A stretch of DNA of 47,714 nucleotides. Source: an uncultured Halomicronema sp. GTDB taxonomy: Bacteria; Cyanobacteriota; Cyanobacteriia; Phormidesmidales; Phormidesmidaceae. Positions within the stretch are counted from its first letter, which is position 1. Each line of letters begins with the position of its first letter. Positions 1 to 47,714 of this stretch are shown piece after piece. Made by a program: the position numbers and the translations under genes. The notes below the pieces were generated by a model, which saw only the letters and a program-made list of their open reading frames with translations, had not been told where the DNA came from and did no database searches. The stretch is from positions 1-47,714 of the forward strand of contig CALCCA010000124.1 of NCBI GenBank assembly GCA_937899725.1, given 5' to 3'.

Positions 1-425
1 CGACACTCCTCACAGATTCACTCAAAATTCAAAAGATCTCAAATGGGTTCTATAAGGCAGCTCAATCGAGCCCTCACCTAAGGTGATTGTCAGCCCCCTG
101 TTCCCAAGAAAATCACTATCCCCAAATCTAAGTCGAATTGCGACAGAGACTGTTGGCTGTTGATACTCGCTCGCTCATGATGTCTGCGTCCTGACAGCCA
201 AGATGGCAAGCCTGTTTTCCACAAATCATTGCGGGCAAAGAACCACAGTTTTACAGATGAGGCTATTATCATTCCATCTGATAGCTATCGATAAATTTTT
301 AACCGCAGCCACTTTTACGGTCGGGTGATTCACCCACGAGGGCTACCGGGAACACTAACCCAGTGCATCTTCCGACCGTATTTCTGACTCTCTGACCTAC
401 TCACTTACAGATTCTTGCATCCGCT
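1..425 (+). other. Non-coding region ahead of pilB
   Basis: No convincing gene is visible; the short minus-strand frame here has no recognisable domain. The last part (about 316-380) can form a closed structure, listed separately. The region should hold the pilB promoter, but I cannot place -35/-10 boxes with confidence. Confidence 0.5.
316..380 (+). promoter_or_regulatory. Possible structured leader upstream of pilB
   Basis: A perfect 9-bp inverted repeat, TACGGTCGG (316-324) and CCGACCGTA (372-380), encloses two small hairpins: GGGTG/CACCC around 323-335 and CACT/AGTG at 353-365. The block ends 45 bases before the pilB ATG. I do not recognise a known riboswitch consensus. It could be a leader structure, a small RNA or chance. 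Confidence 0.3.
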
Positions 426-2429
426 ATGACGAATTCCTCACAGCGTCGCGCTCTCGTTCTACAACGCAGCTTCTCGCCTTTTGGCAACAAACTCATCCAG
501 GCTGGTCTGGTTGATAGCGAGCAAATGCAACAGGCATTGGCGGAAAGCCGACGGTCAGGTCGGGCTCTAACGGATGTCCTGGAATCTTTGACAGGACAAC
601 AGCTTTCGCCTGAACTCGTACGGCAATACAAGAAGCAGCAACTGTTTGAGCTAAAAATTCTTTACGGTATTGAGTCGGTTGACCCTGAGTTGGATTCGCT
701 GTCCTCTCAACAGATTGGCCAATTTATCGACACCTTAATTCCGGTCGATACGTGCCGTCGCCATCAACTGGTGCCGCTATCGCGCGATGACGGTGAAGAT
801 CCCTCCGTGCTCGTAGCGATGGTGGATCCTGAAAATCTTGAGGCACAGGATGACCTCAATCGCATTTTGCGCCCAGCGGGCTTACGTTTGCGACGCATGG
901 TCATCACGGTTGAAGATTATCAACGCTTGATTTCTGGGTACTTGGATGAAAAAGTTGCCCGCGAAAAACAGCGAGACATGGAGCAGGCCGTCGATGTTCA
1001 ATCTGACCTGCAAGACTTAGATTTTGATGCTGCTGCCTTAGAGGAAGTTAGCGAAGAGGAATCTGACCTCAACGATGCCCTGCAGGATGCCGGTGCCGCG
1101 CCGGTGATTGCCTTGGTTAACAAGATTTTGGTCAAAGCTCTACAAGAAGGCGTCTCCGACATTCATATTGAACCGCAAGAAGAATCTTTACGAGTGCGGT
1201 TCCGCAAGGATGGTGTATTACGCGAGGCTTTCCCGAAATTTCCCAAAAAGATTGTGCCAGCGGTGACGGCCCGCTTCAAAATCATTGCGGAGCTGGATAT
1301 TGCCGAACGACGGCTTCCCCAAGACGGTCGTATTCGTCGCATGTTTCAAGGCCGCAAAATTGACTTTCGCGTCAGTACCCTGCCCAGCCGTTACGGCGAG
1401 AAGGTGGTTCTCCGAATTTTGGATAACTCCTCAACCCAACTGGGCATTGACAAGCTCATCACTGATGAAGAGTCTCTGAACGTCGTTCGCGAGATGGCCT
1501 CTCGCCCCTATGGCCTGATTTTGGTGACGGGGCCAACGGGCTCAGGTAAAACGACCACGCTCTATTCTCTGCTCTCTGAGCGCAACGATCCGGGCATCAA
1601 CATTAGTACAGCCGAAGACCCGATTGAGTATGCTTTGCCGGGGATTACTCAGGTTCAGGTGATTCGTGAGAAGGGCATGAATTTTGCCTCTATCTTGCGG
1701 GCCTTTTTGCGCCAAGATCCCGATGTCATTCTGGTGGGTGAGACCCGTGACCCAGAAACGGCGAAAACAGCTATTGAGGCGGCTTTGACGGGGCATCTGG
1801 TGCTGACGACCTTGCACACCAACGATGCTGCTGGAGCGATTTCTCGGCTAGAAGAAATGGGGATGGAGGGCTTTCAAGTTTCCAGTTCACTGATTGGCGT
1901 CTTAGCGCAGCGATTGATGCGAAAGGTGTGCTCTGAATGCAGAATTCCTTACACCCCCAGCCATGAAGAGTTGTCGAGGTTTGGCCTAGCCAGTGCCGGC
2001 GACTCAGAACTCACGATTTACAAGGCCAATGTCTTGTCAGTTGAGCAAATTGCGGCAGCACGATCTGATGGCACCTTCTGCGAGACCTGTCAAGGGGTAG
2101 GGTACAAAGGCCGGGTCGGGGTATACGAAGTCATGCAGATGACTGAGACTCTGCAGAAACTCGTTGCGGACGGCGTGCCCAGCGAACAAATCAAGGAAGC
2201 CGCCGTCGAAGAAGGCATGAAGACGCTGCTGGCCTACAGCTTGGACTTGGTGCGTCAGGGCTACACTTCCCTTGACGAAGTTGAACGGGTTACCTTTACC
2301 GATACTGGTTTGGAAGCTGAACTCAAAGCCCGACGCAAAAGCTCTCTCACCTGTGAAAACTGTCAAGCTGAACTGCAGCAAGACTGGTTAGACTGCCCCT
2401 ACTGCTTAACTCCCCGCTTTAAGTCATAA
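426..2429 (+). CDS. pilB: Type IV pilus extension ATPase PilB
   Basis: Cytoplasmic hexameric ATPase that powers pilin polymerisation (GspE/PilB secretion ATPase family). The N-terminal part resembles the GSPII_E N-domain. The ATPase core has a Walker A GPTGSGKT at residues 369-376, a Walker B region ILVGETRD, the His-box segment GHLVLTTLHT, and the family zinc tetracysteine (C502/C505 and C552/C555). The C-terminus carries a second CxxC...CxxC zinc-ribbon-like tail (C643, C646, C657, C660), which is outside the standard core. It is first of the same-strand set pilB-pilT-pilC; pilT starts 84 bp downstream. The ATG at 426 is used; no strong Shine-Dalgarno precedes it. In cyanobacteria this gene is needed for motility and DNA uptake (family knowledge). 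Confidence 0.97.
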   Translation: MTNSSQRRALVLQRSFSPFGNKLIQAGLVDSEQMQQALAESRRSGRALTDVLESLTGQQLSPELVRQYKKQQLFELKILYGIESVDPELDSLSSQQIGQFIDTLIPVDTCRRHQLVPLSRDDGEDPSVLVAMVDPENLEAQDDLNRILRPAGLRLRRMVITVEDYQRLISGYLDEKVAREKQRDMEQAVDVQSDLQDLDFDAAALEEVSEEESDLNDALQDAGAAPVIALVNKILVKALQEGVSDIHIEPQEESLRVRFRKDGVLREAFPKFPKKIVPAVTARFKIIAELDIAERRLPQDGRIRRMFQGRKIDFRVSTLPSRYGEKVVLRILDNSSTQLGIDKLITDEESLNVVREMASRPYGLILVTGPTGSGKTTTLYSLLSERNDPGINISTAEDPIEYALPGITQVQVIREKGMNFASILRAFLRQDPDVILVGETRDPETAKTAIEAALTGHLVLTTLHTNDAAGAISRLEEMGMEGFQVSSSLIGVLAQRLMRKVCSECRIPYTPSHEELSRFGLASAGDSELTIYKANVLSVEQIAAARSDGTFCETCQGVGYKGRVGVYEVMQMTETLQKLVADGVPSEQIKEAAVEEGMKTLLAYSLDLVRQGYTSLDEVERVTFTDTGLEAELKARRKSSLTCENCQAELQQDWLDCPYCLTPRFKS

Positions 2430-2513
2430 CCTTGAGGCCAGATAGACTTCAAACTTTCGGCGCACCTGCTTTTTTCCGCGCCCCGACAACACCTATTCCC
2501 ACGAGGTAATGCT

Positions 2514-3641
2514 ATGGAAATGATGATTGAAGACTTGATGGAAGAAGTTATTGAGCGTGGTGGCTCAGACCTCCATCTTTCTGCTGGGTTACCCCCTTAC
2601 ATTCGGATCAGCGGTAAGCTCACCCCGACTGAGCATGAACCCATGAGCCCCGAAGCTTGTCAACGACTTATCTTCAGCATGCTGAATAACAGTCAGCGAA
2701 AAGCGTTAGAGCAAAACTGGGAGCTTGATTGTTCCTACGGAGTGAAAGGGTTAGCGCGCTTCCGGGTCAACGTCTATAAGGATCGAGGCACCTATGCTGC
2801 CTGCTTGCGGGCTCTGAGTTCCAAAATCCCGACGATGGATTTGTTGGGCTTGCCACCGATCGTCCGCGAGCTTTCTGAAAAGCCTCGAGGGTTGATTCTG
2901 GTGACGGGGCCGACTGGGTCAGGGAAATCGACCACGCTCGCCTCAATGATCAACGAGATCAATTTGACTCGGCCAGAGCATATCTTAACCGTTGAAGATC
3001 CCATTGAATTTGTGTACGAACCGAACAAAAGCTTGATTCACCAGCGTCAGATTGGTGAAGATACGAAGAGCTTTGGTAATGCCCTAAGAGCGGCCCTGAG
3101 GGAAGACCCCGACGTCATTCTGGTGGGTGAAATGCGGGACTTAGAGACGATTTCTTTGGCGATCTCAGCGGCTGAGACCGGTCACCTCGTTTTTGGTACC
3201 CTGCATACTAGCTCGGCCTCTCAAACGGTCGATCGCATGGTCGATGTCTTTCCGCCAGAGCAGCAAACTCAAGTCAGAGTACAGCTTTCCAACTCTTTAG
3301 TAGCGGTCTTGAGTCAGTGTCTGGTGCCCAAGGCCAATCCCAAACCGGGTGAGTTTGGCCGGGTGATGGCCCAAGAGATCATGGTGGTGACACCGGCCAT
3401 CTCCAACCTGATCCGAGAAGGCAAAACCGCTCAAATCTACGGCTCTATCCAGACCGGCGGGCGCTTGGCGATGCAGACTCTGGAACGGGTGCTGGCCGAT
3501 TTGTATCAGGCTGGTACGATTTCCTTTGATTCTGCCATGTCTAAAACCTCGCGACCCGAGGAATTACAGCGCATCCTTGAGGGTGGACCGAAGGGCGCTG
3601 GTGCTACGCAGCAAGCTACCGCCGCCGGTCGCCGTCGGTAG
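2514..3641 (+). CDS. pilT: Type IV pilus retraction ATPase PilT
   Basis: Retraction motor for type IV pili, of the same ATPase superfamily as PilB but shorter (375 aa, a normal PilT length). Visible motifs are Walker A GPTGSGKST at residues 132-140, Walker B VILVGEMRD, a His box in GHLVFGTLHTSS and the PilT-type AIRAALR-like segment (here ALRAALREDPD). It has no zinc tetracysteine, as expected for PilT. The C-terminal tail is rich in Gly/Ala/Arg. The start at 2514 is preceded by GAGG at suitable distance. It lies between pilB and pilC; a strong hairpin follows the stop codon. Confidence 0.97.
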   Translation: MEMMIEDLMEEVIERGGSDLHLSAGLPPYIRISGKLTPTEHEPMSPEACQRLIFSMLNNSQRKALEQNWELDCSYGVKGLARFRVNVYKDRGTYAACLRALSSKIPTMDLLGLPPIVRELSEKPRGLILVTGPTGSGKSTTLASMINEINLTRPEHILTVEDPIEFVYEPNKSLIHQRQIGEDTKSFGNALRAALREDPDVILVGEMRDLETISLAISAAETGHLVFGTLHTSSASQTVDRMVDVFPPEQQTQVRVQLSNSLVAVLSQCLVPKANPKPGEFGRVMAQEIMVVTPAISNLIREGKTAQIYGSIQTGGRLAMQTLERVLADLYQAGTISFDSAMSKTSRPEELQRILEGGPKGAGATQQATAAGRRR

Positions 3642-3648
3642 ACCAAAC

Positions 3649-3687
3649 TGACCCAAGTGCTCTGGCTTGGTCGAAGCGCTTGGGTCA
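3649..3687 (+). terminator. Hairpin after pilT
   Basis: TGACCCAAGTGCT (3649-3661) pairs with AGCGCTTGGGTCA (3675-3687): 13 bp with one G-T pair, around a 13-base loop, beginning 7 bases after the pilT stop. No T-run follows, so it may be a partial terminator or an mRNA-stabilising/processing structure separating pilBT from pilC. Confidence 0.5.
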
Positions 3688-3724
3688 TGCCTGCGTCAGC
3701 TGCTTGAGAGTAGACCTGCCAAAT

Positions 3725-3778
3725 CTTGAGAAACCGTTTTCGTTTCAGCGCTATGTGCTAACGTAGCGGCATCTCAAG
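3725..3778 (+). promoter_or_regulatory. Nested inverted repeat in the pilT-pilC gap
   Basis: CTTGAGA (3725-3731) and TCTCAAG (3772-3778) enclose a second pair, CGCTA (3749-3753) and TAGCG (3764-3768). It lies about 95 bases before the pilC ATG and may be a 5' leader structure of a separate pilC transcript. Function unknown. Confidence 0.3.
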
Positions 3779-3873
3779 GAGCTTCTACAGTAAGAAAATA
3801 CCCATCAGACAGAGTAGCTTTCTGCTTTCGATGATTCGGTTGAGTTTTTTAATACCATTGCCGCTTTAGGATT

Positions 3874-5094
3874 ATGCCTACCTACGTTGCTATCGGTCGA
3901 GACAGTGCAGGGCGTGAACGCAAAGAGAAAGTTGCCGCGTCTAACCCCTCTGAAGCTCGTAATTTGCTGAAAGATCAGGGGCTATTCATTCAGGACTTGA
4001 AGGAAGAACGAAGCTTCAACTTCGACCTGAATGAAATCAAAATGGCGATGACGTCAGTGTCTGTCAAAGACAAGGCCGTGTTTTCTCGACAGTTTGCGGC
4101 ATTGGTCAATGCGGGGGTTGCCCTCGTGCGTGGGATTGGCGTGCTGTCAGAAGAATGTCCGAATCCCAAACTGAAGCGAGCACTCGAAGATGTCAATGCC
4201 GATGTGCAGCAGGGCACGAGCCTTTCGGATTCGATGAGCAAGCATCCTAGCTGCTTTGACAAACTGTATGTCAGCTTGGTGCAAGCAGGGGAAGTTGGGG
4301 GTGTCTTAGATGAGGTGCTCAATCGACTCGCCAAACTTTTAGAAGATCTCAATCGACTGCAAAACCAGATTAAGTCGGCCATGGCTTATCCGGTGACGGT
4401 GTCGCTGTTAGCGATCGTGATCTTTATCTCAATGACGGTTTTTCTATTGCCCACATTTGCCGAAATTTTTGAGGAGTTAGACGCCCAGTTGCCGCTGTTT
4501 ACTCGCATTATGTTGCAAATCAGTGTGTTTCTGCGGCAGCCCTTAAACTGGGTAATCATGATTGGCATAATTGTGGGTGTCGCCTTTGCCTTCAGACGCT
4601 ACTATGCGACTGATAGCGGTGAGCAAAATATTGACCGTTTGCTGCTGAAGCTTCCATTGTTTGGCGATTTGGTGCAAAAGACGGCAACGGCACGGTTTTG
4701 TCGCACCTTCGGTTCTCTCTCGCGTTCTGGAGTCCCGATTTTGACGTCGTTAGAAATTGTGCGAGACACGGCGGGCAATCGAGTGATTTCTGATGCCATT
4801 GATGAAGCGCGCAATGAAATTCAGACTGGGGGCATGATTAGTCTGGCCTTGCAGCAACACCGGGTGTTTCCGGCCATGGCGATTCAAATGATTAGCATTG
4901 GCGAAGAAACGGGTGAGCTCGATCAGATGCTCATGAAGGTGGCTGATTTCTACGAGGACGAAGTAGAACAGGCCGTGAAAGCGCTCACCAGCATCATGGA
5001 GCCGTTTATGATTGTCATCCTCGGTGGCATGGTGGGGTCAATTCTCGTTTCAATGTACCTGCCAATGTTCAAGATTATGGAAGTTGTCGGCTAG
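3874..5094 (+). CDS. pilC: Type IV pilus inner-membrane platform protein PilC
   Basis: Integral membrane platform protein of the pilus machine, GspF/PilC family, 406 aa (normal length). It has two T2SSF domains: one around residues 70-195, followed by hydrophobic segments near 170-195 and 225-245, and a second ending in a C-terminal membrane segment near 375-398. The N-terminus MPTYVAIGRD followed by a lysine-rich stretch matches the usual PilC start. It interacts with PilB/PilT in the family. The 232-bp gap after pilT contains two hairpins, so pilC may have partly separate expression. Confidence 0.96.
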   Translation: MPTYVAIGRDSAGRERKEKVAASNPSEARNLLKDQGLFIQDLKEERSFNFDLNEIKMAMTSVSVKDKAVFSRQFAALVNAGVALVRGIGVLSEECPNPKLKRALEDVNADVQQGTSLSDSMSKHPSCFDKLYVSLVQAGEVGGVLDEVLNRLAKLLEDLNRLQNQIKSAMAYPVTVSLLAIVIFISMTVFLLPTFAEIFEELDAQLPLFTRIMLQISVFLRQPLNWVIMIGIIVGVAFAFRRYYATDSGEQNIDRLLLKLPLFGDLVQKTATARFCRTFGSLSRSGVPILTSLEIVRDTAGNRVISDAIDEARNEIQTGGMISLALQQHRVFPAMAIQMISIGEETGELDQMLMKVADFYEDEVEQAVKALTSIMEPFMIVILGGMVGSILVSMYLPMFKIMEVVG

Positions 5095-5288
5095 TTATCC
5101 TGCCGAGGGCTGAGGCTGACCTCTCACGAGGTCAAAATTAGATGGATCTAACTGCGTTAGACGAGCTAGCAACCAACTAGAAATGAAGGGACGTACTGAC
5201 GTTCTCTAGTCGTTTAAGCCATGGAGAACGAATAAGAGGTTTCCTGATAGTTGTTCTGTGCGATGTGATTTAGAGGGGCGGGCCCCGG

Positions 5289-5609
5289 TTACAAAGTGGC
5301 AATGCCCTCTGCCGATCGCACCTCCATGACTTCTGAGAGGTAACAAACACCGCCAAACTTATTGAGTAAGGGATTGACCTGCTCAAGCACTGGCTTCACT
5401 TTGTCACTGGCGCAAAACGACAAGATGTAGACATTGCTCAAGGTCGTGGCCGCAAAGTCTGAGTCATCGGAAACCGTGCCGTGATGCCCCCTGCCAGTCA
5501 CATCGTGGATGACGGAGTAGCCAGAGACCCCCACCTCGTCGAGCTTAGTGAGGATCTTGGGCATCTCCCGTGAAGAGACAATGATTTCAAGGCGCTTAAC
5601 GATACGCAT
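5289..5609 (-). CDS. sbtB: PII-like regulator of bicarbonate transport, SbtB type
   Basis: A 106-aa protein with the ferredoxin-like PII layout: an N-terminal beta strand RIVKRLEIIVSS, a helix, a T-loop segment GRGHHGTVSDDS, then a second beta-alpha-beta half. In cyanobacteria SbtB binds adenine nucleotides and controls SbtA. It is the third gene of the operon, 21 bp after bicA and downstream of an SbtA-family gene, which supports SbtB over the nitrogen regulator GlnB. The C-terminus (SEVMEVRSAEGIATL) lacks the Cys-Gly...Cys R-loop known from some SbtB proteins, so redox control through that loop is not expected. Other PII-like families cannot be fully excluded. Confidence 0.85.
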   Translation of the reverse strand: MRIVKRLEIIVSSREMPKILTKLDEVGVSGYSVIHDVTGRGHHGTVSDDSDFAATTLSNVYILSFCASDKVKPVLEQVNPLLNKFGGVCYLSEVMEVRSAEGIATL

Positions 5610-5630
5610 AGTAAACAGTCCTGATGGTGA

Positions 5631-7319
5631 TCAATGGGGCTGGATCTCGAACGGCTTGGCACGCTGGTGAATCAGCTCGACTGCCTGCTTTAACGCCATC
5701 AGGCGCTCAGTCAAGTGATTGTCAGGGGGTAACTGTCGCAGCACCTCTAGACATTGCAGGCGATGATAGACTTGGCCCTGAGCACCCACTACAAAGACTT
5801 CTCGCTCTTTGGCAAAGGCATCTTTAATCATCGTCTCGATCGCCAGTAGGGCCGTGACGCCTAAGCGAGGCACATCGCTGAGATCAAGAATGAGGATTTC
5901 ATAGTTTTCGACAATCGACATTTGGCGAGAAATTGCTTTAGCCGCACCAAAGCTCATGGGACCGCTGAGATGAAACATCAAAACTTTGCCTCGGGCCGCT
6001 CCCAGTAAGATCTGCTCTTCGCGCGACAGCCAATCTTGGTTCTCGGGTCGGGTGATGGTTTTCATGGCCTGCACCTGCAAATCAGTGAGGCTTTGAATGG
6101 TGAGCAAATTTGCCACAAAGACGCCAACCGCTACGGCCGTAATCAAATCGACAAAGACTGTCAGACCCAGCACCAGGTACATCACCCCGGCCCCTTTGGT
6201 CGAGAGGCGGTGAGCCCGTTTGATAAATCCCCAGTCAATGATATCGATGCCCACTTTGATCAAAATGCCTGCCAGCACGGCATTGGGAATGGGTTCTGTT
6301 AAAAAACTGGCTTTCCAAACGACGACGGCCAACAACAAGGCATGGATAATGCCCGAAACTGGCGTTCGCCCGCCCGCCTGCACGTTGATGACTGTGCGCA
6401 TGGTGGCACCGGCCCCCGGCAATCCCCCGAGCAAGCCTGAGACCATGTTGCCAATGCCCTGACCAATCAGTTCGCGATCAGAATCGTGCTGAGTCCGAGT
6501 CACGTTATCGGCCACTAGCGATGTCAGCAATGAGTCTAGAGCGCCCAACGTGCCTAACATGACGCCGTAGACCAACATATCTTTTAGGTTTTGCCACTCA
6601 AATTGAGGCGGGTGAAGGGTGGGTAGTCCGCCGGGAATATCCCCAATATGAGGAATATTGCTGTTGGGCAAGCCCCATACTGACAGCAAAGTGCAGACGA
6701 CCAGCGCAATGAGCGGTGCCGGCAGAATGCGGTTGAGTCGAGCCGGAGCGGCAAAGACGATCGCTAATGTCAATAGCCCCAAACCCGCCGCCGCTGGATT
6801 GATGTCGCTGAGATAGGTCGGGATGGCCGCAATTGAGTTGACCACCCCAGCTGTGCCCTCTTGGCCTAGCAGCGGCCCGATTTGCAGCACGATAATGATG
6901 ACGCCGACCCCCGACATAAAGCCGGAGATCACCGTGTAGGGTATCAGGGTAATGTACTTGCCCAGCCGCAGTAGCCCCAGCAAGATCTGAAACAGTCCGC
7001 CCAGCATGACGACGGTGAGCACCATGGCCAGACCGGACTCAGAGGTGCGGGCAGCGAAGGCCGCGACCGTTGAGGCCATCACGACCGTCATAGGGCCAGT
7101 GGGGCCAGAAATCTGGGCGGGTGTGCCACCAAAGAGAGCCGCAAAGAAACCGACGCTAATCGCGCCATAGAGTCCGGCACTGGGACCAATCCCCGAGGCC
7201 ACCCCAAAGGCCAACGCCAGCGGCAGCGCCACGATCGCCGCCGTTAATCCGCCAAAAAAATCACCGCGAAAATTATCGAATTTGAGGTCATTTATCAGTT
7301 TGGTTGGCGAAAATAGCAT
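5631..7319 (-). CDS. bicA: SulP-family bicarbonate transporter, BicA type
   Basis: Membrane transporter of the SulP/SLC26 family; cyanobacterial BicA is a Na+-dependent, high-flux bicarbonate importer. The transmembrane core is seen from the N-terminal GDFFGGLTAAIVALPLALAF through the SulP signature region (GTPAQISGPTGPM) to about residue 400. A cytoplasmic STAS domain follows (about 440-540, including ILDLSDVPRLGVTALLAIE). Length about 562 aa fits BicA. I chose the ATG at 7319; an in-frame TTG two codons upstream (7325) directly abuts the sbtA stop. The tight spacing to sbtA and sbtB implies one transcript. Sulfate transport by a SulP relative is the main alternative, but the operon argues for bicarbonate. 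Confidence 0.9.
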   Translation of the reverse strand: MLFSPTKLINDLKFDNFRGDFFGGLTAAIVALPLALAFGVASGIGPSAGLYGAISVGFFAALFGGTPAQISGPTGPMTVVMASTVAAFAARTSESGLAMVLTVVMLGGLFQILLGLLRLGKYITLIPYTVISGFMSGVGVIIIVLQIGPLLGQEGTAGVVNSIAAIPTYLSDINPAAAGLGLLTLAIVFAAPARLNRILPAPLIALVVCTLLSVWGLPNSNIPHIGDIPGGLPTLHPPQFEWQNLKDMLVYGVMLGTLGALDSLLTSLVADNVTRTQHDSDRELIGQGIGNMVSGLLGGLPGAGATMRTVINVQAGGRTPVSGIIHALLLAVVVWKASFLTEPIPNAVLAGILIKVGIDIIDWGFIKRAHRLSTKGAGVMYLVLGLTVFVDLITAVAVGVFVANLLTIQSLTDLQVQAMKTITRPENQDWLSREEQILLGAARGKVLMFHLSGPMSFGAAKAISRQMSIVENYEILILDLSDVPRLGVTALLAIETMIKDAFAKEREVFVVGAQGQVYHRLQCLEVLRQLPPDNHLTERLMALKQAVELIHQRAKPFEIQPH

Positions 7320-7325
7320 CGGCAA

Positions 7326-8312
7326 TCACGAGCCCCAAAAAAGTTGAATACATTGAAAGTAGATGGGGATGCCGACGATGATGTTGAAGGGAAACGTGAG
7401 CGCCAGCGCCATCGAGATGTAGAGGCTCGGATTGGCCTCTGGCACGGTCAGACGCATGGCTGCCGGCACCGCAATGTAGGAGGCGCTGGCACAGAGCACG
7501 GCAAAGAGCAACGCATCCCCGGCACCCATGCCAATCAGGGCGGCGATCGCAATGCCAATCGCCGCATTGAGAATCGGCATCAAGACGGAGAAGCTGATCA
7601 GAAATGCGCCCCCTTTGCGCAAATCCTGAAAGCGCCGGGCAGCGACGAGACCCATATCTAACAGAAAAAAGGTCAACACCCCATAAAACATTTCACCCGT
7701 GAACGGCTCCAGACTTTCCCAACCTTGTTCGCTCGTGACGACCCCGACGAGCAGGCTGCCGACGAGCAGAAACACTGAGCCATTGAGACAAGACTCTCGC
7801 AGCACCTCTTCCCAAGAAAAGTCATCGTCGTCAAGATTAGGATTTTGCTGCTGAGCAAACACGCGCACCAGCAAGAGCCCCACGATGATGGCGGGGGACT
7901 CCATGAGAGCAAGGGCGGCCACCATATGGCCGCCAAAGTCAACGTCAAGCCGCGCTAAAAACGTACTCGCGGTGACGAACGTGACGGCGCTAATCGAGCC
8001 GTAGGTGGCCGCGATCGCCGCCGCATTATGGATATCTAGCTTTAACCGCAGAATGAAAAAAGAGTAAACCGGCACCAGAGCGGCCATCACAACGGCGGCC
8101 AGTAGCGCGATCGCAATGTCTGGAGTTAAACCACTTTCGTGTAGCTCATGGCCCCCCTTAAAGCCAATGGCAAACAGTAAGTAAAGGGAAAACAGCTTGG
8201 GAATCGGCTGCGGAATTTCTAAATCAGATTTCAGGAAAACGGCGCTTAAACCGATAAAAAAGAACAGAACAGGCGGATTTAAGACATTCGACAGAATCAA
8301 ACTAGAGCTCAT
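7326..8312 (-). CDS. sbtA: Sodium-dependent bicarbonate permease, SbtA family (DUF897)
   Basis: Multi-pass membrane protein (328 aa, about 10 hydrophobic segments) of the Sbt_1/DUF897 family, which includes the high-affinity Na+/bicarbonate symporter SbtA. The two half-repeats show the family motifs: YGSISAVTFVTA in the first half and ASASYIAVPAAMRLTVPEAN in the second, matching the substrate-site loops of SbtA. A charged cytoplasmic loop (QQNPNLDDDDFSWEE) separates the halves and is shorter than in Synechocystis SbtA. It is first gene of the operon with bicA and sbtB. Divergence from the Synechocystis type suggests an SbtA2-like form; affinity is not predictable from sequence. Confidence 0.85.
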   Translation of the reverse strand: MSSSLILSNVLNPPVLFFFIGLSAVFLKSDLEIPQPIPKLFSLYLLFAIGFKGGHELHESGLTPDIAIALLAAVVMAALVPVYSFFILRLKLDIHNAAAIAATYGSISAVTFVTASTFLARLDVDFGGHMVAALALMESPAIIVGLLLVRVFAQQQNPNLDDDDFSWEEVLRESCLNGSVFLLVGSLLVGVVTSEQGWESLEPFTGEMFYGVLTFFLLDMGLVAARRFQDLRKGGAFLISFSVLMPILNAAIGIAIAALIGMGAGDALLFAVLCASASYIAVPAAMRLTVPEANPSLYISMALALTFPFNIIVGIPIYFQCIQLFWGS

Positions 8313-8619
8313 TCATCAACTCTCGCAAGGGGTTCAACTGAGCCCGAGAAATTAGCCCAAGCAAACTTAGGTTAGTGGGCGTTGCTATTGGCGGCAAGTC
8401 GAGTGTTACAGCTTCAGAACAATGTCATTGCTGGCGGCACAGTCCTGCTTACCATACGGTTATCTTGAGTCAAGATCGCGACCCAGAACATAGATTTTGA
8501 TTAATGAAAAAGTGAATTTTCATGGATTTAATCCCCTTTTTAGTTGGGAATACCTGAATCCAGGCGTTCGATTTAGTCGACGAGCCGCCAGTGGCCAAAC
8601 CGCGATCGCGCCATGCCGA
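8313..8619. other. Intergenic region upstream of the sbtA operon
   Basis: About 300 bp between the sbtA start and the 3' end of the CHAT gene. It should contain the sbtA-bicA-sbtB promoter. I looked for a divergent LysR-type gene or a clear CcmR/CmpR operator and saw neither. Confidence 0.4.
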
Positions 8620-11529
8620 CTAGGCGGCGCCAATCAAAGTAAAGGCGGCCCAGTTGAGAGGGTCTGGAGTGGTTTGCCGGGTGATCAGCATGGCCTGTCG
8701 TAAAGCTTGCGCTTTGGATTGTCCTTGCTGGAGCTGCCGGTAAAATTCCGTCATCAGGGCTGCGGTTGGCATATCGGGCACGGCCCAAAGCGACACCATG
8801 ACAGCGGGGACGCCCGCTGTGATTAGCGCGCGCGATAGACCCACAACTCCATCGCCAGTAATGCGCCCGCGCCCAGTGTCGCAAGCACTAAGGACGGCTA
8901 ACTCGGCCTGTAGATCCATCTCAAAAATCTCAGCGGCGGTCAACAGTCCGTCTTCGCCATTGCCGGGGGTGACGGCCAAGGCCCCTGGCACATCCAGCAC
9001 TCCTGAATACTGGGGAGCCCCATAGTCGAGTAGCCCATGGGTCGCCAAATGAATTAACGGGGCATTGGGTAACCGCTGTTTAATCTGGGTTTCGGTCGCT
9101 TGCTTCCCAATGAGGGGGGCGAGGCCGAGCAGGTCACTAATCGCCCAGGCTTCGGCTTCGGTGCCCGGCAGCGGGGCCAACTGCAGATTTTGCAGGCCGC
9201 TGCCACTGGGAATCGTCACTTCCGGCATGATGGGATTACCGACCACTAAAGCGTTCTCAGCTTGCAGAAACGGACTGCTGTTCGCCGCTGCCCCGGATGA
9301 CCGGGTGAGCAGGTTTAAGACCTGCAGGGAGGGGGCGGTTAGAATCGTATGGGCCTCAATTAGATAGGTGTCTTCAGCATCTTGCAGGGCGGCGAAAGGC
9401 ACTAAAAACAGGCTGCCCTGGGGCACAAAGATGAGATTTGCCGCTGGATCAGCCGGCAGCAAATCGGCAATGGGCTCAATCAAGACCTGATACAAGTCTG
9501 TGAGGCGATGATCGTTCGGTGTGCTGGAGGCCGGCGGCGAGGTGGACTGAGTGGGCGGGCTAGCGACCACGCCAATCCCGGAGCGCGACTCGGCGACCAG
9601 GGTATCCAGCGCTGACAGTTCAACTCCACCCGGATAGACTGGGCCATCCAGCGTGGCAATCGGGTTGGTGGGTCTGCCATCGGCATCAGTATCGTCGAAC
9701 TCAACGGAGCGAAACGTGAGCTCCCCAGAGGGCTGCACAACCCAGATATATAGCGCCTGATCAAAGATGACCGAATAGGTGATCAGCGTGGCATTTTGAT
9801 CCCGCGCAATTTGTTGAATGTCGGCAATCGAGGGAGCGGTGGTCACTGCATTCGCGACCGTATCGGCTACGACCCCACGGATCTGGGCCGTCGGCAAACG
9901 GCTGGCTAATTGCAGCACAAAGGCGCGGGCACGGGCACGTTCAGTAATTTCTAAGGCAGCGGCGGTTTGGCCTTGCGCGACTAAGGCTCGCTCTAAATGG
10001 GCGTAGGCAAAGGCTTGGGTATCCGCTAGTGAAATGAGTTGAGCATCTGGGAGATCCGTCCGCAGCGATTCATAGGTGGCCACCGACTGTCTGAGCGATC
10101 GCTCAGCTTCTGCCAGTTGCCCCATACTGAGCAACGTAATGCCCACGTTGCTAGTGGTAATCGCCTCTCCTAAGCGATCGCCGATGTCGCGTCTGATGGC
10201 TAAAGACTGTTGATACAGGTCGATCGCCTGCTCATAGTCAGCCAAAGACTCATAGGCGAATCCCAAACTGCCTAAGGCAGACGCCTCTCCCTGGCGATCG
10301 CCGATTGCTTGATCAAGGGCGAGCGCCTGCTGATGAAAATCGATCGCGACTGCATAGTCTCCGAGAATGTGATGAGTGGTGCCCAAATTCCCGAGAGCAC
10401 TGGCCTGGGCCGGGCGATCTTCCAGTTCGATCGCAATCGCTAAACTCTCTTGATACAGGTCGATTGCCTGCGCATAATCGCCCAGAGAGTGGTGCACCAG
10501 TCCCGCATTGCCTAAAGCTTGGGCTTCGCTGGCGCGATCGCCGATGGCCCGAAAAATCTCTAAGGTCTGTTGGTGAAACTCTAGGGCCTGCTGATGCTGA
10601 CCCAAAGTGTCGTAGACCAGCCCCAGGTTGCCGAGTGCCGAGGCTTCGCTTCGCGGGTCGCCGATGTCGCGGGCAATGGCCAAATTCTGCTCATACAACT
10701 CAATCGCTGGCTGATAATTACCCAGTGAGTTCTGCACATTGCCCAAGTTATTCAAGGCCATGGCTTCGCCTGAGCGATCGCCGATGTCGCGGACAATGGC
10801 TAACGCCTGCTGTAGGACATCCATTGCGGTCTGGTATTCCCCCAGCGACCGATAGGCAATGCCCAAATTGTTCAGCGCGATCGCGGCTTGTTCCTGCAGG
10901 CCTTGCGCTTGATAAATTGCCAGCGCCTGCTGCCAAGTGTCCAGCGCGGCTGGCAGCTCCCCGGCTTCATACTGTTGCGTGCCCTGCTCAAACAGGTGAT
11001 TACTGGCGAGCTGCTGAAGGTCGGCAGGGCTGGCAGTGGTCACCGTCAGGCGATAGCGACCGCGCTGAGTTTGGTCAAAGGCTGTGGCTAAAATTCGATA
11101 GGAACCCGTGTCAGGGAGGGTGAGCAACAGCGTTGAGTTCGTTTCTGATAAGCTGGCGTCGTCGTTTGAGCCAATGGTTTGATCGGCGGCATCGATCACA
11201 ATCAAATAGGTATCAAATTCATCGCTCGCCATGCGAATAGTGATGGCCTGCCCGGCTTCGCCAGTAAACGGATGGATGTCAAACAGGCTGTCATCCGCAA
11301 AAATTTGGTCGCCCGCTTCGAGCACCCCGTCCGCTTCTAATAACACGGTTGCCGCTGCCGCTGGTGCCGGTGATTGAGCCACCTCGGTAGCGGTCACTCC
11401 TACCCGTTGAGACGGGTTCTGCCCGTCATTAGGGGTTGCTGCCGGGGCTGTGATGACGATCAGCAGCCCCGTCGCCAAGGCGATCGCCACCGTGATGAAT
11501 CGCGATCGCCACCGAGTTTTTTGAATCAT
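8620..11529 (-). CDS. TPR and CHAT domain protein (caspase-like peptidase family)
   Basis: A 969-aa protein. It has an N-terminal hydrophobic segment (residues about 10-30, signal peptide or anchor), then a beta-rich domain like bacterial pre-peptidase C-terminal domains (about 75-165), then about seven to eight 40-residue TPR units (about 180-480), and a C-terminal CHAT domain from about 680. CHAT catalytic candidates are H831 (in HLATHG) and C883 (in LSACDTG), both intact, so peptidase activity is plausible. GGAGG sits 7 bases before the ATG at 11529. Such proteins are common in multicellular cyanobacteria and are often of unknown function; some CHAT proteins act in cell death or defence. 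No obvious substrate or partner gene lies next to it. Confidence 0.9.
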   Translation of the reverse strand: MIQKTRWRSRFITVAIALATGLLIVITAPAATPNDGQNPSQRVGVTATEVAQSPAPAAAATVLLEADGVLEAGDQIFADDSLFDIHPFTGEAGQAITIRMASDEFDTYLIVIDAADQTIGSNDDASLSETNSTLLLTLPDTGSYRILATAFDQTQRGRYRLTVTTASPADLQQLASNHLFEQGTQQYEAGELPAALDTWQQALAIYQAQGLQEQAAIALNNLGIAYRSLGEYQTAMDVLQQALAIVRDIGDRSGEAMALNNLGNVQNSLGNYQPAIELYEQNLAIARDIGDPRSEASALGNLGLVYDTLGQHQQALEFHQQTLEIFRAIGDRASEAQALGNAGLVHHSLGDYAQAIDLYQESLAIAIELEDRPAQASALGNLGTTHHILGDYAVAIDFHQQALALDQAIGDRQGEASALGSLGFAYESLADYEQAIDLYQQSLAIRRDIGDRLGEAITTSNVGITLLSMGQLAEAERSLRQSVATYESLRTDLPDAQLISLADTQAFAYAHLERALVAQGQTAAALEITERARARAFVLQLASRLPTAQIRGVVADTVANAVTTAPSIADIQQIARDQNATLITYSVIFDQALYIWVVQPSGELTFRSVEFDDTDADGRPTNPIATLDGPVYPGGVELSALDTLVAESRSGIGVVASPPTQSTSPPASSTPNDHRLTDLYQVLIEPIADLLPADPAANLIFVPQGSLFLVPFAALQDAEDTYLIEAHTILTAPSLQVLNLLTRSSGAAANSSPFLQAENALVVGNPIMPEVTIPSGSGLQNLQLAPLPGTEAEAWAISDLLGLAPLIGKQATETQIKQRLPNAPLIHLATHGLLDYGAPQYSGVLDVPGALAVTPGNGEDGLLTAAEIFEMDLQAELAVLSACDTGRGRITGDGVVGLSRALITAGVPAVMVSLWAVPDMPTAALMTEFYRQLQQGQSKAQALRQAMLITRQTTPDPLNWAAFTLIGAA

Positions 11530-11728
11530 CGCACTGCCTCCTGCCGAAATTGGGAAGAGAGTGGAAGGATCAGCAAGAGACCTGATCGAGGCCTCAGGGG
11601 AACGTTGGTGGAACCGTCAGTGCATAGAGGGCGCATTGGCTCATCTAGATTGCTCAATTCGTTCCTCGCTCCCTCTCTCCCCCGGCCATTAAGGACGCTG
11701 TGGGGCAATTTTGTTTGAGCGCCGATCC

Positions 11729-12013
11729 CTAAGTTTCTACAGTCACACCTCGCCAAAAGGCGACGTAGCCCTTGATGTTGCTGGCCGCCGATTTGGGTTC
11801 TTGATAGGCCCAAGCCGCATCGGGATTCGTCTGGCCATCGACTTCTAGGGTGTAATACGAAGCGGTGCCTTTCCAAGGGCAACCGGTCGTTTTGCTGCTG
11901 GGCTTAAAGTATTCCATATTCAAAGAGTCGGGGGGAAAGTATTGATTGCCCTCAACGACTTCACAACGATCACTCTCCGCTAGCACCGCCCCATTCCACG
12001 TTGCTTTTGGCAT
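11729..12013 (-). CDS. DUF427 domain protein
   Basis: A 94-aa single-domain protein of the DUF427 family, recognised by MPKATWNGAVLAESD, the central YFPP..LN and the CPWKGTASYY segment. No biochemical role is established to my knowledge. I start it at the ATG at 12013, preceded by AGGGA; a longer in-frame extension to 12058 has no family similarity. It is monocistronic, between the CHAT gene and a divergent acyl-activating enzyme. Confidence 0.88.
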   Translation of the reverse strand: MPKATWNGAVLAESDRCEVVEGNQYFPPDSLNMEYFKPSSKTTGCPWKGTASYYTLEVDGQTNPDAAWAYQEPKSAASNIKGYVAFWRGVTVET

Positions 12014-12268
12014 GGCTTTGATTCCCTCACTGGTATGTACACGGTAGTGGCCGATCAATACCGGGCAACCTTGGCTCTACCCCAGCGACCCATTGATTGC
12101 TGAGCGCCGCTGTCGCCCGTCAGACATCCTCAGTTAGTCAACTGATTGATGCCAGCCAATTCTCATTATGTCTTTTTTTAGGGGGAGCGATCGCCCGCCC
12201 CCTCGCAGTCTGCATAGCAACCTATTGTAGGATTGACCGCAGGCACCCTTAGCTGTGAGTCGTTCGCC

Positions 12269-14242
<1,974 letters not shown>

Positions 14243-14361
14243 TGCGAAGTGCTGGTTTGTGAAATTCTGCCGAATTTCAAAGCTGGGTCTTGCCGTCGGT
14301 CACATCCTCTGCCAGGTTCTTAGGTAGTGTATTCAAAGTCCCCTACAACTAGCCAGAGTTT

Positions 14362-14805
14362 ATGGACGTGTCTCAGCTTCAAATCAAACGTAATATTACT
14401 GTTAAAGCGATTGTGACCCCTCTCTGGAAAGAGGAAGCGCAAAAGCAATTGCAAAGCCAAATCAATCAAGTTGACAGCCGCCTGCAGCAGCTCGAAATGC
14501 AAGGCCAACGGATGGTCACCGAAGTGCAAAAGCAAACGAGCAACCCCGAAGATCCGGCTGTTAAGCAGCAGATCTCTTCGGTGCAGAACAAGCTCAATCA
14601 AGACAAGAGCAAGCTGCTACAACAAAAGAATCAGTTTTTGCAGCAGCTCCAAACGGTACAAACTTTGGAACTGGATAAAGAAGTGAATCAGGGGCAGATG
14701 GAAAGCTTCTTTACCGTGAGCCAGGGCGATAATTTGATCAAAAAAATGCAGGTTGAAATTTTGCTGCGTGATGGCGTGATTGAAGAGATTCGCGGCGAGC
14801 TGTAA
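14362..14805 (+). CDS. YlqD-family coiled-coil protein
   Basis: A 147-aa soluble protein of the YlqD family. An N-terminal beta segment (LQIKRNITVKAIVTP) is followed by a long Gln/Lys-rich coiled coil (about residues 25-110) and a short C-terminal beta part with MQVEILLRDGVIEEIRGEL. The family's function is unknown. It is followed by a clear intrinsic terminator. Confidence 0.88.
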   Translation: MDVSQLQIKRNITVKAIVTPLWKEEAQKQLQSQINQVDSRLQQLEMQGQRMVTEVQKQTSNPEDPAVKQQISSVQNKLNQDKSKLLQQKNQFLQQLQTVQTLELDKEVNQGQMESFFTVSQGDNLIKKMQVEILLRDGVIEEIRGEL

Positions 14806-14843
14806 GGTCTCGCAGATTCCCCAAAGTTCCAGATTTGCTGAAT

Positions 14844-14880
14844 CCCCAGACGGTTAACTTGATTGTTTGGGGGTTTTTGT
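14844..14880 (+). terminator. Intrinsic terminator of the YlqD-family gene
   Basis: CCCCAGAC (14844-14851) pairs with GTTTGGGG (14865-14872), one G-T pair, 13-base loop, followed by GTTTTTG. It starts 38 bases after the stop codon. Confidence 0.8.
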
Positions 14881-14896
14881 TGGCGATCGCTTGGTC

Positions 14897-15028
14897 ATAC
14901 AGCAGAAGTCGGAATACCCTTCGGGCCGGGGTAGCCCTACGGAATTGCAACCCTTATCCAAGTCGTAGTTTCAGGCATCTGAAGTAGCCTGATCAAACTG
15001 CGGCCTGCTATACGATTTGAGCAGTGTG
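14897..15028. repeat. Direct repeat, copy 1, flanking the DUF2227-like gene
   Basis: About 130 bp similar to 15692-15835. Shared blocks include CAGAAGTCGG, CCCTTCGGG, GTAGTTTCAG, GCATCTGA (GCCATCTGA in copy 2) and TGATCAAACTG. The two copies are in the same orientation and flank the gene at 15119-15601. Confidence 0.65.
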
Positions 15029-15118
15029 GAAGATCATTTTCGCCCCTGCAAAGCTTTGACTCACTCATGACGCTGTGTTAGCGCACAGCGATGGTTTTGC
15101 CGGAGCCTCTTAATCGAG

Positions 15119-15601
15119 TTAGCGGCCAAAGAGCATTTGCATTGGAGTGTAGCCATCTTTGAGCAGGTGGGTGGCATCAGCGATCGCACACCCTGTCAAA
15201 ACCGAAGGCCACAGGTGGGCGGCTTCTATCAGCAGGCCGTCGGTGAGGTGATTAAGGGGCCAGCCGATCAGCAAAGCAACGTATATTATGCGGATGGGCA
15301 AGCCGATTAACAGTGAGTGAGACAAGAAACTGCGGTGAGAGACCGTCCACGAGAATGGCAACCAGATCAAGCAAACCAAAAGCCATTCGCCAGAATCCGC
15401 TCTACGCTGGCTGGCACAGTCTACATCAGGGGTGGCAAACCATTCCCAGGCGACGACAACAGCGGCCGTATATAGTAGCCAATTCCGTTCTGTTGTTATC
15501 CCAACGATAGCGACTAAGATGCCGACAACTATCGCGGCGGTCATGTGCCCATCACGGTTGCTGTTGAGCGAGAACTTGAATGTTTTGCGCTTGCGGCTCA
15601 T
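15119..15601 (-). CDS. DUF2227-like putative metal-binding membrane protein
   Basis: A protein of about 160 aa with several hydrophobic segments. It resembles the DUF2227 family by an early conserved His (RDGH), an acidic ATPDVD and the HRSFLSHS block, residues likely to bind a metal as in membrane hydrolase-like YdjM relatives; this is inference from motif likeness. I use the ATG at 15601; an upstream in-frame extension to 15712 runs into the flanking repeat and looks non-coding. Function unknown. The gene sits between two direct repeats and may be a mobilised cassette. Confidence 0.7.
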   Translation of the reverse strand: MSRKRKTFKFSLNSNRDGHMTAAIVVGILVAIVGITTERNWLLYTAAVVVAWEWFATPDVDCASQRRADSGEWLLVCLIWLPFSWTVSHRSFLSHSLLIGLPIRIIYVALLIGWPLNHLTDGLLIEAAHLWPSVLTGCAIADATHLLKDGYTPMQMLFGR

Positions 15602-15691
15602 GTCAGTGCTTTCAGTATTCAGATCAGCCTTAGCAAATACTTTGCATCGAAATAGCGGTTTCGATCTTAAATTTATTGATTGAACCTCTGG

Positions 15692-15835
15692 ATACAGAGC
15701 AGAAGTCGGCATGCAGAAGTTGGAATCCCCTTCGGGAAGGGCAGCTCTGCAGAATTGAAAATCCGATTAGAGAGTAGTTTCAGCCATCTGAGGCGACTTG
15801 ATCAAACTGTGGCCTACTGGATTTGATGAACTGGA
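15692..15835. repeat. Direct repeat, copy 2, flanking the DUF2227-like gene
   Basis: Second copy of the repeat at 14897-15028, same orientation, with an extra CAGAAGTTGG-type partial duplication near its start. Confidence 0.65.
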
Positions 15836-16074
15836 TAGCGATCGCTTGTTTTTCTTGCCTTGGTGAGTGTGCCAGTTCGGTTTAGTACAGAGTCAAACCC
15901 CAGCGATGAGGAGGCTTTTTCTGAGCAACGGCTTATGAGGTGGCGCAACGCGCTCAAGGATCAGGTGGGCAGTGCAGATTCAGGTGATGGGGCAGAGGGT
16001 TCTCTAGTAGTGAATTCGGCGCAATCTGTATGAAATTGCCCCCCTCACAGCCGGTGGATGTTTGGGCAACTCCT
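15836..16074. other. Intergenic, no gene seen
   Basis: Between the repeat and the 3' end of the first TPM gene. No coding or RNA feature recognised. Confidence 0.4.
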
Positions 16075-17178
16075 TTACCAACTGCCGGAAGCCCCGCCCC
16101 CAGAGGAACTACCGCCGCCTGAGCTGCTACTGCTGGAAGATGACCTCTGTCGTCGGGGCAGGGTTTTGCGATAGCTATGCACACGGTCGCAGTGACGGCA
16201 GGTTTCGGTAATTTTGGCTTCCCCCGAATGGTCGTAGGTAGCCGGGGTAATGGTTTGCGACTGGGTCGACATCGTCTTGTGATGACAGGCGGGGCATTTG
16301 CTGTAGGCGGAAAACCAACTGCCGTAGGCCAACACCTGGTGATGGCCACAGTCAGGACAGAGCCAGACATCGTAATCAACCGACTTTAGGGATTCTTCTC
16401 GGCGTTGTCCGGCCTGCAAGTAGCGGTCATCTTCAGTTTCGCTAAGGCGACGCATCTCGACGCGACACTGGGGGCACTCGCGCACTCGATGTCGCCGCCA
16501 CTGTCGGAAGATGCCTAGCATTGCCCCCAGCGGCGCTAACAAGGTTAGCAGCCAGGCGGGGTGAGAAGACGAGTCCAGCGTGGGCACCCGGTCGGCAATG
16601 GTTTGCAGTTGAGAACGATTGGGGTCAAACCGCTGAATGATCGCATGCACACCGGCTGCAGTGCCTTGACTGATCTGATTGTCGCGAAAGCGGGGCAGCA
16701 TGGCATCGTCAATGATGCTTTGAGCGACCTGATCATAATTTGAGCTGTAGCCGCGCCCGAGTTCGATTCTCACTTCGCGATCGCCTGGTGCCACCAGCAG
16801 CAAAATGCCATCATTACGCGTGGCATCGCCGAGCCCCCAAGTATTGAAGGTGTTGGTAGCAAAGGATTCGATGCTGGTATCGCCGGTGGCATAGTCGTGA
16901 ATCGACTGGATGGTCATTACCACGGCGTGAATGCCGGTCTGCGCCCGAAACGCTTCTAGCTGAGCCCGCATGTTGACCTTATCGTCAGCGGCCAGCACTG
17001 CGCCATAGTCGTTGACGTAGGGGTCGTGCAAGGGCGGGTAGGCGGCTTGCGCGTGAACGCTCATGGTGAGGGCTGGCAAAAACAGCGCGATCGCGGTGAC
17101 GCAGCCCAGCAGCCAAAATCGATAGCGACGAAGTTGGGCAGCCCAGGGGGACGGTGCCGCGAGGTGGCTGGATGACAT
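16075..17178 (-). CDS. TPM domain protein with zinc ribbons, tandem copy A
   Basis: About 367 aa. An N-terminal hydrophobic segment ending at AQA is a likely signal peptide or anchor, followed by a TPM domain (DPYVNDYGAVL, FNTWGLGDATRNDGILLLVAPGDREVRIELGRGY), the fold found in Psb32/TLP18.3 and other envelope proteins. Then come a second hydrophobic stretch and a cytoplasmic-looking part with four CxxC knuckles (CPQC, CPDC, CPAC, CRHC). The C-terminus is Ser/Gly-rich, ending GASGSW. The start at 17178 has AGGAG upstream; a TTG 12 codons earlier is less likely. It is a paralogue of the next gene, about 1.47 kb away, with duplicated upstream DNA. Role unknown; a membrane protein quality-control function is a guess. 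Confidence 0.88.
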   Translation of the reverse strand: MSSSHLAAPSPWAAQLRRYRFWLLGCVTAIALFLPALTMSVHAQAAYPPLHDPYVNDYGAVLAADDKVNMRAQLEAFRAQTGIHAVVMTIQSIHDYATGDTSIESFATNTFNTWGLGDATRNDGILLLVAPGDREVRIELGRGYSSNYDQVAQSIIDDAMLPRFRDNQISQGTAAGVHAIIQRFDPNRSQLQTIADRVPTLDSSSHPAWLLTLLAPLGAMLGIFRQWRRHRVRECPQCRVEMRRLSETEDDRYLQAGQRREESLKSVDYDVWLCPDCGHHQVLAYGSWFSAYSKCPACHHKTMSTQSQTITPATYDHSGEAKITETCRHCDRVHSYRKTLPRRQRSSSSSSSSGGGSSSGGGASGSW

Positions 17179-17229
17179 AGGTCCAGAATCTCCTGAATCG
17201 ATACAGTCGAGCAAAGGCTGAAGATGCCA

Positions 17230-17264
17230 GCATCCGCCGCTAGTCTTTAGCTACAGGCGGATGC
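17230..17264 (-). promoter_or_regulatory. Conserved hairpin upstream of TPM copy A
   Basis: Perfect 9-bp inverted repeat GCATCCGCC (17230-17238) and GGCGGATGC (17256-17264), 52 bases before the ATG in the minus direction. The same hairpin is kept in the duplicated region upstream of copy B. Confidence 0.45.
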
Positions 17265-17499
17265 TCTGAGGGTGTCTAGATATGAATAGCTACCGTTGGC
17301 AGCGGTCTCATTCCGCAATGGGCCGACAGTCTAGAGGGCCTACGCTGCCGCCGAGCCACTGCAGGTGGGTCGCCATCATGTTTCCCCTTAACCGAATTAA
17401 AGCTGGCTTGAGGAAACCTTGAAAGAATCCAAAGCCGGTCTAGGGGACGCTAATCTCTCTGGGCAGGCTTGGCGATGTGCTAATTTTTGAGCCACTCCC

Positions 17500-18654
17500 C
17501 TACCAACTGCCGGAAGCGCCGCCCCCAGAGGAACTCCCGCCGCCAGAGCTGCCACTGCTACCGCTACTGCTGCTACTGTTGCTACTTGACGAAGATGATG
17601 ACGTTGTTTCCTCTAGACGGGGAAGCGTTCTCAGATAGCTATGCGAATGGTCGCAGTGGTGACAGGTTTCGGTGATTCGCGCCTGCCCTGTGCTCGTGTA
17701 GGTGGCGCTTCTGATGGTTTCAGAGCTGGTTGACAAGGTCTTGTAATGGCAGGCGGTGCATTTGCTATATCCGGAAAAATGGCTGCTGTAGGGAGCTACC
17801 GTGTGATAACCACAGTCAGGACAGAGCCAAACATCATAATCAACCGACTTCAGCGCCTCTTCTTGGCGTTGTCCAGCCCGTAAAAACTCATCGTCTTCGT
17901 CTTCTGCCAACCGGCGCATGGCGACTTGACACTTGGGGCAATCGCGCCCTCGGTGCCGCCGCCACTTCCGCCAATAGCGAGTGGCGACGCCGCCCCCTGC
18001 CGCCAGTGTGGCCAACACCGCGATGCCACTTTCGCGGCTAGAGGGCAGGCTCACGTTGTTGATCAAGCTTGCCACCGGATGAGGCCGCGGACGACTGGGA
18101 TCAAATTGGTCGATGATTGCACTAGTGCCCGCTACGGTGCCCAGGCTGATCTGATTCTCACGAAAGAAGGGCAGCATCGCATCGTCGATAATGGCTTGGG
18201 CAATTTGGTCGTCTTGTCGGTTATAGCCGCGCCCGAGTTCGATTCTCACCTCACGATCGCCCGGTGCTACCAGCAGCAAAATGCCATCGTTACGAGTCGC
18301 ATCCCCGAGCTCCCAGGTATTGAAGGTGTTGGTGGCAAAGGATTCGATGCTGGTATCGCCGGTGGCATAGTCGTGAATCGACTGGATGGTCATCACTACG
18401 GCGTGAATGCTGGTCTGCGCCCGAAACGCTTCCAGTTCAGTGCGCATGTGGGCCTTATCGTCAGCGGCCAGCACTTCGCCGTAGTCGTTGACGTAGGGGT
18501 CGTGCAACGGCGGGTAAGCGGCTTGCGCCTGAACGCTAGTGGAAAAGGATGGCAAAAACAGCGCGATCGCGGTGACGCAACCTATCAGCCAAAATCGATA
18601 GCGACGGAGTTGGGCGAGCCAAGGGGACGGTGCCGCGAGGTGGCTGGATGACAT
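17500..18654 (-). CDS. TPM domain protein with zinc ribbons, tandem copy B
   Basis: About 384 aa, closely similar to the preceding paralogue across the signal region and TPM domain. The two diverge in the linker (residues about 195-230) and in the Ser-rich tail before the shared GGGSSSGGGASGSW end. The four CxxC knuckles (CPKC, CPDC, CTAC, CHHC) are conserved. The start at 18654 is the ATG after CAGGAAATTC. Both copies have their own similar 5' region, so they are probably transcribed separately. Confidence 0.88.
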   Translation of the reverse strand: MSSSHLAAPSPWLAQLRRYRFWLIGCVTAIALFLPSFSTSVQAQAAYPPLHDPYVNDYGEVLAADDKAHMRTELEAFRAQTSIHAVVMTIQSIHDYATGDTSIESFATNTFNTWELGDATRNDGILLLVAPGDREVRIELGRGYNRQDDQIAQAIIDDAMLPFFRENQISLGTVAGTSAIIDQFDPSRPRPHPVASLINNVSLPSSRESGIAVLATLAAGGGVATRYWRKWRRHRGRDCPKCQVAMRRLAEDEDDEFLRAGQRQEEALKSVDYDVWLCPDCGYHTVAPYSSHFSGYSKCTACHYKTLSTSSETIRSATYTSTGQARITETCHHCDHSHSYLRTLPRLEETTSSSSSSSNSSSSSGSSGSSGGGSSSGGGASGSW

Positions 18655-18705
18655 AGGTTCAGAATTTCCTGAATCGATACAGTCGAGCAAACGGTGAAGA
18701 TGTCT

Positions 18706-18740
18706 GCATCCGTCGCTAGCGTCTAGCTACAGGCGGATGC
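18706..18740 (-). promoter_or_regulatory. Conserved hairpin upstream of TPM copy B
   Basis: GCATCCGTC (18706-18714) and GGCGGATGC (18732-18740); the one changed base keeps a G-T pair relative to copy A. Same distance to the start codon as in copy A. Confidence 0.45.
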
Positions 18741-18991
18741 TCTAAGGGTGCCCAGGTATGAATAGCTACCGTTGGCAGCGGTCTCATTCCGCAATGGGTC
18801 GACAGTCTAGAGTGCCCATGCTGCAGCCGAGCCACGAAGTTGGGTCGCCATCATGTTCCCCCTAACCGAATTAAAGCTGGCTTGAGGAAGACTTGAAATA
18901 ATCTCAAACCGGTCTATAGGACGCCACTGCTTCTCAATTTGGAAGACTCTGAAGAAAGAAGGTTGGAAACGACGCGATGACCTTGCTTACG

Positions 18992-20389
18992 CTAGCGGCT
19001 GGACACTTCAGCCTGTAGCGGCAGTCGCACGGTTACCTCCGTCCCTTCGTCGGGGGTGCTTTTGAGGTCGATGGTGCCGTCGTGGTTTTCGACAATGACC
19101 TTAGCGATCGCCAACCCCAGGCCCGATCCCATCGCCCCCGATCGCTGCCGGGCCGGATCAGCGCGATAAAACCGGTCAAAAATGTAGGGCAGTGCCTCGG
19201 GGGGAATGCCCACCCCGGTATCTTGAACCGTTACGTGAATTGCGGTTTGATTTTGGCGACGGCTCTGATCGAGGTTGACGCTGACCTGACCGCCGACGGG
19301 GGTATGTTGCAGGCTGTTGCTGACCAGATTGGTAAACAGGCGGGTCAGCTGATCGGCATCACCGCGCACCTGCCAGTCGGGGTGGGCGACAGCGGGCGCT
19401 GGTGGCTCATCCGCCGTGAGGGCTACCAGCGCCACTTCACAGGCTTGACAGCCGAGGCTGATATTTTTGTGATCGGCGATCGCGCTTTGTTCTTCGATCA
19501 CGTTTGCCAGCAGCAGCGAGAGGTCAACGTCTTCTTGCTTGAAGGGCACCAAGCCGCCTTCCTGCCGGGCCAAAAATAACAGATCATCGACCAAGCGCCC
19601 CAAGCGCCGGGTTAGCCGTTCAATCACCTGCAGCTGCTGTTGCTGAGCGGTGGCATCGGGTTCGGGATCGGCCAGCGCTACTTGTACATTGGTTTGAATG
19701 ACGGCGATCGGGTTGCGCAGCTCATGGGAGGCATCGGCAGTGAACTGCTTGAGCTGCTGGTAAGACTCGCGCACCGGGGCGATCGCAATGCCTGACAGCA
19801 GCCAGCCGATGGTCGCGACCGCTGCAATCATTAGGCTAATGCCCAGCGATAGATCTTGAAGCAGTTGTCGACTGGGCTTGGTGACTTCAAACCAGGGGTG
19901 GCTGACGCGCAGGTAGCCGAGAATCTGATTGCCCGCGACAATGCGCTCGGTCACCTGCCGCACGACCTGCTCGGCATTGACGTGCACTGTTTTGCCCAGG
20001 GGATTCACCCGTACGGGCAGATCGAGCGGCTCGGATAATGTGGACCACAGCAGCTCGCCGGTGGGGCCAAACCATTCCAAATCGATGTGGTCGTCTTCGG
20101 GGGTGGGGTCGTTGTTGCGAAAGCTGGCCTCCACGTTGACCTGCAGGGATGGCGCGGTCAGGCTGTCAGTGCCATCCATCGCACTGAGCACGCGCTGCCC
20201 GGCGCTGCCCCCTGGCTCAATCACCAGCGATCGCTGCACGATTTCGACGACGTGGCTGAGGGTGTCATCAACGCGTTCGACGAGGGTGGTGCGCACATAC
20301 CAATACACGCCGCTGGCAAACAGCAGCAGCACGACAGCGGTGACCGTGGTGTACCACAGCGCTAGCCGCCGCCGGGTCGTTTGAAACAT
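18992..20389 (-). CDS. Two-component sensor histidine kinase
   Basis: Membrane sensor kinase of about 465 aa. TM1 is at the N-terminus (LALWYTTVTAVVLLLFASGV), followed by a periplasmic domain of about 150 residues, TM2 (ISLMIAAVATIGWLLSGIAI), then a HisKA domain with the phospho-acceptor His in DASHELRNPIAV. The ATPase domain has N-box NLVSNSLQHTP, G1 DTGVGIP and G2 GSGLGLAI. No response regulator lies next to it, so it is an orphan in this window. The start could be the ATG at 20389 (MFQTTRRRLALWYT) or the ATG at 20410; the first fits related kinases better. The signal sensed is unknown. Confidence 0.92.
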   Translation of the reverse strand: MFQTTRRRLALWYTTVTAVVLLLFASGVYWYVRTTLVERVDDTLSHVVEIVQRSLVIEPGGSAGQRVLSAMDGTDSLTAPSLQVNVEASFRNNDPTPEDDHIDLEWFGPTGELLWSTLSEPLDLPVRVNPLGKTVHVNAEQVVRQVTERIVAGNQILGYLRVSHPWFEVTKPSRQLLQDLSLGISLMIAAVATIGWLLSGIAIAPVRESYQQLKQFTADASHELRNPIAVIQTNVQVALADPEPDATAQQQQLQVIERLTRRLGRLVDDLLFLARQEGGLVPFKQEDVDLSLLLANVIEEQSAIADHKNISLGCQACEVALVALTADEPPAPAVAHPDWQVRGDADQLTRLFTNLVSNSLQHTPVGGQVSVNLDQSRRQNQTAIHVTVQDTGVGIPPEALPYIFDRFYRADPARQRSGAMGSGLGLAIAKVIVENHDGTIDLKSTPDEGTEVTVRLPLQAEVSSR

Positions 20390-20410
20390 AGAAGAGTGAA
20401 GAACAGCCAT

Positions 20411-20697
20411 CCTTCCATTTTGCCTGCAAGGGGGGCGGTGGTTCTAGCTATCTGGTGACAAGAGAGAGCGGCAGATGGCTAGTCGGTGCTGGCAGCGGGT
20501 CGTCAAGTGGATGTGCTGGCTGCGTTGTCAGATCCACTGGGGGGAATTTCGATTTCCCTCCAGACCCCCCCGGTCGACCAGGACGAACTGCCGTCCTGGA
20601 CCTCGCAGAAGATGTTGTCTGTAAGCAAGGCAATGTGCAAGCTGGTTTCCCCAGATTGAGTCGGAACTCTATCCCTGGGTAGCGGAGCAACCGAGTG
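20411..20697. other. Intergenic, no gene seen
   Basis: Between the kinase start and the repeat pair. Short frames exist on both strands but have low-complexity Pro/Gly composition and no recognisable domain. Confidence 0.4.
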
Positions 20698-20843
20698 ATA
20701 CCAGTTCTACGAATGACAGCTACACATACAAGTCGGCTTTCTCCCTCGGGGAGACGCGATGCGAACGACTCCGCTCAGCCGACGTTCCTTGAGCGGAGTT
20801 GAAAGGAAGATCTGTAGCCCAGTTTCAAAGAATTGGTCTTGTA
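20698..20843. mobile_element. MITE-like element, type 1
   Basis: Starts ATACCAGTTCTACGAATGAC and ends with an inverted relative (AAAGAATTGGTCTTGTA), so it has imperfect terminal inverted repeats of the ACCARTTC type and no coding capacity. It abuts the type 2 element. The same left end occurs at 47633. Confidence 0.6.
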
Positions 20844-20958
20844 ACAATTCGCTGAATTTGGATTACGCATCCCAAAAGGTGTGTAGCCCCCTTCGACAAG
20901 GGGGCAGCAACAGCGGGGGATCGCCGAGCTGTAGCGCTACTTCGCAGAACTGGTATTA
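20842..20958 (-). mobile_element. MITE-like element, type 2
   Basis: About 117 bp that is the reverse complement of the sequence at 30889-31006 with few changes. It has ACCARTTC-type imperfect terminal inverted repeats and an internal palindrome GCCCCCTTCGACAAGGGGGC. Non-coding. Confidence 0.7.
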
Positions 20959-20971
20959 GAGAATTCAGACT

Positions 20972-21016
20972 CAAAAACCCCTGTCCCCTAACTTCTCGAG
21001 CTTTGGGCACAGGGGT
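20972..21016 (-). terminator. Intrinsic terminator of the HEAT-repeat gene
   Basis: On the minus strand ACCCCTGT pairs with ACAGGGGT (plus-strand arms 20977-20984 and 21009-21016), followed by a run of T (TTTTTG in minus orientation). It lies downstream of the gene ending at 21088. Confidence 0.75.
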
Positions 21017-21087
21017 AATGGATTTCTGTATTCGACTCGCCACTGCTGAGAGCCCTTATCGCGATGCTTCGAGCATTGAGAAGAGAA

Positions 21088-21762
21088 TTAGCTGGCCCGA
21101 TCGCTTAACCGCTGCAGTGAAATGCGCGCGGCTTCGGCCACTTGAGGATGGGGATCTTTGGTCATAAACCGCAAGGCGGGCTCTGTTTTGGGGGAGGGTA
21201 GGTTAGCCAAGGCTTCGGCCAAGCGCTGGCGCACAAGCCAGTCTTCCGCTTGAGCAAAGGTCAGAATGTGATCAACCGCCATGACATCGCCCACTTCGCC
21301 CACTGCCGCGATCGCCGCCTGCTGAATCACGACTTCGTCGCTGCTGAGCGCTTCGATGAGTACATCATGGGCGCGGGGATCTTTGAGATTGCCTAGCGAG
21401 ACGGCGGCGCTAAACCGTACCAGCCAGTCGGTATCTTCGTAAAAGGCGCGCACCAGCGGCTCAAATCCTCGCGGATCTTCCAAATAGCCCAAGGCCCCTG
21501 CCGCGTCGGCCCGGATGCCATAGTCGGGGTCAGTTTCGACCAGCTTGACGAGAATATCGAAGGTCTCAGCGTCGGGCTTGATGCCCATGGCAAACACTGC
21601 CATCGATCGCACCTGCAAACTGACGTCGTTAATTACCTTTCTGACGAGCGGGGCGGCAATCGCCGGTTCCACATTACGCAGCATCGCCAGGGCCAACATG
21701 CGATCTTTACTGCTGTCGCTCTCTAGCTGCTGGGAAATCTGTTCCAGATCGAGGGAGGCCAT
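21088..21762 (-). CDS. HEAT-repeat protein, NblB/CpcE-like
   Basis: About 224 aa built almost entirely from five to six HEAT/PBS-lyase-like repeats of about 31 residues (for example DYGIRADAAGALGYLEDPRG and DWLVRFSAAVSLGNLKDPRA). This architecture and the N-terminal region recall NblB, the chlorosis protein that dismantles phycobilisomes, and phycobilin lyase subunits CpcE/F. Phycobilisome function is inference; generic HEAT scaffolds look similar. I use the ATG at 21762; a GTG four codons upstream is possible. A good terminator follows. Confidence 0.8.
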   Translation of the reverse strand: MASLDLEQISQQLESDSSKDRMLALAMLRNVEPAIAAPLVRKVINDVSLQVRSMAVFAMGIKPDAETFDILVKLVETDPDYGIRADAAGALGYLEDPRGFEPLVRAFYEDTDWLVRFSAAVSLGNLKDPRAHDVLIEALSSDEVVIQQAAIAAVGEVGDVMAVDHILTFAQAEDWLVRQRLAEALANLPSPKTEPALRFMTKDPHPQVAEAARISLQRLSDRAS

Positions 21763-22141
21763 GACAAAACTCACGCGTTACAAAACTTCACTTTATGGCA
21801 GCATCGTAACGTTTATCGGGGCTGACCGGCTAGGGGCATAACCGCCCCGCCCGCATCGGGCTTTGGTGGCCGGCGAGTTTTCCGTGTTGGCACCGGGCTG
21901 GCTGCAGCGAGTGATCGTCCACTGCGGCTAGCTGAGCTGAGTCTTTACGGGTGGAAAACCGCCCCATCTTTCAGCGCAAGATCCCTGCATTGGCATCCGC
22001 TGCTGTCCGCTGCTGCAGAAGGTCTTCTGAGTTAGGGCAACCCATCAAGAATCGTGACTTTGAAGTGAATCCGTTCGTGATGAACATCGGCGATCGCGGG
22101 CGAAATGTTAAGCCTGCCATGACTATTCTGGCAATACCCGC
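21763..22141. other. Divergent intergenic region
   Basis: About 380 bp between the divergently transcribed HEAT-repeat and hydrolase genes. It should hold both promoters. No RNA or repeat recognised. Confidence 0.4.
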
Positions 22142-22825
22142 ATGGGACGCACCGTAAACGCCGACCCTTATCCCTATCCTTATAATGGCGACCTGCGCCC
22201 CGACAACACCGCGCTGATCGTCATTGACATGCAGACGGATTTTTGTGGGGTGGGCGGCTACGTCGACAAAATGGGCTACGACCTCTCGCTGACGCGCGCC
22301 CCGATTGAGCCGTTAAACAAGCTGTTGGCGGTGATGCGATCGCTGGGCTACACCGTGATGCATACCCGCGAGGGACACCGACCTGACCTGTCAGATTTAC
22401 CTGAGAATAAGCAGTGGCGATCGCGGCAAATTGGGGCGGGGATTGGTGATCCAGGCCCCTGCGGCAAGATTTTGGTGCGCGGCGAACCCGGTTGGCATAT
22501 CATCCCCGAACTGGCCCCGCTGCCGGGTGAGGTGGTGATCGACAAGCCGGGGAAAGGCGCGTTTTACGCCACCGATCTCGAACTGGTGTTGAGTCGATTG
22601 GGCATTCAAAACTTCATCCTTACCGGCATTACGACCGATGTTTGCGTACACACCACCATGCGTGAAGCGAACGATCGCGGTTACGAGTGCCTGATGCTGT
22701 CAGACTGTACCGGGGCGACCGATTACGGCAACTATTTGGCGGCCCTCAAGATGATCAAAATGCAGGGTGGTGTCTTTGGCGCGGTGGCCACTTCTACCGA
22801 CCTGATTGACACGATCAGCACCTAG
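22142..22825 (+). CDS. Isochorismatase-family cysteine hydrolase, biuret hydrolase-like
   Basis: A 227-aa hydrolase of the isochorismatase-like family. The catalytic triad is visible: D29 ([11 protein letters not shown]), K135 ([10 protein letters not shown]) and C168 (TTDVCVHTT). The N-terminal [18 protein letters not shown] and the [11 protein letters not shown] segment closely resemble, from memory, the rhizobial biuret amidohydrolase BiuH, whose triad D36/K142/C175 is offset by a constant 7. Predicted reaction: biuret to allophanate plus ammonia, in the cytoplasm; ureidoacrylate-type substrates are the alternative. It is 82 bp upstream of an ABC ATPase on the same strand, suggesting uptake and breakdown of a nitrogen compound. 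No allophanate hydrolase is in the window. Confidence 0.85.
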
Positions 22826-22907
22826 CATTCTGCTGTTGTCAACGAGCCCGACCGTTCCCCAAAGGGAACTGTAAGGCTATCCTGCCGATACTCAATAAAC
22901 GTCTCCG

Positions 22908-24467
22908 ATGGCTGATTCTATGGATACCGCCACCCTGCATCATCCTTTGAGCACTGACCAGCCACCACAGCTGGATGTGGTGGCGATGACCAAGCGGTTT
23001 GGCAGCTTTACCGCGCTTGATCAGGTGTCGATGACGTTACGACCGGGGACGCTGCACGCGCTGCTGGGTGAAAACGGGGCGGGCAAAAGCACCCTAGTGA
23101 AGTGCGTCATGGGGTTTTATCACCCCACGGTGGGGCAAATTGTCATCGACGGTCAGCCCCAGACGATTAATAGTCCCAAAGATGCCCACGCCTGCGGCAT
23201 TGGCATGGTGTATCAGCATTTCACCTCGGTGCCCGCCATGACCGTGGCCGAAAATTTGGTGCTCTCGCGCTATGACAGCAAAACCCTGATCAACTGGAAG
23301 CAAGAGCTGGATGAGCTACGCACCTTTATGGCCAATGCCCCCTTCAACGTGGAGCTGGAAACGCCCGTGGGCCAGCTCGCGGCGGGACAAAAGCAAAAGC
23401 TCGAAATTCTCAAACAGATTTATCTCAAAAGCCGTCTGCTCATTTTGGATGAGCCCACTTCGGTGCTGACGCCCGATGAGGCGGACGAGGTGCTGGGATT
23501 GCTCAAGGCCGAGGTATCGCAGGGGCATCTCAGCGTCTTGTTAATTACCCACAAGTTTCGCGAAGTTCAGGCGTTTGCCGATGAGGTGACAATTTTGCGG
23601 CGGGGTCAGCTGGCCGGGCAGGGGCAGGTTCAAGATCTGTCTATCGAAGCGATGGCCGAGATGATGCTGGGGCAAGAGCGACAGCAAAAATCAGTAGTGA
23701 AGACCAGCGCCGATACCCAAACGCCGGTTCTCGAAGTCATTGACCTGCATGCCAATAAGGACAATTGGCTCCCCGCTGTCAAGGGGGTGAACCTGCGGGT
23801 GCACACGGGAGAAATTGTCGGCATTGCCGGGGTGTCGGGCAACGGCCAGCGTGAATTTGTGGAATGTTTGTCGGGGCAGCGGCTGCCGGTCAGCGGGGAA
23901 CGACGGGTCAACGGCGAGCCCTACACGGCCACTCGGGCCGAAATGGCCAAGCACAGCGTCTATGCCTTGCCAGAAGAACCGCTCAAAAATGCCTGCGTAC
24001 CGACGATGAGCGTGGCTGAAAACATGGCCCTGCGCACCTTCGATCGCCCGCCCCAGGCCAAGTGGAATCTGCTGCTCATGCTCAAGGCGATTCGCCATGC
24101 CGCCACCGGCTTGGTGAAAACCTTTTCGGTCAAGACGCCCTCAGTCGAAACGCCGATTAGTCACCTCTCGGGGGGTAATGTGCAGCGCGCCGTCCTCGCT
24201 CGGGAGCTATCGGCCCATGAGGTGCGGCTGCTGATCGCCGCTAACCCCAGCTTTGGGCTCGATTTTGCGGCGGTCGATTTCATTCACGACATGATTGTGG
24301 CCGCCCGCAATCGTGGCGTCGCCGTGCTACTCGTCAGCGAAGACCTAGATGAACTGCTGACGCTGGCCGATCGCATCATTGTCATGAGTGATGGTGAGTT
24401 TGTTTATGAAAGCGCGATCGCCGATGTGGATCTCAAAACCATTGGTCAACGCATGGCTGGACACTAG
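22908..24467 (+). CDS. ABC transporter ATPase, double-domain nucleoside/sugar type
   Basis: A 519-aa protein with two fused ABC domains, as in YufO/RbsA-like ATPases of BMP-family (nucleoside or purine) importers. Domain 1 has Walker A GENGAGKST (54-62), a signature variant LAAGQKQKLE and Walker B LLILDEPTSVLTP. Domain 2 is degenerate as usual for this group: GVSGNGQRE at Walker A, LSGGNVQRAVLAREL signature and LLIAANPSFGLDF at Walker B. The expected permease and binding-protein genes do not follow; the next gene is an unrelated membrane protein. Linkage to the biuret hydrolase-like gene suggests a ureide or purine-type substrate (inference). Confidence 0.92.
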   Translation: MADSMDTATLHHPLSTDQPPQLDVVAMTKRFGSFTALDQVSMTLRPGTLHALLGENGAGKSTLVKCVMGFYHPTVGQIVIDGQPQTINSPKDAHACGIGMVYQHFTSVPAMTVAENLVLSRYDSKTLINWKQELDELRTFMANAPFNVELETPVGQLAAGQKQKLEILKQIYLKSRLLILDEPTSVLTPDEADEVLGLLKAEVSQGHLSVLLITHKFREVQAFADEVTILRRGQLAGQGQVQDLSIEAMAEMMLGQERQQKSVVKTSADTQTPVLEVIDLHANKDNWLPAVKGVNLRVHTGEIVGIAGVSGNGQREFVECLSGQRLPVSGERRVNGEPYTATRAEMAKHSVYALPEEPLKNACVPTMSVAENMALRTFDRPPQAKWNLLLMLKAIRHAATGLVKTFSVKTPSVETPISHLSGGNVQRAVLARELSAHEVRLLIAANPSFGLDFAAVDFIHDMIVAARNRGVAVLLVSEDLDELLTLADRIIVMSDGEFVYESAIADVDLKTIGQRMAGH

Positions 24468-24535
24468 GTACCGGTGACAGCCCGATCTCATACTATTTTG
24501 ATAGGATATCTAGCTATCAGGCAGGAAAAGGGACC

Positions 24536-24979
24536 ATGTCACCGGAAGCAAATACTTCATCGCCAGATGGTGCTAACTATGAGCACACTGTTTTGAGAAC
24601 GCAGATTCAACAGAGTTTGCAGAAAGTGGAAGCTCAAAAGAAACGTCTTAAATCGACTGATCGCCGCTACACCATCATGAGTATTGTGCTCGGTGTGATC
24701 GCGACTTTTGTCGCGGGCGAGGCAGCCGTGACGGGTGAGCCGCTGTTTGGGAACTGGCGATTGACAACCATGATTGCGTCCGTCTCCACCCTAAGTGCCA
24801 CGGCTATCACCGGCATTCAGAAGCAAATTGCTTCGCCTGAGCAGCTTCTAGAAACCAGCGAATGTGCGGCAAAACTGAAAGCTCTTAAGGTCGAAACCAT
24901 TGCTGCAGATTACGAACTCGATCTCGTTACCGACACTTATCAGGGCATTATTTCCGAATTCCCCAGTGTGGATTGCTAG
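24536..24979 (+). CDS. Small two-helix membrane protein, SLATT/DUF4231-like
   Basis: A 147-aa protein: a charged N-terminal helix (QQSLQKVEAQKKRLKSTDRR), two adjacent hydrophobic segments (IMSIVLGVIATFVAGEAAV and LTTMIASVSTLSATAITGI), then a C-terminal amphipathic helical part. This layout is that of SLATT-superfamily proteins; the resemblance is by architecture only. A second DUF4231 protein is 5 kb downstream. Function unknown. Confidence 0.65.
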   Translation: MSPEANTSSPDGANYEHTVLRTQIQQSLQKVEAQKKRLKSTDRRYTIMSIVLGVIATFVAGEAAVTGEPLFGNWRLTTMIASVSTLSATAITGIQKQIASPEQLLETSECAAKLKALKVETIAADYELDLVTDTYQGIISEFPSVDC

Positions 24980-25255
24980 CGTCGGTCAAGCCTGAAATGG
25001 GGTTGGCTGGCAGCTTGTGGGCGCAGTCCCTTGTCGATAAATTGGTGCAGCAAGGGGTAGATTTAGTCTCAAGGTTTCTACCATTGAGGTCATAAGGCTT
25101 GAGACCCGGCTAACAGCATTTTGCTAGCGAGTTAAAGCAGCCGAGGTTGGGTTTGTGGCCAGAAATGAATTTAGTCAGCCGCGATGAAGCTTACCTCGGC
25201 GGCCTGGCACTGCCTAAAAGCTGCAGAGCTGGTCAAGCAGTGATGAGCACCAGGC

Positions 25256-25753
25256 CTAAACGGCGAGTTCTTCAAACCGATAGATCACCACCCCTGTTTG
25301 AGGATGATTATCGACAGCCACGTATCCTGATTTGGTCATATCGCGCAGCAACCCTTCGACTTCGTCGAAACCGAGGCCGGTTTCTAACACGGCTTGGGTA
25401 ACTGATAGCTGCCCCTGGTGCTGCTTAGCAACTTTGAGCAACTGCACCATCTTGGCTTCGCGGGTCGGCTGCTGCACGGTTTGTGCCGTTGTGATGGGCT
25501 GGTTGAGCACATCATATAGGTCGTTACCGTATTGAGACTTGAGACGCCGGAGCTGATGGTCTTCTGTCATTCCCGGTACTAAAAACACATCGATAAACTG
25601 GCCGACGCCAAACAAGCCCAACGTAAAAAACCAGATCAGACCGCTCGTAATTTTGCCGTTGTAAAGTCGGTGCAAGCCTGAAAAGCCAAAGAAACCGCCC
25701 AGCCAAAGCAAATAAGACAACGTGAGCCGTTCACTGCTTGTAGACGAAGCCAT
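25256..25753 (-). CDS. TM2 domain protein
   Basis: A 165-aa membrane protein. Two transmembrane segments with the TM2 signature (YLLWLGGFFGFSGLHRLYNG, then LIWFFTLGLFGVGQFIDVFLV) are followed by a soluble C-terminal domain of about 75 residues. That part looks like a small winged-helix or EF-like module (VLETGLGFDEVEGLLRDM) common in cyanobacterial TM2 proteins. A GAGAGGAA sequence precedes the ATG. Role unknown. Confidence 0.85.
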   Translation of the reverse strand: MASSTSSERLTLSYLLWLGGFFGFSGLHRLYNGKITSGLIWFFTLGLFGVGQFIDVFLVPGMTEDHQLRRLKSQYGNDLYDVLNQPITTAQTVQQPTREAKMVQLLKVAKQHQGQLSVTQAVLETGLGFDEVEGLLRDMTKSGYVAVDNHPQTGVVIYRFEELAV

Positions 25754-25916
25754 GTCGATGTTTCCTCTCAGTAAGCTGATTGGCTGATCATAATTAATGG
25801 CTTGAGGGTAAGACGTCGTACTATCCGCCTGCCAAGGGTAGGGATCTTGCTCTACTCAACACTAGAGGCTGTCATCATTGAGCGGCTGAGTCCTGATGCT
25901 GAAAGCTGTTCAGTCT

Positions 25917-26035
25917 CTAGCTAACGTCAGTTCGGGTTAAACCGAAGCCGGATATTTCCCCTCCCGAGAGGGGATTTGAGGCTCAAGCGGCAGGTAAAAG
26001 CGTTACTTATTCTTATCCGAACTCAGGTTAGCTAG
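25917..26035. mobile_element. MITE-like element with CTAGCTAAC ends
   Basis: About 119 bp bounded by imperfect inverted repeats, CTAGCTAACGTCAGTTCGG at the left and the complement of CTAGCTAACCTGAGTTCGG at the right, with an internal CCCCTCCCGAGAGGGG hairpin. No coding capacity. Confidence 0.6.
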
Positions 26036-26366
26036 TTTCCCGGAACGGGCGCGGCGATGCCCATCCCGCAAGGCTTTTGAGTTTAATTGATGACGCGCCT
26101 TAAGGAGAGGACCACTGTTGCCAAGGACTGCCGGGTGAATTAGGCCAGGGAACATCAGAGCCCAGGCAAATCGGTTGAGACTGCTGAGGTTTGTTGCGAG
26201 AGCCTCAGACCTGATTTCCAAGATTCTGTACAGATTTAGTCGGAGTCAATTGCGATCGCTCTCAAAAATCGTTACATTAGTTAACACTACAAGTCTCGCA
26301 GCTTGTCCCGAGGTGACTGCCTGCTTGGGCAACTGTTCGGGCCGCTCTTATAAAATCCCCAAATTT
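26036..26366. other. Intergenic, no gene seen
   Basis: Between the MITE-like element and the pentapeptide-repeat gene. An in-frame upstream extension of that gene to 26175 exists but has no repeat character. Confidence 0.35.
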
Positions 26367-26912
26367 ATGCAAATTGTTCAGCTTTTAACCAGTTATGCCG
26401 CCGGTCGGCGAGATTTTGGCGGCGTCGACTTTCGAGAAGCTTGGATGCCTGGGCTAAAGCTGAGTCACGCAGCCCTGCAGGGAGCTGATCTCACGGGCAG
26501 CAACTTGAGCCACAGTCTGCTGCAGGCGGTTGATTTCTCTCGGGCGATGCTGTGGCGGGCGAACCTCATCCATGCCCAGCTGCACCAAGCCCGGTTCGAG
26601 CGCGCGACCCTGATTCGCTGTCAACTGCAGAACAGCGATATTCGCGAGGGGCATTTCGTCGAGGCTGATCTCCGGTTGGTGGAGCTGCGTCATGCTAATT
26701 TGAGCGGCGCCAACTTCCAAAACGCGCAGCTGTGTTATGCCAACTTGGTGGGTGCCAACCTGACAGGCATTGACTTTAGAACCGTCGATTTGACCGGAGC
26801 TGATTTGACCGGAGCCGACTTGACCGATTGCCGTTTTACCCGCAGCCAATGCGTGATGCTCAAGCTGGCGGAATCAGTCACGGCTAAAACCGGACAGACA
26901 GTGACCGTTTAA
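26367..26912 (+). CDS. Pentapeptide-repeat protein
   Basis: About 181 aa. The pentapeptide A(D/N)LXX pattern runs from about residue 25 to 160 (for example GADLTGSNLSHSLLQAVDF and GADLTGADLTDCRF), predicting a right-handed quadrilateral beta-helix. I start at the ATG at 26367 (MQIVQLLTSYAAGRRDF), typical of cyanobacterial members. Function unknown; no signal peptide. Confidence 0.85.
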   Translation: MQIVQLLTSYAAGRRDFGGVDFREAWMPGLKLSHAALQGADLTGSNLSHSLLQAVDFSRAMLWRANLIHAQLHQARFERATLIRCQLQNSDIREGHFVEADLRLVELRHANLSGANFQNAQLCYANLVGANLTGIDFRTVDLTGADLTGADLTDCRFTRSQCVMLKLAESVTAKTGQTVTV

Positions 26913-26955
26913 GTCACGCGATCGCGGTGGCGATGAATTCGTTTTGGTCATTTGT

Positions 26956-27255
26956 TCAAATCAATAGATCACTACGCCAGAGCTGAGCCCGACAGATAAA
27001 AGCACTGAACTGTGAAATCAGCTGCTTTTGGTCTTGAGACGGGGGTTTCTCAAACAGCTCAAACTTTGCGATCGCGCTGGCAATTTTGCGGGCTTCGTCC
27101 TTGGGTACACCCTCTCTGACAAGCTTTTGCCAATAGGTGATGCCGCGATCTCTAAAGTCGTTGGCGATGTTCATGCGGGCTGCTAAATGTTGGGGCAGCT
27201 CAGGCGCTATTGAGGGGGAATCGAAAGAGGAGGGCGTCGCCATCATTGAAGTCAT
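26956..27255 (-). CDS. Small hypothetical protein
   Basis: A 99-aa soluble protein. The N-terminal 25 residues are Ser/Pro-rich; the core (HLAARMNIANDFRDRGITYWQKLVREGVPKDEARKIASAIAKFE, shown in part: GVPKDEARKIASAIAKFE) is helical and charged. No domain recognised. The start at 27255 has GGTGAAAG just upstream. Coding status rests on length, RBS and composition. Confidence 0.55.
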   Translation of the reverse strand: MTSMMATPSSFDSPSIAPELPQHLAARMNIANDFRDRGITYWQKLVREGVPKDEARKIASAIAKFELFEKPPSQDQKQLISQFSAFICRAQLWRSDLLI

Positions 27256-27477
27256 GATCTTTCACCAGGAACTCATACAAACTTGACAGTTTTAAGTATC
27301 GATGAAGATTGACGGCAACTCAGTGATTCCACGGGCGACACTCGCGTGATACTTGCTCTGCTGGCTGGTGATTAACTGAAACCTTGGCGGTGACTGCACC
27401 CCTCAGGATTTTGTGAGGCGATCCCGGTGGGTGTTGTGATCTGTGTCATCCCAGTTTTGGGGATAGCTGGCCGCCGC

Positions 27478-27975
27478 TTATTTGGGATGCAGGGGCACCA
27501 CCCGATGCCGAAACCGGTCGAGAGGCACCACCTTCGGACGTCGAGTTGGTCGAGTAGTCTGCCATCGGTCGTTCGCAACATGATTGAAGGGGGGCAGGGC
27601 CATCAGCTGTAGCTGGCCAACGTGGCGGTTGTCTTTGTCTGCGACTTGCACAACCTGCGGCCCGACATCAGGCCGGGTCTGCACCCAAGTCACTTCACCA
27701 TCGGCAACTATTAAGTGTTTATTGTGAAGGGTGCGATCGCCCTCAGTGTCCTCTAAGAACGCCAAAATTTTGCGAATCATCTGCAGCGATGTCTGCCGCC
27801 GGAGGTGGCGAATTGCTCTCAGTTCCAAAATCTGTTCCCACGAGTAACCTGTCGGTCGGGTGACATTGCTTTCGTCACCCTTGGGGATGACGACGCCAAT
27901 GCGGGCCAAATAGGCCAACCGACTCGGACTCGTGTGGGTCAAAATCACAGTCTCGCGACGCGTAAACTGCTGCAT
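27478..27975 (-). CDS. MerR-like HTH transcriptional regulator
   Basis: A 165-aa protein whose first 70 residues look like a MerR winged helix (RRETVILTHTSPSRLAYLAR, GYSWEQILELRAIRHLRRQ, LQMIRKILAFLE). The C-terminal 80 residues have no recognised ligand domain and end in basic residues. AGGTGAGG lies 7 bases before the ATG. This type recurs in cyanobacteria; its targets are unknown. No partner gene is evident next to it. Confidence 0.78.
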   Translation of the reverse strand: MQQFTRRETVILTHTSPSRLAYLARIGVVIPKGDESNVTRPTGYSWEQILELRAIRHLRRQTSLQMIRKILAFLEDTEGDRTLHNKHLIVADGEVTWVQTRPDVGPQVVQVADKDNRHVGQLQLMALPPFNHVANDRWQTTRPTRRPKVVPLDRFRHRVVPLHPK

Positions 27976-28550
27976 CAGTGAACCTCACCTGAATGAAATG
28001 GCTGGGAGGAAAATCACAGGAATAATCGAAGAACACTGGTTTACTGTAAGGCAGATGATTGAGAAACTCATAGATACAAATGCTCTACAAACGCCAGATG
28101 TGGATCTATTGAGTTGCTCAAGCGCTATATGTTGTAAGGGCTATCCCCAATTGCTAAGAAATATGGCAGTTATGCGCAATGTTATGACTTGGAAAAAGAG
28201 CGGCTCTGAAAGTTTTTGCTGCCGCCGCCAAATTAAGAGGCATGGCGTCTTCTAAGCATACTGGATGACCGGTCTAGACTCGGGAGGCAGGCTGCAGAAA
28301 GATCGCTGGTAGAGGGTGGTGCAAACCGGTCAGCTGTTAGCAATGACTGTGTAAAGGCTCCGGGCTCAGAATCGGTGGCTGCCCAAGGGCAGGGAGACTT
28401 TTGCGATGAAGCAATTGGGTAACGTGATTCGCGGGGCCAATGTTGCGGCTATCATCCCCAGTTCTGGAACCGGAGCGTTGGCCAAAACCAGATGTGACAA
28501 GATGAAGAACGCGCTCAGAAAAATTGGGTGAGAAGCCAGAGAGGATACGG
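27976..28550. other. Intergenic with a possible gene remnant
   Basis: About 575 bp. Around 28148-28205 one plus frame reads IAKKYGSYAQCYDLEKERL before a stop, and a neighbouring frame continues KVFAAAAKLRGMASSK, which looks like a frameshifted protein remnant. No family was recognised and no start is apparent. The rest shows nothing I can support. Confidence 0.3.
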
Positions 28551-29774
28551 ATGCGGGTGATTGTGATTGGGGGTGGGGCCGCCGGTTTTTTTGGGGCGAT
28601 CGCCTGTGCCGAAGCCGCCCCTCAAGCCCACGTGACGCTTTTAGAAGCGGCGCCCGAACCTTTGGGTAAAGTGCGAATTTCGGGCGGGGGCCGCTGCAAT
28701 GTCACGCATCACTGCTTTGATCCGGCACTGCTCGTGCAACATTACCCACGGGGGGGCAAGGCGCTACGGGGAGCATTTACCCGATTTCAGCCACGCGATA
28801 CGGTGGCCTGGTATCAGCGCCGAGGTGTGCGGCTCAAAACTGAGGCGGATGGCCGCATGTTTCCGACCACAGATGACTCGGCCACCATTGTGGACTGCCT
28901 GATGGCCGAGACGCGTCGCGTCGGCGTGACCGTGCGCCCGAAGTCTGCAGTGACTAGCGTGGAACGGACGGCGTCAGGCTTTGTTATCACCTTGAGATCG
29001 CGAGAGCAGCTCCGGTGCGATCGTCTACTGCTGGCGTCGGGCAGCAGTCCCCAGGGCCACCGCATCGCCATCGCCCTGGGCCATACCATTGTGCCGCCAG
29101 TGCCCTCGCTGTTTACCTTCAACATTCCTGACCGGGCGCTACGACAGTTAGCCGGAGTGGCGGTTGATCCGGTGGCTGTCAAGCTTGTGGTGTCGGGGGC
29201 GAAACCGTTGCCCCAGACTGGCCCGCTGCTGATTACCCACTGGGGGCTGAGTGGGCCAGCGGTGCTGAAGCTCTCAGCCTGGGGGGCTCGCCTGCTGCAT
29301 GAGGCCCGCTATCGGGGAGAGTTGCAGGTGAATTGGCTGCCAGCGATGACGCGAGAGCAGGTGCGAGCCGCGCTGTTGGGGGCGAAGGCGGCGGTGCCCA
29401 AACGGGCGATCGCTAACCATTGCCCGCTAGAGGTGCCTAAACGACTCTGGCGCTATTGGATCGCCCAAGCAGGGTTGGATGAGGCGGTGACCTGGGCGAA
29501 CCTGCCCAAAAAAGCACTTAATCGATTGGTCGAGGCCATCTGTCGCGGCACCTTTGCCATTGAGGGCAAGGGCGTTTTTAAGGATGAGTTTGTTACCTGT
29601 GGTGGGGTCAAACTGGCCGAAGTTGATTTTAAAACCCTGGCCAGCCGTCGCTGTCCGGGGCTCTTTTTGGCTGGTGAAGTGCTGGATATTGACGGCGTCA
29701 CGGGGGGCTTCAACTTTCAGAGTGCGTGGACGACGGGGTGGCTGGCAGGGCAGGCGATCGCGCAATCCTCCTAA
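28551..29774 (+). CDS. NAD(P)/FAD-dependent oxidoreductase, HI0933/YhiN type
   Basis: About 407-aa flavoprotein of the HI0933 family. N-terminal Rossmann dinucleotide fingerprint VIVIGGGAAGFFGAIACAEA, then ISGGGRCNVTH (family signature), and a C-terminal GEVLDIDGVTGGFNFQSAW block that closes the FAD site. The biochemical substrate of the family is not established. The ATG at 28551 with GAGAGGA upstream is preferred over a TTG at 28524. Apparently monocistronic. Confidence 0.93.
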   Translation: MRVIVIGGGAAGFFGAIACAEAAPQAHVTLLEAAPEPLGKVRISGGGRCNVTHHCFDPALLVQHYPRGGKALRGAFTRFQPRDTVAWYQRRGVRLKTEADGRMFPTTDDSATIVDCLMAETRRVGVTVRPKSAVTSVERTASGFVITLRSREQLRCDRLLLASGSSPQGHRIAIALGHTIVPPVPSLFTFNIPDRALRQLAGVAVDPVAVKLVVSGAKPLPQTGPLLITHWGLSGPAVLKLSAWGARLLHEARYRGELQVNWLPAMTREQVRAALLGAKAAVPKRAIANHCPLEVPKRLWRYWIAQAGLDEAVTWANLPKKALNRLVEAICRGTFAIEGKGVFKDEFVTCGGVKLAEVDFKTLASRRCPGLFLAGEVLDIDGVTGGFNFQSAWTTGWLAGQAIAQSS

Positions 29775-29913
29775 CGATATTTATGGCCATCACAACATCT
29801 GTTGACTAAACATAAATAATTCACCATAAACGGAAATTACGATCGCATTCCCGTTTACAAAAGAGATTGGCGCTCACTATCGCAGCAGCAACTACAGCAA
29901 TCTGGGTGAACCG

Positions 29914-30498
29914 ATGGCGAAAAAAGACCCCTATACCGAGTTTCTCAAAGAAGATTTCAAGGACTTGTTTGGTCAGCTTGATCTCACCGATGTCCAACGA
30001 AAATTTTTGAATTCACGCTGGCTCGATCAAGTGCTGTGGATGGAAAAGAAAGCGAACGTGTCGCGCGATCGCCACTATCGCCTGCGCCTCTCGGCCATCA
30101 TCTTGGGCGTTCTTGTCCCCATCTTGATCGGTATCAACGTTGATCCTGAGCGCAAAATCCTCTGGCAGACGAAGCAATCCATCACCATTGGCCTGAGTGC
30201 TGTGGTTGCGGTCAGTGCTGCGGTTGAAGAGTTCTTTCACTACGGTGAACGCTGGTATCACTATCGTCGCACGGTGGAATCGCTCAAAACCTATGGCTGG
30301 CAGTTTTCGCAGCTGAGTGGCCCTTATGTGAAATATCCCTCTCACCGCGAGGCCTTTATGTCCTTCGCGAATCAGGTTGAAGAGATTATTCAACAAGATG
30401 TTGAGGTCTATGTGACTCAGGTGGCCAGAACGGATGATGAAGCCGATCAGGCTCCACCGCCCACCTTACCTGCTGTCCACCCAACTGATGATGACTAG
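29914..30498 (+). CDS. DUF4231 (SLATT-superfamily) membrane protein
   Basis: A 194-aa protein: a charged N-terminal region, two hydrophobic helices (LSAIILGVLVPILIGINV and ITIGLSAVVAVSAAVEEFF), then WYHYRRTVESLKTYGWQF, a DUF4231 hallmark, and a helical acidic tail. SLATT proteins have been proposed as pore-forming effectors in conflict systems, but DUF4231 members are often stand-alone. No nucleotide-synthase partner is adjacent. Confidence 0.8.
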   Translation: MAKKDPYTEFLKEDFKDLFGQLDLTDVQRKFLNSRWLDQVLWMEKKANVSRDRHYRLRLSAIILGVLVPILIGINVDPERKILWQTKQSITIGLSAVVAVSAAVEEFFHYGERWYHYRRTVESLKTYGWQFSQLSGPYVKYPSHREAFMSFANQVEEIIQQDVEVYVTQVARTDDEADQAPPPTLPAVHPTDDD

Positions 30499-30640
30499 GC
30501 ATTATGCGCTCGACGATCGTAGAGGAGCAGTACGGCTCGCCATGCATTAACCGGAGTTGGCGATCGCCTTAGCGACTCAACTGGCTCTGCTGTCGACAGC
30601 GTGAAACATGACAATAGACCTCTTGCACTAATAAAATAAG
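30499..30640. other. Intergenic, start of repeat-rich block
   Basis: No gene seen. A minus-strand frame covering 30495-30851 encodes mostly the inverted repeat and is treated as spurious. Confidence 0.4.
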
Positions 30641-30742
30641 GCCCCCTTCCGTCCCCCAAATTTGGGGGAAACTGCTTTTGAAGGTTCTGTATGTTCCTGA
30701 TATCGGCTCGAAAGTCCCCCAGTATTGGGGGATTTAGGGGGC
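30641..30742. mobile_element. MITE-like GC-rich inverted repeat
   Basis: Left end GCCCCCTTCCGTCCCCCAAA and right end (complement of GCCCCCTAAATCCCCCAATA) form terminal inverted repeats; each arm also contains its own CCCCC...GGGGG hairpin. About 102 bp, non-coding. This motif is familiar as a dispersed repeat of cyanobacteria. Confidence 0.6.
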
Positions 30743-30786
30743 ACTCAGCAACGAGTCTGTTAAAGAGGCAGGCTGAACACTTTGAA

Positions 30787-30829
30787 AGCGGGTGGGGGGA
30801 ATTGAACCCCATCATTAGCTCGGAAGGAT
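30787..30829 (-). repeat. 3'-half copy of tRNA-Gly(UCC)
   Basis: The block GCGGGTGGGGGGAATTGAAC...ATCATTAGCTCGGAAGG matches the anticodon-loop to 3'-end half of the intact tRNA-Gly at 35141-35211, same orientation, with two substitutions and one deleted C within the block. The 5' half is absent. Consistent with a duplicated attachment site or a tRNA remnant. Confidence 0.75.
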
Positions 30830-30888
30830 CAAAACAATCCTTCTGTTTCAATGCTTTCAGGCTTTGTCGAACAAAACCATACCCAACT

Positions 30889-31006
30889 TATACCAGTTCT
30901 GCAAAATAGCGCTACAGATGGGCGATCCCCCGCTGTCGCTGCCCCCTTGTCGAAGGGGGCTACACACTTTTTTGATGTGTAGTCCAAATTCAGCGAATTG
31001 GTGTTA
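30889..31006 (+). mobile_element. MITE-like element, type 2 (inverse copy of 20842-20958)
   Basis: Begins TATACCAGTTCTGC and ends GCGAATTGGTGTTA, imperfect terminal inverted repeats, with an internal GCCCCCTTGTCGAAGGGGGC palindrome. Strongly similar to the reverse complement of 20842-20958. Confidence 0.7.
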
Positions 31007-31071
31007 CACCCAAAAAGATTCGCTTCATGGTCGCTTCACGAAAATACCATCCCAATCAAAGTTGGGATTCG

Positions 31072-31614
31072 TTATTTTTCTGTGCCTATCAGCATCTCTA
31101 AACGAGCCCTCGCGATGGGTAGGCTCGCTTGAATTGCCGGATTCTCTAATTCTTGAGGCAGGGTACCGCTAACTTCAATGCCTGCCTGTGGCAAACTGAC
31201 ATTCATCATGCGCAGCCGATTGGACAGGCAGTAGGCCAAACCCTAGTACAATTCTCGTCCAAACTCTATATCTTGTTCTACCTTCTCCTTGAGTGTCTTT
31301 TGAGAAACTGCATGTAGCGAGCAGTCATCCTCTGCCGTCACCGTTGCTGATGGGGGACGCTGATCAATCAGTGACATTTCGCCAATGATTTCTCCAGCCG
31401 TTAGGCGGGCGACTAGACGACGCTCTTCAGGAAGTTCAGGAGCTGCGGTTGTCACCAATAAGCTGCCTGACAAAAGAATGTAAACGTTTTCAATCCTCAC
31501 CCCTTCTTGAATCAGGGTTTTTCCTTGCTCAAGGATTAAGCGCTGACCCGTTTCCCTAAGCCAACTCATTGAGTTTTCAGAAAGACCGCCGAGTAATAGT
31601 AATGAGTTTTGCAT
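31072..31614 (-). pseudogene. Cyclic nucleotide-binding domain protein interrupted by in-frame TAG
   Basis: The first 123 codons encode a cNMP/Crp-like beta-roll (VYILLSGSLLVTTAA, then GEIIGEMSLIDQRPPSATVTA with the phosphate-binding-cassette position). They end at TAG (31243-31245) right after FGRELY. Reading through in the same frame gives GLAYCLSNRLRMMNV and about 25 more residues to a TAA at 31072-31074, which matches the usual helical continuation (FYRGLA..LS.RLR) of this cyanobacterial family. So a single nonsense change appears to break an otherwise intact gene of about 180 codons. Either a pseudogene, a truncated but functional domain, or TAG readthrough. No DNA-binding domain is present. 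Confidence 0.75.
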
Positions 31615-32078
31615 ATGAGTAGTAGATCAGCTTATTATGCCTAAAATCATTATCTCAAACTAGCCTATCAATTCAGACGGTAGCGTCTTAATCGTGAGGA
31701 TTTGATAGGTTGGGATAATTTTATTCCTTCTCTTTTGAGACAAACCCTGTTATCTTCCAAAACTCGTCGACATTCTTGTAGCTTTGAGCTTAGGCAAATT
31801 CGGCGATCACGCTCTGTCTGCTCTCGTTCTGCTCGTTCCGCTTCCTACGGTCTCTCTGCCTCAATCGCGGTGAGCTTGTTGAGCCGTGCCTGAAAAGCCA
31901 CGATCGCACCTATCAGCGAGGCATCATTTCAGTAGCCTCAATGGAGCGTTGAGACATCGCACTGCGTCACCTCCACTGCCGCGATCTCTGAGTATTGGCC
32001 TGCCATGAACGGCTGCCCCCAGCGATAAAAAATTGCGGATACAATCGGGCAGACCCGCGATCGGAGGCGCTGACCACA
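31615..32078. other. Intergenic with decayed coiled-coil gene remnant
   Basis: On the minus strand (about 31880-31730) one frame reads TAIEAERP-stop-EAERAERE..ERDRR and SSKLQECRRVLED, resembling the Glu/Arg-rich C-terminal coiled coil of Uma2-type or similar proteins with a stop inside. The rest has no recognisable feature. The GGAGG at 32063-32067 is the likely RBS of the next gene. Confidence 0.35.
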
Positions 32079-35000
32079 GTGAGTGACAAAGCATATGCAG
32101 CCGCAGAGAAAAAGATTGCCGAAGCGCTTCAGACTCGGGCAACTGGACTCGATCTGAGCGATATGAGACTCACTGCGCTGCCGGAGTCGCTGGGCCAGCT
32201 AACTCAGTTGCGGATGCTGAACCTCCGCAACAACCAACTGACGGCGCTGCCGGAGTCTTTGGGCCAGCTCACCCAGTTGCGATCGCTGACACTTACTGCC
32301 AATCAACTGACAACGCTGCCGGAGTCTTTGGGCCAGCTCACCCAGTTACAGGAATTGAATTTTAGCAACAATAAGATTTCGTCACTGCCCGAGTCGCTGG
32401 GCTTATTAACAGAGTTACGTATCCTTAGATTCAACGAAAATGGCGTTTCCAAAATACCGACGTTTATGAGTAGGCTTTCGCGTCTTGAATGGCTTGTATG
32501 CGGTGGGAATGAGCTACAAGAGTTACCTGAATTCATTAGCAAGTTCATCCATTTAGAAAGGTTATATGCGTGGGGGATTGGCATAGACGCCCTACCTGAA
32601 TGGGTTGGAAACTTAAATTCGTTGAAACTCCTGAACATTCACCAAAACATGATTAAGGATCTGCCTGAATCAATAGTCAAACTAGATCACTTAAATGGAC
32701 TCAGGCTCGACGAAAATCCTCTGAACCCAGAGCTTGCTGCTGCATATGAGCAAGGTCTCGATGCTGTCAAGACTTATCTCCGCTCAAAGGCAAAAGATCA
32801 AATTACCCTCAATGAGGCAAAGCTGATTCTGATCGGCGAGGGAGAAGTTGGCAAATCCTGCCTGCTCGATGCACTGCGGGACGAGCCTTGGCAAAGCCAC
32901 GAGTCGACCCACGGCATTGAAATTAAGCCCATCCAGGTTACCCATCGCGATGACGATGACTCGGCAACTGAGATCACGTTGAACACATGGGACTTCGGCG
33001 GGCAGAAGGTGTATCGACCGACGCACCAGTTTTTCTTCAGCGCCCCTGCCGTGTATCTGGTGGTCTGGAAGCCCCGCGAAGGTCCCCAGCAAGGCGCAGT
33101 CGAATACTGGATTAACACCATCAAGCACCGGGCCGGAGCTGATGCCAAAGTCTTAATCGTCGGTACCCACGGCGGCCCGCAGCAGCGTCAACCCGATATT
33201 GACCTGCAAGACCTCCGCGACAAATTTGGCGCGGATTGTGTGCTCGGCGCCTTTCACGTCAACAGCCAACCCACAGGCTATGACGAAACCAACGAGGCGA
33301 CCTGGAATGGTGAGCGCATCGGCATCGCGGCCCTCAAAGCAAAAATTGCCGCAGTTGCAGCGGCATTGCCCAATGTCGGTCGCTCAGTCGCCACCAGTTG
33401 GAACAACGTGCTGCAAGCGGTGAAGCACCGTAGTGAGTCTGCCCCGTACCTGACATATGACCAGTTCGAGGAGTTGTGCCAACAACAAAACGTGGAAAAA
33501 ATCTTGGCGAAAACCTACGCTGGGATGCTGAATCAGCTCGGCTACGTCATCCACTACAGCGACTCCAATGACGACCTGCTACAGCAATTCATGATTCTCA
33601 AGCCCGACTGGTTAGCCAAAGCCATCAGCTTTGTTCTCGACGATCCGGCCACTCGCCAACTCAACGGTCTAGTCAGTCACGCCCATCTGTCGCAGTTGTG
33701 GAGCCATCCCCCCTACGACTACGAAGTGGGCTACCCTGCCGAGCTGCACCCATTGTTCCTCAAGCTCATGGAACGCTTTGATATTTCGTATGAGGTGGTG
33801 GTTGCCCCTGCCAGCAACCAGCCGACTGCCACCAGCTTGATCGCGCAACTGGTCAAAGACCAAACCCCTGAGGAATTACCCGAGTGGGACGAGTATCGAC
33901 AACCAGGTGATCAGCAAAAGCAGCAAATCTGCCAGATTGTTGAAAAAGAGAAGAACCAATCCGCCAACGCCGAAGGACTGTTCTACCGACTGATCGCCCG
34001 GCTGCACAAGTATTCTCTCGGTCGCGACGACTACGATAAGAGCGTTCACTGGCAGCGGGGCCTCTTGCTCGACGACGATTACAACGGTCGGGCTTTGTTG
34101 CGCCACATCGGTAACGACATCCACATCACGGTGCGGGCCGCCTACCCACAGTACCTACTGTACGAGTTGACCAAAGATGTAAAAGAGCTGGTAGCAAACC
34201 CGGATCAGGGCTGGTCGGGTTTGCGCTGTGATGTCATGGTGCCCTGCATCGAGCCCTGCGGCCTCAACTCTCCCGGACGTGGGCTCTTCGATGTCGACAA
34301 GTTGAAAGAAAGCAGAAGCCGTGGCCGTCCTGAATATCCTTGTAACATGGCTGATTGCGACGAATGGCAAAATATTGACTGCCTGCTGCAAAATGCCACC
34401 GTCACCCGCGAATCGAAACTATCGGACAGTGATATTCAGCAAATTCGTGACATTGTCGACGCGAAAGACAAAAAGGATGATCAACGGTTTCGCGTCTTGT
34501 CGAGCCAGGCGGACGAACAGCTCGCCATCCTGATGCAGATCGGGCTTGACGAAGCTAAACAAGGTCCCCGGCTGTTCAGCCTGACGCCTGCCGATACCAA
34601 GTTTTTGGATAACCCCGCCTGGGCCACTCAGAAATTCAAGTTAACTCTGTGGTGCGAGCATTCTCGAAAGCCCCTGCCCGCCCTCTGGGACGACTCCAGT
34701 CGAGGTGTCTACAAACTCGAAAAGTCGCGCGAGTGGTTGGAGAATTACGGCCCCGCTTTGCGGACGGTTACCAAGACCCTAAGTGCAATCTTGCCTGTCG
34801 TAGCGGCGACCACGAAGGTTGCGATGTCGGGCGACACCTACAAAGGCATCGAAAACGAACTCAACTTCGGCAAAGAGTTGTTCAGTGCCGGGCTCAAGAG
34901 TAGCGGTGCTCTGGCTAATGTTACTGGCGATGACCTCATTGCCGACCCCGAACATGGCGTCGCCCGACAAGCCCAAAACGCTCTACTGCGAGAGCTGCAG

Positions 35001-35105
35001 GCTTTCTTGCATCAGCACGATCCCAGCTTCGGTGGCTTAGTGCGTGTGCAAAACAAACGCCGCGAGTTCATTTGGGTGCATCCGCAGTTCAAGGATGAGT
35101 ATTAA
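32079..35105 (+). CDS. LRR-Roc-COR (ROCO) GTPase protein
   Basis: About 1008 aa from a GTG at 32079, chosen because GGAGG lies 11 bases upstream; an in-frame TTG at 31995 is less likely. Residues about 20-215 hold eight 23-residue LRRs (LPESLGQLTQL pattern). The Roc GTPase domain has P-loop GEGEVGKSC (253-261), DFGGQ switch II (305-309) and a G4-position GTHGG (362-366) in place of the usual THxD. A COR domain follows (about 420-700). The C-terminal third has a Cys-rich patch (CDVMVPCIEPCG, CNMADCDEW) and an Ala-rich helical end of unknown function. Bacterial ROCO proteins are nucleotide-regulated dimers of mostly unknown output. It ends 36 bp before tRNA-Gly. Confidence 0.9.
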   Translation: MSDKAYAAAEKKIAEALQTRATGLDLSDMRLTALPESLGQLTQLRMLNLRNNQLTALPESLGQLTQLRSLTLTANQLTTLPESLGQLTQLQELNFSNNKISSLPESLGLLTELRILRFNENGVSKIPTFMSRLSRLEWLVCGGNELQELPEFISKFIHLERLYAWGIGIDALPEWVGNLNSLKLLNIHQNMIKDLPESIVKLDHLNGLRLDENPLNPELAAAYEQGLDAVKTYLRSKAKDQITLNEAKLILIGEGEVGKSCLLDALRDEPWQSHESTHGIEIKPIQVTHRDDDDSATEITLNTWDFGGQKVYRPTHQFFFSAPAVYLVVWKPREGPQQGAVEYWINTIKHRAGADAKVLIVGTHGGPQQRQPDIDLQDLRDKFGADCVLGAFHVNSQPTGYDETNEATWNGERIGIAALKAKIAAVAAALPNVGRSVATSWNNVLQAVKHRSESAPYLTYDQFEELCQQQNVEKILAKTYAGMLNQLGYVIHYSDSNDDLLQQFMILKPDWLAKAISFVLDDPATRQLNGLVSHAHLSQLWSHPPYDYEVGYPAELHPLFLKLMERFDISYEVVVAPASNQPTATSLIAQLVKDQTPEELPEWDEYRQPGDQQKQQICQIVEKEKNQSANAEGLFYRLIARLHKYSLGRDDYDKSVHWQRGLLLDDDYNGRALLRHIGNDIHITVRAAYPQYLLYELTKDVKELVANPDQGWSGLRCDVMVPCIEPCGLNSPGRGLFDVDKLKESRSRGRPEYPCNMADCDEWQNIDCLLQNATVTRESKLSDSDIQQIRDIVDAKDKKDDQRFRVLSSQADEQLAILMQIGLDEAKQGPRLFSLTPADTKFLDNPAWATQKFKLTLWCEHSRKPLPALWDDSSRGVYKLEKSREWLENYGPALRTVTKTLSAILPVVAATTKVAMSGDTYKGIENELNFGKELFSAGLKSSGALANVTGDDLIADPEHGVARQAQNALLRELQAFLHQHDPSFGGLVRVQNKRREFIWVHPQFKDEY
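32178..32400 (+). repeat. 69-bp tandem repeats within the LRR region
   Basis: Units beginning at about 32178, 32247, 32316 and 32385 share the near-identical core CTGCCGGAGTC...GGGCCAGCTC at a 69-bp period (23 codons). Later repeats have diverged at the DNA level. Confidence 0.8.
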
Positions 35106-35140
35106 TTTAGGTTGCTCGAAAAGCAAACCGACAGAATCGA

Positions 35141-35211
35141 AGCGGGTGGGGGGAATCGAACCCCCATCATTAGCTTGGAAGGCTAGGGTTTTACCACTAA
35201 ACTACACCCGC
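35141..35211 (-). tRNA. tRNA-Gly (anticodon UCC)
   Basis: Cloverleaf on the minus strand: acceptor GCGGGTG/CACCCGC, D-arm GTTTAGTGGTAAAAC, anticodon loop CTTCCAA (TCC), T-arm GGGGG TTCGATT CCCCC, discriminator T. The 3' CCA is not encoded. The outermost anticodon-stem position is C-A rather than paired. 71 nt. Confidence 0.93.
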
Positions 35212-35341
35212 ATTGGGACTAATAGATTAGCATATTCACCGCGATCGCCCAGCAATCGGATGACCAGCAGCGACGTTCCTAGGGGGAGAATCTGGCAGAC
35301 TTGAAGGCTCACGCCGCAGCCGTTACAGGACTCATGAGTGT

Positions 35342-36157
35342 ATGTGCCGTCTTTTAGGATATTTGGGGCCAGCCCTGACGTTAGACCAGCTGATGTTGGA
35401 GCCACCGCACTCTCTAGTGGTGCAGGCCTATGCGCCCCAGGAATTAGAGGTGGCACTGCTCAATGCGGACGGCTTTGGGCTGGGATGGTATCACGCGACC
35501 CAAACCACGGCCCCGTTTACCTACCGCAACGTGTTGCCGATTTGGAATGACCCCAACTTAGAGCCGCTGTGTCGCTACATCACGACCGGCTGTGCCGTGG
35601 CCTATGTGCGCAGTGCCACCCCCGGGCAGGGCGTCGATATCAGCAATTGTCAGCCGTTTCAATCCGACTCGCTGTTGTTTACCCACAATGGCTACATCAA
35701 GCGGTTTCGCGAGACGCTTTATCGACCGATGCGACGGTTGATGAGCGATCGCGCCTACCGTACCATTCACGGCAGCACCGATTCAGAGCACATTTGGGGG
35801 CTCGTGCTCACGGCGCTCGCAGCGCAACCGGGAATGACCTTGGCCGCCGCTCTGGAAACGGCCTTAGCTCAGCTATTGGCCCTGGCCTATAACTATGATG
35901 TGCCCTGTGCTGCCAACGTGCTGCTCAGTGATGGGCAACAGCTGGTGGGGGCGCGGTTGGCCTCCCATAATCGTGCACCTTCCCTATACTGGCTAAAGGA
36001 TGACCCGCAGTTTCCTGACGCTGTTTTGATCGCCTCTGAGCCGCTGTTCGACGCTGATTGGCAACCCTGTGAAGACTCCTCGCTGTTTACGATGACCGCC
36101 GATTGTGACGTCCAGTTCTCTTCCCTCAGTCACCTCTGCCAATCTCACTCTGGCTGA
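35342..36157 (+). CDS. egtC: Ergothioneine biosynthesis amidohydrolase EgtC
   Basis: A 271-aa class II glutamine-amidotransferase fold protein. The nucleophile is C2, exposed after Met removal (MCRLLGYLG); LLNADGFGLGWY, YVRSATPG and FTHNGYI are the Ntn-hydrolase active-site blocks. EgtC removes the gamma-glutamyl group from the EgtB sulfoxide product when gamma-Glu-Cys is the sulfur donor. It is the first gene of egtC-egtB-egtD; its end overlaps the egtB start by about 53 bp. Confidence 0.92.
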   Translation: MCRLLGYLGPALTLDQLMLEPPHSLVVQAYAPQELEVALLNADGFGLGWYHATQTTAPFTYRNVLPIWNDPNLEPLCRYITTGCAVAYVRSATPGQGVDISNCQPFQSDSLLFTHNGYIKRFRETLYRPMRRLMSDRAYRTIHGSTDSEHIWGLVLTALAAQPGMTLAAALETALAQLLALAYNYDVPCAANVLLSDGQQLVGARLASHNRAPSLYWLKDDPQFPDAVLIASEPLFDADWQPCEDSSLFTMTADCDVQFSSLSHLCQSHSG

Positions 36158-37394
36158 GTTACGTCAAATTCTTCGAACCGACCTGGTGGCTTGCCGCCAG
36201 AGTACCCTTAGCCTGACCAAGCAGCTGACAACCGCCGAGTTTCGGCAACAGTCTCACCCCGACTTCAGCCCCGTCGGGTGGCACCTGGGTCACATTGCTT
36301 TTACCGAATCGCTGTGGCTGCTGGAGCATCTGAAAGAAGACGCCTGTGCCGAACCGCAGTATCAGACTCTCTTCGCGGCTGACGGTTTGCCCAAGGCCGA
36401 GCGGGAAAATCTGCCCGCTCTAGCGGACATTTTGACCTATCTGCAGACGGTGCGCGATCGCACCCTGACCTATTTAGAAACGGCACCGCTCTACGATCAG
36501 CTGCGGCTCTGGCGGTGGATTTTGCAACATGAGAGCCAACATGCCGAAACGGCCACCTACGTGCTGGCGATGCATCGCTGGCCGTCCCCTGCGGGTGAGA
36601 TTACAGCGGCGGCACCGGTGCGCCCCACCTCACTGAACCCAGCAGTGGACTCCACCAATATGGTGTTGGTTCCGGCGGGCGAAACCATCATGGGTAGCGA
36701 CACCCTGGACGCGATGGACAATGAACGAACCGCCCATGCGGTTACCACCGCCGCCTACTGGATTGATCGCACCCCGGTCACGGTGGCGGCCTATCGCCAG
36801 TTCATCTTGGCCGGGGGCTATCAAAATAGTCAGTGGTGGCAGCCTGACGGGTGGCAGTGGGTGCAGCAAAATCAGCTGCATCAGCCCCGGTATTGGCGGG
36901 ATGAGCCCGGTTTAGAGACGACGCCAGTCTGTGGCGTGAGCTGGTATGAGGCCGATGCCTATGCCTGTTTTGTGGGCAAACGATTGCCGACCGAAGCCGA
37001 ATGGGAGCGGGCCGCTCGTTGGCAGCCCAGCCAGGGAACCGCATCAATGCCCTGGGGAGAGGCCGCGATCGCGGCGTATCACGGTAACTTTGGCGGGCAA
37101 TGGGGCGGGGTCTCGCCCGTCGGCCAGTTTCCGGCGGGGCGGAGCCCGAGTGGCTGCGACGATCTGTTGGGCAACGTGTGGGAATGGACCGACAGCTGGT
37201 TTGAGCCCTATGCCGGATTTACCGCCTACCCCTATCGGGGCTATTCTCAGGCTTATTTTGATCGCACCCACCGAGTCTTGCGCGGCGGCAGCTGGGCCAC
37301 GCGACCTTGGGTGCTGCGCCCCGCCTTTCGCAATTGGTACCAACCGGAAGTGCGCCAGCTGTTTGCTGGGTTTAGATGTGTTTTACGCACATAG
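36105..37394 (+). CDS. egtB: Ergothioneine sulfoxide synthase EgtB
   Basis: A 429-aa non-haem iron enzyme that joins hercynine and a thiol with O2. The N-terminal DinB-like domain supplies iron ligands: H63 (GWHLGHIAFTE) and H142/H146 (HESQHAET). The C-terminal formylglycine-generating-enzyme-like domain includes TPVTVAAYRQF, GNVWEWTDSWF and VLRGGSWATRPW, ending in the usual FRNWY..FAGFR. The GTG at 36105 overlaps egtC by 53 bp; no ATG lies nearby, so translational coupling is likely. Function is well supported by the three-gene context. Confidence 0.93.
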   Translation: MTSSSLPSVTSANLTLAELRQILRTDLVACRQSTLSLTKQLTTAEFRQQSHPDFSPVGWHLGHIAFTESLWLLEHLKEDACAEPQYQTLFAADGLPKAERENLPALADILTYLQTVRDRTLTYLETAPLYDQLRLWRWILQHESQHAETATYVLAMHRWPSPAGEITAAAPVRPTSLNPAVDSTNMVLVPAGETIMGSDTLDAMDNERTAHAVTTAAYWIDRTPVTVAAYRQFILAGGYQNSQWWQPDGWQWVQQNQLHQPRYWRDEPGLETTPVCGVSWYEADAYACFVGKRLPTEAEWERAARWQPSQGTASMPWGEAAIAAYHGNFGGQWGGVSPVGQFPAGRSPSGCDDLLGNVWEWTDSWFEPYAGFTAYPYRGYSQAYFDRTHRVLRGGSWATRPWVLRPAFRNWYQPEVRQLFAGFRCVLRT

Positions 37395-37461
37395 GCATTC
37401 GCCACATCCGATGTCAGAATACACAGGGGTTTAGCCGACCTCTAGTAAATTTTGAGATGCC

Positions 37462-38526
37462 ATGCCAGTTCAATCCCAATTTCCGAGTTCGATGCCCGCT
37501 GCTGATGACAATCGGACTCCATCGCCTCAGTCGCCGGTGCTGTCTCGCGATCGCCTCATGATTGAGTACCGCAATGCCGACGAGACGACAGCGGCGCTGC
37601 CGACCGGCCAAGACGTGACGGTTGGACTTACCCAAACCCCCAAAACGCTGCCCCCTAAGTATTTCTACGACGATCAGGGGTCGCAGCTGTTTGAACAAAT
37701 TACAGACCTGCCGGAATATTATTTGACGCGCACCGAGCGCCAGATTTTGGAAACCTTTGCCGGGGCGATTGCTACTCAGGTGGGCAGCTGCGACCTGGTG
37801 GAATTGGGCAGCGGTAGTGCTAGCAAAACGCGGATTCTTTTTGATGCCTATCAGCGCCAGGGCCAGCCGCTACGCTATGTGCCAGTCGATGTCAGCGGCG
37901 GTATCTTAGAAGAGAGCGCCCGCGCCTTGCTGAGTGACTATGGCACACTGACCATTCACGGGCTGGTGAGCACCTATGAAGCGGCACTCTCGAACCTACC
38001 GGCCACTGACTTGCCCCGGCGTCTGATTGCCTTCATTGGCAGTACGCTAGGCAATTTGTCGCCGCAACAGGCGCAGCAATTTTTTCGGCGGGTGAGTGAG
38101 TCGCTAACTCCCGGCGACTATTTTTTGCTCGGCGTTGATTTACACAAAGACACCGCAACGCTGACCGCTGCTTACAACGATGCTCAGGGCGTCACCGCTA
38201 CCTTCAATTTGAACATGCTGAGTCACCTCAACTGGCGCTTTCAGGGTGATTTTGAGCTGTCGCAATTTCGTCATGTGGCGGTGTATAACGAGGGTGATCG
38301 CCAAATCGAGATGTATATCGAAAGCCTCGTTGACCAAACCGTGACCCTCAAGGCGCTAGGACTCACGGCATCGTTTGCTGCTGGCGAGCGCCTGCTCAGC
38401 GAGATTTCGCGTAAATTTGATCCTGAGCAATTGGCTCAAAGGCTGGCCGCTTTTGAGTTGGACGTGACGGATACCTTCACCGATGAGCACTGTCAGTTTG
38501 CGCTGTTGCTATGTCAAAAGCCGTGA
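37462..38526 (+). CDS. egtD: L-histidine N-alpha-methyltransferase EgtD
   Basis: A 354-aa SAM-dependent methyltransferase that trimethylates histidine to hercynine, the first step of ergothioneine synthesis. The family block PKYFYDDQGSQLFEQI (65-80) with LPEYYLTRTE follows a disordered 40-residue N-terminus; the SAM motif ELGSGSASKT is at 114-123 and FIGSTLGNL further on. It starts 67 bp after egtB, last in the operon. No EgtA or EgtE gene is nearby, so gamma-Glu-Cys supply and C-S lyase activity must come from elsewhere. Confidence 0.94.
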   Translation: MPVQSQFPSSMPAADDNRTPSPQSPVLSRDRLMIEYRNADETTAALPTGQDVTVGLTQTPKTLPPKYFYDDQGSQLFEQITDLPEYYLTRTERQILETFAGAIATQVGSCDLVELGSGSASKTRILFDAYQRQGQPLRYVPVDVSGGILEESARALLSDYGTLTIHGLVSTYEAALSNLPATDLPRRLIAFIGSTLGNLSPQQAQQFFRRVSESLTPGDYFLLGVDLHKDTATLTAAYNDAQGVTATFNLNMLSHLNWRFQGDFELSQFRHVAVYNEGDRQIEMYIESLVDQTVTLKALGLTASFAAGERLLSEISRKFDPEQLAQRLAAFELDVTDTFTDEHCQFALLLCQKP

Positions 38527-38532
38527 TCTGCC

Positions 38533-38572
38533 CATGACCGGCCCTTGAGAATGGGCTGGCCATGATTTTGTT
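38533..38572 (+). terminator. Terminator after egtD
   Basis: CATGACCGGCCC (38533-38544) and GGGCTGGCCATG (38553-38564) pair with one mismatch and one G-T, followed by ATTTTGTT. Starts 6 bases after the egtD stop. Confidence 0.7.
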
Positions 38573-38629
38573 AACGCCTTGCCCTGAGTCGAGTCGTTCA
38601 CGACTTGTCTCCAATGGGCAAGAACCCAT

Positions 38630-38674
38630 CAGCAGTTCCTGAGCAGATTGGGTAAAGCGGCTCAGGAACTGCTG
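38630..38674 (-). terminator. Long hairpin downstream of the cyclophilin gene
   Basis: CAGCAGTTCCTGAGC (38630-38644) and GCTCAGGAACTGCTG (38660-38674) form a perfect 15-bp stem, 12 bases after the minus-strand stop. No T-run; it may end or stabilise the transcript. Confidence 0.6.
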
Positions 38675-38686
38675 GTGACGCGTTGT

Positions 38687-39106
38687 TTAGGCTTCGATTT
38701 TGACGGTGGTGATTTTGTCACCCTGGCTAATCGCATTGACCACATCCATGTCTTCAGTTTTGCCAAAGACCGTGTGCACGCCATCGAGGTGAGGCTGAGC
38801 TTCATGGCAAATGAAGAACTGGCTGCCGCCGGTATCGGGGCCTCGGTGGGCCATCGACAGACTGCCTGCTGCGTGCTTGTTATCGTTGATTTCACACTTG
38901 ATGGTGTAGCCAGGGCCGCCCGTGCCGGTGCCTTTGGGGCAGCCGCCTTGCACCATAAAATTGGGAATGACGCGGTGAAATTTCAAGCCGTTATAAAAGC
39001 CCGCTTCAGACAGGTCGACAAAATTTTTCACCGTATTGGGGGCAGCAGCATCAAATAACTCTAGGGTGATGGTGCCTTTATCGGTTTCCATGATCGCGCG
39101 GGTCAT
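38687..39106 (-). CDS. Peptidyl-prolyl cis-trans isomerase, cyclophilin type
   Basis: A 139-aa single-domain cyclophilin. Active-site blocks: [20 protein letters not shown] and GGSQFFI, with HTVFGK near the C-terminus. No signal peptide, so cytoplasmic PpiB-like; it catalyses proline isomerisation in folding. AAGGAGAG lies 5 bases before the ATG. Slightly shorter than E. coli PpiB but all core blocks are present. Confidence 0.95.
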
Positions 39107-39319
39107 GTGCTCTCCTTAGGTAGCTAATCATCTCAGAGGGCCGTGCCCACGTGGCATCATGGGACCCTGCCGGGATGGATTCAAAAGTGACCTGTTTACT
39201 GTACCGTTTTGCGCGATCGCTCGATCGCCTCCCCAGCGTGAACGGGCTAAACCGATGCGATCTTGACTGAGTGGCTAGATGCCAACTGCGCTCGCTGGGC
39301 GTCATGCTGCCCCAGACGG

Positions 39320-40660
39320 CTAAGTCAGCTGGCTGATATCACTCAAATCAAGGGGGCCAAAATCGTCATCATCGTCGCTGTCGTCTAATAGATCTTCCAG
39401 CGTCATGGCTTCAGGGTCGGCAGGCGTCGCCGTCGGCAACTCGATGGCATCGTCGCCGTCACTGTTGCCGACCAAATCTTCCAGTGTCATGGCCTCAGGG
39501 TCGGCAGGCATCGTCGGGGGCAGCTCGATGGCATCGTCACTGGGGTCTCCATCGCCAAACAGACTCGCCAAATCGGCCGGATCGGAGCCGGGCAACACGG
39601 GTTCAGACGACTCGCTATCAGGCGTGGCGGGGGCGGCGTCTGGCGCGGGCGATCGCGACGCGTCTCGGGCGTGCAACTGTTGGTCAAATTGAGCCTGCAA
39701 CTCCTCACTTTGGCTGGCCAGCTTTTGCTCATATTCCGCCTTCAGGCGCTCTGTCGCAACCTGAATCTGCGCATTGAGTTCGGCTTGGGTATAGTTGCCC
39801 GCCGCGGCCTCTTGAACCACTGCGGGATAGTCGCCAGGCTCCAAGGTCATGGTGGTTTCGTCGCCAGTGCCCATGATTTGACTCGGGGTCGGCACCTCAA
39901 AACTGCCGGTAAACATCGACTCCGTCGTGGGCGGAGAAGGCTGCAAATCGGTTAACGCTTGCTCGCGATCGGTTAACGCTTGCGCTTGCTCGGCCAGGGC
40001 TTGCTCTAACTCGGTCTGACGCTCGGCAAAGGCCTGTTCAGAGGCGGCCAATTGGGCCGTCCACCGCTGTTCAAATTCGGTCTGTAGCTCGGTGCGCGTG
40101 GTTTTAGCATGATCAGCAAGCTGCTTTTCATAGGCTTCTTGCAGCTTTTGGGCGGCTTCTTTGAGCCGCATCTCATATTGTCGTTTGAGCTGTAGCCGGT
40201 CGGGCTGTGCTGAGGGCGCATCCGGTGCGTCAATTGTGGGTTGAATGCGATCGCGACGTGGCGGCATTGCGGCTGCGATCGGTGCGTCCGGCACCGCGTC
40301 GATGCCTGTGGGCACCGTCGTTACTTGGGGCTCCGGTGTGGCTAATGGCTGGCCCTGTTGCAACACGCGAAAGCGGGTTTCGTAGATCTGCTCCATCTCG
40401 ACAGTTTTTTGTGAGAGCTGATCTTGATAGTGCTCAATGGTTTCGGCCAGTTCTTTTTCGTAGTCGCGACGCAGCTGAGCGGTGGCTTCCCGCAGCCGCA
40501 GCTCATGGGATTGTTCAATCTCGGTGAGTCGGCGCTGACTAATTTTGAGTGCCTCAGTCTGTTGGTTCAGCCGCTGCTTAACCAGCGCATAACCCACTAG
40601 AATCCCCACCAAAAAGACGATTAGGAGGGCAATAATAATGCCGATAGTTAATGAATTCAT
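39320..40660 (-). CDS. Membrane-anchored coiled-coil protein with acidic repeat tail
   Basis: A 446-aa protein of unknown function. Residues 4-26 (LTIGIIIALLIVFLVGILVG) form one transmembrane anchor. Long Gln/Glu/Arg-rich coiled coils follow (about 30-105, 155-245 and 295-340), separated by Pro-rich linkers. The last 80 residues are strongly acidic and contain two near-copies of a 29-residue unit with DDAIELP and PADPEAMTLEDL. AGGAG lies 6 bases before the ATG at 40660. It could be an envelope or septum organiser, but nothing in the neighbourhood confirms this. Confidence 0.75.
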   Translation of the reverse strand: MNSLTIGIIIALLIVFLVGILVGYALVKQRLNQQTEALKISQRRLTEIEQSHELRLREATAQLRRDYEKELAETIEHYQDQLSQKTVEMEQIYETRFRVLQQGQPLATPEPQVTTVPTGIDAVPDAPIAAAMPPRRDRIQPTIDAPDAPSAQPDRLQLKRQYEMRLKEAAQKLQEAYEKQLADHAKTTRTELQTEFEQRWTAQLAASEQAFAERQTELEQALAEQAQALTDREQALTDLQPSPPTTESMFTGSFEVPTPSQIMGTGDETTMTLEPGDYPAVVQEAAAGNYTQAELNAQIQVATERLKAEYEQKLASQSEELQAQFDQQLHARDASRSPAPDAAPATPDSESSEPVLPGSDPADLASLFGDGDPSDDAIELPPTMPADPEAMTLEDLVGNSDGDDAIELPTATPADPEAMTLEDLLDDSDDDDDFGPLDLSDISQLT

Positions 40661-41180
40661 AGGGGTCTCCTAAACTGGGGCGCTAAGGGGGTAAAGGCTT
40701 CGTTACGTCGGCACTGCAGCGGCGACTCAAATTAGCTTGCCACCTATGGTAACGAGCAATGTTGAAGTGGACTCATAAAAATGTCAAGACTCAGGCTCAG
40801 GGGCGCAAAAAATGAGCCGGGTTCGGATCAATGTGGCCGCTAACGCCGGCCTGAGCCGATGGCTGCGGCCAGTTAAGGAGAGCGTTGCTGCGCCTAATCC
40901 CCGTCCGATCGGGTGGCTCCCTCGCCGCCTGAATCATCCAGTCTTTAATGAGGGTGGGGCGGCTCGCCCTGGCGCTGAGGACGTGGAGCCCGGACGCGAG
41001 GATGGGAAAATTGCCAGGCGCTGATGGCGATCGCCACGTGGCAGTCAGGGGCGGCAGGCGATCACGGGGAAGTTTTGCGAATTCCTAAGCGCCGATGAAG
41101 CACCTTGTAAAATAGAAACAGTCTTGTAAGTGCAAGTTGAGCGAATTTTTGCCGACATCCGTTTTATGACGATTGACTTT
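40661..41180. other. Intergenic, no gene seen
   Basis: About 500 bp between divergent genes. A plus frame at 40812-41024 has no recognisable domain and Arg-rich composition; I do not call it. Confidence 0.4.
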
Positions 41181-41786
41181 ATGGCCCGCCCGCTGCGACG
41201 CGAGGTTTTGCAGTGGTTAGACCAGGCGGTGCCCGCCAAGCGGCTGCAGCATATTTTGCGCGTCGAAGCCATGGCGATCGCGCTGGCGCAGCAGCACAAT
41301 TTAGCGGTTGACCGGGCGCAGCAGGCCGGGCTGATGCATGACCTGGCTAAATGTTTTACGCCGTCACAGCTCTTGGCCGTGGCTGAGGCCGAAGGCTGGA
41401 CGCTTGACCCCGCTGAAACGGACTGTCCCCATTTACTGCATGCTTCAGTGGGGGCGGTGGTGGCCCGCGATACCTTTGGTGTGACCAACCCGCAGGTGTT
41501 GAATGCGATCGCCCATCACACCTTGGGCAGCCCCGATATGGATGCTCTGGGCTGCGTGGTTTATGTAGCCGATAGCCTAGAGCCCGGACGCGGCGATACG
41601 CCTCAACTGCAGCATCTCCGTCAGCTGAGCTATCGTGATTTATGGGGGGCGACCTATGAGACCTGTGTGGCTTCCTTACAACATCTTTTAGAAAACCGCC
41701 GGCCCGTGCATCCCCGCACTATTCTGACCCATAATTCTCTATTGCCAAGTCATCGCCACCGTAAGGCGGTCAGCTCAGCCGCCTGA
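41181..41786 (+). CDS. yqeK: HD-domain phosphohydrolase YqeK (Ap4A hydrolase type)
   Basis: About 201 aa from the ATG at 41181 (MARPLRREVLQWL); an ATG five codons earlier (41166) is also possible. HD-superfamily metal motif: H in LQHILRVEAMA, HD in GLMHDLAKCF, then HASVGA and AIAHHTLG. YqeK enzymes cleave diadenosine tetraphosphate symmetrically to ADP. It precedes rsfS, a conserved pairing in many bacteria. Confidence 0.9.
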   Translation: MARPLRREVLQWLDQAVPAKRLQHILRVEAMAIALAQQHNLAVDRAQQAGLMHDLAKCFTPSQLLAVAEAEGWTLDPAETDCPHLLHASVGAVVARDTFGVTNPQVLNAIAHHTLGSPDMDALGCVVYVADSLEPGRGDTPQLQHLRQLSYRDLWGATYETCVASLQHLLENRRPVHPRTILTHNSLLPSHRHRKAVSSAA

Positions 41787-41861
41787 TTCCCCCTGACTCG
41801 TTCATTGAGCGATCCCCGTCCGTTTAAAATCCACCGTTGAATTGAGGACCCGCGCCTTCAT

Positions 41862-42290
41862 ATGACAGATCACCAAAATGCTATGACCTCCGTACAGTCC
41901 CTGGCTGAGCAAACGACCGTGACTCCGCCTGCCGAAGATGCGGCGCTAACGCTAGCGCAGGCGATCGCGAGTGCGGCCGACGATCGCAAAGGGGCTGATA
42001 TTCGCATTCTCAAAGTGGTCGAGGTGTCTTATATTGCCGACTACTTCGTCATTGTGACCGGATTTTCTGCCGCGCAGGTGCGGGCCATCTCCAGCAGCAT
42101 GCTAGAGACCGCCGCCGTTAATTTTGACCGCCGGCCGCTGCGCATCGAAGGTCAAACCGAAGGCAGTTGGATTTTGCAAGACTACGGCGAAGTCATCGCC
42201 CACGTTTTTATGCCCGATGAACGCGAATACTACGGTCTCGAAGCCTTTTGGGGACATGCCGAAGCCGTGCCCTTCGATGCCGCCTCCTAA
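41862..42290 (+). CDS. rsfS: Ribosomal silencing factor RsfS
   Basis: A 142-aa Iojap/RsfS-family protein that binds ribosomal protein L14 and blocks 50S-30S joining under poor nutrition. The core from about residue 28 includes ADDRKGADIRILKV, VSYIADYFVIVTGFSAAQVR and DYGEVIAHVFMPDEREYY. The N-terminal 25 residues are a non-conserved extension; a second ATG at codon 8 exists. Followed by a strong terminator hairpin. Confidence 0.95.
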   Translation: MTDHQNAMTSVQSLAEQTTVTPPAEDAALTLAQAIASAADDRKGADIRILKVVEVSYIADYFVIVTGFSAAQVRAISSSMLETAAVNFDRRPLRIEGQTEGSWILQDYGEVIAHVFMPDEREYYGLEAFWGHAEAVPFDAAS

Positions 42291-42313
42291 TCAGCTCTCA
42301 CCCCTCTAACTGC

Positions 42314-42352
42314 AATGAGGCCAACCGATTCACCTGATCGGTTGGCCTCATT
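42314..42352 (+). terminator. Strong terminator hairpin after rsfS
   Basis: AATGAGGCCAACCGAT (42314-42329) and ATCGGTTGGCCTCATT (42337-42352), 16 bp perfect with a 7-base loop. The symmetric A/T base could serve either direction. Confidence 0.75.
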
Positions 42353-42458
42353 GTTGTAAGGCCACGGACACCTCGCGATCGCCCTGATCTCTTGAGAGCA
42401 AATTTGCGGCTGGGGTAGACTGTGCTTAATTAATAATGTTGATTAGGTAGTTTTAACC

Positions 42459-42953
42459 ATGCAGCTAGGGCGATCGCTACGATGGGCTTTGCCACTCAGT
42501 GTTTTGAGTAGTTTGGGCACAGCGGCCCTCGCTACGACGATTGAACTCAGCGTGTTACCGACTACCGCTAATGAGGGCAACTGCCCCGCCTCGCTCATTG
42601 CCCACGAAACGCCGCAGCCCTACTTTGAAGGGGGCTTTGCCCGTGATGGCATGATCAAGCTGGGGGAGGTCGCGACGAATATCCGAGTGTTGGAGTCGGA
42701 TGTATTTAGTGCTACCTGGGTTGGCACACTCAAACCCGAATATCGCAGCTGTGAGGGCTCCGCGATTATCAACAGTATTGATGCGGTGGCCTACGAAGGT
42801 CACTCCTACCTGGCAGTCCATTTCATCAATGGCCAGGCGCGCGCCACGCTGGACATGACCGGGATTCCCGATGCGAATGGCTTCACGTCTAGTCTGATAT
42901 TCAAGGGTCTGCGTCAGGGCAACCCGCGCTGGACTTGGGGCGGCACTGACTAG
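42459..42953 (+). CDS. Small exported protein of unknown function
   Basis: A 164-aa protein with a clear signal peptide (RSLRWALPLSVLSSLGTAALA, cleavage near ALA-T). The mature part of about 138 residues is beta-rich with two Cys (one in GNCPASL, one in RSCEGS) that could form a disulfide. No family recognised. It stands alone, followed by about 1 kb without genes. Confidence 0.75.
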   Translation: MQLGRSLRWALPLSVLSSLGTAALATTIELSVLPTTANEGNCPASLIAHETPQPYFEGGFARDGMIKLGEVATNIRVLESDVFSATWVGTLKPEYRSCEGSAIINSIDAVAYEGHSYLAVHFINGQARATLDMTGIPDANGFTSSLIFKGLRQGNPRWTWGGTD

Positions 42954-44000
42954 GGCCGTTCATGTTGGCGGGGGCGGTCGGTTGACTTTGTATGGGGTCT
43001 CCGATCAGCGCCGAGAATCTCTGGCATCAGCAAAGCATGGCAGAACTTGGTGCCAAGATGAGGCTGCGATCGCCCTGAATCGGCCAGGATGGCCATTAAT
43101 GCTTTTATCTCAAACTTTCAGCGCTTCAATTGTTTGGGCGATGAGGAATTCAGCCCCTTTCTTTGCCCATTCATATGGCTTTACGACTATGGGACACCGC
43201 AAAAAACGTTAATGAAATCTCACTATGCTTGAGTCTATGAGGCCGCGATTTGATCTACTTGTGGCTGATTAATAGCTGGTATTCGCGTGACATCAATTCT
43301 CTGCAAAAAGACTATAAACTGGCTGCTCCTGCTCCTGCCTTTCTGAAGTTGTCAAGATGATATCGGCAGTTCGGTTACTGAGAACTGGTATGCGATCTGA
43401 CGGGCCAATAAGACGCTAATCAAATGCACTAAAGATCGGCTGCTGACCCTGCCGAGCGAGAGATCGGCTGAGCTGCTAATCGATGTTAAGGGCACATTTT
43501 TCTCGTTAGGTCGCATCTAGAAACGCGATCGCGCCGCCACAGATAATGATGATTTACTGCTGCGGGCCTTGCTTAGCCTTGAGAGCAGTGAGCCTCAATG
43601 TTCATGATCAATTGCCTGCCCCGACGATCGCTGCCTGCCCCGACTAACGATTGAACCGCGATTCACGATGGAAGATTTTCCTGCGCGGGACTGAACTTTG
43701 TGCGGCCCATCTGAAAACCGCAATAAAAGAATCATCTTGGCCTTAAAGCTAGGTGCCAAGCCAATTTAGCGGCGATTATCCTGAATAGTCGGCAGTTAAT
43801 CGAGAATATGGCAATCTACAGCTCATTCCGAAAATCCAGGTGACCGTCTGGTTTGAGGTAAGTATAAAAGATTGGCATGGATCTAATAAAGACTTTTATG
43901 GATAGTGGCCTGGAATTATTGAAGTTGTATCTCTATTTACAGTTGTCTTCTGGAAATGAAGGATTAATGAATGCCAACAGGCATTTAGGTGAATCGAAAT
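42954..44000. other. Long intergenic region ahead of the ABC importer
   Basis: About 1 kb, more AT-rich than its surroundings, with no supported gene on either strand. It contains an exact 13-bp direct repeat (listed) and AT-rich stretches after 43800 that probably hold the importer promoter. No known riboswitch class was recognised. Confidence 0.45.
43613..43644 (+). repeat. Exact 13-bp direct repeat, possible operator
   Basis: TGCCTGCCCCGAC occurs at 43613-43625 and 43632-43644, 19 bp apart (about two helical turns), roughly 360 bp before the importer operon. Could be a regulator-binding site; unproven. Confidence 0.3.
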
Positions 44001-45515
44001 ATGCATTATTTTCTGGGTTGGTCTAAGAAAAGAATTGCGACTGGTTTTTTAGCTTCATCTCTCTTTTTTGTAGGAGCTTGTTCGACGACTGAAGTGACTT
44101 CTGAAGGGGAAGAAGTCGCTGCTTCTGGCGGATCTGGAGAGGTGATTCGCATTGCGATCGGCACCCAAGATCAGGTGATTAATACCGCAGTGGGTGGGGC
44201 TGCAGTTCGAGAATTAGAACTGTTGGAGAAGCACCTACCAACTGAAGGAAAATACGAAGGTGTCGAATACGATATTCAGTGGTCGAGCTATACATCTGGG
44301 CCGCCGATTACTAACAAAATGCTGGCTGACCAAATTGATATTGGTCTCATGGGTGACTTTCCGGCAGTCATCAATCTCATCAAGTTTCAGCAAGAAGCAG
44401 AAGACGCCGATTCGATCTTTATTGGCACCCTAGCTTACAGCCCTAACGGCGCTGGCAATGCCGTTGTGGTGCCCAAAGATAGTGACGTCACTTCGCTGGC
44501 GGATCTTGAAGGCGGGACGGTTTCCGTCCCCTTTGGCTCAGCGGCGCATGGCATGGTGCTCAAGGCTTTGAGTGATGCCGGTATTGACCCCGAAACGGAT
44601 GTCAACTTAATTAGTCAGGCGCCTGAGGTGGGGGGCGCGAGTCTGCGGACGGGCCAAATTGATGCGCATGCTGACTTTGTCCCCTTTGGGGAGTTGTTTC
44701 CCTTCCGGGGCTTTGCGAAGAAGATTTTTGACGGGGCCCAAACGGGCGTGCCGACTCTGCACGGCATCACTGTGCGATCGGACTTTGCGGAAGAGCATCC
44801 CGAAATTGTGGTGGCCTATCTGAAGGCCATGCTCGAAGCCAACACCATGTTCCAGGAAGACCCTGAGGGAATTTCTGCCCAAATCGAAGAATGGTCGGGG
44901 ATTGATAAGGAAGTGGTCTATATGTTCTTAGGGCCTTCGGGACTGCAACCCTTGGATCCGACCATTGGTGAAGTGCAGGTCAATGCCCTGAAGAACAGCA
45001 TCGCAACGCTCACCAGCTTGGGCAAAATCGAAGATCCGGTAGACCCCGCAGAAGTCGTTGATTGGATTGATGAAAGCTTCTTGCTGACCGCAATGGAAGA
45101 GATGGGGTTGAACTATGAGGATGTCATTGCCACCGCTGAGGCTTACCAAATTACGGGCGAAGATGCGCTGACCGGAGAAGCGATTGAAGATCCCAAGTTG
45201 GCGGCTCAGTTTTGGGTTCAGGGTGAAGAGACCGTGACGAACTTTGCGTCCATTCCCAACATGGTGAAGGCGCTGACCGCCCTGCAAGCGGAAGGCCAGG
45301 CGGCCGATGTCATGTTTGTGCACGATCGCAACAATGGCTGGAAGCTGTTTGCCGAAAACTCTTACTTCGTCAGCAATGGTGATGAGGTATCCGCCTTTTT
45401 GCTGGAGTCTGATGCCCAAACCTTTGCGACGGAATCCGGCGGCACCATGACTGCGTTCAAAGGGCTGCAGGATATCTATGTGCAGCAGCCGCCCGCTCTC
45501 GTCGGCGCCCTATAG
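44001..45515 (+). CDS. ABC importer substrate-binding lipoprotein with C-terminal NosL-like domain
   Basis: About 504 aa. A lipoprotein signal ends in LFFVGAC (lipobox Cys at residue 27). Residues about 45-380 are a NitT/TauT-type periplasmic binding domain (IRIAIGTQDQ, MLADQIDIGLMGDFPAVI, GSAAHGMVLKAL). The last 120 residues (about 380-500) resemble NosL: ALTGEAI followed by VMFVHDRNNGWKLFAENSYFV and SDAQTFATESGGTMTAF; the Cys metal motif of NosL is missing. Start at the ATG 44001, with AGGTGA upstream; a GTG at 43989 is possible. First gene of the importer. The substrate (sulfonate, nitrate-like, other) is not determinable. Confidence 0.85.
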   Translation: MHYFLGWSKKRIATGFLASSLFFVGACSTTEVTSEGEEVAASGGSGEVIRIAIGTQDQVINTAVGGAAVRELELLEKHLPTEGKYEGVEYDIQWSSYTSGPPITNKMLADQIDIGLMGDFPAVINLIKFQQEAEDADSIFIGTLAYSPNGAGNAVVVPKDSDVTSLADLEGGTVSVPFGSAAHGMVLKALSDAGIDPETDVNLISQAPEVGGASLRTGQIDAHADFVPFGELFPFRGFAKKIFDGAQTGVPTLHGITVRSDFAEEHPEIVVAYLKAMLEANTMFQEDPEGISAQIEEWSGIDKEVVYMFLGPSGLQPLDPTIGEVQVNALKNSIATLTSLGKIEDPVDPAEVVDWIDESFLLTAMEEMGLNYEDVIATAEAYQITGEDALTGEAIEDPKLAAQFWVQGEETVTNFASIPNMVKALTALQAEGQAADVMFVHDRNNGWKLFAENSYFVSNGDEVSAFLLESDAQTFATESGGTMTAFKGLQDIYVQQPPALVGAL

Positions 45516-45827
45516 CGGGTCGCTGGGCGATCGCGTTGCACCGGGATTGATAGTCACCTGCCCGAGCCACCGGTTCCAGCACGAAATGCTGCTCTGGGGA
45601 GGCATCTCAGGCACAGAACTGGACGATGTGATCTCGGTAAGGTGGCAGTCAACATCCCGAAGGCTGATGCTGTTGAATCCGGCCTGGTAGCCCGGCTCGC
45701 CAAGTTTGGGGCAGGCCGGGCCACCAGGTCTCTCCGACTTTGGGGGTTTAGGCCCGCCGAGCCGACAAGCAAAGGGGGCCGCTCCGCCAGCCCTCATTCC
45801 AAGATTGATGATGTTGAGAGGAATGCC
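45516..45827. other. Gap between binding-protein and permease genes
   Basis: About 310 bp, unusually long inside a transporter operon, containing a strong hairpin. An in-frame extension of the permease to 45642 runs through the hairpin and is not believed. Confidence 0.5.
45683..45728 (+). promoter_or_regulatory. Large intercistronic hairpin
   Basis: CCTGGT-A-GCCCGGC (45683-45696) pairs with GCCGGGC-C-ACCAGG (45715-45728): 13 pairs with one internal A-C mismatch, 18-base loop. Likely an mRNA stabiliser or attenuator between the binding-protein and permease genes. Confidence 0.5.
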
Positions 45828-46682
45828 ATGGCAGTGACGGTATCGAAGCCAGTATCAACCCGCTGGTTCGGTCGGATTGGGGATGTCTTAAAGACCCTTG
45901 TTTGGGGCAATCGGCCCTTTCGACGGGTGCTCGCCTTGATGATATTTTTTGGTGGGTGGCAGGTTCTCTGCGCAGTTAATTTTGACTTCTTTATCAATTT
46001 TCAGCTGATTCCGTCGCCGTGGGAGGTGCTGCTCGCCACGATTGATTTTGTCACGAGCGACCCCTGGATTCACTTTCGTTCGAGCATCCAGCGGGTATTT
46101 TTTGGCTACCTGGCGGCCTCGGTGTTAGGGGTCATTTTAGGCGTTTTAATTGGTTGGTTTGAAGCGGTGGAAGATTTGTTTCTCCCGCCCTTGGAGTTGC
46201 TTCGCCCGATTCCCGCTGTGGCCTGGATTCCCCTGGCGATTTTGATGTTTCCTAATGCTGAGAGTGGCATGGTGTACATCACCTTTATTGGGGCATTTTT
46301 CCCGATGTTAATCAGTACCATTCGCGGGGTCGAGAGTACGCTCAGCGACACCGTGCTGATTCGAGTGGGACAGTGTTTAGGGGCCAATTCCTGGCACATT
46401 TTCAAAGATATTGTGATTCCCGGTTCGATGCCGAGTATTGCGAGTGGTCTCACCATTGGCATGGGCAACGCCTGGTTTTGTTTGGTGACCGCTGAGATTT
46501 TGGCTGGGCGCTATGGCGTGGGCTATATCACCTGGGAGTCTTATGTGACCTCTAACTACCCCCCGATTGTGATGGGTATGTTGCTGATTGGTTTGATGGG
46601 GGCGCTGAGTTCATGGGCGGTGGGTCGGGCCACCAACGCGCTGATGCCTTGGCGGGTGATCAACAAGCAGGGAGGGGTTTAG
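45828..46682 (+). CDS. ABC importer permease, NitT/TauT type
   Basis: About 284 aa with five to six membrane helices and the binding-protein-dependent permease (BPD_transp_1) domain. The EAA-like cytoplasmic loop is around VGQCLGANSWHIFKDIVIPGSMPSIASGL; LLRPIPAVAWIPLAI is typical of TauC/SsuC permeases. The ATG at 45828 has GAGAGGAA just upstream. It pairs with the ATPase that starts 7 bp after its stop. Confidence 0.92.
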   Translation: MAVTVSKPVSTRWFGRIGDVLKTLVWGNRPFRRVLALMIFFGGWQVLCAVNFDFFINFQLIPSPWEVLLATIDFVTSDPWIHFRSSIQRVFFGYLAASVLGVILGVLIGWFEAVEDLFLPPLELLRPIPAVAWIPLAILMFPNAESGMVYITFIGAFFPMLISTIRGVESTLSDTVLIRVGQCLGANSWHIFKDIVIPGSMPSIASGLTIGMGNAWFCLVTAEILAGRYGVGYITWESYVTSNYPPIVMGMLLIGLMGALSSWAVGRATNALMPWRVINKQGGV

Positions 46683-46689
46683 CAAAGGT

Positions 46690-47523
46690 ATGGAAGACGT
46701 CATGGTGACGATGCAGCGAACCGCAGAACGACAGACGCTGAAAGGGGCCGTACAGGTTGAAGGGCTGTCAGTCGTTTATCGCCGCAAGAATTACGAAAAC
46801 CGCGTGCTGGATGCGATTCAGCTATCCATCCAGCCGGGTGAATTTGTCTGTTTGCTGGGGCCTTCGGGCTGTGGCAAGTCGACTCTGCTGAATGTGATTG
46901 CGGGATTTTTAAAGCCCTCGGCTGGGTACGTACTGGTGGATCAGATGCCCATTAGTCGGCCGGGGGCCGATCGCGGTTTTGTTTTTCAACAGTATTCACT
47001 GCTGCCGTGGAAGACGACGTTTCAAAACATTGAATTGGGTCTAAAAATTCGCGGGGTATCGAAGGCGGAGCGCACGGAGCGAGTTAATGAGTACCTGAAT
47101 CGGGTGGGGCTTTATAAGCACCGCAGCAGCTATCCCCATCAGCTTTCCGGCGGCATGCAGCAACGGGCGAGCATTATTCGAGCTTTGGTCAATTCGCCCT
47201 CGGTGCTGCTGATGGATGAGCCGTTTGCCGCGCTCGATGCGCAAACTCGTCACATGATGCAGGAAATGCTACTCGGCATTTGGGATGACTTGAAGACGAC
47301 GGTGATTTTCGTGACTCACGATATTGAGGAAGCGATTTTCTTGGGCGATCGCATTTGCACCATGGGCGTTCACCCCGGTCGCATCAAGTCGGAAATTCCA
47401 ATCGACTTACCGCGGCCGCGTCATTTTGATGACACCCTTTCCAAAGAGTTTCTGGCCCTGAACCGTCAGGTGTTTAATTGCATCCGCGAGGAGACGATGA
47501 AGAGCATGGAGGAAAGCTTGTAG
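46690..47523 (+). CDS. ABC importer ATPase, NitT/TauT type
   Basis: A 277-aa ATPase of the TauB/SsuB group. Walker A GPSGCGKST (57-65), Q-loop VFQQYSLLPWKT, signature LSGGMQQRASI, Walker B VLLMDEPFAALD and H-loop VTHDIEEA are all intact. No C-terminal regulatory extension of the NrtC kind. An alternative ATG lies four codons in (46702). Last gene of the importer. Confidence 0.94.
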   Translation: MEDVMVTMQRTAERQTLKGAVQVEGLSVVYRRKNYENRVLDAIQLSIQPGEFVCLLGPSGCGKSTLLNVIAGFLKPSAGYVLVDQMPISRPGADRGFVFQQYSLLPWKTTFQNIELGLKIRGVSKAERTERVNEYLNRVGLYKHRSSYPHQLSGGMQQRASIIRALVNSPSVLLMDEPFAALDAQTRHMMQEMLLGIWDDLKTTVIFVTHDIEEAIFLGDRICTMGVHPGRIKSEIPIDLPRPRHFDDTLSKEFLALNRQVFNCIREETMKSMEESL

Positions 47524-47632
47524 ACGATTGCAACGTTCATTTATCGACGATTGATTGCTGATGGCTTGGGAGCCGGGGGGCTGAGGGGCAGGGGAGCCAG
47601 TTCTGTCGCCTCGTTTCAGAGCATCGGTATAA

Positions 47633-47714
47633 TACCAGTTCTACGAATTACAGCTACACATATAGCAATCCGCGGATAGATCTGGTCAGTCAATGAAGGC
47701 TTGGTCAACGACTT
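47633..47714 (+). mobile_element. Left end of a type 1 MITE-like element (cut by window edge)
   Basis: ATACCAGTTCTACGAATTAC followed by AGCTACACATA matches the left end at 20698 with one change; the right end would lie beyond the window. Confidence 0.5.

Follow-up and report, generated by a model that had tools for sequence, protein, structure and literature searches.

NosL-type copper chaperones hold Cu(I) through the cysteine and probably also the methionine of a CXM motif, as described in PMC6530538, and the titles of PDB entries 7osf-7osj place NosL in the ABC transporter complex NosDFYL. For the sulfonate-binding protein TauA, PMC6906117 reports that the sulfonate is held by Gln30 and the main chain of Gly61, Gly79 and Thr132, and the amine by Glu106, Thr132 and Asp205. 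A further point of comparison is the assimilatory PAPS reductase of Methanothermococcus, whose alpha subunit is entry 8a8o (PMC10322725).

The gene described here joins a substrate-binding protein (SBP) of the SsuA/TauA type to a C-terminal domain related to NosL. It lies in the window, by which we mean the whole stretch of 47,714 nucleotides analysed here, from an uncultured Halomicronema sp. Neither the fusion nor its operon was found described among the papers listed from the open PMC subset searched, in agreement with the original prediction, which knew of no described function for this combination.

Gene and domain architecture

The fusion gene (44001..45515, forward strand) encodes 504 amino acids from an ATG at 44001 to a stop at 45515, as given by the ORF list together with domain and fold searches; an in-frame GTG precedes this ATG at 43989. 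Read directly in the sequence, residues 1-27 resemble a lipoprotein signal that ends in a lipobox-like VGAC (residues 24-27; 44070..44081, forward strand), making Cys27 the likely lipidated residue. The corresponding alignment column holds Cys in 25/36 homologues, every one of them cyanobacterial. The substrate-binding domain covers residues 46-375 (44136..45125, forward strand) by NMT1/SsuA-type profiles, fold and pocket mapping, and is followed by the NosL-derived domain at residues 376-504 (45126..45512, forward strand), with a folded core at about 398-491.

On the same strand, an ABC permease of 284 aa (45828..46682; ATG at 45828, open frame from 45642, with a 284-aa homologue in locus L009) and an ABC ATPase of 277 aa (46690..47523, from the ORF list and domain profiles) follow, whose best NCBIfam matches are ntrB and SaoA, respectively. 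The roughly 1 kb preceding the SBP gene (42954-43988) holds no ORF of at least 80 aa. A promoter and terminator scan of 42950-47714 was not informative, as 5 and 7 sites were found where 3.6 and 4.6 are expected by chance. A frame error or a chimeric assembly was rejected because homologous fusions occur at identities between 99% and 41%.

Elsewhere in the window (35342-38526), genes for a class-II amidotransferase, an FGE-sulfatase/DinB protein and a histidine-specific methyltransferase stand in a row. These are presumably EgtC, EgtB and EgtD, and the row is likely an ergothioneine cluster. L009 starts with the same 354-aa ORF as found in this row.

Fold and descent of the C-terminal domain

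The original prediction of a NosL-like domain, here about 115 residues, at the C-terminus was borne out, since profile search and structure prediction both return NosL. The Pfam family NosL (PF05573) matches residues 398-491 of the window protein with an E-value of 1.3e-4 and 22.7-22.8 bits (curated cut-off 24), and with 27.9 bits when the protein is searched together with its frame neighbours in the genome search. Among the aligned homologues, 34/36 match NosL at E <= 0.1, the best at 2.5e-6. Seven other fusions were scanned with Pfam: three score above the cut-off (29.2 bits for L159, a close relative, 35.1 for L123, a Cys-bearing relative, and 25.8 for L164), L161 reaches 19.6 bits, and L160, L162 and L141 gave no NosL match at E <= 0.01. 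A profile built from 36 C-domains and searched against the PDB sequences placed NosL 7og7 first (E 9e-5) and 7osf and 7znq next (E 0.014 and 0.015), ahead of a gibberellin receptor as the first match outside NosL (E 0.2).

In VIA, the full-length model returned SBP-fold proteins and no NosL because the SBP domain fills the list, and the C-domain was therefore folded alone with its alignment (mean pLDDT 80.8). For this model, Foldseek ranks 1-5 are all NosL with E-values of 1.1e-4 to 7.7e-3, representing two proteins, one from Shewanella and the other in four NosDFYL entries, and rank 6 is MerB2 (E 0.25). VIA-align 2 gave a Z-score of 11.7 against 7og7 (rmsd 2.5, 111 aligned residues) and 10.0-10.4 against the NosDFYL entries. 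Chance resemblance is ruled out by the PDB profile search, the Foldseek ranking and the VIA comparison. Taken together with the Pfam matches, these results therefore identify the C-domain, as modelled, as NosL by fold, and the sequence profiles give good support for NosL by descent. NosL and the C-domains of the fusions have D442, F466, A472 and a GG near the end in common, whereas the fusions differ in lacking the CXM motif and the second Met loop, in being joined to an SBP and in the fusion-specific residues W405 and K448.

A MerB-type lyase was considered as well; the Z-score of MerB, 7.3, lies below those of five NosL entries (10.0-11.7) but above that of the apo-NosL NMR model 2hpu (only 6.0). 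With MerB as the next fold after NosL and SaoA as the best match of the ATPase, the locus also recalls the SAO organometal system, which has a MerB-like lyase. Membership in this system was rejected because the NCBIfam cut-offs are not reached (14.6 of 300 bits for SaoX, 115.8 of 295 for SaoP and 264 of 360 for SaoA).

Absence of the copper ligands

The copper site was compared in an alignment of 52 fusions (38 of clade A including the window protein, eight of B1 and six of B2) and 12 canonical alphaproteobacterial NosL. The canonical set leaves out L155 and L156, which are incomplete NosL, and L055-L058, which were missed by the small profile; alignment A1 leaves out L028, L032 and L046, which are cut or partial. 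Of the 20 fusions from the sample of Mesorhizobium's order, 16 are among the 52 (L039 and 15 others), and those of G443, G470, G474 and G532, the last of which is cut, stand outside.

As originally predicted, the segment ALTGEAI (residues 389-395; 45165..45185, forward strand) aligns with the CXM copper motif of NosL and carries no metal Cys: T391 aligns with the Cys and E393 with the Met. The CXM Cys column holds Cys in 12/12 NosL and 8/8 B1 proteins, whereas clade A has Thr in 37/38 and Ser in 1/38, hence Cys in 0/38. In B2 it holds V or I, but the Cys strand is deleted there and the pairing at this column is therefore loose. The CXM Met and a second conserved Met in a GGMG-like loop are each present in 12/12 NosL and in 0/52 fusions, so that clade A (0/38) has neither CXM ligand. 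Among the 36 C-domains, no Cys, Met or His column is conserved at 90% or more. The motif accordingly reads CGM in NosL, CGV, CGS or CKK in B1 and TGE in the window protein. The B1 proteins have a further Cys at the N420 column (8/8); since Asp or Glu fills this column in the 12 NosL, this second Cys need not be ancestral.

Fusions with the CXM Cys and a second Cys, but without the Met, are found in B1 and similar proteins at L123-L128, L132, L157, L099, L103 and L105 and, by eye, at L162. L105, L103 and L099, where both Cys are present, are the loci of G443, G470 and G474. Also by eye, the fusion from a Gordonia plasmid reads CGR at the motif and contains a second Cys.

Since a sister clade retains the CXM Cys, it was, by parsimony, probably present at the fusion event and lost later. 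The two FastTree trees disagree on the number, one or two, and the order of losses: the SBP tree joins A with B1 (0.993) and separates all fusions from SsuA with only 0.503, whereas the C-domain tree holds all fusions together (0.931), joins A with B2 (0.955) and does not recover A as monophyletic. Judged from these columns, copper capture by the C-domain is unlikely in the window's clade, where the fusion, real and conserved, is probably copper-independent.

Substrate-binding domain and ligand pocket

The assignment to the NitT/TauT binding proteins in the original prediction agrees with the Pfam NMT1 match (PF09084, 41.6 bits, cut-off 20.5), which recurs in 36/36 homologues at E <= 0.1, and with the SsuA/TauA-type fold. 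The modelled SBP domain aligns to the SsuA, TauA, NrtA and CmpA structures with VIA Z-scores of 25.7-27.4, and the best-scoring solved chains by sequence are SsuA and TauA. The SsuA family profile TIGR01728 matches with 130.5 bits (E 7e-38), which is below its cut-off of 163.5.

Of the TauA residues named in PMC6906117, Gln30, Gly61, Gly79, Thr132, Glu106 and Asp205 correspond to Q56, G100, G118, A181, N153 and H254 of the window protein. This mapping is based on an alignment in which TauA residues were counted by hand, and its offset of 21 agrees with four of those named. Q56 is kept in 36/36 clade A fusions, and N153 and H254 stand at the Glu106 and Asp205 places in 36/36, while the glycine equivalent is kept in 33/36 for Gly61 and in only 24/36 for Gly79. 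Compared with SsuA and TauA (TIGR01728; PDB 3ksx and 6ssy), the window protein thus has the whole SBP fold (Z about 27) and the sulfonate-holding Gln, but differs in the replaced amine-holding residues, the additional C-terminal domain and the score below the SsuA family cut-off. Since Q56 is kept and N153 and H254 replace the amine holders, the sulfonate end of a TauA-type pocket is retained and the taurine amine end is not.

Distribution

The survey of the fusion and its gene context showed that it recurs beyond the cyanobacteria, together with a sulfur-related gene set. The genome scan yielded 38 fusion loci in cyanobacteria, Alphaproteobacteria and Verrucomicrobiota, and the C-domain of the fusions ranges over cyanobacteria, Verrucomicrobiota, proteobacteria and one actinobacterium. 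It is present in 5/292 genomes of the window's phylum and in 20/249 genomes of Mesorhizobium's order, there in frames of 458-632 aa apart from one that a contig end interrupts. NosL-family matches in a sample of 146 genomes comprise three fusions and four other proteins, the latter all outside the window's class; two of these four were read and both have the Cys motif.

Among 72,556 plasmid records, 44 gave matches; Rhizobium, Paraburkholderia and Acinetobacter are represented, and distant matches came from Gordonia, Tsukamurella and Nonomuraea. The C-domain was confirmed in the Gordonia protein, the one that was read, which gave no Pfam NosL match despite having this domain. On Acidithiobacillus caldus plasmids, the match reaches only residue 316-331. 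In the plasmid of A. caldus SM-1, a sulfur oxidiser, the end of a related 332-aa SBP gene overlaps an ISL3 transposase gene (L163:8932-11102), so the C-domain may have been lost by insertion.

Gene neighbourhood

The usual cyanobacterial order is the SBP-NosL fusion, the permease and the ATPase, followed on the opposite strand by a LysR-SBP gene, a flavoprotein of NF006131, a ferredoxin of 75 aa with eight Cys, a HEAT-repeat protein and Mrp. This set is uninterrupted in L074 and on a plasmid of Leptolyngbya sp. BL0902. In the window's own genome, its second half lies at the end of another contig (C44, locus L054), and in L009, whose SBP is 99% identical, the ATPase and the LysR gene share one contig. 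On plasmids of Aquabacterium, Acinetobacter and Paraburkholderia, a GntR/UTRA-type regulator, the flavoprotein, the ferredoxin, the SBP-NosL fusion, the permease, the ATPase and the HEAT protein form one run, with a DUF971 gene in 2/3 of these runs. The annotated runs of the set are one cyanobacterial, two betaproteobacterial and one on an Acinetobacter plasmid.

The LysR-SBP protein combines a LysR regulator with a second SsuA-like domain, which is 38% identical to the window SBP domain. It occurs at L054:12132-14153 (C44) and L009:10457-12478 and was noted at 19 loci. At the pocket positions mapped from TauA, it has the Gln in 20/20, the Asn in 20/20 and the His in 16/20 copies. It is probably a cytoplasmic sensor of the imported ligand.

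YeiH- and TauE-type exporter genes follow in L054, L074, L075 and on the BL0902 plasmid, with a weaker YeiH match in L076; none was seen within the fetched stretch of L077. These genes are above the Pfam cut-off, but YeiH is below that of TIGR00698. They are also present at betaproteobacterial loci.

Other neighbours are found at individual loci. Downstream of the transporter of Phormidesmis priestleyi Ana (L025:12858-15890), there are genes for a CobW-like GTPase (by eye) and for the beta and alpha subunits of nitrile hydratase. Allophanate-hydrolase-like genes occur at L054 and L129, and an ammonium transporter adjoins the Aquabacterium operon. Near the B2 loci L133, L137, L138 and L141, there are SCO1- and/or PCuAC-like copper chaperone genes; those of L137 and L138 and the L141 PCuAC were identified with Pfam, those of L133 by eye. 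Some of these loci also encode a thioredoxin resembling TlpA and a cytochrome-c-like protein. In three of the six B2 proteins (L133, L138 and L141), the SBP has a GHQSMC motif, which places a Met and a Cys beside the ligand Gln. These four loci are possibly a copper-linked branch of the family.

Flavoprotein partner and co-occurrence

The flavoprotein (L054 9919-11622) matches NF006131 with 1008.6 bits (cut-off 587). Its closest solved relative is the PAPS reductase alpha subunit 8a8o (E 8e-73), followed by dissimilatory APS reductase. It resembles the alpha subunits of APS/PAPS reductases in being homologous over the full length and in having a small eight-Cys ferredoxin encoded next door. 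It differs from them in its NF006131 membership, its HEAT and Mrp partners and a score below the APS-reductase cut-off (NF005331, 321.8 bits for the L012 homologue against 557). A ferredoxin-NADP-reductase-like protein is encoded nearby in L123, L126, L132, L133 and L140 (by Pfam in L140, by eye in the others), with a ferredoxin also near the flavoprotein in L123 and L140. These neighbours suggest that the flavoprotein step may run in the reductive direction.

In the window's phylum, the flavoprotein was detected in 12/292 genomes, comprising 5/5 with the fusion against 7/287 others (Fisher p 5e-8). In Mesorhizobium's order it was detected in 22/249 genomes, 19/20 with the fusion against 3/229 others (p 2e-24), G515 being the fusion genome without a flavoprotein match; neither p-value is corrected for relatedness. 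Hand-picked fusion genomes had the flavoprotein in 9/9 cases. Of the 37 loci with at least 380 SBP residues, 24 have the flavoprotein within the stretch that was fetched; this count leaves out L046, and several of the stretches end at contig ends.

In the cyanobacterial genomes with the flavoprotein but without the fusion (L078-L084), a tail-less SBP of 338-366 aa adjoins it in 7/7. The one of these seven scanned with NCBIfam, L079, is above the cut-off of NF008588 (SsuA; 309.5 against 299), and two further ones scanned with Pfam matched NMT1. TauD, MetX/MetY, DszC/SfnB-like and DmoA/NtaA-like genes lie near some tail-less loci (L078 and L079 were scanned). As the fusion recurs mostly with a sulfur-reductase-like enzyme, it may be one component of a not yet described system that imports and uses organic sulfur.

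Discussion

The window protein most likely serves as receptor for a sulfonate-type importer that is linked to a step resembling those of APS/PAPS reductases. In the proposed mechanism, the fusion protein would be held by a lipid anchor and act as receptor for an ABC importer whose substrate is a sulfonate-like oxyanion, but not taurine. The ligand would sit in a cleft of the SsuA/TauA type, where Q56 would still hold the sulfonate and N153 and H254 would take the places of the amine holders. The importer would feed a cytoplasmic set consisting of the AprA/PAPS-reductase-like flavoprotein, the eight-Cys ferredoxin, the HEAT-repeat protein and Mrp (or DUF971), a set that would likely act on the imported sulfur compound in an electron-driven step. 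Where present, TauE/YeiH-type exporters would likely clear surplus sulfite or sulfate. In cyanobacteria, the LysR regulator with the second copy of the binding domain would probably sense the imported ligand. The tail, derived from a NosL-type copper chaperone that lost its copper ligands, would now most likely be a docking or stabilising module, a role that we infer by analogy; docking had also been raised in the original prediction. For the combination of a non-taurine, sulfonate-like ligand, a ferredoxin-linked sulfur step and a docking or stabilising tail, our confidence is about even. This reading is weakened by the TIGR01728 score below the cut-off, the nitrogen genes near some loci and the 13/37 fetched stretches from which the flavoprotein is absent, and also by the fusion genome G515 without a flavoprotein match, the incompletely conserved Gly61 and Gly79 equivalents, the missing exporters in the L077 stretch and the flavoprotein score below the APS-reductase cut-off.

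Another reading of the tail, anticipated by the original suggestion of a second ligand, is that the emptied NosL pocket binds a small molecule via W405 and K448, together with G446, for example for the pre-capture or a check of the substrate. W405 (45213..45215, forward strand), G446 and K448 (45342..45344, forward strand) are invariant in 52/52 fusions. In the 12 canonical NosL, Trp is found at the first position in 0/12, Gly at the second in 7/12 and Lys at the third in 0/12, where 12/12 have Trp instead. The fusion-specific W405 and K448 are the candidate second-ligand site, and the C-domain is under purifying selection, with dN/dS values of 0.00-0.27 in the 8/9 pairs for which they could be computed. 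However, only nine columns are invariant among the 36 C-domains, far fewer than in the SBP domain, and the invariant residues may be structural or form a protein contact. A second site appears rather unlikely.

The ligand could also be a nitrogen compound (nitrate, urea-like or nitrile-derived) or bicarbonate, with the sulfur neighbours being incidental. NrtA and CmpA are among the fold matches, ntrB is the best match of the permease, and given the nitrile hydratase at L025 and the allophanate-hydrolase-like genes at L054 and L129, a nitrate or urea-like ligand may apply; the ammonium transporter beside the Aquabacterium operon points the same way. Several observations speak against this: SsuA and TauA are the best solved chains by sequence, TauE/YeiH-type genes occur at both cyanobacterial and betaproteobacterial loci, the partner resembles APS/PAPS reductases, and an SsuA-like SBP replaces the fusion beside the same flavoprotein. 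We consider this reading somewhat less probable than a second site.

That the tail is only a relict, tolerated but with no role in the protein, appears improbable. The ancestral site is lost, the dN/dS of the tail exceeds that of the SBP domain in 5/7 pairs with both computable, and in the A. caldus plasmid copies the match stops at about residue 331. The tail values are nevertheless low, and all 52 fusions have W405, G446 and K448. Because only full-length loci were chosen for the 36 aligned, these give no measure of the frequency of tail loss. Purifying selection and the spread across phyla indicate that the fusion is not accidental.

Metal-linked capture, which the original prediction had raised and in which the NosL domain would still bind a soft metal, copper or another one, while a metal complex would be handled or metal delivered by the importer, is the least probable reading: the two B1 cysteines, the copper chaperone genes near four B2 loci and the GHQSMC motif favour it, but the absence of the CXM ligands from clade A and of the second Met from all fusions, the deleted B2 strand and the lack of a conserved Cys, Met or His column leave it unsupported in the window's clade.

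With the sulfonate receptor as the preferred reading, a wider picture can be drawn, which we regard as tentative and hold with less than even confidence. The locus would represent an organosulfur import-and-reduction system spanning phyla, in which a sulfonate receptor acquired a NosL copper chaperone as an extra domain, and this domain then lost its copper site and came to serve in docking or sensing. The LysR-fused receptor copy would report the ligand inside the cell, and the flavoprotein-ferredoxin pair would form a third functional class beside the APS and PAPS reductases.

The fusion is a case of a metal chaperone fold that persists without its metal site, while Cys-bearing relatives survive. 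One binding domain has given rise to a matched pair, a receptor outside the cell and likely a sensor inside. For a widespread operon annotated only generically, as 'ABC transporter substrate-binding protein', 'fumarate reductase/succinate dehydrogenase flavoprotein' and 'HEAT repeat', and for its APS/PAPS-reductase-like enzyme, this provides a testable assignment.
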